Shown: piece after piece, positions 1-64,000 of the stretch
Layout of the letters: the number at the start of each line of letters is the position of its first letter
Position numbering within the stretch: the stretch's first letter is position 1
From: Lewinella sp. IMCC34183
Lineage (GTDB): Bacteria > Bacteroidota > Bacteroidia > Chitinophagales > Saprospiraceae
Reading direction: 5' to 3'
Assembly: GCF_003390915.1 (NCBI RefSeq)
Contig: NZ_QMEM01000004.1
Span: 186,001 to 250,000, forward strand
DNA: 64,000 nucleotides
Notes under the pieces: model-generated
Databases searched by the model: none
The model's input: the letters and a program-made list of their open reading frames with translations, nothing else
What the model was told of the DNA's origin: nothing
Position numbers and translations under genes: made by a program

Positions 1-1941
1 ACTTCCTTCGGCTACCCGATCAAGACGCCCTTTGCGATCACGACGATCCCCGCCATTCACCTGGACGAGCCCGGGCGGTACGCCGCGGACAGCGCCCGGA
101 TCATGCAGGACGAGCGCTTCGTGGGCAATCTCATCAACCGCCGCGGCACCGCCCTCGTCACGGTCCTCAAGACCCCCAGCCTGATCACCCTCGATCAGAG
201 CCGCGCCCTCGTTGCCGGACTCGACAGCCTGGTGGCTACCTACGACTTTCCCGCCTACCACTACCTCGGGCCCGCTTACTTTCAGAAGGAGCTGGTGGAC
301 GTGCAGATCCGGGAAGTCGCCGTCTCGGCCATCGTATCCGGCCTGCTGGTCACGCTGGTGATGTTCTTCCTGTTCCGCCGCCCCCTCGGCATCGCGGTGG
401 CCCTGGTCAGTATCGCGTTGGGCCTGCTGCTCTTTATGGGCACCCTGGGCGTCCTGGGGCGCGAACTGAACACGATCGCCGCCCTGTATCCGGTACTGAT
501 GATCATCGTGGGCACCTCCGACGTGATCCACATCATGTCGAAATACATCGACGAACTGCGCAAGGGGCACCCCAAGGAGGAAGCCATCCGTATTTCGATC
601 AAGGAGATCGGCCTGGCTACCCTGCTGACCTCCCTCACCACGGCCGTGGGCTTCGCTACCCTGCTGACCAGCCGGGTGAATCCCATCCGCGACTTCGGCA
701 TCAACGCCGCCATCGGGGTGATGATCGCCTACCTGACGGTGATCCTGTTCACGACCTCGCTGCTGAGCTACCTGTCGGTCGACCAGATCGTCAAGATCGG
801 CCGCCAGCAGGCGTTCTGGGATCGCCTCCTCGAGCGGACCTACCAGTTTACCCAGCGGCGGTCACGGGCGATCCTCGTCGGGGCGCTGGCCACCGTCGCG
901 CTCTGCGCGTACGGCATCTCGCAAATCACCACGAACTACCGCATCGAGTCGACGCTGCCCAACAACCGGAAGGTGACGGAAGACTTCCGCTTCTTCGAGC
1001 GGGAGCTGAGCGGGTTTCGCCCCTTCGAGCTGGCGGTAACGACGCGCGACAGCAGCCGCGTCACCGACTTCGACGTACTCACCGAGATCGGCAAGATCGA
1101 GGATCACGTCAGGCAATTCCCCTTCGTACAGAGCACCGCCAGCATCACGGCGGTCTACCGCAGCATCAACCAGGCATTCAATAACAACCGGGCCGACGCC
1201 TACGTCCTGCCCGCCACCGAGGCCCGCTACCGGCAGTACCGCACGCTGGCCGAGCGGGTACCCGACGTGAACCTCAACCTGCTGGTGAGCCGCGACCGGC
1301 AGAAGGCCCGCATCACCAGCCGCCTCGACGACATCGGGGCCGACAGCATCAAGGTCTTCCTGGACAATACCAACGCCTGGATCAACGCCAACGTGGACAC
1401 TTCCCTGGTCGAGGTGCGCTCCACCGGTACGGGACTGATTATCGACAAAAACGCCGAGTACATCCGCCGCAACCTGCTCCAGGGCCTGGGCCTGGCCATT
1501 CTGATCGTCTGTATTCTCATGGCGCTCCTCTTCCGCAGCTGGCGGATGCTTGTGATCAGCCTCATTCCCAACCTCCTGCCGCTCCTCATCGCCGGCGCCA
1601 TGCTGGGCTACCTCGGGATCGAACTGGAGGCCGGCGTGAGCATCGTCTTTGCCATCATTTTCGGCATCGCCGTCGACGATACCATCCACTTCCTGTCCAA
1701 GTACAAGCTCGCGCGCCGCCGCGGCCTGGGCGTCACCGAAGCCATCCACCTGACCTTTCGGGAGACGGGCAAGGCCATTGTCCTGACCTCTGTAGTGCTT
1801 TTCTTCGGCTTCCTGGTCATGCTCTTCAGTATCAGCCCGCCGAGCGTGACCATCGGTCTGCTGATCAGCCTTACGCTGGCGAGTGCCCTCGTCAGCGACC
1901 TGCTGCTGATCCCCTTGCTCCTGCGCTGGCTGGAGCGGTAG
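1..1941 (+). CDS. RND/MMPL-family exporter, C-terminal part (5' truncated by window)
   Basis: The reading frame is open from base 1, so the protein begins upstream; about 646 residues are visible. It looks like a predicted inner-membrane exporter of the RND superfamily (MMPL/SSD type) using proton motive force. Two blocks of hydrophobic helices flank a soluble periplasmic loop, as in a half-duplicated RND protein. Conserved stretches GTSDVIHIMSKY in the first block and FGIAVDDTIHFLSKY in the second are the equivalent helix-4 motifs carrying the acidic residues for proton relay. The substrate cannot be read from sequence; lipids or hydrophobic compounds are usual for the family. It ends 6 bp before the stop of the convergent next gene. 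Confidence 0.85.
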   Translation, partial: TSFGYPIKTPFAITTIPAIHLDEPGRYAADSARIMQDERFVGNLINRRGTALVTVLKTPSLITLDQSRALVAGLDSLVATYDFPAYHYLGPAYFQKELVDVQIREVAVSAIVSGLLVTLVMFFLFRRPLGIAVALVSIALGLLLFMGTLGVLGRELNTIAALYPVLMIIVGTSDVIHIMSKYIDELRKGHPKEEAIRISIKEIGLATLLTSLTTAVGFATLLTSRVNPIRDFGINAAIGVMIAYLTVILFTTSLLSYLSVDQIVKIGRQQAFWDRLLERTYQFTQRRSRAILVGALATVALCAYGISQITTNYRIESTLPNNRKVTEDFRFFERELSGFRPFELAVTTRDSSRVTDFDVLTEIGKIEDHVRQFPFVQSTASITAVYRSINQAFNNNRADAYVLPATEARYRQYRTLAERVPDVNLNLLVSRDRQKARITSRLDDIGADSIKVFLDNTNAWINANVDTSLVEVRSTGTGLIIDKNAEYIRRNLLQGLGLAILIVCILMALLFRSWRMLVISLIPNLLPLLIAGAMLGYLGIELEAGVSIVFAIIFGIAVDDTIHFLSKYKLARRRGLGVTEAIHLTFRETGKAIVLTSVVLFFGFLVMLFSISPPSVTIGLLISLTLASALVSDLLLIPLLLRWLER

Positions 1942-1947
1942 GCGGCG

Positions 1948-2601
1948 TTATTTCTTCTCCGCCACCATGATGTACTGGTAGTCCAGTTCGGTATTATTGG
2001 TAGAGACGATCTCGAAGCCCGCGCGTTCCAGCATGGCCGCCAGGTCGGAAAGGCCAATGCGTTCCGAGGGGTCGGGGCCGAGGGCGGTGTCCTGTTTTTT
2101 CCAGTCTACGATGACCACGCGACCACCGGGGCGCAGGGCGGGGATAAGTTTGTGCAGGTAGGCCTCGGGCTCATCGATGAGGTACAGCGTATTGACGAAC
2201 AGGACGATATCCACCTCCCGGTATTCCAGCATCGGGTCGTCGGGTTTGGCGAGCCGGGGCTGCAGTCGGGGCTGTAGGGAAGCCGGCAGCTCCGTCCGGC
2301 GCACGGTATCCAGGTAAGCGATCCAGCGGGGGTCGATCTCCACGGCAATGACGCGGTCCGCTAGGGGGGCCAGGCGGCGGGCGAAGAACCCCTCTCCGGC
2401 ACCGATATCGGCGATGACCTTCTCTTCGATGTCCCCGAGTACGTCGATCACCACGCCGGGCTTCTGCCAGACGTGCCGCTCGCGGTCCTGTTCCGCCGAT
2501 CCCGGCCGGACGTACACGTCCTCCGAGGGGGGCCTGGGGCCATCAGATTGCTCGCATGCCGTAATCAGCAAGGCAACAAACAGGAAAAAGGAAACGCGCA
2601 T
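1948..2601 (-). CDS. Class I SAM-dependent methyltransferase with lipoprotein signal
   Basis: A 217-residue protein starting at the ATG at 2601, chosen because it gives a clean lipoprotein signal (MRVSFFLFVALLITAC, lipobox ITAC). The rest is a Rossmann methyltransferase: motif I is ADIGAGEGFF, followed by the acidic end of strand 2 (AVEIDP) and a strand-4 stretch DIVLFVNTLYLI. The family uses S-adenosylmethionine; the substrate is unknown. A lipidated, extracytoplasmic methyltransferase is odd because SAM is cytoplasmic. Either the domain is non-catalytic, or the lipobox is fortuitous and the protein stays inside. The next gene on the same strand, dacB, lies about 50 bp upstream, so the two may be co-transcribed. 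Confidence 0.75.
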   Translation of the reverse strand: MRVSFFLFVALLITACEQSDGPRPPSEDVYVRPGSAEQDRERHVWQKPGVVIDVLGDIEEKVIADIGAGEGFFARRLAPLADRVIAVEIDPRWIAYLDTVRRTELPASLQPRLQPRLAKPDDPMLEYREVDIVLFVNTLYLIDEPEAYLHKLIPALRPGGRVVIVDWKKQDTALGPDPSERIGLSDLAAMLERAGFEIVSTNNTELDYQYIMVAEKK

Positions 2602-2652
2602 GCAATCGATTCTGGCCGCGGGCAAGATACGTTCCGCCCCCCGAACGGCAGG

Positions 2653-4095
2653 TCACAGGCGCGCCGTGCACAGGTCGCGCATCAGCCCGTAAATGAGGGT
2701 GTTGACCTGGCTGCCGCGCAGGGTGTGGTTGTTGACGGCGATGCTGAAGGCCAGCCGCCGGCCATCGGCCCGGTCTACGTAGCCGGCGTAGCACCGCACC
2801 GCGTTTATCGTGCCGCTTTTGCCCCGGACCCGTGCTTCGGCTGCCGTGCCGCGCAGGACGTTGCGCATGCTTCCGCTGCGGCCGGCCAGCGGGATACTCT
2901 CGATCCACCGCTCGTCGTCCGCCCGCGCTACCAGGAAGGCCGTCAGCATCTCCGGTGGAAAGAAATTACGGGCGTCAAGTCCGCTACCGTCCCGCAGTTG
3001 CACCCCGTCGGTGGCGATGCCGTGGCGTTCCAGCCAGTCCTCGATGACCTCCGTTTCGCTCGTCTCCGCCGCGGACCGCCCCGCCCGCTTATTGATCTCC
3101 CGCAGCAGGGCCTCGGCGTAAAGGTTGACGCTGCGCATATTCGTCCGGTCCACGATCTCGCTCAGGTAGGGCGAGTAGCGCTCGTCGAGTACCTGCCCGT
3201 CGGCGGGGGCTGCGTCGACGGTCCGGTCGGTGCCCGGTACGCCGCTGATCGTCACGCCGGCGGCCCGCAACCGGGTATCCAGCAGCCGGGCCGCTAACAG
3301 GGCCGGATCGGGGATCGAGCCACGAATACTGAAGCTGCCCGTCCCCGCCGGGATACTCCCGCGCACGTATTGCTCGTAATTGAAGGGCGCCCCAAATATA
3401 TACGCCTGGTCGCCGCTACCCCGTGGTCCGCTCACCAGTTCGTTACGGAAAACGATTCCGGGGATCTCCGGATCGGTCCGGAGGATCGGCGGGGTATCCC
3501 CCTCCCGCGTGCGCTGGGCGAACGTGAGGGTGTAGCTGTTCTCGTTCAGGTTGAGGCCGTAGGCGCCGGCACCGTAGTAGTTGCCGAGGTCCGACCACGA
3601 CCATCCGCGGCCGGTACCGTCCGTGCCGTAGTAGCTGCCGTCGCCGATCACCGCGCCGGCGATCCGGGTGATACCGCGCGCCCGGACGGCCGCGGCCCAC
3701 GCCGCCACCACGTCCTCCAGCTCCTCGGCCCCGTCCATGGACGAACTGCCGAGGGTCGGATCTCCACCACCTACAATGTAGAGGTTACCGCGCAGGGTAC
3801 CGTCCTCCACCGCCCCCCCGGCGACCAGCCGGGTACGGAAGCGATGATCCGGCCCCAGCACGTCCATGGCCACGCCGGTCGTGATCAGCTTCTGTGTCGA
3901 CGCGGGGATCAGGGCGTGCCCGGCCCGGTGCCCGGCCAGTTGCCGCCCGTCGCTTACGTCGCGTACATCCACTCCCACCTGGGCGTTGCGCAGCACCTGC
4001 TTACCCGCAAAATCGGCCACGACCTGCTGCAGCGCGCGCTGGCCGGCGACCGGCAGGGAAAACAAGAGCAAAAGGGAGAAGAGTCGTAGGCACAT
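2653..4095 (-). CDS. dacB: D-alanyl-D-alanine carboxypeptidase/endopeptidase (PBP4 family, peptidase S13)
   Basis: A periplasmic penicillin-binding protein that trims the terminal D-Ala of peptidoglycan stem peptides and cleaves cross-links. The 480 residues match the S13 family length. Residues 1-18 form a signal peptide. All three active-site motifs are visible: STQK at 66-69 (nucleophile Ser66, Lys69), SVN at 322-324, and KSG at 426-428, together with the family's DGSGL at about 369-373. The long insert between the first and second motifs is typical of PBP4 and not of PBP5. It is followed on the same strand by the lipoprotein methyltransferase. Confidence 0.93.
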   Translation of the reverse strand: MCLRLFSLLLLFSLPVAGQRALQQVVADFAGKQVLRNAQVGVDVRDVSDGRQLAGHRAGHALIPASTQKLITTGVAMDVLGPDHRFRTRLVAGGAVEDGTLRGNLYIVGGGDPTLGSSSMDGAEELEDVVAAWAAAVRARGITRIAGAVIGDGSYYGTDGTGRGWSWSDLGNYYGAGAYGLNLNENSYTLTFAQRTREGDTPPILRTDPEIPGIVFRNELVSGPRGSGDQAYIFGAPFNYEQYVRGSIPAGTGSFSIRGSIPDPALLAARLLDTRLRAAGVTISGVPGTDRTVDAAPADGQVLDERYSPYLSEIVDRTNMRSVNLYAEALLREINKRAGRSAAETSETEVIEDWLERHGIATDGVQLRDGSGLDARNFFPPEMLTAFLVARADDERWIESIPLAGRSGSMRNVLRGTAAEARVRGKSGTINAVRCYAGYVDRADGRRLAFSIAVNNHTLRGSQVNTLIYGLMRDLCTARL

Positions 4096-4136
4096 AGCTG
4101 CAACAGGTTATGGGGCGGGCCCGCGGGTGCCGGGGC

Positions 4137-7100
4137 TTACCGCAGGAGCAATATTCGTTCGGTCAGGCCTCCGAAGGCGCTGGTTACCCGCAAATAATAC
4201 ACGCCGTCGGGAAAGGCACCCAGCGACAGCTGCTGCCGCCCGCCCCGCAGTTCCGACCAGTCGGCCACTTGCCGCCCCGCGGCGGTGAAGAGGGTAGCAT
4301 GAAGGGCGGCAGCACCCCGATCGGCGGTCCATTCCAGGGTCAGAAGGTCCTGGGTGGGATTGGGGTAGATAGCCAGGCGGTTGCCGGCCTCGAGTACGTA
4401 GGTAGCGTTCACCGTATCACGGCCGATGTCGCGGGCGGGGCCGGGAAAGGTACCGCAGGAGTTACTGGCGACCACCCGCCAGTGGAAGGAGTCGGGCAGG
4501 TCGGCGCGCGGCAGGGTCACTTGGCGGCCGGTGGTGGTAATAGTCATCAGCGTATCTGCAAAGTCCCCGGTGGACGCGAGTTGCAGGGCGTACGCGTCGG
4601 CAACGCTGGAATACTGCCAGCGAAAATCAATGACATCCTCCGCCACGCGGGCGGGCAGCGGTACGACGGGCGTGGGCAGCGGCAGGACGGTGAGCGTGGT
4701 CACGGCCCGCCGTTCGGTGCCGTCATTGGCGAGCGCGACCAGCGAAAGTTCGTGCCGGCCCGTTCCCGCGAGGGTCCAGGCACTGAAGGAGACGTCCAGC
4801 ATTCGGCTGTCGGCATCGAAGGTGAACGAATAATTATCGAGGGGCAGGTCGTCGGCCTCGACCCGGAGGGATACCGCGTCGGTGTAGTCGGCTCCCAGCC
4901 GCAGGCGGGCGCTGCCGCCGGCGTTGGCACAGGCCAGGATGGGACCGCTGATCAGTTCCACGGTGAGGTCACGATTATCCGTCCGGTCCGCGCAGATGCG
5001 CAGCCGGAAATCGGTAATGGCCCCACCGTCCGCGGCAGCCTCGTCGGTCACGCGCAGCTGCCAGGTACCCCGGGTAGAGGATTCCGCGAACGCGCTCAGG
5101 TCACCGACAGGCTGTACCCGGCGATAGTTTTCGGCATTGCCGTCGAAACACCCCTCGCTGAAGTTCGCTGCCGACAGCTCGGCATCCCCGGCGAACACCA
5201 CGTATAGGTCGGTCGCGGCACAGGCACCCCCACCGGGGGGATCGATGAGCGTAATGACGGTACCCGCGGGATTGACCAGCTCGACCCGCAGGTCGCCGAT
5301 AAAGGTGTGCTCGATACCAACAATAACTTCCAGGAAGGCGGGGTCGACGTCCTCGGTCAGGATCACCTCCGCGACCGATTCCCCCGGCTCGACCTCGTTG
5401 ATCGGCACCGGCAGGCTACCCGAACGCCGCAGGAGGCACGTCCGGTCGGCGGTCGTGAAGGTGCGGGGGGCCGACCAGTCGCCGGAGCCGCAGGCATTAC
5501 GCGCGCGGACGCGCCAGTAGTAGGTGGTATTGCCCGCCAGGGGGTAGTCGGGGACGTACTCCGTGCCGGGCTGCCCCCGCACGTCCACTACCGGGGCGGC
5601 AAAGTCAGGGGCCAGGGCAAACTGCAGGTCGTAATCGGTAGCCCCCTCCAGCGGTGCCCAGCCTAGCTGCAGGAAGGGATCGATGCCCCCGCTGTTGTTT
5701 TCCGGCTGCAGCAGGGTGACCGCGGCCGGCACTCCGGCAACAAGCGTGAGGTGGAGCTCCAGTACGTCGCTCAGGTTCCCGCCGGCAGCGGCCAAGCGTA
5801 CGGTGTAGGTCCCGGCCGCGGCGGACCCGGGGGCCACTTCGACGGTAAAGCTGCTGCCCCCGTCGGCGCGGGCGGGCGCCCGGACGGTAAGACCCGCGTC
5901 GTCCACGACGGAGATACGGGTGGAGAGCGGGAAGTCTTCCCCGAGGCGCAAGCGGAATTCGGTGGTGGTGCTGCTGCAGGTAACCCCGCAACCGGATTCG
6001 GATACGAGGCGGCCGGCAAGCGCAGCGGCGGCAAGCCCGTCCTGTACCCGCAGCCCGGTCTGGCAGGGATCAAGCCAGTCGCTCAGGCGGCTGTCCGGGG
6101 TACCGCCGCCGGTCCAGCTGCGGGCCAGCCAGCCGAAGATGTCCTCGGCTTCGTTGCCGCAGCGGGCGCGGCCGCCGAAGAGTTGCCCGCGGACGCGGGC
6201 CGCCGCGTCGAACAGCGGCGCGCCGGAGGAGCCCGTCTCGGTCGACCCGATCGTCCAGGAGGGGACACGCAGGAAGCCCCCGGTCGCGGTTGGTTCCCCG
6301 GCCACGTCGGAGATCGTGACCGGCTGATCGGAGAAGGAGATGCGCTTTTCGTCGAGGTTGGGATGATGGACGATGGCCACGCTACCGACGGGCAGCTCGG
6401 CTTCGGCCGACCAGCCGGCGAAGTAGGCGTTGGCGCGCGGGTTCACCGGCTCGTCCAGCTCCAGCAACGTCATGTCCGTAGCCGAGGAGGCCGCGAGCAC
6501 GCGGGCGCCCGTGTTGAAAACATCCAGCCTGCCGTTTCCCGGCCGGCCGCTGGCGTCGCTGCCCGGCGTCCGGCAGCGGTCGTTCTCGTAGTTCCAGTAG
6601 GCCACGAGGCTGGCGGCGTCGTCCGCATCGACGCCGCAGTGGTTGGCGGTGAGAAAGAGGGGACGACCGTCCTGATTGGTATTGTTGACCAGGAAGCCGG
6701 TACAGCGGTCCACGCCACCTACGGTGTAGGCCGCTACGCTGCGGATCACCTGGCGGTAGGGATCGACCTCCGGGTAGCCGTCGGCGCCGCCGCAGGCCAC
6801 GTCGAGGTGACAGGGTGCGCTGAGCAGGTCGAGCACTCCTTCGAAGTCGTGATTGACAGAGGAAACCGCCAGGTCGAGCTTGTCCCGCAGCCCCCGGGGC
6901 ACCTCCACTTCGACCACCAGCTCGTCGCCGGCCAGCACCGGAGACCAGAACTCGGCGTGGTCCGCGTTGTCGTCGGCGGTGAAGGGGCCGTAGCGGGCCT
7001 CCGGCGTGGAGAGGTACAGCGCCGCGCCCGCGGGCAGGTGGAAGCGGCGGAATCCCAGGTTGAGGGAGCGGGCCCCCGGGCTGTGAATTCGCAGGTGCCA

Positions 7101-7358
7101 CCGGTCGAGGGTGCCACTGGCGGACCAGGCACCCGCGGTGGCGGGCCGCAGGTCGACGGGTAGGGTCACCGCGAAGGTCTCGGGGCGGCCGGGGCGGCGG
7201 TTGATCCGTTCCCGGGCCAGGAGGCTGTCGTTGTTTTGTCGCGGCAGTTCCAGCACGGGGACCTGCGCCAGGGCCGACCGCGAAAGCGAGTGCTGGGCAA
7301 TAACGCAGGGCAGGGTGAACAGCAACAGGGTAGCGGCGAGGAAAACGCGACGAAACAT
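4137..7358 (-). CDS. Secreted trypsin-like (lysyl-endopeptidase-like) protease with P-domain and T9SS sorting tail
   Basis: I start at the ATG at 7358, which gives a signal peptide ending CVIAQ; two upstream ATGs lack one. Of about 1073 residues, 200-420 form a chymotrypsin-fold protease with triad His240 (TANHC), Asp295 (TDMTLLEL) and Ser378 (GSSGAPLF). The HHPNLDEKRISFS stretch resembles lysyl endopeptidases. Then come a fibronectin-III-like domain (about 555-640), a proprotein-convertase P-domain (HTFIGDLRVEL ... STRGTWQLRV) and a second FnIII-like segment. The C-terminus (LAIYPNPTQDLLTLEW to GVYYLRV) is a T9SS sorting domain, so the enzyme should be exported across the outer membrane and anchored or released. 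A nutritional or predatory proteolysis role is inferred. Confidence 0.9.
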   Translation of the reverse strand: MFRRVFLAATLLLFTLPCVIAQHSLSRSALAQVPVLELPRQNNDSLLARERINRRPGRPETFAVTLPVDLRPATAGAWSASGTLDRWHLRIHSPGARSLNLGFRRFHLPAGAALYLSTPEARYGPFTADDNADHAEFWSPVLAGDELVVEVEVPRGLRDKLDLAVSSVNHDFEGVLDLLSAPCHLDVACGGADGYPEVDPYRQVIRSVAAYTVGGVDRCTGFLVNNTNQDGRPLFLTANHCGVDADDAASLVAYWNYENDRCRTPGSDASGRPGNGRLDVFNTGARVLAASSATDMTLLELDEPVNPRANAYFAGWSAEAELPVGSVAIVHHPNLDEKRISFSDQPVTISDVAGEPTATGGFLRVPSWTIGSTETGSSGAPLFDAAARVRGQLFGGRARCGNEAEDIFGWLARSWTGGGTPDSRLSDWLDPCQTGLRVQDGLAAAALAGRLVSESGCGVTCSSTTTEFRLRLGEDFPLSTRISVVDDAGLTVRAPARADGGSSFTVEVAPGSAAAGTYTVRLAAAGGNLSDVLELHLTLVAGVPAAVTLLQPENNSGGIDPFLQLGWAPLEGATDYDLQFALAPDFAAPVVDVRGQPGTEYVPDYPLAGNTTYYWRVRARNACGSGDWSAPRTFTTADRTCLLRRSGSLPVPINEVEPGESVAEVILTEDVDPAFLEVIVGIEHTFIGDLRVELVNPAGTVITLIDPPGGGACAATDLYVVFAGDAELSAANFSEGCFDGNAENYRRVQPVGDLSAFAESSTRGTWQLRVTDEAAADGGAITDFRLRICADRTDNRDLTVELISGPILACANAGGSARLRLGADYTDAVSLRVEADDLPLDNYSFTFDADSRMLDVSFSAWTLAGTGRHELSLVALANDGTERRAVTTLTVLPLPTPVVPLPARVAEDVIDFRWQYSSVADAYALQLASTGDFADTLMTITTTGRQVTLPRADLPDSFHWRVVASNSCGTFPGPARDIGRDTVNATYVLEAGNRLAIYPNPTQDLLTLEWTADRGAAALHATLFTAAGRQVADWSELRGGRQQLSLGAFPDGVYYLRVTSAFGGLTERILLLR

Positions 7359-7420
7359 GCGGAAGGCTTGTAGCCGAAAGGTAAGGCGCATTTGCGGCGG
7401 CAATAAATTCAACCCTGCGT

Positions 7421-7451
7421 TTGTTGGTTAACCGGCAAAGCCTTACCTTTG
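7421..7451 (+). promoter_or_regulatory. Bacteroidota-type sigma-A promoter of rpmH
   Basis: TACCTTTG at 7444-7451 matches the -7 consensus TAnnTTTG, with TTG at 7421 and 7424 as -33 candidates at suitable spacing. It lies about 55 bp upstream of the rpmH ATG. Assigned by motif only. Confidence 0.6.
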
Positions 7452-7506
7452 CCCGACTTTTGCAGAACTTCCGGCCCGGTAACGAGCGCCTACAAATAAA
7501 TAAAGC

Positions 7507-7662
7507 ATGAAAAGGACTTTCCAACCCTCCAAGCGTAAGCGTGTCAACAAGCACGGATTCCGCTCGCGCATGTCTACCAAGAACGGCCGCAAGTGCCTCG
7601 CCCGTCGCCGCGCCAAAGGTCGCTACAAGCTGACCGTCAGCGACGACACCTACAAGAAATAA
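7507..7662 (+). CDS. rpmH: 50S ribosomal protein L34
   Basis: A 51-residue, strongly basic protein beginning [18 protein letters not shown], the signature of L34, with the family block [22 protein letters not shown]. It binds 23S rRNA in the large subunit. Residues 47-51 (DTYKK) form a short tail beyond the usual 44-46 residues. The gene stands alone: rnpA, its partner in many bacteria, is absent next door, as is common in Bacteroidota. It has its own promoter upstream and a rho-independent terminator downstream, so it is probably a monocistronic unit. Confidence 0.97.
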
Positions 7663-7704
7663 CTGATACCACCGGAGTGACTCCCGGAAGGTTGCAAAAT
7701 TCAG

Positions 7705-7737
7705 AGCCCCCCTTGCTTCGCGCATCGGGGGCTTTTT
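7705..7737 (+). terminator. Rho-independent terminator after rpmH
   Basis: An AGCCCCC arm pairs with GGGGGCT across a short loop and is followed by five T residues. It sits between rpmH and dtd. Confidence 0.8.
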
Positions 7738-7758
7738 CGCGTTGCCTATCTTCACGGC

Positions 7759-8211
7759 ATGCGAGTATTGATTCAACGCGTAAGCGAAGCCCGGGTACGG
7801 GTTGGTGACCGCGTGACCGGCGAGATCGGTCACGGACTGCTCCTCTTCGTCGGTATCGAGGAAGAAGACGGCAAGGAAGACATCGAATGGCTCTCCGGCA
7901 AGATCAGCCGGCTGCGCATCTTCAACGACGACGAGGGCAAGATGAACCACAGCGTGACCGACGTCGACGGGGGTATCCTCTGCGTGTCGCAGTTCACCCT
8001 CTTCGCCAGCACCCAGAAGGGCAACCGGCCGGGCTTCACGCGTAGTGCCCCGCCCCGGGTGGCCGACCCGATCTACGAACGCTTCGTGGCCTACCTGGGC
8101 GCGGTGTCCGGACGAACGGTCGAGACGGGCGAGTTCGGCGCGGACATGCAGGTATCCCTGGTGAACGACGGACCGGTCACAATCTGGATGGACTCCAAGG
8201 ATCGGGAGTAG
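7759..8211 (+). CDS. dtd: D-aminoacyl-tRNA deacylase
   Basis: A 150-residue cytoplasmic enzyme that hydrolyses D-amino acids (and mischarged Gly) from tRNA, protecting translation. Length and layout match DTD. It starts MRVLIQRVSEARV, carries the catalytic SQFTL motif around residue 77, and has the Gly-cisPro region in NDGPVTIWM near the C-terminus. The start is the ATG directly following the rpmH terminator; a TATCTTC box lies only a few bases upstream, so a very short leader is possible. The truA gene follows on the opposite strand and converges with it. Confidence 0.95.
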   Translation: MRVLIQRVSEARVRVGDRVTGEIGHGLLLFVGIEEEDGKEDIEWLSGKISRLRIFNDDEGKMNHSVTDVDGGILCVSQFTLFASTQKGNRPGFTRSAPPRVADPIYERFVAYLGAVSGRTVETGEFGADMQVSLVNDGPVTIWMDSKDRE

Positions 8212-8269
8212 GGATTAATGGAGTGAAGGATTGAGGGGGTAAGGGGCTGATGGATGCGTTCAGGGAAGT

Positions 8270-9058
8270 CTATTGCTTCCCGTCAAACCTACCTTTCAGG
8301 CCGTCCACTTTACTGAGAAACAGCCCTTGTGGCGGTGCCTGCCCCACGGAAATGCGCTGGCCGGTTTCCAGCGCGATCTCCAGCTCGTCGGGGGGAAGTT
8401 CGCCCTTGCCCACGCGCAGGAGCTGGTAGACCAGGATCCGGATCATGCCCCGCAGGAAGCGATCCGCCACGAACCGGAAGCGGTATCGCCCCTCCCCTTC
8501 CGTATGGAGGGTGGCCTCGCGCAGGTCGCAGGTAGTGGTGTTGTGGCGGTCGGGGGTGAGGCAGAAGGCGCGAAAATCGTGCTGCCCGGTCAGGGAGCGG
8601 AGGGACATCTCCACCGCCCACGTATCGAAGTCGGGCAGATCGATGAAACTGCTGAAGGGGGCGAGGAAGGGATCTGCCGCAGTGTGCAGGTGGTAATCGT
8701 AGGTGCGGGCCGTGGCGTCGTAGCGGACATGGGCGCCGGAATCCACCTCCCAAACGCGGTAGAGAACGATGTCGTCGGGCAGTACCTTGTTCATTATGAA
8801 GAGCCAGTCGTCGCGCAGCGCCTCTTCGGTATCGAAGTGGAGGTAGTAGTCGGAGGCGTGGACCCCGGCGTCCGTCCGGCCGCAACCGACCACGCGGACC
8901 GGAGCCTGCTCCGCTTCCGGTTGACGGGCATTGCCCCGCACCCGCGTCAGCGCCGCCTCGATAGTGGCCTGTACCGTACGTACCTTACCCGACTGTCGCT
9001 GCCAGCCCCGGTAAGCCGTACCGCGGTAGGCGAGTTGAACAAAGTATCTTCGGGACAT
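8270..9058 (-). CDS. truA: tRNA pseudouridine(38-40) synthase
   Basis: Converts U38-U40 of the tRNA anticodon stem to pseudouridine. I start at the ATG at 9058 (MSRRYFVQLAYRGTAYRGWQ), the usual TruA beginning; reading further upstream would run into the divergent gene's coding region. The 262 residues carry the catalytic aspartate Asp63 in GCGRTDAGVHA, plus later family blocks (FRAFC, RFLRGMIRILV). The divergent FAD oxidoreductase begins 42 bp away, so the two probably share a compact promoter region. Confidence 0.95.
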   Translation of the reverse strand: MSRRYFVQLAYRGTAYRGWQRQSGKVRTVQATIEAALTRVRGNARQPEAEQAPVRVVGCGRTDAGVHASDYYLHFDTEEALRDDWLFIMNKVLPDDIVLYRVWEVDSGAHVRYDATARTYDYHLHTAADPFLAPFSSFIDLPDFDTWAVEMSLRSLTGQHDFRAFCLTPDRHNTTTCDLREATLHTEGEGRYRFRFVADRFLRGMIRILVYQLLRVGKGELPPDELEIALETGQRISVGQAPPQGLFLSKVDGLKGRFDGKQ

Positions 9059-9100
9059 GCTGTAAGGTAATGCCCAGCTTACGCCCACCAAAAACAGACC

Positions 9101-10486
9101 ATGCACGTAGCCATCATCGGTAACGGAATTGCCGGCATCACCTGCGCCCGCTGGCTTCGGAAGCTCGACGACGGGGTCCGCATTACCGTGATCTCGGACG
9201 AGTCCAACTTCTTCTTTTCCCGTACCGCCCTTATGTACGTGTACATGGGTCACCAGCGGTGGGAGGACCTGCAGCCCTACGAGCCCTTCTTTTGGCGAAA
9301 GAACCGCATCGACCTCCGGCGGGGGTACGTGGAATCGATCGATCCCGCGGCCGCTACCCTCGCCTTCACCGGCGGCGAGTCGCTGCACTACGATAAGCTG
9401 GTGCTGGCCACCGGCAGTCGCTGGAACACCTTCGGGTGGCCGGGGCAGGACCTACGCCGCGTCGGGGGGCTGGTAAGTATTCAGGACCTGGAGGGACTCG
9501 AGGAAGTCACTCCCGAGATCAAGCGCGCCGTGGTAGTGGGCGGCGGCCTCATCGGTATCGAACTGGCCGAGATGCTGCATAGCCGCCACATCCCCGTGAC
9601 CCTGCTGGTCCGCGAGGGTAGCTACTGGAGCAATACCCTGCCGCGGGAAGAGAGCGAGATGGTGAGCCGTCACATCGTGCGGCACGGCATCGGCCTGCGG
9701 CACGACACCGAACTGGCCGAGATCCACGGCGACGACACGCGGTCGGCCACGGCGATCACGACAACGGCCGGCGAAAAGATCGCCTGCCAGTACGTAGGCC
9801 TGACGGCGGGTGTACGTCCGAGCGTGGACTTCCTGCGGGATACCCCCGGCCTGGAAATCGGCAAGGGAATCCTGGTAGACGAATACCTGCGCACCTCGGC
9901 CCCGAACGTCTTTGCCATCGGCGATTGCGCCGAGGTCCGCAATCCCCGCCCGGGCCGCAAGGCCATCGAGGCCGTCTGGTACACCGGCCGCATGATGGGC
10001 GAAACGGCCGCCTACACGATCCTGGGCCGCCCGGTAGCCTACGACCCCGGCATCTGGTTCAACTCCGCCAAGTTCATCGACATCGAGTACCAGGTGTACG
10101 GTGAGGTGCCCGCCCACGGGCGCGAGGGCCTGGCCACGCTGTACTGGGAGCACCCGGACGGCGAAAAGTCGGTCCGCATCAACTACGAGGAGAACGGTGG
10201 GGCGGTCCGGGGCTTCAACCTGATGGGCGTGCGCTACCGGCAGGAGGTCTGCGAGAAGTGGATCCGGGGGGAAGCACACATCGAGTCTGTCCTGCAGACC
10301 CTAGGTCTGGCCAACTTCGACCCCGAGTTCTACGCCCAGTACGAGGCGGACATCGTGTCCCTGTACAACCGGCAGACCGGTAGCAACCTGCAGCTGAAAC
10401 AGAAACGCGGCCTCGACGCTGTACTGCGCTTTTTGAATTTCAAAACCCGCGCCCCGCGCGCCATCTCGACCCCCGATGTCCGATAA
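9101..10486 (+). CDS. NAD(P)/FAD-dependent oxidoreductase (pyridine nucleotide-disulfide family)
   Basis: A 461-residue flavoprotein with an N-terminal FAD-binding fold (IIGNGIAGITCARW, residues 5-18), a second dinucleotide fold for NAD(P)H (VVVGGGLIGIELAEML, about 143-158) and the FAD-contacting motif NVFAIGDCAE (about 268-277). No redox-active CxxC of the disulfide reductases is seen, so it resembles NirB-like or rubredoxin/ferredoxin reductases that pass electrons from NAD(P)H to an iron-sulfur partner. Its last 11 bases overlap the next gene, a membrane polyferredoxin, implying translational coupling and a shared electron-transfer role. The final acceptor is unknown. Confidence 0.85.
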   Translation: MHVAIIGNGIAGITCARWLRKLDDGVRITVISDESNFFFSRTALMYVYMGHQRWEDLQPYEPFFWRKNRIDLRRGYVESIDPAAATLAFTGGESLHYDKLVLATGSRWNTFGWPGQDLRRVGGLVSIQDLEGLEEVTPEIKRAVVVGGGLIGIELAEMLHSRHIPVTLLVREGSYWSNTLPREESEMVSRHIVRHGIGLRHDTELAEIHGDDTRSATAITTTAGEKIACQYVGLTAGVRPSVDFLRDTPGLEIGKGILVDEYLRTSAPNVFAIGDCAEVRNPRPGRKAIEAVWYTGRMMGETAAYTILGRPVAYDPGIWFNSAKFIDIEYQVYGEVPAHGREGLATLYWEHPDGEKSVRINYEENGGAVRGFNLMGVRYRQEVCEKWIRGEAHIESVLQTLGLANFDPEFYAQYEADIVSLYNRQTGSNLQLKQKRGLDAVLRFLNFKTRAPRAISTPDVR

Positions 10487-12305
10487 ACGCACCCACAAGA
10501 CCGTCCTGCAGTACGTCGGCCTGGGACTGTTCGCGATCAGCCTGGTGATCTTCACCGCGATGCTCGGGCTCGACAACTACCGCTTCGACGCGGAGATGCT
10601 GACGGCCCCCTTCGATTCGGAGGTCCACCAGGAAGCCCTGCGGCAGGCCGCCGAAGAAAACGGGCTGTTCGAGCAGACCTACGCGACCACCTTTTCGGGG
10701 ATGAGCGCGCTGCAGGAGACCTTCCGCGACGCCCAGCGGATCGTCAACGCCGATATCGACGCCAACGGCGTACCCGAGGGCAAGCAACGCTGGGAAGTAG
10801 AGCTGCCCGACTGGCAGTTCAAGAGCCAGCGGGTGACCTGGCTCAAGGCGGCGGCTACCGGGCCGGTGGAGCGCAACCCCTGGCTGTGGTTCTGCCTGAC
10901 CATCGGGCTGGGTACCCTGGGGGGCATCCTGTACATGATACCCAAGTTTCGGGGCCACGCCGGCATCAAGAACGACCACATCTACCACAGCTCACTGACG
11001 CGGGGCTTGCACTACGACTGGCGCGACCTCTTCCTGTGGGGGGCGGTGATCGGCATCATCGTCTACGGCTTCTGGTACATGGACAAGCAGTGGTTCTGGC
11101 CGGCGGTATCGCTGCTTATTACGGCGGTGATCGTGTGCCTGGTCTTCTTCGTAGAGAAATCACGCGGGCGGAATATCCGCGACGCCGGGCCGGATACACT
11201 GAGCGCCTACTTCGGCATCCTGGCGGGGATCTACTTCATGTTCTTCTACGTCCTCCTGTACTGGGCGAACCAACACGTAGTGGCCTGGGTGGAGATGGTC
11301 GACCCGCTGAGCCGCATGCTGAGTGGCGGCGAGGCGAGCCAGTGGTTCCTGTACGGACTGATGTACACCCTCATCATCCTGGTGATGGGCGTGCGGATGT
11401 TTGCCAAGTACCGCCACAACAAGTACCAGCTGCTGCGGACGGGCTCGGTGATGTTCTTCCAGACGGCCTTCGCCTTCCTAATCCCCGAGATCCTGGTGGC
11501 GCTCAACAAGCCGTGGTACGACTTCAAGGACATCTGGCCGCTCAACTACGACTTCTTTTTCGGCTGGCAGCTTGACCAGTTCCAGAGTGCGGGGGCCATC
11601 GGCATCTTCATGCTGGTGTGGGGCATCCTGCTCATCATCGTGGGCGTGCCGCTGATGGTCCATTTCCTGGGCAAGCGGTGGTACTGTAGCTGGGTGTGCG
11701 GCTGTGGCGGACTGGCCGAAACCATGGGCGACCCCTGGCGGCAGCTCAGCGACAAGAGCCTGCGGGCCTGGAAATTCGAGCGCTGGATCATCCACGGCGT
11801 ACTGGTGGCGGCCATCGTGATGACGGCGATGACGCTGTACACCTACTTCACCGGGGCGAACGAGATCCTCGGTCTGCAGACGGGCAACGTACAGCAGTGG
11901 TACGGCTTCCTGATCGGGGCGGGCTTCGCGGGTGTGGTGGGTACCGGCTTCTACCCGCTCATGGGCAATCGCGTGTGGTGCCGCTTCGGCTGCCCGCTGG
12001 CCGCTTACCTGGGCCTGGTCCAGCGCTTCCAGAGCCGCTTCCGCATCACCACCAACGGCGGACAGTGCATCAGCTGCGGCAACTGCTCCACCTACTGCGA
12101 GATGGGCATCGACGTGCGCGCCTACGCCCAGAAGGGACAGGATATCGTGCGGGCCAGTTGCGTGGGCTGCGGGGTGTGCGCGGCCGTATGTCCCCGTGGT
12201 GTGCTCCGGCTGGAGAACTCCGGGGTGGACGCGGGCTACCGGACGGTGCCGGAGCGGGTGATTCACGTTAGTGAGGAAGAGGGGGTGCGGTTGGTTAACG
12301 CTTGA
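10476..12305 (+). CDS. Polytopic membrane 4Fe-4S protein (NosR/NapH-like polyferredoxin)
   Basis: A 609-residue integral membrane protein with many hydrophobic helices and a C-terminal ferredoxin module. Two ferredoxin-type clusters are visible: Cys531/534/537/541 (CISCGNCSTYC) and Cys562/565/568/572 (CVGCGVCAAVCP). Before them, CSWVCGCGG (Cys404/408/410) and CRFGCPL (Cys502/506) match the cysteine motifs of NosR/NapH-type membrane proteins. Residues 55-130 are a soluble loop. Overlap with the flavoprotein gene suggests NAD(P)H to FAD to FeS to membrane electron flow. It differs from CcoG, which is shorter. The physiological acceptor is not evident; no nos or nap genes are nearby. Confidence 0.82.
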   Translation: MSDKRTHKTVLQYVGLGLFAISLVIFTAMLGLDNYRFDAEMLTAPFDSEVHQEALRQAAEENGLFEQTYATTFSGMSALQETFRDAQRIVNADIDANGVPEGKQRWEVELPDWQFKSQRVTWLKAAATGPVERNPWLWFCLTIGLGTLGGILYMIPKFRGHAGIKNDHIYHSSLTRGLHYDWRDLFLWGAVIGIIVYGFWYMDKQWFWPAVSLLITAVIVCLVFFVEKSRGRNIRDAGPDTLSAYFGILAGIYFMFFYVLLYWANQHVVAWVEMVDPLSRMLSGGEASQWFLYGLMYTLIILVMGVRMFAKYRHNKYQLLRTGSVMFFQTAFAFLIPEILVALNKPWYDFKDIWPLNYDFFFGWQLDQFQSAGAIGIFMLVWGILLIIVGVPLMVHFLGKRWYCSWVCGCGGLAETMGDPWRQLSDKSLRAWKFERWIIHGVLVAAIVMTAMTLYTYFTGANEILGLQTGNVQQWYGFLIGAGFAGVVGTGFYPLMGNRVWCRFGCPLAAYLGLVQRFQSRFRITTNGGQCISCGNCSTYCEMGIDVRAYAQKGQDIVRASCVGCGVCAAVCPRGVLRLENSGVDAGYRTVPERVIHVSEEEGVRLVNA

Positions 12306-12310
12306 TCTGA

Positions 12311-13012
12311 CGTTATGGATCGCACCAGAGGTGATTACCCCGCGCATGGGTTGAGGACCTCCGGTCCGATCGGCACCAAAACCTGGCCGCATGGATCGCA
12401 CCAGAGGTGCTCAACCCGTGGTTAAATCGCACCGGAGGTGATTAGCTCGTGGCTACCCGGAACACGGGTGGAGGACCTCCGGTCCGATCGGCACCAAAAC
12501 CTGGCCGCATGGATCGCACCAGAGGTGCTCAACCCGTGGTTGAATCGCACCGGAGGTGATTAGCTCGTGGCTACCCGGAACACGGGTGGAGGACCTCCGG
12601 TCCGATCGGCACCAAAACCTGGCCGCATGGATCGCACCAGAGGTGCTCAACCCGTGGTTAAATCGCACCGGAGATGATTAGCTCGTGGCTACCCGGCACA
12701 CGGGTGGAGGACCTCCGGTCCGATCGATACCAAAACCTTGCCGCATGGATCGCACCAGAGGTGCTCAACCCGTGGTTAAATCGCACCGGAGGTGATTAGC
12801 TCGTGGCTACCCGGCACACGGGTGGAGGACCTCCGGTCCGATCGATACCAAGACCTGGCCGCATGGATCGCACCAGAGGTGCTCAACCCGTGGTTAAATC
12901 GCACCAGAACTGATTAGCTCGTGGCTACCCGGCACACGGGTGGAGGACCTCCGGTCCGATCGGCACCAAGACCTGGCCGCATGGATCGCACCAGAGGTGC
13001 TCAACCCGTGGC
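12311..13012 (+). repeat. 118-bp tandem repeat array built from three hairpin elements per unit
   Basis: Units begin at 12391, 12509, 12627, 12745, 12863 and 12981 with exact 118-bp spacing; a divergent partial unit leads in from about 12311 and the last is cut at about 13012. Each unit holds three versions of one ~28-bp element: A (GATCGCACCAGAGGTGC...), B (AATCGCACCGGAGGTGA...) and C, which is the same element inverted. Their cores are small hairpins: GCACC-AGA-GGTGC, CACC-GGA-GGTG and GGACC-TCC-GGTCC. The 118-bp period is not a multiple of three, so coding is excluded. It fills the space between the FeS protein and the ThuA gene. Confidence 0.95.
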
Positions 13013-13108
13013 GCAAATTTCCCGGCAAGCAGTTACCTTATCACTTCATAGCGCATTTACCATCAACGGACCGGATGCCCCGTCGCGCCGACCGTTCAAT
13101 CATCGATT

Positions 13109-14059
13109 GTGCAACGTGTCACTATCCTATTTCCTCTAATCATGGCACTCTCCCTTGCAGCTTCCGCCCAGACCAAGGTGCTCATCGTGGATGGCCAGAA
13201 CAACCACGTGGTGTGGCCAAAGACCACCATCATGATGAAGCAGTACCTCGAGGATACCGGGCTCTTCACCGTCGATATTGCCCGCAGCGCCTTCACCTGG
13301 AACGCACAGGAGGAGGCCGACTATTTGCCGCTGGCCGGGGTGGGCGCTACCGAGAACCTGAATGAGCCCAAGTCCGATCCGGACTTCCGCCCCGACTTCG
13401 CGGCCTACGACGTCGTCGTCTCCAATTTCGGGTGGAAGGCAGCCCCCTGGCCCGAAGCAACGCGGGCGGCTTTCGAGCAATACGTGCGCCAGGGTGGCGG
13501 CTTCGTTTCTGTCCACGCCGCCGACAACTCCTTTCCCGAGTGGGCGGCGTACAACGAGATGATCGGCCTGGGCGGCTGGGCAGACCGCGACGAAAGCAAC
13601 GGCCCCTACTTGTACTACGACAACTACGGCAAGCTGGTGCGCGACACCACGCCGGGCCGGGCAGGCATCCACGGTGCCCAGCACGAGTTTCCGATCACCA
13701 TTCGTGAGAAGGACCACCCCATCACCCGGGGCATGCCCGAAACCTGGATGACCACCTCCGACGAATGCTACGCCATGCTGCGCGGCCCCGCCGAAAACCT
13801 GACCGTGCTGGCCACCGGCAAGGACCTGTCCGAGACCGCCCCCACCGACCGCCACGAGCCGATGCTGATGGTGCTTACCTACGGGGACGGGCGGATTTTC
13901 CACACTACTCTCGGTCACGATACCGAGTCGATGGAGGGCGTAGGCTTCATTACCTCCTTCCTGCGGGGCGTGGAGTGGGCGGCTACGGGGGAAGTCTCCC
14001 AGGAAATCCCCAACGACTTCCCTACCGCCGACGAAGCCACCAGTCGCCCCCACAACTAA
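13109..14059 (+). CDS. Secreted ThuA-domain protein
   Basis: A 316-residue protein of the ThuA family (PF06283, a glutamine-amidotransferase-like fold tied to sugar metabolism such as trehalose utilisation). I use the GTG at 13109 because it yields a full signal peptide (MQRVTILFPLIMALSLAASAQ); the first ATG at 13142 would leave only ten residues of it. Family features are KVLIVDGQNNH near the start, GGGFVSVHAADNSF around residue 130 and the later GRIFHTTLGHD. Substrate is unknown. Hairpin arrays lie on both sides of the gene (12311-13012 and 14063-14152). Confidence 0.87.
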   Translation: MQRVTILFPLIMALSLAASAQTKVLIVDGQNNHVVWPKTTIMMKQYLEDTGLFTVDIARSAFTWNAQEEADYLPLAGVGATENLNEPKSDPDFRPDFAAYDVVVSNFGWKAAPWPEATRAAFEQYVRQGGGFVSVHAADNSFPEWAAYNEMIGLGGWADRDESNGPYLYYDNYGKLVRDTTPGRAGIHGAQHEFPITIREKDHPITRGMPETWMTTSDECYAMLRGPAENLTVLATGKDLSETAPTDRHEPMLMVLTYGDGRIFHTTLGHDTESMEGVGFITSFLRGVEWAATGEVSQEIPNDFPTADEATSRPHN

Positions 14060-14062
14060 AAC

Positions 14063-14152
14063 ACGGTTTCCAACCGCGATGTAAAAGGCGGTTTTCAACC
14101 GCGGTGTAAAATGCGGTCTCCGACCGCGCCGTTCGAAGCATTTTCCAAATGC
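14063..14152 (+). repeat. Four 25-bp-spaced hairpins with three-base loops
   Basis: Hairpins at 14064-14076 (CGGTT-TCC-AACCG), 14088-14102 (GCGGTT-TTC-AACCGC), 14113-14127 (GCGGTC-TCC-GACCGC) and 14138-14152 (GCATTT-TCC-AAATGC) recur with a 25-base period. Stem sequences change but pairing is kept, while the loop stays TCC/TTC. It begins immediately after the ThuA stop codon. Confidence 0.85.
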
Positions 14153-14259
14153 GACGTCGCTCCCCCAGACCGCTCGGGACCGCCACAGTAGTACCCAGTG
14201 ACCTCACGACTGCTCTGAAGCGGTCATAAACTAGCGCCCACCACCAGGCTGCCAGGCAT

Positions 14260-14297
14260 AAAAAGCGGGCGCCGCAGGTATAACCCGCGACGCCCGT
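14260..14297 (-). terminator. Rho-independent terminator of katE
   Basis: Read on the minus strand, CGGGCG pairs with CGCCCG, and an inner CGCGGG with CCTGCG around a TTATA loop; CTTTTT follows. It lies about 30 bp past the katE stop. Confidence 0.85.
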
Positions 14298-14328
14298 CTG
14301 ATTCAAACTTCCTGTTGACGATCTTGGG

Positions 14329-16497
14329 TTACGCCGGGACCATCTTGGCCACCTCCATCCGGTCGTAATTCCGGTGCTGGGCGATGGCGTCGATGAGTTC
14401 CTGGGGCTTACCATCCACGAAGACGGCCTTATCGTCGTCCATGTATTCCCCGACGTGGGTGGCTTCAAGGAGCTGGACACCCTCGTTGGCAACGGCGATG
14501 GCCTTGCAGTGCATGAAGGCCTCGTCGACGAACTTTTTGTACTTGGCCTTCTTCATCAGGGCGTCCAGTGACTTTTGTCCGCCGGGGATGAAGACGGCGT
14601 CGAAGAGCACGCTCTCCGTCATCATGATACCGGAGAATACCTCGTGCTCATCGCCTTTATCGCACTTGATGGTGCCGCCGTGGGGCGCAACGATCTTCAG
14701 CACGGCGTTTTCGGCCTTCAGCGCCTCCATGAAGGGCTTTAGGTCGGCACCGTGGAAGCCGTCGGCCGCCAGAATGGCGATCTGCCGGGTAGCGATGCCC
14801 TTACCCATGCGGTGGGTCAGGCTCAGGGCGGCGGATTTCTCGAGGTAGATTTTCTTCTTAGGGGGCTGCATCTGCTCCACGTCGGCGTCGGCGCTGATGG
14901 CCTGGTTGACGGGCCCGTCTACGCTGTCGGGTACTTCCAGGCCGAGGCCTTCGGCTACCTTCATCGCGAGGTCCTCGTCGATCTGGCTGATCTGGTAGAG
15001 CATCCGCTCCTGCACGTGCTGGTAGGTACACTTGCCCAGCTCAAAGGTGTAGGCATCGGCCGTATGCGCTTTCTCCCAGTCGGTGAGGCTGCGGTAAAAG
15101 AGCGCGGGCTGGCTATAGTAGTCGACAAAGCTCTCGCTGCGGGCGCGAATCTTGTTGCCGTCGATGCGCTCGGTGTAGGATTCGAAGGCACCCTCCTTCA
15201 TCGAGGTGAGGAAGGGACAGCCGCCGCCAAGGGTATTCGGGAAGTAGGCGGTCTTTCCCTTGGGGATCGACATTTGCATGTGGCCGTCGCGCTGGTCGTT
15301 GTGGGCATTGGCCAGGGTGCGGTTGATGGGGATCTGCTCGAAGTTGACGCTGCCCAGGCGGCTCAGCTGCGTATCGCGGTAGCTGAACAGGCGGCCCTGC
15401 AGCAGCGGGTCGTTAGAAAAGTCCAGGCCCGGTACCATGTGAGTGGGCAGGAAGGCGACCTGCTCGGTTTCGGCGAAGAAGTTATCGGGGTTCCGGTTGA
15501 GGGTCATCTTCCCGACGACCTTCAGGGGCACCATTTCCTCGGGAATGAGCTTGGTGGCGTCCAGCAGGTCAAAGTCGAACTTATGTTCGTCTTCCTCGGG
15601 GATGATCTGCAGGCCCAGTTCCCACTCGGGGTACTGGCCGGTGTCGATGGCGTCCCAGAGGTCGCGGCGGTGGAAATCGGGATCGGCGCCGTTGATCTTT
15701 ACGGCCTCGTCCCAGGTCACGGAGTGGGTACCCTGCACCGGGTTCCAGTGGAAGCGGACGAAGTGGGCGACGCCCTCGTCGTTGATCATCCGGAAGGTGT
15801 GGATACCGAAGCCCTGCATCATGCGCAGGCTGCGGGGGATGCCGCGGTCGCTCATCACCCAGATGTGGTTGTGGAGCGCCTCGGGGGTCAGCGACACCCA
15901 GTCGTAGAAGGTATCGTGGGCCGATTGGGCCTGGGGGATCTCGCGGTCGGGTTCCGGCTTCACCGAGTGGATGAGGTCGGGGAACTTCATCGCGTCCTGA
16001 ATGAAGAAGATGGGAATGTCATTGCCGACGAGGTCCCACACCCCTTCTTCCGTGTAGAACTTGACGGCGAAACCGCGTACGTCACGGGCCAGGTCGGGCG
16101 ACCCCTTAGAGCCGGCTACGGTGGAGAAGCGGGTGAAGACCGGCGTTTTCCGGGAGGTGTCGTTGAAGATACCGGCCTTGGTAAACTGGGGAATGGCTTC
16201 GTAGAGCTCGAAAACGCCGTGTGCGGCGCTGCCGCGGGCGTGCACGATCCGCTCGGGGATGCGCTCGTGGTCGAAGTGGTTGATCTTTTCGCGGAGCCAG
16301 AAGTCTTCCAGCAGCGTTCCTCCGCGGATGCCCGCCTTGAGGGAGTTTCCGGCGTCATTAACCTTGAGACCGTTGTTGGTGGTCATGGGCTGGTCGGTGG
16401 CGTCGGTACGAAAGGCGTCCAGCGACTGCGACTTGGCGCCTTCGGACACGGAGCCGTTGCGGGAAGCGGAGCCGTTTCCATTTGCAGAAGTAGGCAT
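14329..16497 (-). CDS. katE: Large-subunit monofunctional catalase HPII
   Basis: A 722-residue heme catalase that disproportionates hydrogen peroxide. Length and the C-terminal flavodoxin/DJ-1-like domain (about 570-722, [13 protein letters not shown]) mark the large-subunit HPII clade. Catalytic His86 lies in [13 protein letters not shown], distal Asn159 in [11 protein letters not shown], and the proximal heme ligand Tyr373 in [14 protein letters not shown]. The N-terminal 40 residues are a polar, Asn/Ser-rich extension, as in E. coli HPII. It is divergent from katG across a 540-bp region, so the two peroxide-removing enzymes may be co-regulated; no clear OxyR or PerR site was identified by eye. 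Confidence 0.96.
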
Positions 16498-19369
<2,872 letters not shown>

Positions 19370-19411
19370 GTTTACCGGTAAATCTACCTGGCGGCTTGGC
19401 CGCTACGATGT

Positions 19412-19443
19412 AAGGGGCTGCTCCATTGGGGTTGCCCCTTTTT
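19412..19443 (+). terminator. Rho-independent terminator of katG
   Basis: AAGGGGC ... GCCCCTT stem followed by a T run, about 40 bp after the katG stop. Confidence 0.8.
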
Positions 19444-20061
19444 CGTGGGTTTTATCACGGATTGACTTCGTCGCTACTTCGCGGTACACGGATTTGCCGC
19501 TGCGCCGTTTGAGAAGACGTTGATTTTTTACCACGGATTTCGCGGATTTGCTTCACGGATTTGGCACGGATTCGTGGCTGCGCCACCGCGCATAGCTTCG
19601 CGATGTAACCGGATCACAGCTGCGCTGCGGCGGATTTTCCCGCGATTCAGCTTACTCCGTGCTACCAGTACACGCTAGGTCATTATAACATCAAGCCCGT
19701 CACGACGAACCGCCCTTGCAGCCGGCCGGCTCGGGGGACCACCGGGGGCGAATAGAAAGGCACACTGTTTGAGCCTACACAGGTTCTAGAACTGGAAAAT
19801 GGATCGCTGGCTGCCGGTGGACCTAGGAGTGGAAGAACAGGTGGGAGGCGAGTTTGTGCATTTCCGCCCCCGATGGTTGCCCGGGACGAATCGGCCGGGT
19901 GCACAGGCTTGATCTTTTGGTCCTTTTGTATCAAGACAAAGGGACGAAGGGGTTTTTACCAAGGATTCCGCAGAATGACTTCACGGGTTTGCGGCTGCAC
20001 CGCCCCGTATAACTCCGGGATTATTGGAGATCATGGCTGCGCCCTGGTAGATGTATGACTG
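19444..20061. other. Intergenic region with degenerate 'cacggattt' repeats and a long hairpin
   Basis: No gene is supported here. At 19448-19640 short variants of ACGGATTT/CGCGGATTT recur several times (for example 19541-19571), and a weaker echo appears at 19955-19990. At 19914-19951 two 16-base arms pair with one mismatch around a six-base ATCAAG loop, followed by TTTTT. An 83-codon frame on the minus strand (19683-19934) resembles no protein I know and is probably chance. Confidence 0.5.
19914..19951 (+). repeat. Long hairpin with following T run, possible dispersed repeat or terminator
   Basis: CTTTTGGTCCTTTTGT can pair with ACAAAGGGACGAAGGG (three G-T pairs, one mismatch), loop ATCAAG, then GTTTTT. 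There is no gene just upstream on the plus strand, so a terminator role would be unusual. Confidence 0.55.
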
Positions 20062-21024
20062 CTATCGAGTGGGATCCCACCCGCCGAAGAGTGCATCCAG
20101 GGAGCGATACCGCTGCGCCTCGTCCTCACTGAGCTGGTGAGACCAGCCGACCCGTTCCCCGGTGGCCGCGCCGGGACCGGTACTGCCGTACTCGGCATAA
20201 TACGCCGTACCCTCCTTCTCCTCGCTTCCCCAATTGTGCCAGCCCAGAGGGTGTACCACCTCACCCAGCTTACAATCCAGGAAGACGGTCTGTGCGTAGG
20301 GTCGCCACGGCCGCCCGAGGTATACGCTGCCGGCCGGAGCATTACCGGTGATAGTACAGTCGCGGAAGACAAAGCCTACCGAATCCATTTCTTCCGTAGA
20401 CGCAGCCGTAATGTAGCCGGGGGATTTGCAATAGATCTCGCAGTTATCGAATACCGCCGTGGCCCATCCGAAGATGAAGTCGACCGTCCCCTCAATGTAG
20501 CAGTCGCGGTAGTACTGCCGGCTGCCGCGCCCGTGGGGGTAGAGCGTATCCTGGTTACCGAGAAAGCGGCAGTTTTCGAAGATCACCTGGTCACCATCTA
20601 CCCGCACGGCAACGGCCTGGCCGACCGGTCCGGCGGAGTTCTCGAAGGTGATGTTGCGGGCGGTGAAGCCGTCACCAAACACGAAAAATCCGGAGGAGCC
20701 GGACGTCCCGATCTCCTCTCCGTAGCGATTCTCCCGCTGCGCGTAGTCATCGTAGGTCAGGACCGTTTCCGCTACGTCCTCCCCCACGAAGGTCACGTTC
20801 GTCGCGGTGGGTGGCAGCACCAGTTTCTCCTTATACGTACCCTTGCGGATGAAGATGAGCGTTCGGTTCTTGCGCAGGGCGGGGACCGCATCGATGGCGT
20901 CCTGTACCCGCACGAAATCACCGCCACCGGAGCCGTCGACGACAAAATCGTAGGTGAGCGAATCCTGCGCGGGAAGTACGGCCGCCAGCACGAACAGCAG
21001 TAGAAACAGGGATATAGGACGCAT
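20062..21024 (-). CDS. Pectinesterase (carbohydrate esterase family 8)
   Basis: A 320-residue secreted enzyme that removes methyl esters from homogalacturonan. I start at the ATG at 21024, which gives a signal peptide ending VLPAQ. CE8 motifs are in order: GQAVAVRVDGD (Gln136), GNQDTLY (Asp159, general acid/base), DFIFGWATAVFDNC (Asp182, nucleophile) and YLGRPWRPYAQ (Arg238, Trp240). The right-handed beta-helix length matches bacterial pectin methylesterases. The downstream hydrolase at 23.8 kb and the GH43 enzyme at 33.6 kb are further plant or algal polysaccharide enzymes in the window, though not in one operon. Confidence 0.93.
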   Translation of the reverse strand: MRPISLFLLLFVLAAVLPAQDSLTYDFVVDGSGGGDFVRVQDAIDAVPALRKNRTLIFIRKGTYKEKLVLPPTATNVTFVGEDVAETVLTYDDYAQRENRYGEEIGTSGSSGFFVFGDGFTARNITFENSAGPVGQAVAVRVDGDQVIFENCRFLGNQDTLYPHGRGSRQYYRDCYIEGTVDFIFGWATAVFDNCEIYCKSPGYITAASTEEMDSVGFVFRDCTITGNAPAGSVYLGRPWRPYAQTVFLDCKLGEVVHPLGWHNWGSEEKEGTAYYAEYGSTGPGAATGERVGWSHQLSEDEAQRYRSLDALFGGWDPTR

Positions 21025-21064
21025 AGTCTCCGGGGCTTTGGGGCCATATAATACGAAACGCGCG

Positions 21065-21787
21065 CTACCCTTCCAGCAATTCGTAGTACGTGTCCACGCA
21101 TCCGCCGAGCGCTTCGCCGCGGGTGTGCACGCATGCGCAGAACTCCAGACAGGCGGCTTCGTCCGGTCCGGCGGCGCAGCGTGCACGGCAGTCACCGATG
21201 CGGTTCATGGGCATCAGTGCGGTCTGCATGGCGAAGAGAACCGAAGCAAACACGATCCCGACGGCCAGGATAACTCCCCCGACGAAGCGGAACGGGAATC
21301 GCCACGAACGTGCTTCGGCAACCGGTAGGGCGGCATCCGCCTCCGCCCGGTTCCACGGAAAAATGAGCCGGAAGCGGTGGTAATCCCAGCACAGCAAGTA
21401 CAGGTTGGCCAGCAGCATCAGCGGCGCGGTCAGCAAAGACCCCTGAAAGCGGACCGACAGCGACAGCACCAGAATATTCAGGATGATGGGCAGATAGATG
21501 ATCGCCCCCAGCAGGGCCGTCCGCGGGATGAGCAGGAGTACGGCCGCCGTCACCTGCAATACCCCCACGAAGGTGTAGTAGTACCCCGTCTGGAAAAAAG
21601 CATTGAGGTAGTGCCCCATCGGGTGGTTGGCGGCCAGGTCGGTGAAGCGCTCGCCCAGCACCTTCACCATTCCGGACGGGAGGAAGCCCGCGGCCAGGGC
21701 AACCCGGTTGAACAGGGTAAAAAGACCAAGCCAGCGGTTGCGGCGGGCGCGGGCGTGAAGATCGTCGAGGGACTGCGAAAGCGACAT
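21065..21787 (-). CDS. DoxX-like membrane protein with cysteine-rich C-terminal tail
   Basis: A 240-residue integral membrane protein with four to five predicted helices. FNRVALAAGFLPSGMVKVLG at 26-45 and the following arrangement resemble the DoxX/DoxD-like family. The tail after the last helix (residues 195-240) has six cysteines, Cys200, 204, 213, 217, 219 and 230 (spacing C-x3-C-x8-C-x3-C-x-C-x10-C), on one side of the membrane. This could be a metal site or a disulfide knot; the usual DoxX protein lacks it. It ends 40 bp upstream of the pectinesterase start on the same strand, so co-transcription is possible. Function unknown. Confidence 0.7.
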   Translation of the reverse strand: MSLSQSLDDLHARARRNRWLGLFTLFNRVALAAGFLPSGMVKVLGERFTDLAANHPMGHYLNAFFQTGYYYTFVGVLQVTAAVLLLIPRTALLGAIIYLPIILNILVLSLSVRFQGSLLTAPLMLLANLYLLCWDYHRFRLIFPWNRAEADAALPVAEARSWRFPFRFVGGVILAVGIVFASVLFAMQTALMPMNRIGDCRARCAAGPDEAACLEFCACVHTRGEALGGCVDTYYELLEG

Positions 21788-21952
21788 GGCACGGTAGCTT
21801 TCGGCAAATATAATGCAAAGAACTTTTATTATTAAAGTAACATAGCATAATCATGCGTCGGAGCGCGGGTGCCGTGTACTTCCAAAAACACGACCGCCGG
21901 CCCCTTTGCAGGCGGCCGGCGGATCGATGCTTGGTTTGGTGGGGGTTGAGGT

Positions 21953-22735
21953 CTACTTCATGTCGTCGGACATACCTTCCAGGCGCCAGCCACCCGATTC
22001 CAGCAGGTACGCCAGTACCGCCAGGCCCTGGTTGTCGCCGGCCATGGAGCGGGTGCTTTCGGCCATTTCGAAGAGGAGATCGGACACTTTCTCGCCGTCG
22101 ATGCTGGGCGCGCCCAGTTCGGTTTTCAGGCTTTCCAGGTCCTCCACCAGTCCATCGGCGCCGTCCATGCCGCGCAGTTCCGCGATCCAGCCGTCAATGT
22201 TCTGGGTGGCGGCGCTTACGGGCAGGGTGGTGATGTCGGCGGCCTTGCCCTTGGCGGCGCTCAGGGTCTGGTCGAGCAGGCTACTTCCCTGGAAGGAGGA
22301 TCCGGTGAGTTTCTCGCCTCCCGACTGCAGGGCCGAAGCCAGTGCGGAGACGGTGCTGCCGCCCGCCTTGCGAGTATCCTCGGCCAGGCTGATGAGCTGC
22401 ATCCCGGCGAGTTGGCCGTTGATGGGGGATTCGGTCAGGGTGGCCTTCAGGGCTTCGAGGTTGCCGGTGACGGCATCGGTGCCGTCCATCCCGTCCAGCT
22501 GGTCCATCCAGTTGTCGATGTTGGAGACAGCCGCATCGGCGGGCAGGGCCGTGATGTCGCCGCCATTGGCCTGGACGGCCTCCTGGGTAGACTGCAGCAA
22601 GGCGGTGGGGTTGTCGGCCTCCATCGTGTCGGTGTCGCCGGCTTCCATACCGTCGGTAGTAGACTCAGAGGTGGATTCGGAGCTGTCGCAGGCTGCCAGG
22701 AGCAGGGCGAACAGGAACAGAGATAGGTATTTCAT
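21953..22735 (-). CDS. Lipoprotein with two tandem ~100-residue repeats
   Basis: A 260-residue acidic lipoprotein: signal MKYLSLFLFALLLAAC with Cys16 as lipidation site, then a Ser/Thr/Glu/Asp-rich linker to about residue 42. Residues 44-143 and 152-251 are homologous repeats, each with an ITALP/ITTLP segment, an NIDNWM/NIDGWI core, a short GMDG turn and a helix ending in QSGGEKL/ESGGWRL. The repeats look helical. I do not recognise the family; an envelope-exposed binding or structural role is a guess. It appears monocistronic. Confidence 0.75.
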   Translation of the reverse strand: MKYLSLFLFALLLAACDSSESTSESTTDGMEAGDTDTMEADNPTALLQSTQEAVQANGGDITALPADAAVSNIDNWMDQLDGMDGTDAVTGNLEALKATLTESPINGQLAGMQLISLAEDTRKAGGSTVSALASALQSGGEKLTGSSFQGSSLLDQTLSAAKGKAADITTLPVSAATQNIDGWIAELRGMDGADGLVEDLESLKTELGAPSIDGEKVSDLLFEMAESTRSMAGDNQGLAVLAYLLESGGWRLEGMSDDMK

Positions 22736-23033
22736 AGTGAATTATTGGGGGGTACGTGGTTTAAATAGCCATTTGAATATTTAGTTCATGGGCCGCCCTA
22801 CCCCGCCGCCAGGCATCAGTCCAGGTGATCGTGCATACGCCAAGATACGGGTCAGGCCCCACGGAGCGTTGAGGGCCTTACCGCAGTGCGGAACACCCGC
22901 CCCGGATCGGAATGCTGCAACCGCGGCGTACCAAACAGCAGGCATTCCGAAGCCTCGCGGCGGCCGGCACCCGGGAAGAGGATCCGTATCCGGTTTGTAC
23001 GCCGCGGGGCCGTCTCTTCTCCGCTAACGGCTG
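22736..23033. other. Intergenic stretch without a recognisable gene
   Basis: Roughly 300 bp between the duplicated-repeat lipoprotein and the DUF2200 remnant. Open frames on both strands are present but resemble nothing known; it may be further decayed coding DNA. Confidence 0.4.
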
Positions 23034-23255
23034 CTACGCCCGCAGAATCTTTTCCATCGCTTTCCCCCGGGCCAACTCGTCGATCAGCTTGTCCAGGTAA
23101 CGAATCTTCTGCATCAGCGGATCCTCGATATTCTCCACCCGGTGCCCACAGATCAAGCCGGTGATTTTGCTCACGTTGGGATGCAGTCGCGGAGCTTCGG
23201 CGAAAAAGGTGATAAAATCCGTACGCTGTTCCAGCCGATCCTGCAGGGTACCGCG
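23034..23255 (-). pseudogene. DUF2200 C-terminal remnant
   Basis: The minus strand encodes a C-terminal fragment ([19 protein letters not shown], then [20 protein letters not shown]) nearly identical to the intact DUF2200 protein at 24756-25106. The N-terminal ~45 residues ([19 protein letters not shown] in the intact copy) are missing; sequence similarity stops near 23255, where the DNA becomes a different broken gene on the opposite strand. This is a recombination junction, and a decayed paralogue of the nearby gene. Confidence 0.8.
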
Positions 23256-23264
23256 GTCGTAGCC

Positions 23265-23777
23265 CGCCTCTCCTTCGCCTGGTGGCAGGATAAGCCGCAG
23301 TGGGAGAACGACGACTGGCTGGCGCCCCACCTGGCCGCGGATATGTCTTTTGAGGACTACCGCGACAACGTCGACCCCGCCCTAGAAGCCGCACTCGCGT
23401 ACGACGGCGAGCTGTCCTACCTAGATCCGATGGACCGCCTCACTGAGCTCTTCGAAGCGGGCAAAATGGAACAGGTGAAGACCGAGGCGAGGAAATTCGT
23501 GGAAGATCCGCACTTCCGCTACTATCCGTTCGAGGAAAGATTCGGTAGCGTGGGCTACAACCTGCTCGGACAGGGATAAGTGGAGGCCGCCGTATTCGTG
23601 CTCGGCATGACGACGGAGTTGTTTCCCGAGTCCGCGGTTGCCTGGACCAGCTTGGGCGAAGCGTACGGCAAGGCCGGCAACCGCCGGGAGGCCGCTGCCG
23701 CCTGGGAACGGGCCATCGCCCTGGATCCGGCGGGGGATGCCGGCCGGCGCGCGCGAGAGTTGCTCGGAAAGCTGTAA
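23265..23777 (+). pseudogene. C-terminal remnant of an S41-peptidase-like protein with TPR, interrupted by TAA
   Basis: The plus strand reads [19 protein letters not shown], then [15 protein letters not shown], then a helical TPR tail (SLGEAYGKAGNRREAAAAW). This resembles the C-terminal tail that follows the protease domain in Bacteroidota S41-type peptidases. The protease domain itself is missing. An in-frame TAA at 23577-23579 splits the fragment after YNLLGQG, and reading resumes in the same frame with VEAAVFVLGM. Both the missing N-terminus and the stop mark a pseudogene. The family assignment rests on recognising the tail and is moderate. Confidence 0.65.
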
Positions 23778-23817
23778 TGGCGACCGGCCGAGCCGGGCCG
23801 GGCCGCGATGCGACCAC

Positions 23818-24708
23818 TCATTTCAAATGCCGGCCCAGGAACGCCAGCACCCTCGCCCGTACCACCGGGGCGTCGAACATTTGACAGTAGTGCGGCGCCC
23901 CCGGCACGATGTGCAGTTCGTTCTCCACGTCCCGCACCGACAGCCAGGCACTCAGGAGGCGCGACTGCTTGGGATCCACGCTTTCGTCCTTTTCTCCCTG
24001 GATGATCAGGAAGGGTGGGTCACCCGCATCGGCGTAGGTGACCGGGCTCGCCGCCTCCGCCAGGTCGGGGCGTTCCAGCGGGCTTGCCCCGAGGAGGAGG
24101 CTCTCCGGTGAGGACGGGTCGTCGGCCCCGGGGAAAAGAATTAACTGGGCGGGGCCGTAGAAGTCAACCACGGCACGCAGCGGGAAGCGTTGGGGACTTC
24201 CTCCGGTGAAGAATTCGGGGACGGCGGCGTTGCTGGAGAGTCCCACCAACGACGCCAGGTGGCCGCCGGCGGAAAAGCCCATGAGTGCGAAGCGGGCCGT
24301 GTCGAGTCCGTAATCGTCGGCGTGGTGGTAGAGCCAGGAGATGGCCTGGTTGCAGTCCTGCAGCTGGGCGGGAAAGACCGCTTCCGTGCTGAAGCGGTAA
24401 TCGATGGAGGCCAGGGCGTAGCCCGCATTGATGATCTCCCGGATGGTTTCGCCCATATAGCTCATATCTGCGTACTTGTCGTTCACCATCCAGGCGCCGC
24501 CGTGGATCCAGATGACGAGGGGGAGGCGGCCGTCGGCTTCGGGCGGGAGGTAGATGTCCAGCAGGTGCTTGTGCAGGGTATCGTCCTGGTACGGCAGGTC
24601 GGCGTGGAGCTGCGTCCCCGCGGGAAATAGGTTGAACACGCGGTTGGTCTGGGCCATTCCGCTCCCCAGGCAGCCGGTTAGCAGCAGGAAGAGGATCACT
24701 TTTTGCAT
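23818..24708 (-). CDS. Secreted alpha/beta hydrolase (BD-FAE/carbohydrate esterase-like)
   Basis: A 296-residue protein with a signal peptide ending GSGMAQ. The oxyanion-hole motif HGGAW is at 69-73, nucleophile Ser146 in GFSAGGH, acid Asp241 in GEKDESVD and His273 in GAPHYC. The HGGxW motif and the downstream geometry match the hormone-sensitive-lipase-like and BD-FAE groups, which include acetyl- and feruloyl-esterases active on plant polysaccharides. Substrate is inferred from fold only. It lies between the DUF2200 remnant pair and the intact DUF2200 gene, all on the minus strand. Confidence 0.88.
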   Translation of the reverse strand: MQKVILFLLLTGCLGSGMAQTNRVFNLFPAGTQLHADLPYQDDTLHKHLLDIYLPPEADGRLPLVIWIHGGAWMVNDKYADMSYMGETIREIINAGYALASIDYRFSTEAVFPAQLQDCNQAISWLYHHADDYGLDTARFALMGFSAGGHLASLVGLSSNAAVPEFFTGGSPQRFPLRAVVDFYGPAQLILFPGADDPSSPESLLLGASPLERPDLAEAASPVTYADAGDPPFLIIQGEKDESVDPKQSRLLSAWLSVRDVENELHIVPGAPHYCQMFDAPVVRARVLAFLGRHLK

Positions 24709-24755
24709 GGAGCTTCTTTGTATCTGGTGATGTGCAAAGATCGCTTTCCCCCACG

Positions 24756-25106
24756 CTACTGCCGCAGGATCTTCTCCATGGACCGGCCGCGTGCGAGCTC
24801 GTCGATAAGTTTGTCGAGGTAGCGGATCTTCTGCATCAGCGGGTCTTCGATCTCTTCTACCCGGTGGCCGCAGATGACGCCCGTGATTTTGTCGACGTTC
24901 GGATTAAGGCGGGGCGCCCCGGAGAAGAAGGTTTCGATGTCGGTGCGGTCGGCCAGGATGCCTTCCAGCTGCTCGTTGCTGTAGCCCGTCAGCCAGGTGA
25001 TGATGGTATGCACCTCCTCCCGCGTGCGGCCCTTCTTTTCCGCCTTGGTGACGTAGTGGGGGTAAACGCCGGCGAAGGCGGTAGTGAAGATGCGATGCTT
25101 GGCCAT
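24756..25106 (-). CDS. DUF2200 family protein
   Basis: A 116-residue cytoplasmic protein of the DUF2200 family, full length from [19 protein letters not shown] to SMEKILRQ. Conserved stretches include [11 protein letters not shown] and [17 protein letters not shown]. Members are widespread small proteins of unknown biochemical function. A truncated copy sits 1.5 kb away at 23034-23255, so the locus was duplicated and one copy decayed. Confidence 0.9.
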
Positions 25107-25164
25107 GGTATTGTACGGTCCCGTCCAAAGATCGGGCTGGCGGTGCAGTTGCGCAACGCGGGGC

Positions 25165-25359
25165 CTACCGGTGATGTGGGGTGGCCATGCCGCGGCGGTT
25201 GATGATGACCCCGACCAGCAGCAAGCCGAGGCCGACGCCCGTGATTGCGCCTATGCCGGCCTCCGGGCCAGTGGTGACGAAGGTAAAGAGGCGGGCGATA
25301 ACGGTAATGCCGAGGCCGGCAACCGATAGAGCAAGGGTGGGTGTATTGCGGACACGCAT
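25165..25359 (-). CDS. Small two-helix membrane protein (intact copy)
   Basis: A 64-residue protein, [20 protein letters not shown]..., with two hydrophobic helices (about 8-28 and 33-52) and a basic C-terminus. The ATG at 25359 is chosen because a close homologue at 29814 starts at the same place. The gene and about 150 bp upstream are duplicated there with roughly nine in ten bases matching by eye. Function unknown. Confidence 0.6.
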
Positions 25360-25512
25360 GGCGAAAAAACTTTGTGGCGGGAAGCTCGGCCGCCACCGGT
25401 GTCGCCGCATAATTGATCGACCAATGCTTTGTGCGGTTCGGCGGATGGGGGAGGGTTTCGCGCGACCGGTAAATGTCAGAGTTTGGAAAGGAGACTGGAC
25501 GTTTATCTGGCC
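25220..25512. repeat. Direct repeat, left copy (diverged ~300 bp)
   Basis: Matches 29674-29972 in the same orientation, covering most of the small membrane-protein gene and its upstream region (for example CGGTTCGGCGGATGGGGGAG in both). Together the copies bracket the IS3 element and the AT-rich secreted-protein gene. Confidence 0.85.
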
Positions 25513-25723
25513 GGCGGTCGATATTTCTGAAAATGGCTCAATGCCGGAAAACCGCGGCATGCTCGGAGTGTGGTTAGCACAAAGGTGTTTTGATTACCAT
25601 TTAAGGTGGAATAAGGATCATGAGTGTGTGTGCTCAACAACAAGAACCTGAAGGTGCTCACCAAAATGGACAGTGGCTTTGGCCTGAAAGGTTAGGTATC
25701 TTTCAATACTTCAATCCGACGTC

Positions 25724-26041
25724 ATGTCAAAACCTCACAAACGCTACAGCCGGGAGGAACGCCTGGAAATCGTCAAGCAGAGCCTCGAGGCCGGTGCCGT
25801 AGTCAGCCAGATCGCCCGTAAGTTTGGTCTGGCGCCCAATACCATTACCCGTTGGCGGCAGGAGCTCCGCCTGGAAAACAAACTGGAGCCCGTCGGGCAG
25901 GGTATCAAGGCCCTGACGGATGAGGAGCGTCAGATTGCCCGCCTGCGCAAGCAGTTGCGGGAAGCCGAACTGGAGCGCGACATCCTAAAAAAGGCCATCG
26001 GCATCTTCTCCAAGAGCGACGGCAAATCTTCCAATTCATAA
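25724..26041 (+). CDS. IS3-family transposase OrfA
   Basis: A 105-residue DNA-binding protein with an N-terminal helix-turn-helix ([33 protein letters not shown]) and a leucine-zipper-like coiled coil near the end ([20 protein letters not shown]). It binds the IS ends and, when fused to OrfB by frameshifting, forms the transposase. The sequence A-AAA-AAG at 25987-25993 lies in the correct phase for a -1 slip into the orfB frame, which is open from there onward. Its stop overlaps the orfB ATG (TAATG). Confidence 0.95.
25987..25993 (+). promoter_or_regulatory. Programmed -1 frameshift slippery heptamer (A AAA AAG)
   Basis: Codon phase is ctA AAA AAG in orfA. A -1 slip enters the orfB frame, which has no stop between here and the orfB ATG, producing an OrfAB fusion. 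Confidence 0.85.
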
Positions 26042-26946
26042 TGGATCACCGATTGGAATTTCCCGTTGAGAAGATGTGTGCCGTACTCGCCGTCAGCCGC
26101 AGCGGCTACTACCGCTGGTGCCAGCAACGGGCGGAGGACGCGCAGCGGGCCGACCACCTGGATGGACTGATCCAGGCCTCATTCGCCGGCAGTCGGGGTA
26201 CCTACGGCAGTCCCCGCGTACACTACGACCTGCGGCGGCAGGGGGTGCGCGTCTCCCGGGCCACCGTCGGCCGGCGCATGCGTCAGCAGGGCTTACGCTG
26301 CCGTCCCCGCAAACGCTGGATAGCCACCACGGAGTCCGACCATGCCCTACCGGTGGCCGACAACGTGCTGGAGCGCAACTTCGCCGCCGACCGTCCGGGT
26401 GCCAAGTGGGTCAGCGACATCACCTACTTCGCGGTCGATCAGCAGTGGTGCTACCTGACCATCGTCCTGGACCTGGCGGACCGCGGCATCGTCAGCTGGG
26501 TGATCAGCGACGATCTGTCGGCGGAGTCGACCACGGTTGCCACGCTGCGCCGGGCCGTGGCCAGCCGCAAACCGGGGAACGATTTGATCTTCCACTCCGA
26601 CCGTGGGGTGCAGTACAGCTGCGGCAGCTTCCGCGAGGAACTGGCGGCCATCGGGGCGACCCAGAGCATGTCGCGCCGGGGTAACTGCTGGGACAACGCC
26701 GTGGCGGAGTCCTTCTTCAAGACCCTCAAGACCGAGTGCATCGACCTCCACGAGTTCCCTACCCCTCACCAGGCCTGGAGCGTAATTTTTGACTACATCG
26801 AGGGCTGGTACAACACCAACCGAATCCACACAACGCTCCGCGGCTTGACGGTACGCCAGGCTTACGAGCAAAAAATGCAAGCAATCGCCTGGCCGTCCGG
26901 TGACGAAGTCACTGTCCACTTTCTTGAGCACGTCCAACCGTCTTAA
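26041..26946 (+). CDS. IS3-family transposase OrfB (DDE integrase domain)
   Basis: A 301-residue catalytic subunit with an HTH_21-like N-terminus ([19 protein letters not shown]) and a retroviral-integrase-type core. The acidic triad is visible: Asp in WVSDITYF, Asp in [10 protein letters not shown], and Glu in [12 protein letters not shown], followed by the usual K/R. The right inverted repeat ends at 26936, but the frame has no stop inside the element: the last codons (Q-P-S-stop, 26935-26946) use the ACC duplication and flanking host DNA. OrfB therefore borrows its stop from the target site. Confidence 0.95.
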
Positions 26947-27534
26947 AACAGGACGTGAGCCGTTTGAGCCAATGATATCCGCGTGGCTTACCCGATGCAA
27001 AGCGAAGAAGCAGCATCGATCGGAATCCAATAAGAACGGTCGATTCGAAGACTACAAAACTTACAAGAAATTTAGGTGCGAAACCTTTTCGTTTATGAAG
27101 AATTCCAAAAGGCAGAAGACATACATTTGACCACTATTGATATCAACCTTTCGGTCGGTAGAGCATCAAGCTACTCACTATACCGCATCATTTCGTAACG
27201 AACATCAACCTATCAATCGCTTTTAAAAAATGGTCAAAATTTGAGACGATTTTAAAGTGAAAACTAAGCGCAGACATAGATAATAAGTGGGCACTGCTTA
27301 CCCCAAGCTTTGATAGCTGTTAGTCAGAATACAATAAGTAAACTTAGATTTTCCAATTACAATTCATCGTTAATATCACACATTTTATTGCAAAACAACC
27401 GTGAGCAGTTCCTGATGTCTGGAAAAAAAGGAATAAATCATAAAATCGACTTGGTGATCTTGACGAAAGACGGTATTTTACTTAAGTCGCTGCTTTTTGA
27501 GAGCAATGTCGTAGTGACTTTAAAATCAATATCG
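26947..27534. other. AT-rich stretch without a supported gene
   Basis: Between the IS element and the secreted-protein gene. Base composition drops sharply relative to the surrounding DNA. Short frames exist, including an upstream extension of the next gene, but none has recognisable features. Confidence 0.5.
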
Positions 27535-29094
27535 ATGAAACATTTTTTCTGCATCGCCCTTTCTCTGACCCCCTTTATGATTGGTCTTCAAGGTCAAATT
27601 CCTACTGATAGCCTTACCATTTGGATTTCGTCTCAACAGGGAATTACCAAAAGCGTTTTATGCAGCGGGGAGGGTGGGAGTATCGGAGCCGAAGTTGGAT
27701 GTTGGGTAGATCAAACCCAAAACAGCTTTCAATTCCGAGTATTAGGCAATGGAAATCCTGACCTCATTCAGTACGGTTCAGATACGCTTAATGGTCTACC
27801 AGCTGTTTCATTTGATGGTGCCGGAGGTATGGGAACAGTTAGAAGAAATGAATTAAATTTCACCTCAGCGTCCTTTTTTACAGTCGCAATAAACGCAAAA
27901 TCGACACCAGGGGCTAGCGTGATGGCTATCGCTCAACCAGGAAGTTGGGATGACGAATATTTCTTTGGATCTCAAGCTATGGTGCATCAGACCCGAGCTG
28001 CAAACTACACTTCAATTGCGGACGAGAATAATTGGGGCGATTTCCCATTTGTTATCACTTCTGGAAAATATGGATCTGAACCATCAGACATGAGTTTGTA
28101 TGTCAATGGATTAGCAAGTTCAAACACTTTGTCGGTATTTGGTAGACCATCTCCGTTCACTTCACCGGATCGAAGTGCATATCTGGCGCAAAGGGGAAAC
28201 GGAAGCAACCTAAGTACGACCAAAGTTGCTGAAGTGATTGTTTATAAAAACATCAAAATCAACGATGCTTGGCGTACAGTAATAGACAATTATTTAAGTT
28301 CAAAGTACAATATTGGGATTGTCCCTGAACAAGACTTTTACCATTTCGATACTGAATCTAAAGGTGAATATGACTTTTTTGTAGCCGGCATCGGAGGCCA
28401 AAATGGCGGCCTGCTGAGCAGCAATTCCTCTTCTGGTTTTCACATTTCAGACTACTCTGAATCAATAGATGACGGGGATTATCTCTTCGTCGGCCATCTA
28501 AACCAGGAAAATGGAATGTCTCAACATCATATTCCTGATTCAGTAGGTGGTCGACTGAGTAGAGTTTGGGCTCTAGAGAAAACAAACTCCGTTGACGCAA
28601 CAATCTTATTTAACTATACGGAACTTGACATTTCAGGCAGTCCTGATCTGAATGACGAATATTATTTACTGTTTAGTGAAAGCGAGAGGCCATATAATTT
28701 TACTGTTGTCGATGTCAATCCGACTGTATCAGAGGAGGGCGTTTCTTATAACGTACCGAATGATTTGCTTTTTAACGGCTACTATACTCTGGGCGCGGTA
28801 AAGAGTTTTGGTGAAAATCCAACAGGTCTACTTTCTCCCAAAGCCAATTATCAACAAGCAATTCATCTCTATCCGAATCCATCCACTAATCACCTCAATG
28901 TGTCAATAGCGGGGAATCAAATCGTTCATCCAAACTATTTCTTCATCAGAAATATTCGTGGTGCGGTAATTCAAGAAGGAGATCTAAATAATCTCCCCAC
29001 GGTGATTAATTTGGCAAATTTACCTAATGGCATGTACGTTATTCAATTTTTAACTAAGGAAGGGATAATTTTCAAAAAATTCGTAAAACAATAA
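27535..29094 (+). CDS. AT-rich T9SS-secreted protein with LamG-like domain
   Basis: The ATG at 27535 gives a signal peptide (MKHFFCIALSLTPFMIGLQGQ) and a 519-residue product; the frame extends 75 codons upstream without similarity or signal. Residues about 25-270 look like a LamG/concanavalin-type jelly roll (DTLNGLPAVSFDGAGGMGTV, then a VAEVIVYK strand). A second beta-rich domain follows. The C-terminus is a T9SS sorting domain (AIHLYPNPSTNHLNV to NGMYVIQFL). Codon use is markedly AT-rich (many AAA, TTT, ATT) compared with the GC-rich genes around it, indicating horizontal acquisition. Adhesion or polysaccharide binding is a guess. Confidence 0.8.
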   Translation: MKHFFCIALSLTPFMIGLQGQIPTDSLTIWISSQQGITKSVLCSGEGGSIGAEVGCWVDQTQNSFQFRVLGNGNPDLIQYGSDTLNGLPAVSFDGAGGMGTVRRNELNFTSASFFTVAINAKSTPGASVMAIAQPGSWDDEYFFGSQAMVHQTRAANYTSIADENNWGDFPFVITSGKYGSEPSDMSLYVNGLASSNTLSVFGRPSPFTSPDRSAYLAQRGNGSNLSTTKVAEVIVYKNIKINDAWRTVIDNYLSSKYNIGIVPEQDFYHFDTESKGEYDFFVAGIGGQNGGLLSSNSSSGFHISDYSESIDDGDYLFVGHLNQENGMSQHHIPDSVGGRLSRVWALEKTNSVDATILFNYTELDISGSPDLNDEYYLLFSESERPYNFTVVDVNPTVSEEGVSYNVPNDLLFNGYYTLGAVKSFGENPTGLLSPKANYQQAIHLYPNPSTNHLNVSIAGNQIVHPNYFFIRNIRGAVIQEGDLNNLPTVINLANLPNGMYVIQFLTKEGIIFKKFVKQ

Positions 29095-29652
29095 GTGACT
29101 ACGGTCTTAATAATTTAAACTATCCCCCCGGCCCTAAAGATTGTTTTCCGAGTCTAACATTGCCGTCAGCAACCTGCTGATCCTAGTCGTAAATTTATTT
29201 TTATTGGATTTCTTCTATATACAGAATCATGACCAGAAAATAGGCGCCGACTTTTGCCCAATTTAACGGCGAACTAACCTTTTCTCAATTACCAGACATC
29301 AGTCAATCGTTTAGACCGTAAATTGCGCCATGTAGGCGTAGAAATCGGCTAAGTGCGAATCATTCCGTATCAAGAAGTCAGTTAAGTTTAGTAGGGCCGC
29401 GCGAGTATTCCGGCACATACAATATAAGGCACGATGTAACTCGAGGACATGATGTGTAGGCTAATTAGAGTACAGGGGCTTGATTAAAATAAATTCCTGC
29501 TAGCTATATATGTATCTATCGTATATTTAAACTATATATTTGAATGACTCTCAAGATCCCGCTTTATTATATCTTGCCAAGGGCAGGCCTTGCTTCTTAT
29601 TGTATTATTAAATATTATTATAATTATTGATATAGTGTGTAAAACTTATCCT
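29095..29652. other. AT-rich intergenic region, no gene seen
   Basis: About 560 bp of low-GC DNA with stops in all frames at short distance. It ends where the truncated copy of the small membrane-protein gene begins near 29674. Confidence 0.5.
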
Positions 29653-29814
29653 TTAATCGGTATGATTTGCAAACAGCAAGCCGAGGCCGACACCCGTGAT
29701 GGCGCCTATACCGGCCTCCGGTCCGGTGGTGACGAGGGTAAAGAGGCGGGCGATAACGGAAATGCCGAGGCCGGCGATCAAAAGAGCAAGGGTGGCTGTA
29801 TTGCGGATACGCAT
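29653..29814 (-). pseudogene. Small membrane protein, truncated second copy
   Basis: The 53-residue frame starting at 29814 (MRIRNTATLALLIAGLGISV) matches the 64-residue protein at 25165-25359 up to GVGLGLL, then diverges into FANHTD at the boundary with AT-rich DNA. The C-terminal ~16 residues of the intact copy are lost. The truncation point marks one edge of the inserted low-GC segment. It could still be translated. Confidence 0.65.
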
Positions 29815-29972
29815 GGCGGAAAAACTTTGTGCCGCCAACCTCGGCCCCGACGCGTGTCGCCACACCTTTGATCGACCAATGCGTTATGCGGTTCGGCGGA
29901 TGGGGGAGAGTTTCGCGCGAGCCGTACATGTCAGAGTTTGGAGAGGAGACTGGACGTTCATCTGGTCGGCGG
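29674..29972. repeat. Direct repeat, right copy (diverged ~300 bp)
   Basis: Homologous to 25220-25512 in the same orientation. Its right end abuts a GGTCACC-cggca-GGTGACC hairpin (29971-29989) that overlaps the kinase stop codon. Confidence 0.85.
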
Positions 29973-32900
29973 TCACCCGGCAGGTGACCCTACCGCGTTA
30001 TGAAAGTACTTACCCAGTACTGCTTCAATCTTTTCCAGCTTTAGGGGCTTGGTCAGAAATTCATCCATTCCCGCAGCCAGGCACTTATCTTTTTCCTCCT
30101 TCAACACGCCTGCTGTAAGGGCAACGATCGTAACCTTATTTCCCGTACGTACTTCAATCTCTCTGATCTGTCTGGTTGCTTCGATACCGTCCAGTTCCGG
30201 CATATGAATATCCATGAAAATTAAGTCCGGCAGGGTATTTCCGTACTGCTCGATAGCCTCCACTCCATTCTTCGCTTCGTAAATTTCGCAATCCGGCACC
30301 AGTTGCGATAGCACGGTTTTGCTGAGGAGCATATTGAACGGCTCATCTTCCGCAATTATGAATTTTGCTTTCTGAGTCGTGCCCTCTTCTTTTACCCGCG
30401 GTTCGGTTTCCTTCCGTGGCGTGGCTGCGGCTACCTGAGGTAAATTACAGAGGTAACTAAACAGGTCATCGCTCTTTACGGGTTTATTCAGGCGGAAACG
30501 GACGCCCAATTCATCACATTGCTGGCTCAGTTGCAGGTTGTCCAGTGAAGAATGCAGCAGGATGATCGGTTGCCTTTCGGTGTCTACCTTCAGTTTGTCC
30601 TTTATCATACTTATGGTTTCTACGCCGTTGATGTATGGCATGTTGTAATCACAGATGATTACATCATAGGGCTCGGAGGTTTCTAGCTGCTTCAGCGCCT
30701 CCAGTCCGTTTTCGCAGCAGTCGGACGTTATCTGCCACTCATTCAGCATCTGCTCCAGAATCAGGCGATTACTGGCATTATCATCAATGATCAGGCAACG
30801 CTCAACGCCCGCAATCTGGGTGGTATCCAGCTTCCTTCCTTCCTCGAAACGGGTAACCATATCAAAATAGAAAGTGGTTCCGACATCTACGGTGCTGTCG
30901 ATACCGATCTTACTGCCCATCTTATTGGCAATCATTTCCGAAATGACGAGCCCCAAACCCGTACCACCGAATTTGCGCGTAGTCGAACTGTCACCCTGAG
31001 AAAACGGCTTAAAGAGTTTATCCTTCTGCTCGTCACTGATGCCGATACCGGTATCCCGTACCGCAATGGAAAGCTTACCTTGCTGGTTGTCAAGCGCTTG
31101 ATAGCGGACCTTTAATTCCACCTCCCCCTCTCTGGAAAATTTGACTGCATTGCCCAACAAGTTGATCAAAAGCTGCTTCAGGCGAATAGGGTCAACGTTG
31201 GCAAAGCGTGGCATGGTGGGGTCGACATCCAGTAGCAATTCAAGTCCCTTCTCGGCCGCACTGAACTTCATGATGTCGAAGCTATTACTCAGCAGCTCGA
31301 TCATATCGGTTTTGATAATTTCGAGCTCCAGCATCCCTGCTTCAATCTTCGAAAGATCGAGGATATCATTTATAATACTGAGTAGTGCATGCCCTGATAC
31401 GTTGGCATTGTTCACGTACTGCTGCTGAACGGAAGAAAGCGAAGTCTTTTTGAGCAGGTCGGTGAAGCCAATAACACTATTAAGGGGCGTACGAATTTCG
31501 TGACTCATATTGGCCAGGAATTCCGATTTTGCCTTGCTGGCTTTTTCTACCTGTTCCTTGCTGTCTTCAATCTGTTTCAGGACTTCTTTCTCCTTGGTGA
31601 TATCCCAATTCGTTCCGATCATCCTGATGGCATTTCCCTGTCGATCCCTGACCACCGTAGCCAGGGCCCTTATATTTCTGATCTGTCCGTTTGGACGTTC
31701 GATGCGGAACTCGGTATTGAACTCCTTTTCACCCGTTACCGCCAACTCGATTTCCCGGTTGATTTGCTCTCCGTCGGGTCCGTGAAATCCATTGGTCCAA
31801 ATCTGGTACGCATCAGGAAACGCTTCCCGCTCTACTCCGTACAGGGAATACATCTGATCGTCCCAGATCATGGAGTTCGTTACAATATCCCAGTCCCAAA
31901 CGCCTACTCCCCCGGCCTGGGTGGCCAAGCTCAGGCGCAGCTCACTCTCCTTCTGGGCCTGTTCGGCTCGCTTTCTGGCGGTTATATTGGTATGGGTGCC
32001 TACCACTCTCGCGGCTTCCCCCACGTCGTTTCTTTCGACAACTTTACCCTTATTCAATATCCACAGGTAATCTCCTTCCTTGTTTCTGAACCGGTATTCG
32101 AAACCAAAGGTGTCACCGTTTTTATCCGATTGGGTGACTTTAGTTATTTCTGCCGAAACCCAATCCTTGTCGTCGGGATGCAACCTATCCACCCATTCAC
32201 TCGCCAGGGAGGGAAGTTCACCAACTTCATAGCCCAGCATTTCTACCCAGGCCTTGGAGAACACCGTTTTGCCGGTAGCAGGAGTCCAGTCCCAGATACC
32301 ATCGCCCGAAGCATCTAGCGCATAGTTTAACCGTTTGGACAGTTCTTCCTTTTCGAGCTCTTCTCTTTTTTTACAGGTGATATCCTGTGCTACTCCCCGG
32401 AGGCCGACTATATTCTTGTTTTCGTCAAATACCGCCTCTCCGCGTACCCACATCCACCCGTTATCTCCGTTGCCCCGGCGGGTTCTTAGTTCCATTTCGT
32501 AGGGAATACCCTGTTCGCTAGCCAGGGCCAGGGCAGCCTCCAACGCCTCCCAACTCTCTGGAGTGAACAGCTTCATGTGTTCGTCAACGGGTGGCGGAGG
32601 AAGCGTAGGATCGAATCCATACATTTTGTAGAGCTCCTCCGTCCACAGTACCTCATTCGACTTTAGATCAAGCTCCCAACTACCGATCTTGGCAATCTTC
32701 TGGGTGCTCTGAAGCAGGGAGGAATTCTTGGTGAACAGCAATTCACCTTTCTTAAGGCTCGTAACATCCTGGTGCGCCCCCAGCATCCTTATGGGTTTTC
32801 CATCTTTATTCCTGATCACCACACCACGACACCTGATCCATACTATGGACCCGTCCTTGTGGGTATACCTGACCATCTGGCTGTAAGGGTAATCCGGATT

Positions 32901-33167
32901 CTCGCAGTGCTTTACGAAGTTTTCGGTGGCAAGTTTCAGGTCTTCGGGATGGACAATATGCTGCCAGGCGGATGGAGTATGCGGCATTTCGGTGTGGTCG
33001 TAGCCCAGAACAGACCAGAATTTGGGACTCATCCATTCTTCGTCTGGCTTCTCCAGGTCCCAGTACCACATACCATCTAGCGAAGATTCCTGGATGAAGT
33101 CAAAAATGCTTTCATCCGTTTTTATCAGCTCATAAAGCTCTTTCTTCAGGTAGTAATTGTCTTCCAT
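29973..33167 (-). CDS. Soluble hybrid histidine kinase: 4 PAS, HisKA, HATPase, 2 receiver domains
   Basis: A 1064-residue cytoplasmic sensor kinase without transmembrane segments. Four PAS/PAC modules occupy about 20-140, 145-270, 275-400 and 405-530. Each ends with a PAC signature such as MLGAHQDVTS or MIGTNWDITK. HisKA contains phospho-acceptor His556 (ANMSHEIRTPLN). The ATPase shows NLLGNAVKFS, DTGIGIS and GGTGLGL. Two receivers follow: CLIIDDNASN with Asp in IICDYNMP, and FIIAEDEPFN with Asp in IFMDIHMPELDG. No separate response regulator is adjacent. GC content is intermediate, lower than the core genes, so it may belong to the acquired island. Confidence 0.93.
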   Translation of the reverse strand: MEDNYYLKKELYELIKTDESIFDFIQESSLDGMWYWDLEKPDEEWMSPKFWSVLGYDHTEMPHTPSAWQHIVHPEDLKLATENFVKHCENPDYPYSQMVRYTHKDGSIVWIRCRGVVIRNKDGKPIRMLGAHQDVTSLKKGELLFTKNSSLLQSTQKIAKIGSWELDLKSNEVLWTEELYKMYGFDPTLPPPPVDEHMKLFTPESWEALEAALALASEQGIPYEMELRTRRGNGDNGWMWVRGEAVFDENKNIVGLRGVAQDITCKKREELEKEELSKRLNYALDASGDGIWDWTPATGKTVFSKAWVEMLGYEVGELPSLASEWVDRLHPDDKDWVSAEITKVTQSDKNGDTFGFEYRFRNKEGDYLWILNKGKVVERNDVGEAARVVGTHTNITARKRAEQAQKESELRLSLATQAGGVGVWDWDIVTNSMIWDDQMYSLYGVEREAFPDAYQIWTNGFHGPDGEQINREIELAVTGEKEFNTEFRIERPNGQIRNIRALATVVRDRQGNAIRMIGTNWDITKEKEVLKQIEDSKEQVEKASKAKSEFLANMSHEIRTPLNSVIGFTDLLKKTSLSSVQQQYVNNANVSGHALLSIINDILDLSKIEAGMLELEIIKTDMIELLSNSFDIMKFSAAEKGLELLLDVDPTMPRFANVDPIRLKQLLINLLGNAVKFSREGEVELKVRYQALDNQQGKLSIAVRDTGIGISDEQKDKLFKPFSQGDSSTTRKFGGTGLGLVISEMIANKMGSKIGIDSTVDVGTTFYFDMVTRFEEGRKLDTTQIAGVERCLIIDDNASNRLILEQMLNEWQITSDCCENGLEALKQLETSEPYDVIICDYNMPYINGVETISMIKDKLKVDTERQPIILLHSSLDNLQLSQQCDELGVRFRLNKPVKSDDLFSYLCNLPQVAAATPRKETEPRVKEEGTTQKAKFIIAEDEPFNMLLSKTVLSQLVPDCEIYEAKNGVEAIEQYGNTLPDLIFMDIHMPELDGIEATRQIREIEVRTGNKVTIVALTAGVLKEEKDKCLAAGMDEFLTKPLKLEKIEAVLGKYFHNAVGSPAG

Positions 33168-33568
33168 AGTTGCTGATTGCTGGTCGCTAGTTGCAGGTTG
33201 GAGCGGTCTTCAACTGAAAGGCTGAGCAAAAACTCAACGGCAAAATGTGCCCGCATTGGCTACATTTTCCAACCCACCGGCAAACCGGCACAGCATGACG
33301 CTACCGCTTTCAGAAACGAATAGCATGCAGAATTATTTGACACTATAACGGTAAACTATCCCCCGCGCCAGCGACTGCCAGGCCTGACGCGCGGGAACTT
33401 CTCAGCTGGCGAACCCCTCGATTAAAACGAGCGGCGCGCGCAACCCGCCCGCCCGGCTCTCACTAGCAGGATTCCGCCACGCCGTAGCGCCGTACCCGGA
33501 CAGCACAAAGATGCTAAGCCGGCCTCCGCAGCGATCCGTTGTGGCGATTTGATTGTGCCGAAGCTTAC
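33168..33568. other. Intergenic region upstream of the hybrid kinase, no gene seen
   Basis: About 400 bp between the kinase start and the end of the GH43 gene. It should contain the kinase promoter, but I found no clean TAnnTTTG box or other structure. Confidence 0.4.
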
Positions 33569-34567
33569 TTACTCAGCCAGGTGGAAATCCGGGAAGCCGC
33601 TCTTCGTCCAGCGGACGAGGCGGGCGCGGGTACCGCGGTCGGGGTTCTCGAGCTCGGGGCCTTCGATTTCCTTGTAGTCGCGGTCGTGGTAGATCATGAC
33701 CGTCTGCCCGTCGGGGGTGGTCGTGAAGGAGTTGTGGCCGGGACCGTAGCGGCCGGTCTCCTCGTTGGTAGCGAGGACCGGGGCGGGTGACTTGCTCCAG
33801 TTGGCCGGGTCCATAAGGTCGGCGTCCTGATCTATCCAGAGAAGTCCGACGGCGTAGTGGTCGTTGGTCGCGCTGGCGGAGTAGGTGACGAACAGGCGGT
33901 CGTCGTGTTTGATTACGGCCGGCCCTTCGTTCACGTTATACTTGATGCGCTCCCAGCTGTATTCGGGCTTAGTGATGACGATCTGCGGACCGGTGAGGGT
34001 GGTCGGGTCGCTCATCTCGGAAAGGATCAGGCTGGTGCCGTCGCCGTCGCGTTCCGCCCAGATGAGGTAGCGCTTACCGCCGTGCTCGAAGGTGGTGGCG
34101 TCCAGCGCGAAGCCGTCGCGGTCGGTGGTGATCTGCCCCTCTTCCTCCCATTCCCCCTGCAGCGGATCTTCGGAGTCGTTGGAGAGGACCCACATGCGGA
34201 TCTTCCAAATGTCTTCGGCTTCCGCGGCGGCGAAGTAGATGTACCACTTGCCGTCGACCCGGTGCAGTTCGGGTGCCCAGATGTGGTAGCTCATCGGTCC
34301 GGAATCGTGCTTGTTCCAAAGCGTCTTTTCTTCGGCGTTCTTCAGGCCGTTGATGCTGTCGGCCGCGCGCATCACGATGCGGTCATACTCGGGTACCGTG
34401 GCGATGAGGTAATAGGTACCGGCGTCGGATTTGTACACCCAGGGATCGGCGCGCTGCTCGGCGAGGGGGTTGTCGAAGGAGGGTTCCGAAGATTCCTGAG
34501 TACGTGGCTGCGCCGTCGCACAATTGCTGAGTACAAATAGGAAGAGAAAGAATCGCAGGTATGGCAT
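33569..34567 (-). CDS. Glycoside hydrolase family 43 protein
   Basis: A 332-residue exported enzyme with a five-bladed beta-propeller signature. The GH43 catalytic residues are all present: base Asp41 in EQRADPWVY, pKa-modulating Asp156 in GFALDATTF, and acid Glu214 in NVNEGPAVIK. HIWAPELHRVDGKWYIYFAA is a classic GH43 stretch. Family members release arabinose or xylose from hemicellulose or pectin side chains. The N-terminus has a signal peptide that may also be a lipobox (LSNC, Cys16). It is preceded by a likely promoter at 34626-34655. Confidence 0.92.
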   Translation of the reverse strand: MPYLRFFLFLFVLSNCATAQPRTQESSEPSFDNPLAEQRADPWVYKSDAGTYYLIATVPEYDRIVMRAADSINGLKNAEEKTLWNKHDSGPMSYHIWAPELHRVDGKWYIYFAAAEAEDIWKIRMWVLSNDSEDPLQGEWEEEGQITTDRDGFALDATTFEHGGKRYLIWAERDGDGTSLILSEMSDPTTLTGPQIVITKPEYSWERIKYNVNEGPAVIKHDDRLFVTYSASATNDHYAVGLLWIDQDADLMDPANWSKSPAPVLATNEETGRYGPGHNSFTTTPDGQTVMIYHDRDYKEIEGPELENPDRGTRARLVRWTKSGFPDFHLAE

Positions 34568-34625
34568 GATCGTGGTTTGGCCGCTGAGTGCGGGGGTCGC
34601 GTTGCCCGGATATGAATTGAGCTGG

Positions 34626-34655
34626 GGAAGATACAGGCCGGGGGCACAATGGCAA
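34626..34655 (-). promoter_or_regulatory. Possible Bacteroidota promoter of the GH43 gene
   Basis: On the minus strand a TTG is followed after 19 bases by TATCTTCC, close to the TTG-N19-TAnnTTYG pattern, about 60 bp before the start codon. Confidence 0.4.
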
Positions 34656-34856
34656 ACGAATTAATTGTTTTTATGACAATTATAACCTTGGCCGTGCCTT
34701 CCCCTGCTATACGTTCCGGCCCAGCCGGCGAAACCTCACCGCAGTATCCGTGCCGGAACGTCCGCCCAAAACGGGTAGACATCCTGCTAACCATGCGGAT
34801 CGCCGAAGCGAACCGCGACCACGAAGAGTAAAATTTTAACTAAAAAATTCCAAATT

Positions 34857-34864
34857 TACGTTTG
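34857..34864 (+). promoter_or_regulatory. Bacteroidota -7 box (TACGTTTG) upstream of the small Lys-rich gene
   Basis: An exact TAnnTTTG match lies about 100 bp before the ATG at 34966. No good TTG -33 element is seen. The rest of 34568-34965 contains no gene. Confidence 0.45.
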
Positions 34865-34965
34865 TGGCGGGAACGATTTGTAAAACATATTCACTTTGCC
34901 CCAGGTTTTAGCCTTACAATCTAACGAAAGACGGAATTACCCGTCGATCAAAAACACTATGTACC

Positions 34966-35106
34966 ATGGCTAAGCAAACTGATGATAAGAAGAAGGCTCC
35001 CACTAAGCCCGCCGCCGGCGGCAAGACCGCTCCCAAAAGCGGTGACATGAAGGGTGGAAGTTCCAAAAAACCCGACATGAAGAAGCCCGACACCAAGAAG
35101 AAGTAA
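34966..35106 (+). CDS. Small Lys/Pro-rich basic protein (46 aa)
   Basis: A short frame with ATG at 34966 and TAA at 35104-35106, encoding MAKQTDDKKKAPTKP... to ...PDTKKK. Nearly a third of the residues are lysine, with Pro, Gly and Lys repeats (KPDMKKPDTKKK), so it is probably disordered. A matching -7 box lies upstream and a strong terminator directly downstream, which supports it as a real, separately transcribed gene. Function unknown; nucleic-acid binding is conceivable from charge alone. Confidence 0.7.
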   Translation: MAKQTDDKKKAPTKPAAGGKTAPKSGDMKGGSSKKPDMKKPDTKKK

Positions 35107-35133
35107 TCCCCCGGATTGCCGATTCTTCGGAGC

Positions 35134-35168
35134 AAAAACCGGAAGCGACCCGTTCGCTTTCGGTTTTT
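35134..35168. terminator. Bidirectional rho-independent terminator
   Basis: AAAAACCGGAAGCG pairs with CGCTTTCGGTTTTT across a seven-base loop (one G-T pair), with A run on the left and T run on the right, so it can serve both the small Lys-rich gene and the convergent MFS gene. Confidence 0.9.
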
Positions 35169-35193
35169 CGCTTGTAAGCCGGTCCCTACGGCA

Positions 35194-36765
35194 TCAGGCG
35201 TGCTCGATCACCAGCACCTCGCGCCGCCACTCCGCGCCGTTCTCGGCCAGCCAGTGCTCAAAACTGTCTTGCAGATCGGCGTCGTGGCGCGTGGTTTGCA
35301 GCCGGGCGGGCGTGTAGGGCGCGTCCAGGATCAGCCAAACGTCTTCCTCAATCCGCGGCGCGTCCGGATAGCGGCTGATCTGCCGGCGCAGGGCCCCCGA
35401 GCGGTAACGGCTTCCCTCGAGGTCATCGAGGCGCTTCTCCAGCGGTTCCCGCAGGTCGGGTGGGAAGGTATAGGTGGTCCGCAGCAGACGCACGTGCGCT
35501 TCCTGTTCCCCGGAGGCGTACTCGACCGTGAAGAGCGGATGGGCGGCGGAAAGGTCGCTTTCGCGGGCCTGGTCCAGCTGTAACCTCCGCCCCAGTAGCA
35601 ACAGCAGGAGCAGGGTGCCGGCGGCAGCGTAGTGACTGATGGAGAGGGTGGTAAGATCCGCGATCCAGCCCCATGCCGCCGACCCCACGGCCAGGCAGGC
35701 GGAGGTGGCCATGAGGTAAAACGCCATGCCCCGCGCCCCGAACCACCGCGGCAGGGCGTACTGGGTGCTCGTCATCAGCGTCGTATATCCGGCCTGCCAG
35801 GATGCCCCACAGGCCAGTACGGCCGCGAAGCTCAGGGGGACGGAATAGGAAAAGCCAAGAACCGCCAGGCCGGCGGCCATCACCGCACCGGCCAGCCAGA
35901 TGAGGCGATTGGCCTCTACGTTCCAGGAGGTCTTGCTGAGCAGCAGGCCGCCCAGTACGGCCCCCGCACCCGCGGCCCCGACGAGATAGCCGTACAGGTC
36001 GGCCGCGCCGGATAAGCGGTCGCGCGCGATGAGCGGCAACAGGGCCCACAGCGCACTGGCGGCGAAGAAGAAACTTAGGGCCCGCAGCGTGCTGTGCCGC
36101 AGCGCGGGCGAATGGCGGTAGAAGCGCACCGCATCGGCCATGGCCAGGGTGAGCGGCGGCTGGCGGCCGGCCTCCAGGTTCTCGCGGTCGTCGTTCCAGT
36201 ACCAGATGTAGACGAGTACCGTCAGGAAGCTTACCGCATCCACCCAGTAGGGCAGCGAGAGCGTGTAGCGGGTGATGAGGTAGCCGCCCAGGGCCGGACC
36301 GATGGCCCGGCTGAGGTTGAAGGAAATGCCGCCCAGGTTGACGGCGGTGCGCAGGAGATCCTTGCTGACCAGTTGCGGGATGATGGCCGCCATCATCGGC
36401 CGGGCAAAGGCCGCGCCCAGTCCGTTGAAGAAGGTGAACAACAGCAGCAGGAAGACGGTGGCCCGGTCGGTCATCACGATCCAGGCGAACACGGCCGTAC
36501 TCACGATGAGGAAGGCCTGGGTGATCAGCAGGCTGCGGCGGCGGTCGAAGACGTCGCCCAGGGCGCCGGCGGGCAGCGCGAAGAGAAAGAGCGGCACCAT
36601 GGTGGCCGTCTGCACCAGCGAAACCATGAGCGCCGAACCGTCAAGCTCCGTCATCAGCCAGCTCGAGCCGACCGTAAAGAGCCAGGTACCGATGTTGGAG
36701 ACCAGCGTCGCGGTCACGAACAACCACAGCGGCCACCCCAGTTTGGACGCGTCCGGGTTCTGCAT
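35194..36765 (-). CDS. MFS transporter (MFS_3/EntS-like family) with soluble C-terminal extension
   Basis: A 523-residue major-facilitator protein with about eleven to twelve helices over residues 10-405, beginning NIGTWLFTVGSSWLMTELDG. GALGDVFDRRRSLL is the loop 2-3 motif (G-x3-D-R-x-R-R). The remaining ~115 residues form a soluble domain (VRLLRTTYTFPPDL, VWLILDAP), as in the PF05977 group, which includes the enterobactin exporter. Substrate unknown. It is convergent with the small Lys-rich gene across a shared terminator. Confidence 0.87.
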   Translation of the reverse strand: MQNPDASKLGWPLWLFVTATLVSNIGTWLFTVGSSWLMTELDGSALMVSLVQTATMVPLFLFALPAGALGDVFDRRRSLLITQAFLIVSTAVFAWIVMTDRATVFLLLLFTFFNGLGAAFARPMMAAIIPQLVSKDLLRTAVNLGGISFNLSRAIGPALGGYLITRYTLSLPYWVDAVSFLTVLVYIWYWNDDRENLEAGRQPPLTLAMADAVRFYRHSPALRHSTLRALSFFFAASALWALLPLIARDRLSGAADLYGYLVGAAGAGAVLGGLLLSKTSWNVEANRLIWLAGAVMAAGLAVLGFSYSVPLSFAAVLACGASWQAGYTTLMTSTQYALPRWFGARGMAFYLMATSACLAVGSAAWGWIADLTTLSISHYAAAGTLLLLLLLGRRLQLDQARESDLSAAHPLFTVEYASGEQEAHVRLLRTTYTFPPDLREPLEKRLDDLEGSRYRSGALRRQISRYPDAPRIEEDVWLILDAPYTPARLQTTRHDADLQDSFEHWLAENGAEWRREVLVIEHA

Positions 36766-36835
36766 CCGTGGTAAAGGTGAGCGTCGGGGGAAAGTTTAGC
36801 CCAGGGGGTCCTTCGGGCGGGTGACCGGGGTTCGG

Positions 36836-37036
36836 CTACGATCTCTGGCTGGCGCGCTGCTCGTCACGCCTCAGATAGATAGACGCACCCATGGAAATGG
36901 CGATCAGTAAATAACAGACCCCCTCCGCCCAGTTTGGTAGGTAAATCCACCCCATCAAGTCCATCAGGATGGCTACGGCGGGTATAAGGGTAAGAAGCGC
37001 GGCTAAGCGCATGAGTGGGCGGTTACTGGCCTTCAT
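36836..37036 (-). CDS. Small membrane protein with two helices
   Basis: A 66-residue protein, MKASNRPLMRLAALLTLIPA..., with hydrophobic helices at about 8-28 and 36-54 and a charged tail (YLRRDEQRASQRS). No family is recognised. Clean start and codon use resembling the host support it as a real gene. Confidence 0.55.
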   Translation of the reverse strand: MKASNRPLMRLAALLTLIPAVAILMDLMGWIYLPNWAEGVCYLLIAISMGASIYLRRDEQRASQRS

Positions 37037-37106
37037 GGGGTGAGAGTATGATCAGAAGGAGATTCACGTAACAATATACAACCGGAAGCCCGGACCCGGC
37101 CTGAGC

Positions 37107-37222
37107 CTAGGCAAGCACCTCGCGCCAGCGGCCATCTTCCGCCACCTCCTTCAACACGGCATTGCGTCGCTCGAGTAGCTCGGTTATGTACCGCCTGAGG
37201 AACACCCGGTCGCTGCACGCGG
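37107..37222 (-). pseudogene. C-terminal fragment of an SRPBCC-family protein
   Basis: The minus strand reads VFLRRYITELLERRNAVL then KEVAEDGRWREVLA-stop, clearly homologous to the C-terminus of the SRPBCC gene at 39811-40290 (FLEAYMTRLLHRRNLVI, ESDRWREVL). The upstream two thirds are missing, replaced by the end of the AraC gene region. A decayed paralogue. Confidence 0.75.
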
Positions 37223-37244
37223 CATACTCCTCGCGCCGCGGACA

Positions 37245-38147
37245 TCACGAAAACGCCGCGCGGAAGGCCGTAGGCGTTTGCCCGGTTTTGGACCGGAATA
37301 ACTTGCTGAACGACTGGGGGTGCCGGAAACCCAGCGCATAGGCGATTTCGCTGACGGAATGGTGGGTAGTGGACAGCGTCGTCTTGGCCCGGGCGATGAG
37401 CCGTTCGTGGATATGGTCCTGGGTGCTGCGTCCGGTAAGGGTCTGCAGTACACCACTCAGGTAGTTGGGGCTTACGTTGAGGGACCGGGCGACGTCCTGC
37501 ACGGCCGGCACCCCGGTCGTTGCCAGCACCTCTTCGCGCAGGGCTTCGTCGAGCACCCGGTCGAGGCGATCGAGTATTTCGTGATTGGATTGTTTGCGCG
37601 TCAGGAACTGTCGGCGGTAGAACCGCTCGGCGTAACTCAGCAGTACCGCCAGGTGGGTCACGACGATATCCTGGCTAAACTCGTCGAGGTTACCTGCGAC
37701 TTCCTGCCGGATGGTACGCAGGACGGTGACGACGGTCTCCTCCTCCCGCGCGCTGAGGTGCAATGCCTCCCGGATGGAATAGCCGAAGTATTCGTACCCT
37801 CCGATCCGGTTTGCCAGTTCGCTGCCCCACAGAAAGTCAGGATGCACCATCAGGTACCAACCGCCGTGGGAGGCCGATTTCTTTATCCCTACGTGGTACA
37901 CCTGCCCGGGAGCCATGCAGAAGAGCGTACCCCGGTCGAAATCGATCAGCTGGCGGCCGTAGCGCACGTCGGCCCCGACGTGCTGCTTCAGACCGATGGC
38001 ATAAAAGTCGTTGACGAGCAATTCCTCGGACGCGTTGACGGTCATCTCCTCGAAGCGTACTACGCTCACGAGCGGATGATCGGGTGGCGGCAGACCGCGC
38101 ATGGCGTGGTAGGCACTGATGGTTGGTATTCGGATGGTGTCGGCCAT
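37245..38147 (-). CDS. AraC-family transcriptional regulator
   Basis: A 300-residue regulator with an N-terminal cupin-like sensing domain (about 30-170) and a C-terminal double helix-turn-helix. VQDVARSLNVSPNYLSGVL and SVSEIAYALGFRHPQSFSKL are the two HTH units of the AraC/XylS family. The NmrA-like gene ends only six bases away, and its stop is followed directly by this start, so they form a unit. The regulator probably controls the NmrA gene or itself; the ligand is unknown. Confidence 0.93.
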   Translation of the reverse strand: MADTIRIPTISAYHAMRGLPPPDHPLVSVVRFEEMTVNASEELLVNDFYAIGLKQHVGADVRYGRQLIDFDRGTLFCMAPGQVYHVGIKKSASHGGWYLMVHPDFLWGSELANRIGGYEYFGYSIREALHLSAREEETVVTVLRTIRQEVAGNLDEFSQDIVVTHLAVLLSYAERFYRRQFLTRKQSNHEILDRLDRVLDEALREEVLATTGVPAVQDVARSLNVSPNYLSGVLQTLTGRSTQDHIHERLIARAKTTLSTTHHSVSEIAYALGFRHPQSFSKLFRSKTGQTPTAFRAAFS

Positions 38148-38152
38148 GGCGA

Positions 38153-39043
38153 TTACTTTTTCCCGGCGTAGGCGGCGGCGAAGGTGGGGGCATAGTCCTC
38201 CAGTTTAACCCGCCCGGCCCGCTCCGGTTTGTGGCGCAGGAAGTCGGCGGCCAGGCGACCGTCGCGCAGGCTTCGGTTGAGGGCGGTCAGGTCATCAGCC
38301 ATACGCGCGTGCATGCCGTGATCGACCATGGCCTGACGCACCGCACCGTCGGGGATCACCCGCCACTGCAGGTCGGGCTTGCCGATGGCGCGGCCGAGCA
38401 CGGTAGCGATCTCGTTACCCGTACGTTCGTCGCTGTACACGTACCGTACCCGCCGGGGTTCCGCCGGTCGCTCGATCTCTTCCACGACGGCCTCGGCGAT
38501 GTCGCTTGGGGCCACCAGGTAAAGGAGATCGTCACCGCCGTAGTTCGTCATGATGTGGCCTGTGGCCCGGATACTGCCGATCAGATTGAGCAGATTGTAG
38601 TAGAAGTAGGTGGGCCGCACGATCGTGAGTTGCACCCCGTCGAGCGATTTCAGTTCCTCCTCCACGAAGTGGCTGCCCAGGATGACGCCCGTGCCGGCGT
38701 CGAGCTCCGCTCCGAAGGAGCTGAGCAGTACCACCCGCGGCACCCCCGCTTGCCGGATGGCAGCGGCGTACTGCTGGCCGATGTTTCGGTAGTAGGCGTT
38801 GATGTCCGGCACGGTGTAGTCCGGCGGGATGATGCAATAGACCAGGTCGGCCCCCGCAAAGGTGCGGGATAGAAAGGCCGCGTCCTGCACCTCGCCGATT
38901 GCGGGAGTGGCGCCGAGGTCGGTGATGGCCCCCGCCCGCTCGGGGGTACTGGTGATGACGGTCAGCTGGTGACCGCGCTGGGTCAGCTTTTCAGTGAGGG
39001 GTTGCCCGATGTGGCCGAGCGAGCCCGTTAGTACGATTTCCAT
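38153..39043 (-). CDS. NmrA-family NAD(P)-binding protein
   Basis: A 296-residue atypical short-chain dehydrogenase. The ATG at 39043 is used, giving MEIVLTGSLGHIGQPLTEKL with the N-terminal dinucleotide motif TGSLGHIG (G-x2-G-x2-G type). The YxxxK catalytic pair is not obvious (SSFGAELDAG instead), as in NmrA-like redox sensors or quinone oxidoreductases. It lies directly upstream of an AraC-family regulator on the same strand (6-bp gap), consistent with an operon in which the regulator controls this oxidoreductase. Confidence 0.87.
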   Translation of the reverse strand: MEIVLTGSLGHIGQPLTEKLTQRGHQLTVITSTPERAGAITDLGATPAIGEVQDAAFLSRTFAGADLVYCIIPPDYTVPDINAYYRNIGQQYAAAIRQAGVPRVVLLSSFGAELDAGTGVILGSHFVEEELKSLDGVQLTIVRPTYFYYNLLNLIGSIRATGHIMTNYGGDDLLYLVAPSDIAEAVVEEIERPAEPRRVRYVYSDERTGNEIATVLGRAIGKPDLQWRVIPDGAVRQAMVDHGMHARMADDLTALNRSLRDGRLAADFLRHKPERAGRVKLEDYAPTFAAAYAGKK

Positions 39044-39148
39044 ATTCGGTTGGTTTTGTTGATTATCAAACAGGGACGTGAGCCCAACCGATGTAGCCGA
39101 ATCTTGGAAGCTTGTAGCCAAATCCGGGGGATTTGACCCGGGTCACCG

Positions 39149-39763
39149 CTAGGGGATATCGTCGGGCGGGGCGGGGCCGGAGTCGCGGCCCTTTGGATGG
39201 TAAGCCTTCACGTTTCGCGCGGCCTTTTCCACGGTTTCCCGGATGCGCTTCCGGCGGGTCGCTTCCGTTTTCGCGCTCTTGATCCAGAACAGGATGAGGC
39301 GCTTGCCAGAGGCGGGGAAACGGTCATAGTAGAAGGCCGCGCTGTCGGTAGCCGCCAGGGCTTCCTCGAGGTCGGGGGGCACGATCAGCGCTTCGACATC
39401 GTCCAGGAAAGTCCAGCAGCCGTTCGCTTTGGCGATCTCCACCAGCGCCTCGCCGGCGGGGGTCATGCGCCCCTCCCCGCGGAGCCGCGCCACCTTCTCC
39501 TTGTTGATGCCGGACCAGTTGCTCTTCGGGTTGCGCGGACTGATACGGATCATGGTCCGGTCGGCGTCCAGCTTGCGGGGCAGGCTGTCCACCCAGCCGT
39601 AGCAGAGCAGCTCGTCCACTAGCTCGCTCCAGGAGACGTGCCGTTCGCCGGTGTGCTTGCGGTAGCGGACCAGCCATACGCTGCCCGAGGTGGCGTGGTT
39701 CGCCTCCAGCCAACTGCGGAGTTCTTCCGTGGATTCGATTTGGATGCGCTCTAATTCCGGCAT
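39149..39763 (-). CDS. YdeI/OmpD-associated family protein
   Basis: A 204-residue cytoplasmic protein; I use the ATG at 39763 (MPELERIQIESTEELRSWL). The N-terminal half matches the YdeI-like fold (SVWLVRYRKHTGERHVSW, YGWVDSLPRKLDADR). The C-terminus carries an OmdA domain (bacteriocin-protection family) with FWIKSAKTEATRRKRI. Members are implicated in resistance to cationic antimicrobials or in stress, by family annotation only. Confidence 0.87.
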   Translation of the reverse strand: MPELERIQIESTEELRSWLEANHATSGSVWLVRYRKHTGERHVSWSELVDELLCYGWVDSLPRKLDADRTMIRISPRNPKSNWSGINKEKVARLRGEGRMTPAGEALVEIAKANGCWTFLDDVEALIVPPDLEEALAATDSAAFYYDRFPASGKRLILFWIKSAKTEATRRKRIRETVEKAARNVKAYHPKGRDSGPAPPDDIP

Positions 39764-39810
39764 GGTGGGGGGGATCGCTGACCACCAAATATAGGCTACC
39801 CGGGACCTGG

Positions 39811-40290
39811 TTATGTCTCCCGCAACACCTCCCGCCACCGGTCGCTCTCCGCAAATTCCCTGATTACCAGGTTCCGGCGGTGAAGCAGGCGGGTCATGTA
39901 AGCTTCCAGAAACAGCCAATCAGCCAGCCTACCCAGCACCCCCAGGGGGGCAGTATAGTCAAAAACATCTGTCATAAGCGTACCCGTGGCTATGCTCCCG
40001 AATCGGTGTTCGTGGCGAAAGCGGCGGAATGCCCCCTGGACCATCTCATCCGCAAAGAAAGTGGGCCGATCGTAGTCGGTTACCCTGGCCGTCAGGGTCT
40101 GGTAGATGCCGAAGTGGCGCGCCCGCCAGGTGACCGACTCGCCCGCTCCAATCAAACCCTACGTCCGGCCGGCGATGGCCTCCTCCTGAGTATGGGCGGT
40201 GGACACCTGATGCAGATCAACACTGCGTGCTAGGTCGAATACCACCTCAATCGGCGCAGCAATATTGGTGTGAAGTAGGATTATCGGCAC
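39811..40290 (-). pseudogene. SRPBCC-family gene interrupted by TAG at codon 44
   Basis: From a GTG at 40290 the frame reads VPIILLHTNIAAPIEVVFDL..., a normal SRPBCC N-terminus. It continues AHTQEEAIAGRT, hits TAG (40159-40161), then resumes in the same frame with GLIGAGESVTWRARHFG to the proper end WREVLRET at 39811. Except for that single stop it is full length (159 codons). A TTG two codons after the stop could restart translation. The family binds hydrophobic ligands in a helix-grip fold. A fragmentary paralogue lies at 37107-37222. Confidence 0.85.
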
Positions 40291-40546
40291 TTGTCAGTCA
40301 ATTGGATAGGAGGCCACATCAACCGCGAACAGCACACCGCTCGTAAAGGTGCGCGGTATCTGATCGCGGGTCGATCTGCAAGTTGTGCCATCGATCAAAT
40401 AGGGTTACTGACGAAAATTACGGGATTTGTATATCCCTAATGAGGCGCGGACGCAGGTGCAGGGACTGAACCAAAAAAGGAATACCCCCCGGTTACCGAC
40501 TTGGCACTCGCTCCACCAGCTACCGGAGACGCCTTGCCTTTACGGC
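40291..40546. other. Intergenic stretch without a supported gene
   Basis: About 250 bp between the divergent SRPBCC and nuclease pseudogenes. Nothing identifiable was found. Confidence 0.4.
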
Positions 40547-40867
40547 ATTGTAAAAATTCTCCTGCTGCTCTTCTCCTGCGATCTCCCTCAGCGGTTCCCG
40601 GCCTGGGGCGCCCACGGCCACCGCATCGTGGCCCACATCGCCGACGAGAACCTCAACGATGCGGCCCGCCAGGCGTGCGAGGACGCACCGCAAACCTGGA
40701 TGGAGGAGTCGGTGGTGCTGCGCGAGCGCATCTACAATACCCTCTACGACAGTACCGACCGCGAAACCGGCCTCCCCGACCTCGGCTACGATTACCAGCA
40801 CAACTTCCTGCCCACCGTGGAGGAGCGCCTCGGGGCGGCGGCGCTGCTCAGCCGCATCCTGCAGTAG
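40547..40867 (+). pseudogene. S1/P1-type nuclease with large internal deletion
   Basis: The frame contains a signal-peptide-like stretch (KILLLLFS) and the mature N-terminus WGAHGHRIVAHIADENL, with the zinc-binding Trp1/His of S1/P1 nucleases. It then jumps to the family's C-terminal region (WMEESVVLRERIYNTLYD ... GYDYQHNFLPTVEERLGAA). The ~150 middle residues holding the remaining zinc ligands are gone, apparently by an in-frame deletion. No proper ATG precedes the signal region. It cannot be an active nuclease. Confidence 0.75.
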
Positions 40868-40879
40868 TCGACGGTGGGG

Positions 40880-41266
40880 GCGTGATTAACGGCGTGGGTC
40901 CGCCACACGGCGGCGCACCAGCGAAGGATCATGGCGTCGCGCTCCGGGCCGGGCCGGGCCGGGTAAGATGTCGAGGACCTCATTGGCCGTAACGTCTCCA
41001 CGGTCTTCGGGAAGCACGAGGGGCGGAAATTCGGATTTGTCCCTTGCGAGCTCGACGTGGGCCAGCTGCACCTCGCGGCCGATGTAGCCCTTCTCCAGGG
41101 CCAGATAGAGCCCGACCAGGGCGTAGAGCAGGCCGATGGGCCGGTCGTATGGCTTGGCCGTCTATGCCGTTTGCGCATCGACGCTGTGCTGGTGCACGAA
41201 GCGGTCCGGCTGCGGGTGGTTGAGGGTGTAGTAGCTGAGTTGGTGGTAGGCTTCCGAGCGTTCCAT
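40880..41266 (-). pseudogene. DUF5946-family gene with TAG at codon 35 and a repeat-expansion frameshift
   Basis: Starts at 41266 with MERSEAYHQLSYYTLNHPQP, a DUF5946 N-terminus, and meets an in-frame TAG at 41162-41164. The frame resumes (IGLLYALVGLYLALEKGYIG, REVQLAHVELARDKSEF). Near the end four copies of the 5-mer CCGGG (40944-40963, plus strand) shift the frame. With two copies the reading would be LPGPERDAMILRWCAAVW, the family's C-terminus, which is present in the other frame. Both lesions make it non-functional. Confidence 0.85.
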
Positions 41267-41291
41267 GGCTGAGGGCGTATGCGGATGGATG

Positions 41292-41726
41292 CTATTCCCG
41301 CCGGTAAAAGATATAGTCGGTTTTCGGGGGTTCCAGGCCGCTGGCGCGGAAATCGGCGATGATCTGCCCGCGGTGGTGGGCGGTGTGGTTGGCTACGTGC
41401 AGCAGGATATCCTCCACGGTATTTACGAACGGATCGCCCTGCGAATTCACGTAGGCGACTTCCATTTCCGGGGAGAATTGCTTGAGGATCTCCAGGGTAT
41501 CCCGGTAGTTATCGTGGTTGATCTGCGCGCAGTCCTCGTAGGTATGAATATCCCGTATCCCAAAGGCAGGACGGCGCAGGATACGGGCGTTCCAAACCTG
41601 GTGGGCGTTCAGCAGGTGGCAGAAGAGGGGGTAGGTTCGTTCGGGCAGTTCGTGGCCGTGGCTGTCCAGCTCATAGAGGACGCGGTCGTTGGTGCTGCGG
41701 TGGTATTCGAAGAGTTGGGAGAGCAA
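41292..41726 (-). CDS. DinB-family protein
   Basis: A 144-residue four-helix-bundle protein of the DinB/YfiT type. Metal-ligand histidines are visible in HLLNAHQVW near residue 37 and in HVANHTAHHRGQI near 110. These bind a divalent metal, often nickel or zinc. Many members are bacillithiol- or mycothiol-dependent transferases or act in stress responses; the reaction here is unknown. It is divergent from hflX, whose start lies about 50 bp away. Confidence 0.88.
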   Translation of the reverse strand: MLSQLFEYHRSTNDRVLYELDSHGHELPERTYPLFCHLLNAHQVWNARILRRPAFGIRDIHTYEDCAQINHDNYRDTLEILKQFSPEMEVAYVNSQGDPFVNTVEDILLHVANHTAHHRGQIIADFRASGLEPPKTDYIFYRRE

Positions 41727-41777
41727 GGGAAGGGGGTATTGGCAACTAATCGCGTAAGCGTCGGGTTATTTCAATCT

Positions 41778-42989
41778 ATGGCGAATGAATGGAACGTAGG
41801 CCAGAAGGCCAATGGATTAGTACAGGAGACGGAATACGCCGTCGTGGTGGGCGTTGTGTTACGCGACCAGACCGAAGAGTTGGTCACCGAGCACCTCGAC
41901 GAGCTGGAGTTTCTGGCGGAGACCGCAGGTGCAAAGACCGTCAAGCGATTCGTGCAAAAACTGGATCACCCCGATAACCGCACCTTCGTCGGCAGCGGCA
42001 AGGCACAGGAAATCGCCGACTACGTGGACCAGCACGAGGACGTCTCGATGGTCATCTTCGACGACGACCTCAGCGGCAAGCAGGTAAACATCCTGGAGAC
42101 GCTGATGAAGGTCAAGATCATCGACCGCTCCACCCTTATCCTCGACATCTTCGCCCGCCGCGCCCAGACGGCCCAGGCCAAGACCCAGGTGGAGCTGGCC
42201 CAGATGCAGTACCTCCTGCCCCGCCTGCGCGGCCTCTGGACGCACCTTGAGCGGCAGCGCGGCGGTATCGGCATGCGCGGCCCCGGTGAGACGGAAATCG
42301 AGACCGACCGCCGGATCGTGCGCGATAAAATCTCCAAGCTGAAGAAGGACCTTGAGAAGATTGACAAGCAGGCCGAAACCCGCCGCAAGGGCCGCGATGC
42401 CATGGTCCGGGTGGCGCTGGTGGGCTACACGAACGTGGGCAAATCTACCCTCATGAACCTGCTCACGAAGAGCGACGTCTTTGCCGAGGACAAGCTCTTC
42501 GCCACGTTGGACACGACCGTACGGAAGGTCGCCTACGAGGGTATTCCCTTCCTGCTGACGGATACGGTAGGTTTCATCCGCAAGCTGCCCCACCACCTCA
42601 TCGAGTCGTTCCGCTCCACCCTCGACGAGGTCAAGGAGAGCGATATCCTCCTGCACGTGGTCGACGTCGCCCACCCCCAGTACGACGACCAGATCCGCAC
42701 CGTCCAGGGCCTGCTTAAGGAGATGAATTGCCAGGACAAGCCCACCCTGCTCGTCTTCAACAAGATCGACCTCTTCCGCGAGCGCAACTACGACATGTAC
42801 CTCGACGCCGCCGGCCGGGAAGAGGTAGAAGGCGACCTGGCCAAGGGCCTCAAAGCTGAGTTCGGGCAGGAGGCCATGCTCGTCAGTGCCCAGACCAAGG
42901 AAAACATCAACGAGCTGCGCCAGCGCCTCACGGAAATGGTGAAGGAGGAATACCAGCAGACGTATCCTTACATCGCCAAGCAGTGGTAG
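41778..42989 (+). CDS. hflX: GTPase HflX
   Basis: A 403-residue ribosome-associated GTPase that splits stalled or hibernating ribosomes under stress. I use the ATG at 41778 (MANEWNVGQK); the long upstream extension lies over the divergent DinB gene. The HflX N-domain (RTFVGSGKAQEI, RAQTAQAKTQVELAQ) is followed by the glycine-rich GGIGMRGPGETEIETDRR. The G domain has Walker A GYTNVGKS at 216-223, G3 DTVGFI and G4 NKID. Confidence 0.96.
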   Translation: MANEWNVGQKANGLVQETEYAVVVGVVLRDQTEELVTEHLDELEFLAETAGAKTVKRFVQKLDHPDNRTFVGSGKAQEIADYVDQHEDVSMVIFDDDLSGKQVNILETLMKVKIIDRSTLILDIFARRAQTAQAKTQVELAQMQYLLPRLRGLWTHLERQRGGIGMRGPGETEIETDRRIVRDKISKLKKDLEKIDKQAETRRKGRDAMVRVALVGYTNVGKSTLMNLLTKSDVFAEDKLFATLDTTVRKVAYEGIPFLLTDTVGFIRKLPHHLIESFRSTLDEVKESDILLHVVDVAHPQYDDQIRTVQGLLKEMNCQDKPTLLVFNKIDLFRERNYDMYLDAAGREEVEGDLAKGLKAEFGQEAMLVSAQTKENINELRQRLTEMVKEEYQQTYPYIAKQW

Positions 42990-43042
42990 GGAGGAATAGT
43001 ACTGTAGTTCGGTAGTTCTGTAGTCGCGCGGCTCTTGCCGGT

Positions 43043-43112
43043 CGCTGCGCTCTCGGTAGAGGCAGCGGAGGATATCGGATGTGAGCCGACGTAGGAGGCC
43101 TCATCCGATATC
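43043..43112. repeat. Two adjacent hairpins, the second an ATATCGGATG palindrome
   Basis: 43043-43067 folds as CGCTGC..CTC/GAG..GCAGCG. At 43071-43112 GATATCGGATG pairs perfectly with CATCCGATATC around a 20-base loop. The second resembles the units of the array at 45681-46075 and the palindrome at 56644. Confidence 0.8.
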
Positions 43113-43161
43113 CGTAGCGGACGCAAGGCGTCGTACCTTAAACAGGAATCAATCCGCAGCG

Positions 43162-44064
43162 ATGCCAACTACAACCATCAGCAAGGGCGCGGACCGCCAG
43201 TTAGTGCACCACATCCGATGTGCGAAGGAAAGCCTTTGGCTAGTCGTGCCGGTAGTCATCTGTCTTTTGGGTGCTCAAGCCGGAATCGCACAGACCCTCC
43301 TGCGGGGGCGGGTGGTAAACTGCGGCGATACAACGGGCATCCCATACGCCAATCTGTATTCGCGCGCGCTGATGCTCGGCACCGTGGCGGACTCCCTCGG
43401 AAATTTCAACCTGTCTCTACCGGCCGATTCCCTCGACGACTGCGCGTTCACCATCTCCAGCGTAGGGTTTGCGTCCGAGGAATATACCCTAGGTAAGGCA
43501 ATCCAGTCGTCACCTGCCGCACCCTGTCTTTTTCCCGTACCACTCGACGTACCACAGGTCACGGTGGCCAGCAAACGTTTCCGTGACCAGAAGACTTACG
43601 GTAATACTTCTGAGTCGAGCAACATCGTATCCGGCTGGGCCGTGCGGGCCCGGAGCGGTGCGGAACGGGGAGCGCTTATTCGCCTGAAACCTGGCCGCGA
43701 CCACCTGCTGAAGGAGATCGGAATTCATATTGCACATTCTACCTACGACAGCCTGCGGCTTCGCTTCAATCTGTATTCGGTGCCCGAGGGGGAAATTGCC
43801 AGGGAGCCTTCCCATTCGTGGCTTGTTCAGACGGACCGCGACAACGGCTGGATAAAGGCGCAGGTGTCCCAAGCAGTGATCGCCCGGGAACGCATCTTCC
43901 TCTCGGTAGAGATCGTCGAAACCTGGTCAAGACGGGAACGGGACGTCCTTCATCTTTCCGCTGGTTTGTTGACCGCCGGCCTCTACCACCGTGAATCCAG
44001 GGCGCTCCCCTGGCAGCGGGCGAAAGCGGGGCTAAGCCTGACCGTCACCACCCTACGGGAATGA
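43162..44064 (+). CDS. Exported protein with carboxypeptidase-regulatory-like domain
   Basis: A 300-residue protein starting at the ATG at 43162, with a hydrophobic segment (LWLVVPVVICLLGAQAGIAQ, about 26-45) acting as signal peptide. Residues 48-110 resemble a CarboxypepD_reg-like beta-sandwich (LLRGRVVNCGDTTGIPYANL, then a DSLGNF turn and ISSVGFASEEY). This is the same plug-proximal domain that opens many TonB-dependent transporters, but there is no transporter behind it. The C-terminal half (LKEIGIHIAHSTYDSLRLRF) resembles standalone Bacteroidota proteins of unknown function. Regulation and partner unknown. Confidence 0.7.
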   Translation: MPTTTISKGADRQLVHHIRCAKESLWLVVPVVICLLGAQAGIAQTLLRGRVVNCGDTTGIPYANLYSRALMLGTVADSLGNFNLSLPADSLDDCAFTISSVGFASEEYTLGKAIQSSPAAPCLFPVPLDVPQVTVASKRFRDQKTYGNTSESSNIVSGWAVRARSGAERGALIRLKPGRDHLLKEIGIHIAHSTYDSLRLRFNLYSVPEGEIAREPSHSWLVQTDRDNGWIKAQVSQAVIARERIFLSVEIVETWSRRERDVLHLSAGLLTAGLYHRESRALPWQRAKAGLSLTVTTLRE

Positions 44065-44101
44065 GCCCCCCGGCGGTATCTTAGGGAACGAACGAAGGCC
44101 T

Positions 44102-44923
44102 ATGTCCATACCACACTCCCCTACCCTGGCCGATCGCCACCTGCGTGTCGCGGGGCGGGTACTGGTGGCGACCGTCTGGAGCAGCGCCGTCATCTTCGGC
44201 CTCTATATCCTTGCTTTTTACTTCGTGGGGCTGTTGTCGGGCAACACGGGGCAGTGGAACGAGGTACTGCCCGGCCTGTACGATGCCAATACCCGGTCGG
44301 CGACCTTCGGTATCGGGCTGCACTTCGCGGCGGGGGGCATCATCCTCATCCTGGGTTGCGTGCAGCTGGTACCGGCGATACGGCTGCGCTACCCGTTGGC
44401 TCACCGCTGGCTGGGGCGCGTCTACGTGGTGGCGGCCTTGCTGACGGCCCTGGGTGGCCTGAGCTTCATCGCGGCAAAGGGGACGATCGGCGGGTGGCTC
44501 ATGGACGTAGCCTTCACGGGCTACGGGCTGCTCACGGGCCTGGCCGCGGTGCAGACGATCCGCTACGCGCGCGCCGGAGCATTCGCCCGGCACCGGGCCT
44601 GGGGGATCCGGCTGTTCGCCCTGGCGATCGGCTCGTGGCTGTACCGTATGGACTACGGATTCTGGTTCCTGTTCACCGGGGGAGCGGGGCATACCCAGCT
44701 CTTTCGCGGCCCCTTCGACTACTTCATGGACTTCTGGTTCTACCTGCCCAACCTACTGGTCGCCGAGGTATTCATCGGCCGCCGCGAACTGCTCGGCGGG
44801 CGCTGGGCGAAGGTGAGCGCGACCGTGGCCGTCTACCTGACCACGGCTTTTCTCGTGTTGGCCACGTATTTCTTCACGAAGGAATTCTGGGGGCCGGCCA
44901 TCCTTGGCGTATTTCAGTCCTGA
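44102..44923 (+). CDS. DUF2306-family membrane protein
   Basis: A 273-residue integral membrane protein with about seven to eight helices. GIGLHFAAGGIILILGCVQL and LAHRWLGRVYVVAALLTALG match the DUF2306 core, including the His in HRWLGR and the later HRAWGIRLFAL. These histidines suggest a heme or metal site, but that is inferred. It ends 10 bp inside the convergent DUF2071 gene, so the two 3' ends overlap. Confidence 0.82.
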   Translation: MSIPHSPTLADRHLRVAGRVLVATVWSSAVIFGLYILAFYFVGLLSGNTGQWNEVLPGLYDANTRSATFGIGLHFAAGGIILILGCVQLVPAIRLRYPLAHRWLGRVYVVAALLTALGGLSFIAAKGTIGGWLMDVAFTGYGLLTGLAAVQTIRYARAGAFARHRAWGIRLFALAIGSWLYRMDYGFWFLFTGGAGHTQLFRGPFDYFMDFWFYLPNLLVAEVFIGRRELLGGRWAKVSATVAVYLTTAFLVLATYFFTKEFWGPAILGVFQS

Positions 44924-45639
44924 TCGGAGAACCTAAGCGTCTGCTTCCCCATAATTTGGATCGGCGAACCCTCGGCCAGGAATACGGAGTCGGGAGTGGA
45001 CGAATTGAGGAAAGCAAAGCGATCCCCGTAATTGAGGGCAAAGTCTACCTCGATGGTGTGCTCCCGGACGCGGTACTTCTCCCAGCGCGGGTGGGCGACC
45101 TGATATTCGGTAGTGCGGTGAGCGTCTTTCCGGGAGTAGCCCCAGTAATGCTCGGTAATGAATTCTACCGCCCCGCCCTCCGGAATGGCGGTAGCTTGCC
45201 GTTCGGCGGTCACGCTGAAGGTCTGCCAGCGCTCCCCGACCCGCCACTGATACTGGGCGCGGCGCCCTTGATCGGTTTCCGTCCAGCGATGCCACATCGG
45301 GCGGGTCTCGTAGGCTTCTCCGTACAGCGTATTGGCCACGAAGGTGATGGCGGGTTTCGGTACGATCTCCTTGACAAACACCACGCCCCTGCGCCACTGC
45401 CCGTCCACCCTGCGCCGGACGTAAAAGCGGAGGTTCACCTCCTCGAAGTTTACGTGGAAGGGGACCTTTACTCCCAGCAGCCTGACGTCCCGGAACATAA
45501 ATCCGATCAGGCTGACGTAGGGACGGCCTTCCCAGGTATCCAGCTCGGTTCCCGCCGGCACGTACTCGGCCAGCACGGAAGCCTCCACCGGGTAGTTGGC
45601 GAACGCGAGTTTTCTCCATTCTGCGGTTAGGAAGGTCAT
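44914..45639 (-). CDS. DUF2071-family protein (YqjF-like)
   Basis: A 241-residue cytoplasmic protein beginning MTFLTAEWRKLAFANYPVEA, the DUF2071 signature, with later blocks YVSLIGFMFRDVRLLGVKVP and FEEVNLRFYVRR. The family fold resembles an acetoacetate-decarboxylase-like barrel; no reaction is established. Its upstream region is occupied by the repeat array at 45681-46075, so that array lies in its promoter region. Confidence 0.87.
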   Translation of the reverse strand: MTFLTAEWRKLAFANYPVEASVLAEYVPAGTELDTWEGRPYVSLIGFMFRDVRLLGVKVPFHVNFEEVNLRFYVRRRVDGQWRRGVVFVKEIVPKPAITFVANTLYGEAYETRPMWHRWTETDQGRRAQYQWRVGERWQTFSVTAERQATAIPEGGAVEFITEHYWGYSRKDAHRTTEYQVAHPRWEKYRVREHTIEVDFALNYGDRFAFLNSSTPDSVFLAEGSPIQIMGKQTLRFSDQD

Positions 45640-45680
45640 GGGTTGGGGCTGGCTGGTTGCTGGTTACGGGTTACGGGTTA

Positions 45681-46075
45681 GCGGAGGTCATCGGATGCGA
45701 GCCGAGTGCAGCGAGGCCTCATCTGATGTCCGGAGCGGGGGTGCGGGTTACGGGTTGCGGGTTGCGGGTTGCTGGTTACGGGTTAGCGGAGGTCATCGGA
45801 TGCGAGCCGAGTGCAGCGAGGCCTCATCTGATGTCCGGAGCGGGGGTGCGGGGGTGCGGGTTACGGGTTGCGGGGTGCGGGTTAGCGGAGGTCATCGGAT
45901 GCGAGCCGAGTGCAGCGAGGCCTCATCTGATGTCCGGAGCGGGGGTGCGGGTTACGGGTTACGGGTTACGGGTTACGGGTTGCGGGTTACGGGTTGCGGG
46001 TTACGGGTTAGCGGAGGTCATCGGATGCGAGCCGAGTGCAGCGAGGCCTCATCCGATGTCCGGAGCGAGGGTTGC
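45681..46075. repeat. Tandem array: four 60-bp palindromic cores separated by GGGTTAC/GGGTTGC heptads
   Basis: Cores starting GCGGAGGTCATCGGATGCGA at 45681, 45786, 45885 and 46011 each contain CATCGGATG facing CATCTGATG (copies 1-3) or CATCCGATG (copy 4), so pairing is kept. Between cores are variable runs of the heptamer GGGTTAC/GGGTTGC, giving irregular periods of 105, 99 and 126 bp. The array separates two divergent genes. Open frames through it are a by-product of the heptad period and composition. Confidence 0.92.
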
Positions 46076-46178
46076 GGGTAAGATGAGCGGTTGAAGAAAA
46101 TTGTTCAGGTGCGGGAGGGTAAACAATTGCCGGGGGCGGCGACCTTTACCGCAGAACCACCCGAAGCAGCCCCGGCCC

Positions 46179-47291
46179 ATGACCCGAACCGAATACATCG
46201 ACAAATACGCCCATCTCCTCGTCAACTACTGCGTAAACCTGCAGCCGGGGGAGCGCCTCTTCGTAGCCTCCACCACCCTGGCCGAGCCCCTGATCGACGC
46301 GCTGCAACGCGAGGTCCTTAAGGCAGGCGGCCACCTGGAAACTACCCTAGCCACCCGCGGGCAGGCCGAGGCCCTGCGGGAATACGGGAGCCCGGAGCAG
46401 TTTGCCTACCTGCCCACCCTCTACAGCCGGGCCATGCAGGAGTTCGAGGCCTACATCTACGTGAGTGCGCCCTTCAGCCTGCGCGAGCCGGAACCCGCCG
46501 CCAACCTCAAGGCCGCCCGGCGCGAAGCCTTCCAGCCCCTCCACGATACCTACTTCGCCCGTACGGCCGACCGGCGCCTCAAGCGAAGCATGTGTATCTA
46601 TCCCACCGAGGCGCTGGCCACCGAGGCGGGCATGACGGAAGAGGAATACGCCGCCTTCGTCTTCAATGCCTGCAAGCTCAACGAACCGGATCCCCGGGCA
46701 GCCTGGCTGGGAGTGCGCGAGCGGCAGCAGCGCGTGGTCGATCACCTGAATGCCTGTACCTCCTTCCGGTACGTCAACGACCGCAGCGACATCACCTTCA
46801 CCACCAAGGGGCGCACGTGGATCAACAGCGACGGACAGACCAACATGCCGAGCGGGGAAGTGTATACCAGCCCCGAGGAAGACAGCGTCAGCGGGCATAT
46901 CTACTTCGACTATCCGGCCATCCGCAACGGAGAAGAGGTACGCGGCGTCACTCTCAAGGTTACGGACGGCGAGATCCAGTCGTGGTCCGCGGAGAGTGGG
47001 CAGGCGGTACTCGACGAAACATTCGCGATTGCCGGCACCCGGCGGTTCGGGGAAGCGGCCATCGGTACGAACTACGACATCGACCGCTTCTCCAAGCAAA
47101 TCCTGTTCGATGAGAAGATCGGCGGCACCGTTCATATGGCCGTCGGTCAGAGCTACGCGCAGGCCGGTGGTAAAAACCAGAGCTCCGTACACTGGGACAT
47201 GATCGCCAATATGCGCGCATGCGGCCGCGTATACGCCGACAACAAACTGGTGTACGAAAATGGCCGGTTCATCTCCGAACTTTGGTCCTGA
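46179..47291 (+). CDS. M29-family metallo-aminopeptidase
   Basis: A 370-residue cytoplasmic thermophilic-type aminopeptidase that removes N-terminal residues with a co-catalytic metal pair. I use the ATG at 46179 (MTRTEYIDKYAHLLVNYCV). Metal ligands are visible: Glu in PSGEVYTSPEED, Glu in ILFDEKIGG, His in GGTVHMAVGQSY, then His and Asp in SVHWDMI. ALATEAGMTEEEYAAFVF is also family-typical. It is divergent from the DUF2071 gene across the repeat array. Confidence 0.92.
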   Translation: MTRTEYIDKYAHLLVNYCVNLQPGERLFVASTTLAEPLIDALQREVLKAGGHLETTLATRGQAEALREYGSPEQFAYLPTLYSRAMQEFEAYIYVSAPFSLREPEPAANLKAARREAFQPLHDTYFARTADRRLKRSMCIYPTEALATEAGMTEEEYAAFVFNACKLNEPDPRAAWLGVRERQQRVVDHLNACTSFRYVNDRSDITFTTKGRTWINSDGQTNMPSGEVYTSPEEDSVSGHIYFDYPAIRNGEEVRGVTLKVTDGEIQSWSAESGQAVLDETFAIAGTRRFGEAAIGTNYDIDRFSKQILFDEKIGGTVHMAVGQSYAQAGGKNQSSVHWDMIANMRACGRVYADNKLVYENGRFISELWS

Positions 47292-47518
47292 GGGTCGGGG
47301 CCAGTTTTCAGGGGCCCGCCGAGACGCCACAATATTTCGCCCACCGGGGGGTTTGTACTTCTTTATCGTGTTTTGATCCCCCGCGATAAAGCGGCGGCAC
47401 GTACTAACCGCAGCGGGCCGCATTACCCTTTCCTAAGAAAAGAGTTATCTTTGGTTTTGCCTCTTTTACTGCATTTTACCGCGGGAAAACCCTTTATTGA
47501 CTGAATTAACCTCCCACC

Positions 47519-48331
47519 GTGAACGAAAACATCGCCTTTTTAGAGCTTAAGTACGGGAATATATACGGCGGCTACCCTAACTTCTACGCAATCAGTGAAA
47601 TCGCTCTCCTGGTCTTTGAGCGGGGTTCAAACAAGATTTTCCTCGAGAGCTGGATAAATCAAGCCAACGTAGATATCGTCGACGTGTACGCCGAAACGGA
47701 CGAGCTGGGTCATACCGTCCGGCGGGTCCGTGAGGTCCTGAACATGCGCACCAACCGGCGTTACCCCTACCACGAGGACTTCCGCCTCAGCGAAAACGAC
47801 CTGCAGTTCGCCTTCCGGAACCTCCGCTCCACCAAGAACGCCATCCGCAACTTCCTGAACAAGAACCTGAATAAATACCGGTTCCAGGATATGATCGTCT
47901 TCGACGGTCGGCGCGACATCTTCCTCTGCGAACGTAGCGGTGTCCGGTTCAACTACACGAACATCATCGATATCCAGAAGGACCTGAATCGGGAGACCGA
48001 TTACCTCTTCAGTCTCAATAAATTGTCGCGGGTCATCAACTTCAACACGGATCGGTCCTACCTGCGCTCCAACAACCTGGAGTACTGGCTGCACCCCATC
48101 GCGGCGCGGCAGATCATCCCCGGTACCGCCGCCTTTGATGCCGCCCGCCTGCTGATGGTCTTCAACGAGTACACCATGTACCACGACGACTTCCTCATCA
48201 AGGCCGCCATCCTGCTCAACAAAGTGAGCAAGCGAAAAGAGGAGCAGGCCCAGCTGGAGGCGGAGCAACAGGAACAGGAACAGGAACAGGAGGAAAAAGA
48301 AAAGGAGAATTCTTCCGCGGGAGACGCCTGA
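47519..48331 (+). CDS. Unrecognised protein, possibly a degenerate DEDD-exonuclease fold
   Basis: A 270-residue protein from a GTG start (47519), ending in a Glu/Gln-rich tail (residues 240-265). I do not recognise a named family, but three spaced stretches mimic DEDDh exonuclease motifs. IAFLELKYGN (5-14) sits where VDLETTG would be, with D to E and E to K changes. FDGRRDIFL (128-136) resembles the HNxxFDxxFL motif, and GTAAFDAARLLMVF (202-215) the HxAxxDAxxxxxVF motif, lacking the His. If so it is a catalytically altered nuclease fold. It is convergent with the PycTM gene across a shared terminator. Confidence 0.5.
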   Translation: MNENIAFLELKYGNIYGGYPNFYAISEIALLVFERGSNKIFLESWINQANVDIVDVYAETDELGHTVRRVREVLNMRTNRRYPYHEDFRLSENDLQFAFRNLRSTKNAIRNFLNKNLNKYRFQDMIVFDGRRDIFLCERSGVRFNYTNIIDIQKDLNRETDYLFSLNKLSRVINFNTDRSYLRSNNLEYWLHPIAARQIIPGTAAFDAARLLMVFNEYTMYHDDFLIKAAILLNKVSKRKEEQAQLEAEQQEQEQEQEEKEKENSSAGDA

Positions 48332-48372
48332 GCATCCCGCTTCCAACAACGGAAGCGTACCCAATCGGTCGG

Positions 48373-48425
48373 CCCGACCATCCCCGGCATTATACGTGTC
48401 GCCGGGGGTGGTCGGGTTTCGTCTT
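48373..48425. terminator. Strong terminator between convergent genes
   Basis: CCCGACCATCCCCGGC pairs with GCCGGGGGTGGTCGGG, with one T-G mismatch, around a ~12-base loop; TTTCGTCTTT follows on the plus strand. Confidence 0.9.
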
Positions 48426-48439
48426 TAGGCGCGGTGCTG

Positions 48440-49651
48440 CTAGAAGAGGAAGATGATCGCCGCGATCAGTAACACACTGATCACCAGGCCCATCAGGAAA
48501 ATATTGTACGCGATCTTGAGCAGCCGATATTTGCGGTCGATGGCCCCTCCGAGTCCGTGCAGGTCGCTGATCAAGTTGCCGTAAAGGGCATCGGGATCAA
48601 GGAGGGTCGACTCCATGCGGCGTGTGAACTCCTCGCGCTTCATCTTGCTGATGGTGCCGTAGAAGGCCAGGTTATTTTCCTCGCCGCGACGACCGTGGGG
48701 CCGGGAGGCCACGATGGCGTACACCAGGCTGGCGAGGGCGCAAATGATGAAGACCACCACGGGCAGCAGTATCTCCGGCCGCGTCTGCGCCCAGTTGCGG
48801 TAGGTGACGAAGGTGATCAGGGCACCGATGAGCAGGGCGTTGACGCTGACCATGATGGCGGCCTTCTGATCGGCCATGCGCTTGAGTTGGATGTGGTTGC
48901 GGAAGATGGTCCGGAAGTAGGTCTGGGTGGCCTGCCGCGTAGGCCCTTTCTCCAGTCCCTGCAGCACGACGCCGTCCGGGGAATCTCCCCCGGCGGGCAG
49001 CAGGCCGGGTTTCTTCTTTTCGAGTCGGTCCACCAGCTTCTGCAGGTCCAGCAGTACCGCGCTGTGGGTATGCTGATACCGGCGGCGCAACTCCCCGTCC
49101 CGGAAGCGGGCCTGCCGCAGCTCGTCGAGGTAGTGGGCCAGGGCATCGGTACGGTTCATGCGCCGGCGGGGCCCCTGCCCGCTGTCCAGCGCGTAGCGGT
49201 TCTCCAGCCACATCAGTTCGGCGCCTTCCGGCCCGCTCAGCAGCCGTTGGGCCAGCTGGGCATCGTAGAGCACGTCGGCCACCTCGGTACGGAGGGCGGA
49301 GCTGCCATCGGGCAGGACGGTCGCCAGCGTCAGTTGCAGGTTGAGATAGTCAGGACCCGTCCAGTCCCGGAACTCCTGGGCCACTTCCTTCACGTTGCGC
49401 AGCTCACTTCCGGCCCCCCAGTACCGGCAGGCTTCAAGCAGGGCGGCGGTGCGGGCCAGGTGCGGCAGGTCGGGGGACACGCCGGGGCGGCGGAGGGCGA
49501 TTTCGAGAGAATGGCCGGCCAGGGACAGTGCCCAGCTATCGTTGTGCAATACCAGGGCCCGGGGCAGACGTTCATAGGTCATCAACATGAATCGCTCGGC
49601 CTGATCCGCCAGGTTACTCAGGTGCAGGGCGGAAAAGCGGCCGGGATTCAT
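48440..49651 (-). CDS. PycTM (DUF5706, Pycsar-effector-type) membrane protein with eroded HD-like domain
   Basis: A 403-residue protein. Residues 245-403 match the PycTM domain: YFRTIFRNHIQLKRMADQKA, then TM helices at about 268-286, 294-315 and 383-403, and the conserved RKYRLLKIAYNIFLMGLVIS. In Pycsar defence, PycTM effectors sense cyclic pyrimidine nucleotides and depolarise the membrane. Residues 20-200 align in pattern with the HD phosphohydrolase domain often fused to PycTM in Bacteroidota, but the metal-binding HD doublet is missing (LLEACRYWG at 71-79). No cyclase gene is adjacent, so a complete Pycsar operon is not present here. Confidence 0.8.
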   Translation of the reverse strand: MNPGRFSALHLSNLADQAERFMLMTYERLPRALVLHNDSWALSLAGHSLEIALRRPGVSPDLPHLARTAALLEACRYWGAGSELRNVKEVAQEFRDWTGPDYLNLQLTLATVLPDGSSALRTEVADVLYDAQLAQRLLSGPEGAELMWLENRYALDSGQGPRRRMNRTDALAHYLDELRQARFRDGELRRRYQHTHSAVLLDLQKLVDRLEKKKPGLLPAGGDSPDGVVLQGLEKGPTRQATQTYFRTIFRNHIQLKRMADQKAAIMVSVNALLIGALITFVTYRNWAQTRPEILLPVVVFIICALASLVYAIVASRPHGRRGEENNLAFYGTISKMKREEFTRRMESTLLDPDALYGNLISDLHGLGGAIDRKYRLLKIAYNIFLMGLVISVLLIAAIIFLF

Positions 49652-49787
49652 GGGCTGACGTTTTGGTAAGGCACTAGATGCTACGGAAGATAACGGTCCG
49701 GGGAGTCCCCGCCAAGCCGCTTACGCCAAAATTAACTGACATTGCACCTGCGGCCCCGCCCCTTCGTGGATCCTTACCTTCCTTGCT

Positions 49788-51329
49788 ATGTTTAAGGTTT
49801 TACTTCCCATTCTGTTCGCCCTCGGTGCCACCGGATGCAGTTCACTCACCGACGATCTCGACGATCTCGGGGGGGTGCGGCAGTCCGCCGAATTCGCCAT
49901 CCCCCTGGTGGACAGCGAAGTAGACCTGACCGATCTCCTCGGTAGTGTCGACGAGCGATTTTTGCTGACCGTCGACCCGGATGGCCTGTTACGCTTCCGC
50001 TACAGCGATACGGTACCGCCCGTCACCAGCGAGACGATCTTTGCCGACCTGCGGGAACTGGGCCGCGGCATCCCGCTGCCCATCACCGAGCGGGACACCC
50101 GCCTCCCCTTCCCCTTGCCGAACCGGGCATCGATCGACCTGGCGCGCCTGGGGGCCGGCCGGCTGACCTACGTGCTACCGAACCCTTACGATCAGCCGGT
50201 ACGCCTCACCCTGAGGCTGACGAATTTCCTAAACAACGATGCCGTAGCGACCATCACGGGTGAGCTCCCCGCCTATTCCGGCTCGGGCGACCGGCCGACG
50301 CTCACCAACGCGGGCGCGCCCCTGGACCTGGCAGGTTACGTCCTCAACTTTTCCGACGAGGAATTACGGATCGAATACTCCATCGACGCCCTCGACGGTA
50401 CTCCCCTGAAGCCCGGACCGGGGACGGTGCTGCTGCTTTCGGATCTCGAATTCAGTTACCTGGAGGGCTACTTCGGGCAGCTCCCCTACCCCGGCGTAGA
50501 TGACCAGCTGGCGATTGACTTCTTTGAAAATTACCTGAGCGGAGACGTAACCTTCGTAGATCCACGCATCGTGGTGCAGGTACGCAGCAGCGTAGGGGTC
50601 CCTGCCCGGGCGGTAGTGGAGTCCCTCAACGTAGAGACCGCCGACGGGCGGCGGATCCCGGTGGAAGGGGAAATAGTGGATGAGGGGTTCCGCTTTGACT
50701 ATCCCCGTGAGCCGGGGGACAACGCCACGACGACCTACGTCGTCGACAAGGAAAATAGTAATCTGCTGGACCTGCTGGAAGCACGCCCCGTGGCCCTCAA
50801 CTACCGCATCAGCGCGCAGATCAACCCCGATGCGGATCCGACGCAGACGGGCTTCTTGTCCGACACCAATTCCTACGCGGCGACCGTGACGCTGGAACTG
50901 CCCCTGTACGGATCGGCGCGTGACTTCGAGGTCACCGACACGCTGCCCGTCAACCTCGGGGAGCAGTACGGGGAGGTCACCGCCGCCACCTTTCGCGTGA
51001 CCACCGACAGCGACCTGCCGCTCGACCTGTTGCTGAGCGGCACCTTCGTTGACTCGCTCGGCAGCCCGGTCGCCGACCTGACCGACGGCGAACTGCTCAT
51101 CATGGAGGCCAGTGAAACCGACCCCAGCGGGACTCCCCTGGGTACCGTGCGCGCCACCAACGACATTCCGATTACCGGCGAGGCGCTGACCCGTATCCGG
51201 CAGGCGCGTTCCCTCGTCCTGACTACTTCCTTCGCTACCCTCGACGGGGGCACCCGGCCGGTGCGCATCACCAACGAACAAACGCTCCGCGTCCGTATCG
51301 GCGCGCGGTTAACGCTCGAACAGCCATGA
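49788..51329 (+). CDS. Large beta-rich lipoprotein, partner of DUF5723 barrel
   Basis: A 513-residue lipoprotein: signal MFKVLLPILFALGATGC with lipidated Cys17. The body is beta-strand-rich with repeated acidic loops and no recognised catalytic motif. Its stop overlaps the start of the following gene by four bases (ATGA), so the two are translationally coupled and probably form an outer-membrane pair. I do not recognise the family; an accessory role in assembly or surface display is inferred from context. Confidence 0.75.
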   Translation: MFKVLLPILFALGATGCSSLTDDLDDLGGVRQSAEFAIPLVDSEVDLTDLLGSVDERFLLTVDPDGLLRFRYSDTVPPVTSETIFADLRELGRGIPLPITERDTRLPFPLPNRASIDLARLGAGRLTYVLPNPYDQPVRLTLRLTNFLNNDAVATITGELPAYSGSGDRPTLTNAGAPLDLAGYVLNFSDEELRIEYSIDALDGTPLKPGPGTVLLLSDLEFSYLEGYFGQLPYPGVDDQLAIDFFENYLSGDVTFVDPRIVVQVRSSVGVPARAVVESLNVETADGRRIPVEGEIVDEGFRFDYPREPGDNATTTYVVDKENSNLLDLLEARPVALNYRISAQINPDADPTQTGFLSDTNSYAATVTLELPLYGSARDFEVTDTLPVNLGEQYGEVTAATFRVTTDSDLPLDLLLSGTFVDSLGSPVADLTDGELLIMEASETDPSGTPLGTVRATNDIPITGEALTRIRQARSLVLTTSFATLDGGTRPVRITNEQTLRVRIGARLTLEQP

Positions 51330-52699
51330 GACAACCGCTACGCCTGCTCGTCGCCGCCACCTTCCTCCTGACCACCCCGCTGGCAGCACAGAACCTTACC
51401 GCCCCCGTACTGTCGGGGAGTTGGCAGTCTACCTACCACAACCCCACCATGCACCACTTCCTGCCCACCGGGGTCACCGTGGGCCTGCCGGGGGTAGCTA
51501 ACGACCTGCGGCTGGAGAACGTGCGGTACGCCGACCTATTCGTGAACGCCGCCGGCGAACGGCTCCTCAGCCTGGAGGCACTGGCTGCCCTGACCGAGGA
51601 CCGCAATGGTGTGGAAGACGTCTTTTCCCTGGAGACGCTGGGGCTGGCCGTACGTGGCGACCGCTGGGCCTTCGGGGCCTACCACCGACTGCGGACGGAG
51701 GGGGCGGCGGAATACCGGGGGGCGCTGGTGGATTTGGCAGCCTTCGGCAACGCCCCCTTTATCGGAGCCACCGTGGAAATCGCGCCGCGGGGTACCATAC
51801 AGAGCTTTCACGAAGTCGGTCTCGGAGTCAGCTACGCACTTTCCGGAACCGTAGCCGTGGGCGGACGGATCAAGTACCTCGCCGGAACCTCGGCGGTAAC
51901 CACCACCGACGCCGGCAGCCTGCGGCTGACCACGGGCACCGAAAATTACGCCCTCACCCTGGAACAGGATATCACCTTGCAAACGGCGCGGGCCGTTCGG
52001 TACGGGGAGGACCTCAATACGATTCAGCTGGATTACCGGCCCTACCAGCTGCGGGCCGGCGACCTGTTCGGCGGCAACCGCGGCGTCGGTATCGATCTCG
52101 GGGTGGCCATGAACCTCGACCGGTTACGCCTGAATGCTTCGGTCACCGACCTGGCCGCCGGCATCAACTGGAAGGAGGAAGTGACCAGCCTGCGCTTCAC
52201 CGGCACGAATACCTTCACGGGGGCGGACGTGCTGCGCGACCTGCTCCGGGATTCCGTTTCCCTCGCCACGGCGGTGGATAGCCTCGTCAGCACCTTCAAT
52301 CCGCAGGCCGACGCGGCCGCCTTTCGTACGGAGGTCGCGCCGTCCTTCTACCTGGGGGGAGAATACGATCTCAACGACCGCTTCACCCTGGGCGCCCTGC
52401 TGGTCATCGAGGACCGGCTGGACGCCACGGCCGCCGCCCTGGCCCTCACCGGGCGATATACCGTGACCGATTGGCTGCGGGTGGGCCTGAACGTGAACCA
52501 CCGCGCGGGATACCCCGTGAATGCGGGGGTACACCTCTACGCCACGCCGGGTCAATTCCGGTTGTTCGTAGCTTCGGATAAGCTGATAAGCCTGCTGGCG
52601 TCCGGTAGTCCGGCCGTCTCCGGCATCAGGATCGGGGCGTCGTTGGCGCTCGGTTCTCCGGAGCGTTCATCCGCCTCATTTCGTCCCGAATATCGGTAA
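51326..52699 (+). CDS. DUF5723-family outer-membrane beta-barrel protein
   Basis: A 457-residue protein with signal peptide ending TPLAAQ. SWQSTYHNPTMHHFLP and alternating hydrophobic strands (GIDLGVAMNLDRLRLNASVT, FTLGALLVIEDRLDATA) fit the Bacteroidota DUF5723 family of PorV/FadL-like barrels. It is coupled to the upstream lipoprotein (4-bp overlap). Its 3' end overlaps the convergent mscL by 74 bp, an unusually long antisense overlap. Substrate or partner unknown. Confidence 0.78.
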   Translation: MRQPLRLLVAATFLLTTPLAAQNLTAPVLSGSWQSTYHNPTMHHFLPTGVTVGLPGVANDLRLENVRYADLFVNAAGERLLSLEALAALTEDRNGVEDVFSLETLGLAVRGDRWAFGAYHRLRTEGAAEYRGALVDLAAFGNAPFIGATVEIAPRGTIQSFHEVGLGVSYALSGTVAVGGRIKYLAGTSAVTTTDAGSLRLTTGTENYALTLEQDITLQTARAVRYGEDLNTIQLDYRPYQLRAGDLFGGNRGVGIDLGVAMNLDRLRLNASVTDLAAGINWKEEVTSLRFTGTNTFTGADVLRDLLRDSVSLATAVDSLVSTFNPQADAAAFRTEVAPSFYLGGEYDLNDRFTLGALLVIEDRLDATAAALALTGRYTVTDWLRVGLNVNHRAGYPVNAGVHLYATPGQFRLFVASDKLISLLASGSPAVSGIRIGASLALGSPERSSASFRPEYR

Positions 52700-53087
52700 G
52701 CAGCTGGATATCCTTGGGGGTGGGCACGGTCACGTTGCCGGGGTCCTCCGCCTTTTCCCGGAGGGAGTTGATAAAGCGGATGATGACGAAGAGGGTGAAG
52801 GCGACAATGAGGAAATCGATCATCGCCTCCAGGAAGAGTCCGTAGCCGATAATGACGCCGGGATCGATCACTTCGCCGTCCTCACCCACGGTAGGTGCCC
52901 GGATGACCCACTGCAGGTTGGCCAGCTCAATTCCCGCGGTGAGGTACCCGAGCGGAGGCGTGATGATCTGCTTGACGAGTACGTCGACGATCTTGTTAAA
53001 GGCCGCGCCGATTACTACGCCGACCGCCAGGTCGATCATGTTTCCCTTGACGGCAAATTTCTTGAATTCTGCCAAAAATCCGGCCAT
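52626..53087 (-). CDS. mscL: Large-conductance mechanosensitive channel
   Basis: A 153-residue homopentameric channel that opens under extreme membrane tension to release solutes during hypo-osmotic shock. The ATG at 53087 gives MAGFLAEFKKFAVKGNMIDL, with TM1 AVGVVIGAAFNKIV holding the Gly/Ala-rich gate. TM2 is about 75-100, followed by a cytoplasmic helix ending MRRMNAPEN. Length is typical. Its 3' end overlaps the convergent barrel gene by 74 bp. Confidence 0.95.
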   Translation of the reverse strand: MAGFLAEFKKFAVKGNMIDLAVGVVIGAAFNKIVDVLVKQIITPPLGYLTAGIELANLQWVIRAPTVGEDGEVIDPGVIIGYGLFLEAMIDFLIVAFTLFVIIRFINSLREKAEDPGNVTVPTPKDIQLLTDIRDEMRRMNAPENRAPTTPRS

Positions 53088-53148
53088 ATGCAAAGTGGGT
53101 TGGTTAGAAGACTTTACGTTGCCCCATAACCGGTACGAAGCCGTTTTG

Positions 53149-54120
53149 TTAGTACCGTAGCCGTACCACGGTCAGGACGACCGCCGCGACAAAGGCCAGC
53201 AGGTGGTACAGTTCCGCCGGGGCATCCCGCCGCCGGGCCAGCCAGAGGCCGAGCAGCATACCGAGCGGTGGCACCAGTACCTGGACATCGGATACCGCTA
53301 CCTCAGCGCCCAGCAGGGCCACCAGCGGCGTAAAGAGGAGCGCGAAGTAGGCGAAGGTCGTGTTCTTATTGCCCTCGATACTCAGCAGGGCCCGGTTGCC
53401 GCCACTCGCCACCACGACCAGGATGCCGAAGCCCAGCACACCCGCCCCGACCAGGTCGTAGGGATTGGCCGGCAGGAAGTTGCCGAAGCCGAAGCCACCC
53501 AGTTGTCCGTCGAGGAACGTCTGCCCGTCGCCCGACAGGTAAGCTACGGTCCCCGCCAGTAAGTAGGCGACCACGGTACCGACCAGCAACTGACTGATGT
53601 TGCGGAAATTGACGGCGGCGAAGATGCTTATCCCGACGATGAAGGCCGGCAAAAAAAGCAGGTAGGTCGGCACGAGCAGGGAAGCCAGGCCGATCCACCA
53701 CCCGGCGTTGAAGCGGGCCACCGAGTTTTCCCGCCCCTTGTAGGTGCTCCCCAGGGAACCCAGCGCGAGGAGAAAGAAGAGATGACACACCTGGACGGGG
53801 TCGAAGGCGTGAAAGACGGGCACCATCGCCCAGAGCAACACCAGCACGAGCCCCGGAAACTGAGTACTCGTGGCCGCGAACCGATAGCGGTCGCACACCC
53901 GGTTGGCCAGAATGCCCGCCAGGGCCACCAGCACGGGCGGCAGCAGGATGACCAACCAGGGGGAAGCCTGTACGGCGCCGGCCAGCCACCCGCCGGTATA
54001 CGTCGGGGTGCGGGCCGCCTCCGGAGGGCCCAGCAGTATGAGCGGCACCTGCAGCAGCAGGGCGTACCCGAAAAGAAGCAGGCTCGCAAACGACTGGTTA
54101 GTACGGAAGAGAGAAAGCAT
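53149..54120 (-). CDS. Polytopic membrane protein (DUF6427-like)
   Basis: A 323-residue protein with about eight to ten hydrophobic helices, starting MLSLFRTNQSFASLLLFGYA, which resembles the DUF6427 group of Bacteroidota. No catalytic motif is evident. It begins 3 bp after the batD stop on the same strand, so it belongs to the batC-batD transcription unit. Confidence 0.65.
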   Translation of the reverse strand: MLSLFRTNQSFASLLLFGYALLLQVPLILLGPPEAARTPTYTGGWLAGAVQASPWLVILLPPVLVALAGILANRVCDRYRFAATSTQFPGLVLVLLWAMVPVFHAFDPVQVCHLFFLLALGSLGSTYKGRENSVARFNAGWWIGLASLLVPTYLLFLPAFIVGISIFAAVNFRNISQLLVGTVVAYLLAGTVAYLSGDGQTFLDGQLGGFGFGNFLPANPYDLVGAGVLGFGILVVVASGGNRALLSIEGNKNTTFAYFALLFTPLVALLGAEVAVSDVQVLVPPLGMLLGLWLARRRDAPAELYHLLAFVAAVVLTVVRLRY

Positions 54121-54123
54121 GGG

Positions 54124-55857
54124 CTATCGAAGCTGCCGCTCCGTCTCGGTGATGAGGGCGGAGGCCTGGGTGTAGGTTGCGTCGAGGTCGGCGGCGGAAT
54201 CCTGCCCCGCATAGAGCGCCATCTCGCAGCGCGCCAGGAGGCGGTCGTAGCGCTCCGTGAGGGATTCGTCGGCACCGGCCTCGCGCAGAACGGTGGCGAT
54301 GTTACGCCGGTCTAGATCCCGCACCGGCAGGCTGAACCGCTCGCGCAGGTACCGGAGCACGGCTCCCTCGACGGCGTCGTAAAAGGGGCGGGCCTCGCCC
54401 CGCTCCAGGTGACCGCGGGCTTCCTTCAGGCGGGCGGTGGCGACCTTTCCGGCCCGCTCGCGCAGCAGGATGGCCGGGTCACGGTCGGCGAGCCGCTGCC
54501 GGTAGTTGCTGTACCCGATGGCACCGCCGCCCAGGAGCAGGGGGAGCACCACGAGGGCCCAGAAGAGGGGGCTGCCCCCAAAGCTGCCCCCGTACCGGCG
54601 GCCGGGGGGCAGGGTGCCGGCGGGCCGTAGCACCAGCGAGTCGGCGACCGCTACGGCCGTGTCGATGGAGTAGGTAGTGTTGCCGCTGCCACCCGTCACC
54701 GTGATGGGATAGGATTCCGGAGTAAGGGACACGTAGCGCCCGCTGTCCGTATTGAAGTAGGTGACCGAGGGGGCAACGTCGTAGGTGCCCGCCCGCTTCG
54801 GCACGAGCTGGTACAGAAAGGTCTTACGGCCGAACATGCCGGAGGGGCTGTCCAAAAACTCCTCCTCCACGACCCGGGGATCATAAATGTTCCAGTTGGC
54901 CGGGTCGACCGGCGCCGGCGCCTCGAACCGCTGGATGTCGCCCTGCCCCGTCACGCGGAGGGTGAGGGTAAGTGCATCGTCGGTGGTGAGCCGGTCGCGG
55001 TCGATCTGCACGTCCGCGCGGTAGGTACCCACGCCACCGCTGAAGTCGGGGGGCCGGGGCTGCGGGAGCTCCTGCACGGTGATGCGCAGGGTATCGGAAT
55101 TGACCGGGATCTGCTCCGTGAAGCGGCGCGAAAAGCTGCTGTTGGTTCGGGTGCGTACGGCGCCGATCACCATGCGGTAGGGATCGATGGTGAGTACGCC
55201 GCTCTTGATGGGAAACAGGGCCAGACTGGCCAAGGTACGCCGCTGGTACTCGCGGCCGTTCACGATCACGTTGACCGGCGAGGCATCGAAGCGGCGGCGC
55301 GGCCGGGCGAAGAAGCCGTCGAGGTCCGGTTCGCGCACCATATTGCGGGAGATCGGATTGACCGAGGCGTACAGGTTGAGGTTCAGGATGATCTGTTGGC
55401 CCACGTAGGCCTCGTCGGTGCTCACCTCGGCGCGCAGGAAATTTTCCGGGGCGGCGGCCAGGGAGGCGTCGTCGACCTCGAGCACGGTGACGCTCTTCGA
55501 ATTGGCCCGGTACGTGCGCCCGGCGGCCACTACGGAGGCGGGTCCGATGGTGAGGGTGCCGATCCGCTTCGGTTGCAGCATCCACGAGAAGGTCATCTCG
55601 CTGGTCGCCACGCCGTTGACGATGGTGGTGCCGATGGACCGGTTGGGCCCCTGGATCACGTCGAAGTCGGTGAAGGGGGGCGGCTGAAAGTTCTCCCCCT
55701 GGGCGTTGCGCAGCGTCAGGTTGTATTCCAGGGTGCTGTTCCGGAGCATGCGCTCCTTGCTCACCTCGGCGGTGAAGGTGATGTCCTGGTGCTGACCGAA
55801 TCCGAGCGCGGCCCAGCCCAGGAGGAGGGTGAGGAGAGAGAGGCGCAGCGGCATCAC
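54124..55857 (-). CDS. batD: BatD family protein
   Basis: A 577-residue exported membrane-anchored protein of the Bacteroides aerotolerance (Bat) group. Signal peptide (to LGFGQ), then tandem beta domains opening ITFTAEVSKERMLRNSTLEY, with the BatD block QGPNRSIGTTIVNG. A C-terminal TM helix at about 430-455 is followed by a cytoplasmic helical region. It overlaps the TPR gene by four bases (TGATG). Bat proteins support oxidative-stress tolerance and envelope integrity; the precise activity is unknown. Confidence 0.88.
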   Translation of the reverse strand: MMPLRLSLLTLLLGWAALGFGQHQDITFTAEVSKERMLRNSTLEYNLTLRNAQGENFQPPPFTDFDVIQGPNRSIGTTIVNGVATSEMTFSWMLQPKRIGTLTIGPASVVAAGRTYRANSKSVTVLEVDDASLAAAPENFLRAEVSTDEAYVGQQIILNLNLYASVNPISRNMVREPDLDGFFARPRRRFDASPVNVIVNGREYQRRTLASLALFPIKSGVLTIDPYRMVIGAVRTRTNSSFSRRFTEQIPVNSDTLRITVQELPQPRPPDFSGGVGTYRADVQIDRDRLTTDDALTLTLRVTGQGDIQRFEAPAPVDPANWNIYDPRVVEEEFLDSPSGMFGRKTFLYQLVPKRAGTYDVAPSVTYFNTDSGRYVSLTPESYPITVTGGSGNTTYSIDTAVAVADSLVLRPAGTLPPGRRYGGSFGGSPLFWALVVLPLLLGGGAIGYSNYRQRLADRDPAILLRERAGKVATARLKEARGHLERGEARPFYDAVEGAVLRYLRERFSLPVRDLDRRNIATVLREAGADESLTERYDRLLARCEMALYAGQDSAADLDATYTQASALITETERQLR

Positions 55858-56615
55858 CAGTCCTTGTTTCCGGTGCAGCCCTGCTGGTCGGCCTGCCGCA
55901 GGCGGCTCAGGGTCCGCTTTTCCTCCTCGGCGGCGATGCCGAGCTGCCGTTCGGCCTCCTCGCGGCTCATCTGCGGCTGGTCGGGGTTCGCGTTCGGCTG
56001 GCCGGGGGTACCCGGCTGCTGCTGTTGCTCCTGTTCGGACTGCTCGCCGTCTTCCGACTGCTCGCCGGCTTGCTGCTGTTGTTGCTGCTGGTCGCCGTTT
56101 TCGCCGCCCTCGCCGTTTTGCTGCTGCTCCTGTTCCTGCTGGTCGCCGTCCTGCTGCTGGTTCTCCTGCTGCTCCTGTTCCTGCTGTTGCTGGATCTCCC
56201 GGATGGCCTTGGTGAGGTTGTACTTCGTTTCGGCGTCGTCGGGGCTGATGCGCAGGCTTTGCTTGTAGCTCTCCACGGCCTGTTTGAAGTCCTGCTGCCG
56301 GTAGTAGCTGTCGCCGAGGTTGCGGTAGGCCCGCGACCGGATTTCCGGGTCATCGGCCAGTCCGGCGGCTTCTTCGTAGCGCTTGGCGGCCTCCCCGAAC
56401 TCGCCGCGCTCGTAGAGGGCGTTGCCGAGGTTGTAGTTGCCCTTGGCGCTGTTTTCGTCCTGGATTGCGCTGCCGTATTCCCGCTCGGCTTCGCTGTAGT
56501 TGCCATCCTTGTACGCCCGGTCGCCGCGGCGCAGGGCACGGTGGCTGCTCTGGCTCAGGGCGGGCGCGCAGGTGCAGAGTAACAGGAATAAGGTGATGTA
56601 GGTCCGGTAATGCAT
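55854..56615 (-). CDS. batC: TPR protein, BatC-like, with Gln/Glu-rich region
   Basis: A 253-residue exported protein starting at 56615 (MHYRTYITLFLLLCTCAPAL), with a signal peptide that may include a lipobox-like Cys. Three TPR units at about 27-130 (YNLGNALYERGEFGEAAKRY, YRNLGDSYYRQQDFKQAVES). Residues 145-225 are almost entirely Gln, Glu, Gly and Asp, a low-complexity linker. It immediately precedes and overlaps batD, as batC does in Bacteroides. The usual batA and batB partners are not upstream here; an esterase and a long palindrome are. Confidence 0.85.
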   Translation of the reverse strand: MHYRTYITLFLLLCTCAPALSQSSHRALRRGDRAYKDGNYSEAEREYGSAIQDENSAKGNYNLGNALYERGEFGEAAKRYEEAAGLADDPEIRSRAYRNLGDSYYRQQDFKQAVESYKQSLRISPDDAETKYNLTKAIREIQQQQEQEQQENQQQDGDQQEQEQQQNGEGGENGDQQQQQQQAGEQSEDGEQSEQEQQQQPGTPGQPNANPDQPQMSREEAERQLGIAAEEEKRTLSRLRQADQQGCTGNKDW

Positions 56616-56643
56616 CGGGGGGCAAGTTACGGGATTTACGGGG

Positions 56644-56694
56644 CTAGCCAGGCGGACATCGGATGTCGGCGACATCCGATGTCCGCCTGGCTAG
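56644..56694. repeat. Perfect 24-bp inverted repeat with a 3-base loop
   Basis: CTAGCCAGGCGGACATCGGATGTC is followed by GGC and its exact reverse complement. The innermost ACATCGGATGT core matches the elements at 43071 and 45681-46075. The stop codon of the esterase gene lies inside the right arm. No T run follows. Confidence 0.95.
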
Positions 56695-57452
56695 CTGAGA
56701 AATTCGGCGACCCGGGTGTAGAGCTCCTCTGGCTGCTCGGCGTGTACCCAGTGCCCGGCCCCCTGGATCGTGGTCAATTGCGCCTGTGGGAAGTGGCGCA
56801 GGATGCCGTCCAGGTCCTCCTCCTTTACGTATCCGCTCTTGCTCCCCCGCAGGAAGAGGGCGGGCTTGGGGTAGGTCTGCCCGAGAGTACCGACCGAGGC
56901 GATGAGGTTCTCGTAGTCGTTGTCCAGCACTTCCAGGTTCATGCGCCAGCGAAAGCCCTCGTCGTCGCGGGCGAGGTTTTTGAGGAGAAACTGACGCACC
57001 CCCTTTTCCTGCAGGTAGGGCTCCATGGCCGCATCGGCGTCGCGACGATCTTCCAGGCTACTCGGGTCGAGGGCTCTGAGGGCGGCAAAGACGTCGTCGT
57101 GGCCGCGTCCGTACTGCCGCGGCGCCATATCTACCACCACCAGTTTCTCGACCAGGCCGGGATACGTCAGAGCGGTCTGCATGGCCACTTTGCCCCCCAT
57201 ACTATGGCCCAGCAGGTAACACGCATCTACTCCTATCCCCTCCAGGAACGCGGCCAGGTCGTGGGCCAGCTGGGGGTAGGTTATCTCGTCGGTGTGCGGT
57301 GAACGGCCGTGGTTGGGCAGGTCCACCAGGATCACCCGGTAGCGTTTCGCCCACCGGCGGGCGAGGGTCGACCAGTTGTCCAGGCTGCCGAAGAGGCCAT
57401 GGAGGATGACGAGCGGATAGCCCTCGCCGTAGGTTTTGTAGTTGAGATCCAT
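56691..57452 (-). CDS. Alpha/beta-hydrolase (YbfF-like esterase)
   Basis: A ~253-residue cytoplasmic esterase starting at the ATG at 57452 (MDLNYKTYGEGYPLVILHGL). Nucleophile Ser84 lies in LGHSMGGKVA and His233 in QGAGHWVHAEQP. HGLFGSLDNW matches the oxyanion region of the YbfF/acyl-CoA-esterase group. Natural substrate unknown. Its stop codon sits within the 24-bp palindrome at 56644-56694, which separates it from the batC transcription unit downstream. Confidence 0.88.
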   Translation of the reverse strand: MDLNYKTYGEGYPLVILHGLFGSLDNWSTLARRWAKRYRVILVDLPNHGRSPHTDEITYPQLAHDLAAFLEGIGVDACYLLGHSMGGKVAMQTALTYPGLVEKLVVVDMAPRQYGRGHDDVFAALRALDPSSLEDRRDADAAMEPYLQEKGVRQFLLKNLARDDEGFRWRMNLEVLDNDYENLIASVGTLGQTYPKPALFLRGSKSGYVKEEDLDGILRHFPQAQLTTIQGAGHWVHAEQPEELYTRVAEFLS

Positions 57453-57611
57453 GGGGTGGGTATAAGGTTGGGTTGCACAGGGAGGACGCGGGGGGCTTCG
57501 TGGAGGTTCGCTGTGCGGAGGTACGCTTTTACCAAAACATTCAGACCGGCGCGCTGGGGAAGCGCCTTGAACTTCGCGGTCGGAAACCGCATCGTACCGG
57601 CCGCCGGGCAC

Positions 57612-59132
57612 CTACACCGCACCCGCGTCCGCGCCGCCTTCTTCCGGCTGATCCTTTTTCTCCTCTTCGGGTTGCGGGTGGCCGTTGCCCCGGGCCAGGC
57701 CGTGGGCGGCCTCCTGGGTGGTGATGACGCGGTCGAGGCCCCGGCCGCCGCGGATCCAGAGGTCGCGTTGCGGGAAGGGGATCTCCACGCCCCGCTCCCG
57801 AAAGGACCGGTCGATGCCGAAGCGTACGTCGCTCTTGATATCCTCGATGCGGAGGAGGTCGCGCGACCAGAAAATGATCTCGAAGTCCAGCGAGGAGCTC
57901 CCGAAGTCGAGGAAGCGCACGATCGGGTTGGGGGTCTTTAAGATGCGCGGGTGATCGGCCGCCACCTGCAGCAGGATTTCCTTCACCAGCGAAGTGTCCG
58001 ATCCGTAGGCGACGCCCACGCCCACGTGAAAGCGGGCCTTGCGCTCCACGTGGCTCCAGTTGATCACGTTCTCTCCGATGAGCTTGGAGTTGGGGACGAA
58101 GATGATGATGTCGTCGCGGGTCTCCACCGTCGCGGTACGGGCGCCGATCTTGCGGACCGTACCCACCTGGTGATCGGCGATCTCCACCACGTCGCCCACC
58201 ATTACCCCCCGCTCGAAGAGGATAATGACTCCGCAGATGAGGTCATTAAAGGTCTGCTGCAGCCCGATGCCGATGCCGACCAACAGGGCCGCCGCCCCCG
58301 TCCAGAGCGCGAATAGGTTGAAGCCCGCTGCCTGCAGCACCAGCAGCACGCCCACCACGTACACGAAGTAGGTGATCAGGCGGTTGATGGCGTACTGGCT
58401 GCCCGTGTCCACCTTCGACCGGCGGTAGTAAGCCCCCAGGATGAGGTTGGTGATTGCCATCAGCAACAGACGCAGGAAGAGAAAGACCCCCACCGCCAGT
58501 ACCACGTTGCCGACGGTGATCGTACCCGTTACGATCGTTTCTCCGTTGGTGGTCCGCTCCGTAAAGAAGTAAAACACGTAATCGGCCAGCCCCGTATCCT
58601 GCAGCACCACCAGGGTGGCCAGGGCGTACATGAACGGCCGTACCGCCCGGAAGCGCTCGGCCGACGCCTCCTGCTCGGACAGGACCGCCGCCGTTGGGGT
58701 GGTAGAGCGGTGCATACGGTAAAAGCGCTGCACGAGCAACTCCTCGATCAAGATGTCCAGTACATTGGCCAAGATGAAGGCAATCAGGGCCTTGACGATG
58801 GTACTGATCCGGATGGTGAAGTACACCGGCGGTCCGTCGCTGCTGGAGGCATCCTGGATAGCCTCGTCGACGAAGGTGATGTCGATGTTGAGGATACGCA
58901 GGATGACGATCACCAGCAGGCTGAAGAGCGAAAAGCGGGTCACGCCGCGCACCCGGCTCCGGTTCTTGGGCGAAACCGCCTCCCGGCCGTAGTACCACGG
59001 CAGCAGGCGCCGGATGATCAGGTGGTTGGTACCCAGCAGCACCACGCAGGCCAGGGCGATCAGCAGGAGCTGGTAGGCGCTGACGGTGAAGCCGTCGATG
59101 TCCAGTAGTTGAAGCTGCCGTAGTCTGTCCAT
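57612..59132 (-). CDS. MscS-family mechanosensitive channel
   Basis: A 506-residue small-conductance-type channel, starting at 59132 (MDRLRQLQLLDIDGFTVSAY). Six or so helices precede the pore-lining TM3, where AALLVGIGIGLQQTFNDLICG carries the Gly/Ala packing face. The beta domain that follows begins VMVGDVVEIADHQVGTVRKI. The C-terminal ~30 residues are polar (Glu, Lys, Pro). It is longer than E. coli MscS, so it belongs to the extended YbdG/YnaI-like group. It is divergent from the adenine deaminase gene, 67 bp away. Confidence 0.9.
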   Translation of the reverse strand: MDRLRQLQLLDIDGFTVSAYQLLLIALACVVLLGTNHLIIRRLLPWYYGREAVSPKNRSRVRGVTRFSLFSLLVIVILRILNIDITFVDEAIQDASSSDGPPVYFTIRISTIVKALIAFILANVLDILIEELLVQRFYRMHRSTTPTAAVLSEQEASAERFRAVRPFMYALATLVVLQDTGLADYVFYFFTERTTNGETIVTGTITVGNVVLAVGVFLFLRLLLMAITNLILGAYYRRSKVDTGSQYAINRLITYFVYVVGVLLVLQAAGFNLFALWTGAAALLVGIGIGLQQTFNDLICGVIILFERGVMVGDVVEIADHQVGTVRKIGARTATVETRDDIIIFVPNSKLIGENVINWSHVERKARFHVGVGVAYGSDTSLVKEILLQVAADHPRILKTPNPIVRFLDFGSSSLDFEIIFWSRDLLRIEDIKSDVRFGIDRSFRERGVEIPFPQRDLWIRGGRGLDRVITTQEAAHGLARGNGHPQPEEEKKDQPEEGGADAGAV

Positions 59133-59199
59133 GCGCACGCAAAAGTAAGCCCCTAACGCGGCCCGGCTTGCAACCCGCCGCCCGCCAAACCGTTGGGCC

Positions 59200-60870
59200 A
59201 TGACAAAGCCAACGAATATGCAGGAGATCAAGGGCCGGTACGTCGATCTCGACGCCCGCGAAATTTACGGCGCGGTCGTGACTATCGACGACGCGGGCCG
59301 CATCGCGCGGATCGACCGCGACCCCGAGCGCGACAAGCGCGGCTGGTTCATCCTGCCCGGCTTCGTAGACGCCCACGTGCACATCGAGTCGTCGATGCTG
59401 CTGCCCGTCGAGTTTGCCAAGCTGGCGGTCGTCCACGGCACGGTGGCCACCGTGAGCGACCCCCACGAGATCGCCAACGTGATGGGCCTGGAAGGCGTCG
59501 AGTACATGATCGACAACGCGCGCCACACCCCCCTGAGCATCAACTTCGGCGCCCCCTCCTGCGTACCGGCCACCTTTGCGGAGACCGCCGGTGCGGTGCT
59601 GGACGCCGAAGCCGTGGCGGAACTGGTACGACGCCCTGAAATTCGCTACCTGAGCGAAGTGATGAACTACCCCGGCGTCCTGCAGGGGGATGCGGACCTC
59701 CTGGCCAAGATCGCCGCTACCCACGCCGCAGGTAAGCCGGTCGACGGCCACGCCCCCGGCCTGCGCGGGGCGGAAGCCGCCGCCTACGCCGCCGCCGGCA
59801 TCAGTACCGACCACGAGTGCTTCACCGCCGCCGAGGCCCGCGACAAGCTGGCCGCCGGCATGAAGATCCTCATCCGCGAGGGCAGCGCCGCCCGAAATTA
59901 CGCCGCCCTCGAGGAGCTGATCGATGAGTTCCCGGACCGGATCATGTTCTGCACCGACGACAGCCACCCCGACGCGCTGCTGGCCGGCCACATCAACCGC
60001 CTCGTCATCCGCGCCGTACGCGGCGGCCACGACCTCTTCAACGTACTGCGCATCGCCTGCCGCAACCCCGTCGACCACTACGGCCTCGACATCGGACGGC
60101 TGCGGGTGGGCGACCGCGCCGACTTCATCCAGGTCGACGACCTGCGCCACTTCGGCATCATGGCCACCTGGATCAACGGCCGGCAGGTCGCGGAGGCCGG
60201 CGCCCACCGCCTCCCCGACTACCGCCCCGAACCGATCAACAACTTTCACTGCTCACCTAAGTCCCCCGCCGACTTCCGCGCCGCCCCCGGCCCGGCCGGC
60301 GGGAAGATCCGCGTTATCGGCGTCACCGATGGCGAGCTGGTCACCGAGGCCCGCGAAATGACGCCGGTACTGGATGCCGAAGGGCGGCCCGTCTCCGCCC
60401 CCGAACGCGACCTGCTCAAGATCGTGGTGGTGAACCGCTACCAGGACGCGCCGCCGGCCATCGGCTTCGTGACGGGCATGAAGCTGCAACGCGGTGCCAT
60501 CGCCAGCAGCGTGGCCCACGACAGCCACAACATCGTAGCGGTGGGCGTCGACGACGCGGCCATCTGCCGCATGGTCAACGCCGTCATCGCCGAGGGCGGC
60601 GGCATCGCCGCCGGCCGCGATGAATACCTGGAAGTGCTGCCGCTGCCGGTCGCCGGCATCATGAGCGCGGAGCGCGGGCCGCAGGTGGCCGCCCGCTACG
60701 GGGAGCTCAGCGGCTTCGTGCGCCGCAAGCTGCGCTGCGGGCTGGAGGCTCCCTTCATGACCCTGTCCTTCCTGGCCCTGCTTGTCATCCCCAGCCTCAA
60801 ATTAAGCGACCGCGGCCTGTTCGATGGTGAACGCTTCGTCCCGGTCGACCTCTGGGTGCGGGAAGCCTGA
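59200..60870 (+). CDS. ade: Adenine deaminase
   Basis: A 556-residue amidohydrolase converting adenine to hypoxanthine in purine salvage. Metal-binding DAHVHIESS is at about 64-72, with DPHEIANV at about 87, a second His/Asp set in GHAPGL and TDDSHPD, and the Ade C-terminal domain (SVAHDSHNIVAVGVDDAAIC). Length fits Ade. An alternative start is the Met at 59218. A short CGGGAT/ATCCCG hairpin follows the stop at 60872-60895. Confidence 0.93.
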   Translation: MTKPTNMQEIKGRYVDLDAREIYGAVVTIDDAGRIARIDRDPERDKRGWFILPGFVDAHVHIESSMLLPVEFAKLAVVHGTVATVSDPHEIANVMGLEGVEYMIDNARHTPLSINFGAPSCVPATFAETAGAVLDAEAVAELVRRPEIRYLSEVMNYPGVLQGDADLLAKIAATHAAGKPVDGHAPGLRGAEAAAYAAAGISTDHECFTAAEARDKLAAGMKILIREGSAARNYAALEELIDEFPDRIMFCTDDSHPDALLAGHINRLVIRAVRGGHDLFNVLRIACRNPVDHYGLDIGRLRVGDRADFIQVDDLRHFGIMATWINGRQVAEAGAHRLPDYRPEPINNFHCSPKSPADFRAAPGPAGGKIRVIGVTDGELVTEAREMTPVLDAEGRPVSAPERDLLKIVVVNRYQDAPPAIGFVTGMKLQRGAIASSVAHDSHNIVAVGVDDAAICRMVNAVIAEGGGIAAGRDEYLEVLPLPVAGIMSAERGPQVAARYGELSGFVRRKLRCGLEAPFMTLSFLALLVIPSLKLSDRGLFDGERFVPVDLWVREA

Positions 60871-60966
60871 TCGGGATAGAAAATATAGAATCCCGGAGGT
60901 GGGGTGAGCAAGGCGGGGGATGTCCGTGTTCTACCTACCCGGAATCCGCTGGCCCACCGCTCCCCA

Positions 60967-62718
60967 ATGAAAGCAACCTTAACGTGGATCCATCCGCTGG
61001 CCCTGTGGGCGAGCGTGGTGGGAATATTCGCCTTCCTGACGGAATCCGGGTTCGCGCACCCCGATGCCACCCAACGGATCATCGACGGCTACTACTTCTT
61101 CGTACTTACGGCGGGCGTGGCCTCCCTGGGCGTCCGGTACTTCCACAACTTCGAACGGCTGGAGCGCAAGGTCTTCGTATTCGACCTCCTCACGGTCCTC
61201 TTCACGCTTTTTGCCGTGGTGACTTTCTTTGTGGCGCAGTCCGCGCCGGAAAGCTACCCGCTCCTGGCGCGGTCGATATGGATACACACGGCCGTGGCGC
61301 TGGTCTTCGTGCGCGAGATCTCGGAGGTCAACCTCAACTACCGCCGCACCTTCCTCAATCCGGCCCAGCTGTTCGTGGTCAGTTTCGTGTCGGTCATTCT
61401 GCTCGGGGCCCTGCTGCTCATGCTCCCGCGGGCTACGGCAGGGCAAGGCCTCACTTTCGTCGACGCCCTCTTCACCGCCACCAGCGCGGTGTGCGTGACG
61501 GGGCTCATCGTAGTCGATACCGGCAGCTACTTTACTTCCTTCGGACAGAGCATCATTCTGACCCTGATCCAGGTTGGCGGGCTCGGGATCCTGACCTTCG
61601 CCAGCTATTTCAGTTATTTCTTCAAGGGGGGCTCCACCTACGAAAACCAACTGGTGCTGAGCGACCTGACCAACTCGAACAAGATCGGCGAGGTATTCCT
61701 GGTGCTCAAGTACGTCATCCTGATCACCTTCGGCGTCGAGCTGCTGGCGGGCCTCCTCATCTACTTCACCCTGGACGCCGGCAGCTACCCGACCGTCGGC
61801 GACCGCGTTTTCTTCGCGGCGTTTCACTCTATATCGGCCTTCTGCAACGCGGGCTTCTCTACCCTGGGCAGCGGGCTGTACGAGCCGGAGTTCCGCTACA
61901 ACTATACACTGCAGCTCATCATTATCGTCACCTTCGTGCTGGGCGGGCTCGGCTTCCCGATCGTCTCCAACGTCATCAATTACCTGCGCTACCTGCTGCG
62001 GAACCTGCTCCACCCCCGCCGCCGGGCCGCCACCCACGCCCCCTGGGTGCTTAACCTCAACAGCCGGGTAACTCTCGTGACGACCTTTACCATATCGGCC
62101 GTCGCCTTCGTCCTGTTCTACGTCCTGGAGTACAACAATACCCTCGCGGAGCACGACGGTGTCGGCAAGGTCGTCACCGCCCTCTTCGGCGCTACCACCC
62201 CGCGCACGGCCGGCTTTAACACCATCGACAATGCGGCGATGCTGTTCCCAACGACGATGATGGTCTTCCTCCTGATGTGGATCGGCGCTTCCCCCGCCTC
62301 CACGGGCGGCGGCATCAAGACCAGCACCTTCGCCATCGCGATCCTCAACGTCGTCAGCCTCGCGCGCGGCGAAGAGCGCATCGAGGTGTTCCGCCGGGAA
62401 ATTTCCAACCTGTCCGTACGGCGGTCCTTCGCCGTTATGGCCCTGTCGCTGCTCGTGATCGGGCTGGCCGTCATGGCCATCACGTTCTTCGACGGAGGAA
62501 CCGACCTGCGCAGCATTGCCTTCGAGTGCTTTTCCGCCTACAGCACCGTTGGGCTGAGCCTCGGCATCACCGGCGGGCTATCCATCGGCAGTAAAATGGT
62601 GCTCATCGCGGTGATGTTCTTCGGCCGCGTGGGTATGCTGACGATCCTCGTGTCCGTATACCGGAAGAGCAGCATGCAATCCTACCGCTACCCCACCGAA
62701 GAGCTCACCATCAACTAA
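60967..62718 (+). CDS. ktrB: Potassium uptake channel/transporter subunit (TrkH/KtrB family)
   Basis: A 583-residue membrane protein, starting at the ATG at 60967 (MKATLTWIHPLALWASVVGI). The N-terminal helices precede the four-fold K+ filter repeats: TSAVCVTGL, SAFCNAGFST, TTPRTAGFNT and YSTVGLSLG, each with the essential Gly. It forms the K+-conducting subunit. The adjacent KtrA-like gene, 12 bp downstream, encodes its regulatory partner. A GTG 63 bp upstream is in frame but adds no helix. Confidence 0.9.
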   Translation: MKATLTWIHPLALWASVVGIFAFLTESGFAHPDATQRIIDGYYFFVLTAGVASLGVRYFHNFERLERKVFVFDLLTVLFTLFAVVTFFVAQSAPESYPLLARSIWIHTAVALVFVREISEVNLNYRRTFLNPAQLFVVSFVSVILLGALLLMLPRATAGQGLTFVDALFTATSAVCVTGLIVVDTGSYFTSFGQSIILTLIQVGGLGILTFASYFSYFFKGGSTYENQLVLSDLTNSNKIGEVFLVLKYVILITFGVELLAGLLIYFTLDAGSYPTVGDRVFFAAFHSISAFCNAGFSTLGSGLYEPEFRYNYTLQLIIIVTFVLGGLGFPIVSNVINYLRYLLRNLLHPRRRAATHAPWVLNLNSRVTLVTTFTISAVAFVLFYVLEYNNTLAEHDGVGKVVTALFGATTPRTAGFNTIDNAAMLFPTTMMVFLLMWIGASPASTGGGIKTSTFAIAILNVVSLARGEERIEVFRREISNLSVRRSFAVMALSLLVIGLAVMAITFFDGGTDLRSIAFECFSAYSTVGLSLGITGGLSIGSKMVLIAVMFFGRVGMLTILVSVYRKSSMQSYRYPTEELTIN

Positions 62719-62730
62719 ATTACTAGCCCC

Positions 62731-63420
62731 ATGAAATACCTTATTGTCGGCCTGGGAAGTTTCGGCGCCTCCCTCTCGCAGAAGCTCACCGCCCGGGGCC
62801 ACGAGGTCATCGGCATCGATACCAGCATGGAGAAGGTCGACCAGTACAAGGAGAAGATCTCCCACACCATCTGCATGGACGCCACCAACGAGTTTGCCGT
62901 GGCCGGCCTGCCGCTCCGGGATGCCGACGTGGTGATCGTAGCCATCGGCGAGCAGCGCGGGGCCAATATTATGGCGACCGCCCTGTTCAAGAACCTGCGG
63001 GTGAAGCGGCTCATCAGCCGGGCCATCAGCCCCATTCACGAAAAGGTGCTGGAAGCCATCGGGGTCGACGAGATCGTCCACCCCGAGGAGGAAGCCGCCG
63101 GCCGGTGGGACAAAAAACTGTCCCTCAACAACGTGGTGGACTCCTTCGAGCTGGGAGCGGACCATAGCATCATCGAGGCCGGCGTGCCGGCCGAGTACAT
63201 CGGCAAGACGATCGAGGAGGTCGGCTTCCGCAAGAAATACAACCTCCTCGTCCTCTCCACCATCAAGCAGACCGATGAGGCCGGCCTGATCGGCAAGGTC
63301 CGCAAACATACCGTGGTGCGGGGCGTCGTCCTGCCGGACCAGGTCCTCGAGGCCGGGGAGCTGGTGGTGCTCTACGGCGCCAACGAAGACCTCCAACACT
63401 TCCTGAAACGCCGCAGCTAG
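62731..63420 (+). CDS. ktrA: Potassium uptake regulatory subunit (TrkA-N/TrkA-C, KtrA-like)
   Basis: A 229-residue cytoplasmic RCK protein. The TrkA-N Rossmann fold opens MKYLIVGLGSFGASLSQKL (GxGxFG at 7-12) with the acidic residue at strand 2 (VIGIDTSMEKVD). The C-terminal TrkA-C domain lies at about 150-229. It binds ATP/ADP or NAD and gates the KtrB channel encoded 12 bp upstream. Having only one RCK unit, it resembles KtrA more than the duplicated E. coli TrkA. Confidence 0.92.
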   Translation: MKYLIVGLGSFGASLSQKLTARGHEVIGIDTSMEKVDQYKEKISHTICMDATNEFAVAGLPLRDADVVIVAIGEQRGANIMATALFKNLRVKRLISRAISPIHEKVLEAIGVDEIVHPEEEAAGRWDKKLSLNNVVDSFELGADHSIIEAGVPAEYIGKTIEEVGFRKKYNLLVLSTIKQTDEAGLIGKVRKHTVVRGVVLPDQVLEAGELVVLYGANEDLQHFLKRRS

Positions 63421-63428
63421 GGGACCGG

Positions 63429-64000
63429 TCAGCGCTGCAGGTCGGCCACCAGCCGCTCGGTGAAGAAGCGGGCGCCGAATTTATTCAGGTGGTGCTCGTC
63501 CTCCCGGAAGTTATCGGGAAGTTCCAGGTCGCTGTAGTCCAGCAGCTCAATTTGGGAGAATTGGTCGCGGTACGTCGCGTAGTAGTACTCCTCGTCGTAA
63601 AATTCACTTGGCCGGAACATCGGCATGTACAGAAAAATCAGGTTGACGCCCTCCGCCTCGCAGAGGGATATGATCTTGTTGAGGTACCGGTAATTGATGG
63701 CGTGCCCCCGGTCCAGCCATTCGGCAATCTCGTGCTGGTCCTGCCGGCTGTCGAATTGCTTTTCCGAGGGATTGAACCGCCCGTAGGTACGGATCGACCG
63801 GGGTATGTCCTTCAGCACCTTCTGCACGAGCAGGGTGGCGACCGTAGGAGCGTTCGTCCGTCCGTAAAGCTTCCATTCTTCCTCCGAGAAGTACGGGAAG
63901 TACAGGGGAAGGTAAAGGCTCATCTCGTTGGCCGTGTAGTACTTCGAGTCGGTATTGCGGTGCATGTCCGTAGGGGCAAACTCCAGGAACACGGTATCCA
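63429..64000 (-). CDS. SGNH-hydrolase-like protein, C-terminal part (5' truncated by window)
   Basis: The frame is open to the window edge, so the N-terminus lies outside. The visible ~190 residues end with DEHHLNKFGARFFTERLV, the Asp-x-x-His catalytic block III of SGNH/GDSL-like hydrolases seen in polysaccharide O-acetylation partners (AlgX/AlgJ or DUF1574-like). FLYMPMFRPSEFYDEEYYYA and LLDYSDLELPDN fit that group. An MBOAT acyltransferase would be expected nearby but would lie outside the window. Role in exopolysaccharide or wall-polymer acetylation is inferred. Confidence 0.65.
   Translation of the reverse strand, partial: DTVFLEFAPTDMHRNTDSKYYTANEMSLYLPLYFPYFSEEEWKLYGRTNAPTVATLLVQKVLKDIPRSIRTYGRFNPSEKQFDSRQDQHEIAEWLDRGHAINYRYLNKIISLCEAEGVNLIFLYMPMFRPSEFYDEEYYYATYRDQFSQIELLDYSDLELPDNFREDEHHLNKFGARFFTERLVADLQR

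What the first reader, a model, noticed from the sequence alone, without database searches (positions are those of the whole stretch)
12311..14152. Hairpin arrays with a conserved three-base loop flank a secreted ThuA gene on both sides
Left array: 118-bp units each with GCACC-AGA-GGTGC, CACC-GGA-GGTG and GGACC-TCC-GGTCC. Right array: four hairpins at exact 25-bp spacing (starts about 14063, 14088, 14113, 14138) with loops TCC, TTC, TCC, TCC. On one strand or the other nearly all loops are TCC, or TCT/TTC, while stems differ between elements and stay paired (GCGGTT/AACCGC versus GCGGTC/GACCGC versus GCATTT/AAATGC). Changing stems with a fixed loop suggests selection for structure, either as RNA or as protein-bound DNA hairpins. 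I know no named element with this design.
Basis: seen in the sequence. Interest (0 to 1): 0.75.

Follow-up and report, generated by a model that had tools for sequence, protein, structure and literature searches.

The report
Two REP hairpin families with transposases
The hairpin arrays on either side of this ThuA gene are copies of two scattered families of short DNA hairpins, each of which also surrounds its own small transposase-like gene elsewhere in the genome, so they look like an unusual short-stemmed form of known bacterial REP elements rather than a ThuA-specific signal.

Summary
The hairpins are real, and both arrays belong to genome-wide repeat families. In this draft genome (Neolewinella/Lewinella group) two Y1/HUH transposase genes were found. 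RAYT-A is flanked on both sides by left-array hairpins (GNNGA-5bp-TCC-5bp-GA, alternating orientation as in BIMEs); RAYT-B by right-array hairpins (GTANNAN-6bp-TCC-6bp, direct 25-26 bp spacing). Strict patterns find 93 and 111 copies (backward controls 1 and 6). At positions the patterns leave free, 88 of 93 and 87 of 100 printed copies pair perfectly, with 4 and 10 stem types. Of 60 genomes, the 9 with a clade-B RAYT have 8-111 right-type hits and the other 51 have 0-4. At the orthologous ThuA locus of one relative the right array persists, with both sides of the stem changed in three of four hairpins; other relatives have hairpins elsewhere or none nearby. These are REP elements in the broad sense, mobilised now or formerly by RAYT/TnpA-REP proteins; ThuA is a bystander. 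Stems of 5-6 bp and non-GT[AG]G heads make them a variant of a known kind. The loop is constant only within a lineage; relatives use TCA, TGT, TAT and others. Movement itself is inferred, not shown.

The parts
12315..13011 (.). Left array: tandem BIME-like block, 118-bp unit holding REP-A copies in both orientations
12348..12370 (+). REP-A, + orientation (GGGTTGA-GGACC-TCC-GGTCC-GAT), first of six; the other five (12466, 12584, 12702, 12820, 12938) have head GGGTGGA
12395..12417 (-). REP-A, - orientation (GGGTTGA-GCACC-TCT-GGTGC-GAT), first of six (then every 118 bp to 12985-13007)
12426..12440 (-). Third, decayed REP-A-like hairpin of the unit (4-bp CACC stem); paired in 3 of 5 units
13109..14059 (+). 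ThuA-domain protein gene (PF06283), bystander
14064..14152 (+). Right array: four REP-B hairpins at 25-bp period, between the convergent ThuA and catalase genes; only the third fits the strict REP-B pattern
   Evidence: corresponding array in L172
57576..57597 (-). A further isolated REP-B copy in the window (GTACGAT-GCGGTT-TCC-GACCGC, innermost pair T-G)
   Evidence: (C52:243576)

Best explanation
Both arrays are repetitive extragenic palindrome (REP) elements in the broad sense: short hairpins that are substrates of RAYT/TnpA-REP, HUH-tyrosine transposase-like proteins of the IS200/IS605 superfamily. The left array consists of REP-A, cognate to RAYT-A (contig C34); the right array of REP-B, cognate to RAYT-B (contig C50). 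Likely mechanism: a REP made single-stranded, for example during replication, folds; the RAYT recognises the 5' head and the loop, needs a paired stem but tolerates many stem sequences, cleaves next to it and helps copy or move it. Arrays then grow by tandem duplication of units with one or a few REPs (periods 25-26, 85, 97, 111, 118, 138, 174 bp in this genome). Shown here: linkage to the two RAYT genes, dispersal, paired stem variation, co-occurrence of REP-B with its RAYT clade, and a match between hairpin format and RAYT tree. Inferred: folding in the cell, recognition, cleavage, movement and the amplification route.
For: Two Y1_Tnp genes found in G000 (the same two). RAYT-A has 11 perfect REP-A hairpins within 0.5 kb, on both sides; the 5 perfect + copies are GGACC, the 6 perfect - copies GGGCC, and neighbours largely alternate in orientation. 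RAYT-B has REP-B hairpins on both sides, loops TCC or TCCC. Both proteins pass the Pfam Y1_Tnp cut-off, have REP_Tyr_transpos as best NCBIfam model, and TnpA-REP 4er8 as the only PDB match (E 0.006 single, 0.0019 profile). 93 and 111 copies against controls 1 and 6; free pairs perfect in 88 of 93 and 87 of 100. In 1-kb flanks of 48 RAYTs of the main group: 414 hairpins against 102.8 in shuffles, 273 mutually related against 0, at least 3 related at 33 of 48 loci (tandem duplication inflates the counts). Hairpin format A or B needs 1 change on the RAYT tree (31 or 28 rows scored) or 2 (34 rows, all uncertain labels kept), shuffles at least 3-4. REP-B tracks clade-B RAYT in 9 of 9 genomes, 0 of 51 others above 4 hits. 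Right array present downstream of the G001 orthologue with T-A/C-G differences on both sides of the stem in three hairpins.
Against: NCBIfam scores (61 and 48.9 bits) are below that model's cut-off of 80. Heads are not GT[AG]G, and in the Stenotrophomonas enzyme the head variants GTTG and GTAC, which resemble those of REP-A and REP-B, abolished cleavage, so these RAYTs would have to read the head differently. Stems are 5-6 bp, below the 7 bp used in a published REP search (passage). REP-B raw counts in G017 (8) and G013 (12) are near the largest backward control in any genome (8); the perfect-pairing check separates them. REP-A co-occurrence is not one-to-one: G008 (490-contig draft) has 12 REP-A and only a cut RAYT of another branch; G017 has a RAYT close to RAYT-A but 4-nt loops and no strict hit. 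L086 (G009), inside clade B, is flanked by a different hairpin (TTAGA-CCGCT-TTC), although its genome has 16 REP-B hits. 13 of 60 RAYT loci showed no related hairpins by my criterion. No activity was tested.
Confidence: 0.92

Rival explanations
1. The hairpins are RNA elements (terminators, mRNA stabilisers or a regulatory array) selected for controlling ThuA and its neighbours.
For: The right array sits just after the ThuA stop between convergent genes; two of its hairpins read on the - strand are followed by T-rich stretches (14078-14062, 14102-14088), part of 5 terminator-like sites in 12300-14400 against 1.8 (sd 1.6) in shuffles.
Against: The same families occur at dozens of other loci and around two transposase genes; orthologous ThuA genes carry hairpins upstream, of another family, or none in the stretches read; no Rfam family at gathering score in the window. 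A secondary RNA role of the right array is not excluded.
Confidence: 0.05
2. Ancient REPs now kept by the host for another job (nucleoid protein or gyrase binding, supercoiling, mRNA protection), RAYT linkage being a relic.
For: One gene per RAYT lineage in G000, as expected of domesticated transposases (passage of PMC8049555); the right array lies at the same place in G000 and G001 with pairing kept.
Against: REP-B is at background in the 51 genomes without a clade-B RAYT, with 0 perfect hairpins among 47 printed hits, which suggests upkeep depends on the RAYT; both G000 RAYT frames are open with HUH and Tyr present.
Confidence: 0.12
3. Coincidental tandem repeats with no transposase link.
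For: The left array is a plain 118-bp tandem array.
Against: Pattern excess over controls, RAYT linkage, and hairpin format following the RAYT tree.
Confidence: 0.01

Closest known systems
Group 3 REPtron of Stenotrophomonas maltophilia (REP-Sm; group 3 = subclass 2.5)
   Same: Perfect stem, 3-nt loop, 5' head; one loop base is critical, stem mismatches harm cleavage, paired stem changes have modest effects (PMC8266576, sections 17 and part 1 of 23 read)
   Different: 8-bp stem and GTAG head there, and GTTG or GTAC heads abolish its cleavage; 5-6-bp stems and GNNGA or GTA(C/A/G) heads here. Protein motifs differ: NHVH and YVLNNP here, DH[LF]H and YI[VI]ANP in subclass 2.5 (table passage)
Subclass 2.6 (Bertels group 5) TnpA-REP of Bacteroidetes
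   Same: Same phylum; genes flanked by atypical hairpins without GT[AG]G, copies elsewhere in the genome (PMC6006769, sections 13 and 25 read, other passages seen)
   Different: Published motifs WQ and YIH[QN]NP; here W then A or E in 42 of 48, and mostly YVLNNP or YILNNP. The hairpins of 2.6 are in figures and supplements I could not see, so identity with them is neither shown nor excluded
RAYT/REP/BIME systems of gammaproteobacteria, including E. coli
   Same: REP-rayt-REP organisation, BIMEs with alternating REPs, RAYT-REP coevolution and REP abundance following the rayt gene (abstract text and passages of PMC2817692)
   Different: GT(A/G)G head and imperfect palindromes there; perfect short stems and other heads here. 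That two stem versions alternate by orientation as E. coli Y and Z do is recalled, not looked up

Membership tests
REP element with RAYT (broad sense) | Short palindrome able to form a stem-loop, stem kept by paired change | tested here: met
   88 of 93 and 87 of 100 at unselected positions; three hairpins changed on both stem sides between G000 and G001
REP element with RAYT (broad sense) | Many dispersed copies | tested here: met
   93 strict REP-A hits in 22 clusters; 111 strict REP-B hits; controls 1 and 6
REP element with RAYT (broad sense) | Flanks a HUH/Y1 tyrosine transposase gene on both sides | tested here: met
REP element with RAYT (broad sense) | Abundance goes with presence of the cognate RAYT | tested here: met
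   REP-B: 9 of 9 against 0 of 51, relatedness of genomes not corrected for; REP-A only partly
REP element with RAYT (broad sense) | Extragenic location | tested here: inconclusive
   Between genes in the window; no systematic gene calls were made for the other copies
REP element with RAYT (broad sense) | Cleavage or mobilisation by the RAYT | not testable with these tools
   needs biochemistry
GTAG-tagged REPs (canonical TnpA-REP subclasses) | GT[AG]G tetranucleotide at the foot | tested here: not met
   REP-A head GNTGA in G000 (T fixed by the pattern), mostly GTNGA-like in relatives with occasional GTAGA or GTGGA; REP-B GTA, then mostly C, A or G and a 3-nt spacer
RAYT / TnpA-REP protein family | HUH motif and catalytic tyrosine in a Y1_Tnp protein | tested here: met
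   Pfam over cut-off; N-H-x-H in 60 of 60, Tyr in 58 of 60 aligned homologues
NCBIfam NF047646 REP_Tyr_transpos (equivalog) | Score over curated cut-off of 80 bits | tested here: not met
   61 and 48.9 bits
TnpA-REP subclass 2.6 | Motifs NH[LIV]H, WQ, YIH[QN]NP | tested here: not met
   NHVH fits; WQ and YIH[QN]NP do not

The most novel reading that the evidence does not exclude
Neolewinella/Lewinella hosts a radiation of RAYTs (48 in one branch of the midpoint-rooted tree, from 20 of 21 sampled genomes of the genus), in which each lineage reads its own minimal hairpin: a short 5' foot plus a lineage-specific 3-4-nt loop form the address, while the 5-6-bp stem need only pair. This would be a RAYT subclass (W-A/W-E motif) with unusually short REPs, and a natural series of enzyme-hairpin pairs from which the recognition code could be read.
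Probability: 0.35. Interest if true: 0.55.

Novelty: new variant of a known kind. Interest (0 to 1): 0.4.

Why it matters
It turns an apparently nameless hairpin array into a REP/RAYT system in a phylum whose REPs a published survey calls 'atypical'. It also supplies related enzyme-hairpin pairs (two in this genome, dozens across the genus) that differ in loop, stem and head, which could show what these domesticated single-strand transposases recognise.

Tried and rejected
ThuA-specific regulation: rejected because orthologues lack or relocate the hairpins in the stretches read and the families occur genome-wide. Known RNA family: no Rfam hit at gathering score in the window. A universally fixed TCC loop: rejected; TCA, TGT, TAT, TGC, TTT, TCCA and others occur at related RAYTs. 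Assignment to published subclass 2.6 or 2.4: left open, motifs do not fully match either. NCBIfam gave nothing for ThuA. PHROGs gave only weak hits, one named transposase and one of unknown function. Literature: searches of an open-access library; the lists were capped (20 of 778, 10 of 109, 20 of 1184, 10 of 18, 4 of 4) and the listed papers showed nothing on REPs of Lewinella or Saprospirales. I make no wider claim that these elements are unpublished.

Papers: PMC8266576 outline and abstract, section 17, part 1 of 2 of section 23. PMC6006769 sections 13 and 25 plus passages. PMC2817692, PMC3733652, PMC8049555 passages only. Others: search listings.

Rows dropped and choices made: hairpin-format labels for 60 RAYTs were written before the tree was seen, but which uncertain labels to count was chosen afterwards. 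One search scored 31 of 60 (three uncertain B kept, three uncertain A dropped: L086, L106, L110): 1 change. With all six uncertain labels as written, 34 rows, 2 changes (shuffles at least 4); with all six dropped, 28 rows, 1 change (shuffles at least 3). The remaining 26 rows had no related hairpin, another format or a cut end. One search's pairing check used only hits printed: 56 perfect of 65 in G009, G013, G017 and G018, 0 of 47 in 26 other genomes; hits of G001, G004, G007, G012 and some other genomes were not printed. One search used 100 of 111 REP-B hits. Alignments A1 and A2 hold rows picked as perfect hairpins and are not used as evidence of pairing.

Full report
Observation. The left array is a 118-bp tandem block (12336-13011, 5.7 copies, 96% matches), with six GGACC-TCC-GGTCC and six GCACC-AGA-GGTGC hairpins and a third, CACC-GGA-GGTG, intact in only 3 of 5 units. 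The right array has four hairpins whose loops start exactly 25 bp apart (14069, 14094, 14119, 14144). Read on one strand, the two main left-array hairpins are one element in two orientations: head GGGTTGA (GGGTGGA in five + copies), 5-bp stem, loop TCC or TCT, tail GAT (REP-A). The right-array hairpins resemble GTANNAN-[6 bp]-TCC-[6 bp] (REP-B), but only one of the four fits that strict pattern; the others have a TTC loop, a GTTCGAA head or a worn first copy.

Genome-wide test without selecting for pairing. A pattern fixing head, outer stem letters and tail of REP-A but leaving two pairs and the loop free finds 93 places in G000 (backward control 1). Both free pairs are Watson-Crick in 88 of 93, with four paired stem types, and the free loop is TCC in 65 and TCT in 14. 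A REP-B pattern that fixes the TCC loop and leaves four pairs free finds 111 places (control 6); of the 100 printed, 87 pair perfectly (92 with G-T), with ten perfectly paired stem types. Stems change while pairing is kept.

Link to transposases. Two Y1_Tnp genes were found in the draft genome (98% complete). RAYT-A (C34; L066 1620-2327) lies inside a largely alternating array of REP-A; one further + copy there is imperfect. RAYT-B (C50; L067 2160-2873, minus) lies between REP-B copies, including a direct array of about ten, most with a TCCC loop and some imperfect. The two proteins are 35% identical over 204 residues, match Y1_Tnp over the Pfam cut-off, have REP_Tyr_transpos as best NCBIfam model though below its cut-off, and their only PDB match at the thresholds used is TnpA-REP 4er8 (RAYT-A alone; ten-row profile). 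So each array flanking ThuA belongs to a hairpin family with its own transposase-like gene elsewhere.

Relatives. Homologues at E up to 1e-15 occur in 24 of 60 genomes, 20 of the 21 of the genus, counting G000. Many of the 60 genes found are flanked by lineage-specific hairpins of the same design. In 1-kb flanks of the 48 genes of the main branch there were 414 hairpins (102.8 in dinucleotide shuffles) and 273 mutually related ones (0 in shuffles), with at least three related at 33 of 48 loci; the 12 outer genes showed little (31 against 24.2, 5 related) for 3-nt loops. Tandem duplication inflates these counts. The format (A: 5 bp with GNNGA foot; B: 6 bp) needs one change on the tree for 31 scored rows and two if every uncertain label is kept; label shuffles need at least 3 or 4. 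Nine genomes hold a clade-B RAYT (support 100/99; one of the nine, L086, is flanked by another hairpin); they have 111, 87, 72, 71, 68, 29, 16, 12 and 8 REP-B hits. The other 51 have 0-4, with backward controls of 0-8 per genome over the set; none of 47 printed hits there is a perfect hairpin, against 56 of 65 in the four low-count clade-B genomes whose hits were printed. REP-A is less tidy: 93, 66, 19, 12 and 11 in five genomes and at most 2 elsewhere; G008 has REP-A without a complete cognate gene seen.

The ThuA locus in relatives. Of 21 genomes searched, 14 of them of the genus, G000 and five others have an orthologue at E up to 1e-60. In G001 (80% identical ThuA) a corresponding right array stands before the same catalase gene. 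Its last hairpin with spacer (GCCGTTCGAA-GCATTT-TCC-AAATGC) is identical; the other three, matched by order, each differ by one T-A/C-G exchange on both sides of the stem, the first also having a 4-nt loop. Upstream, G001 has three 140-bp units with a different hairpin (GGAGCTCCAGCTCC), the kind that flanks another RAYT of that genome, L109. In G007 REP-B hairpins stand upstream of ThuA instead; G005, G002 and G010 show no such array in the stretches printed, about 1 kb upstream and 0.6 kb downstream. This fits dispersed elements, not a ThuA control region.

Mechanism. TnpA-REP proteins cleave folded single-stranded REPs strand-specifically, with the 5' tetranucleotide and loop or bulge as recognition points; in S. 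maltophilia an 8-bp perfect stem with a 3-nt loop needs a particular loop base and intact pairing, while paired stem changes have modest effects (PMC8266576). Against a simple transfer, that enzyme lost cleavage with heads GTTG and GTAC, which resemble those found here, so the head must be read differently. Folding, cleavage and movement in this genus are inferred. RAYT-REP coevolution and REP abundance following the rayt gene were already reported for gammaproteobacteria (passages of PMC2817692).

Classification. I file the hairpins as REPs in the broad sense (palindromes cognate to a RAYT), not as GTAG-tagged REPs, whose head is not met. The proteins belong to the RAYT/TnpA-REP superfamily; their subclass is open, since the W motif is W-A or W-E in 42 of 48 and the tyrosine motif mostly YVLNNP or YILNNP, unlike the published 2.6 or 2.4 motifs (PMC6006769, sections 13 and 25 read, passages otherwise). 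That survey describes only 'atypical' hairpins for Bacteroidetes subclass 2.6 in the text I saw.

Limits. No gene calls were made for most copies, so 'extragenic' is not proven. Association counts ignore relatedness of the genomes. 'Secreted' for ThuA was not tested. No expression or biochemical data are available.

Noticed in passing
window 45655-46079, 56648-56690; G000-wide: A third dispersed palindrome family with core ACATC(C/G)GATGT, often as paired inverted cores (for example CACATCGGATGTCCGGGACATCCGATGTG): 79 matches of GGACATCSGATG in the genome, control 0 (one element can be hit twice). Fourteen stretches were read; no transposase link was examined.
   Followed up: partly
window 45655-46079: Tandem array of about 100-bp units separated by CGGGTTA heptamer runs, containing arms of the third palindrome.
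   Followed up: no
L071 (C30:27-900) and L076 (end of C32): An 85-bp tandem array of REP-A lies at the ends of two contigs with the same unit, so it probably caused an assembly break between C32 and C30.
   Followed up: no
L172 1011-1436 (G001): Three 140-bp tandem units of a different RAYT-class hairpin stand upstream of the ThuA orthologue, where the window has the left array.
   Followed up: partly
L099, L100, L131, L134, L135, L138: Outer RAYT-like branch (12 rows, mostly WQ motif) is flanked in several cases by hairpins with 4-nt loops (TTTA, TTCA, TTGA, CTTG), a second format.
   Followed up: no
window 14266-14296: Strong terminator-like hairpin on the minus strand (14 pairs) between the right array and the 3' end of the catalase gene.
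   Followed up: no
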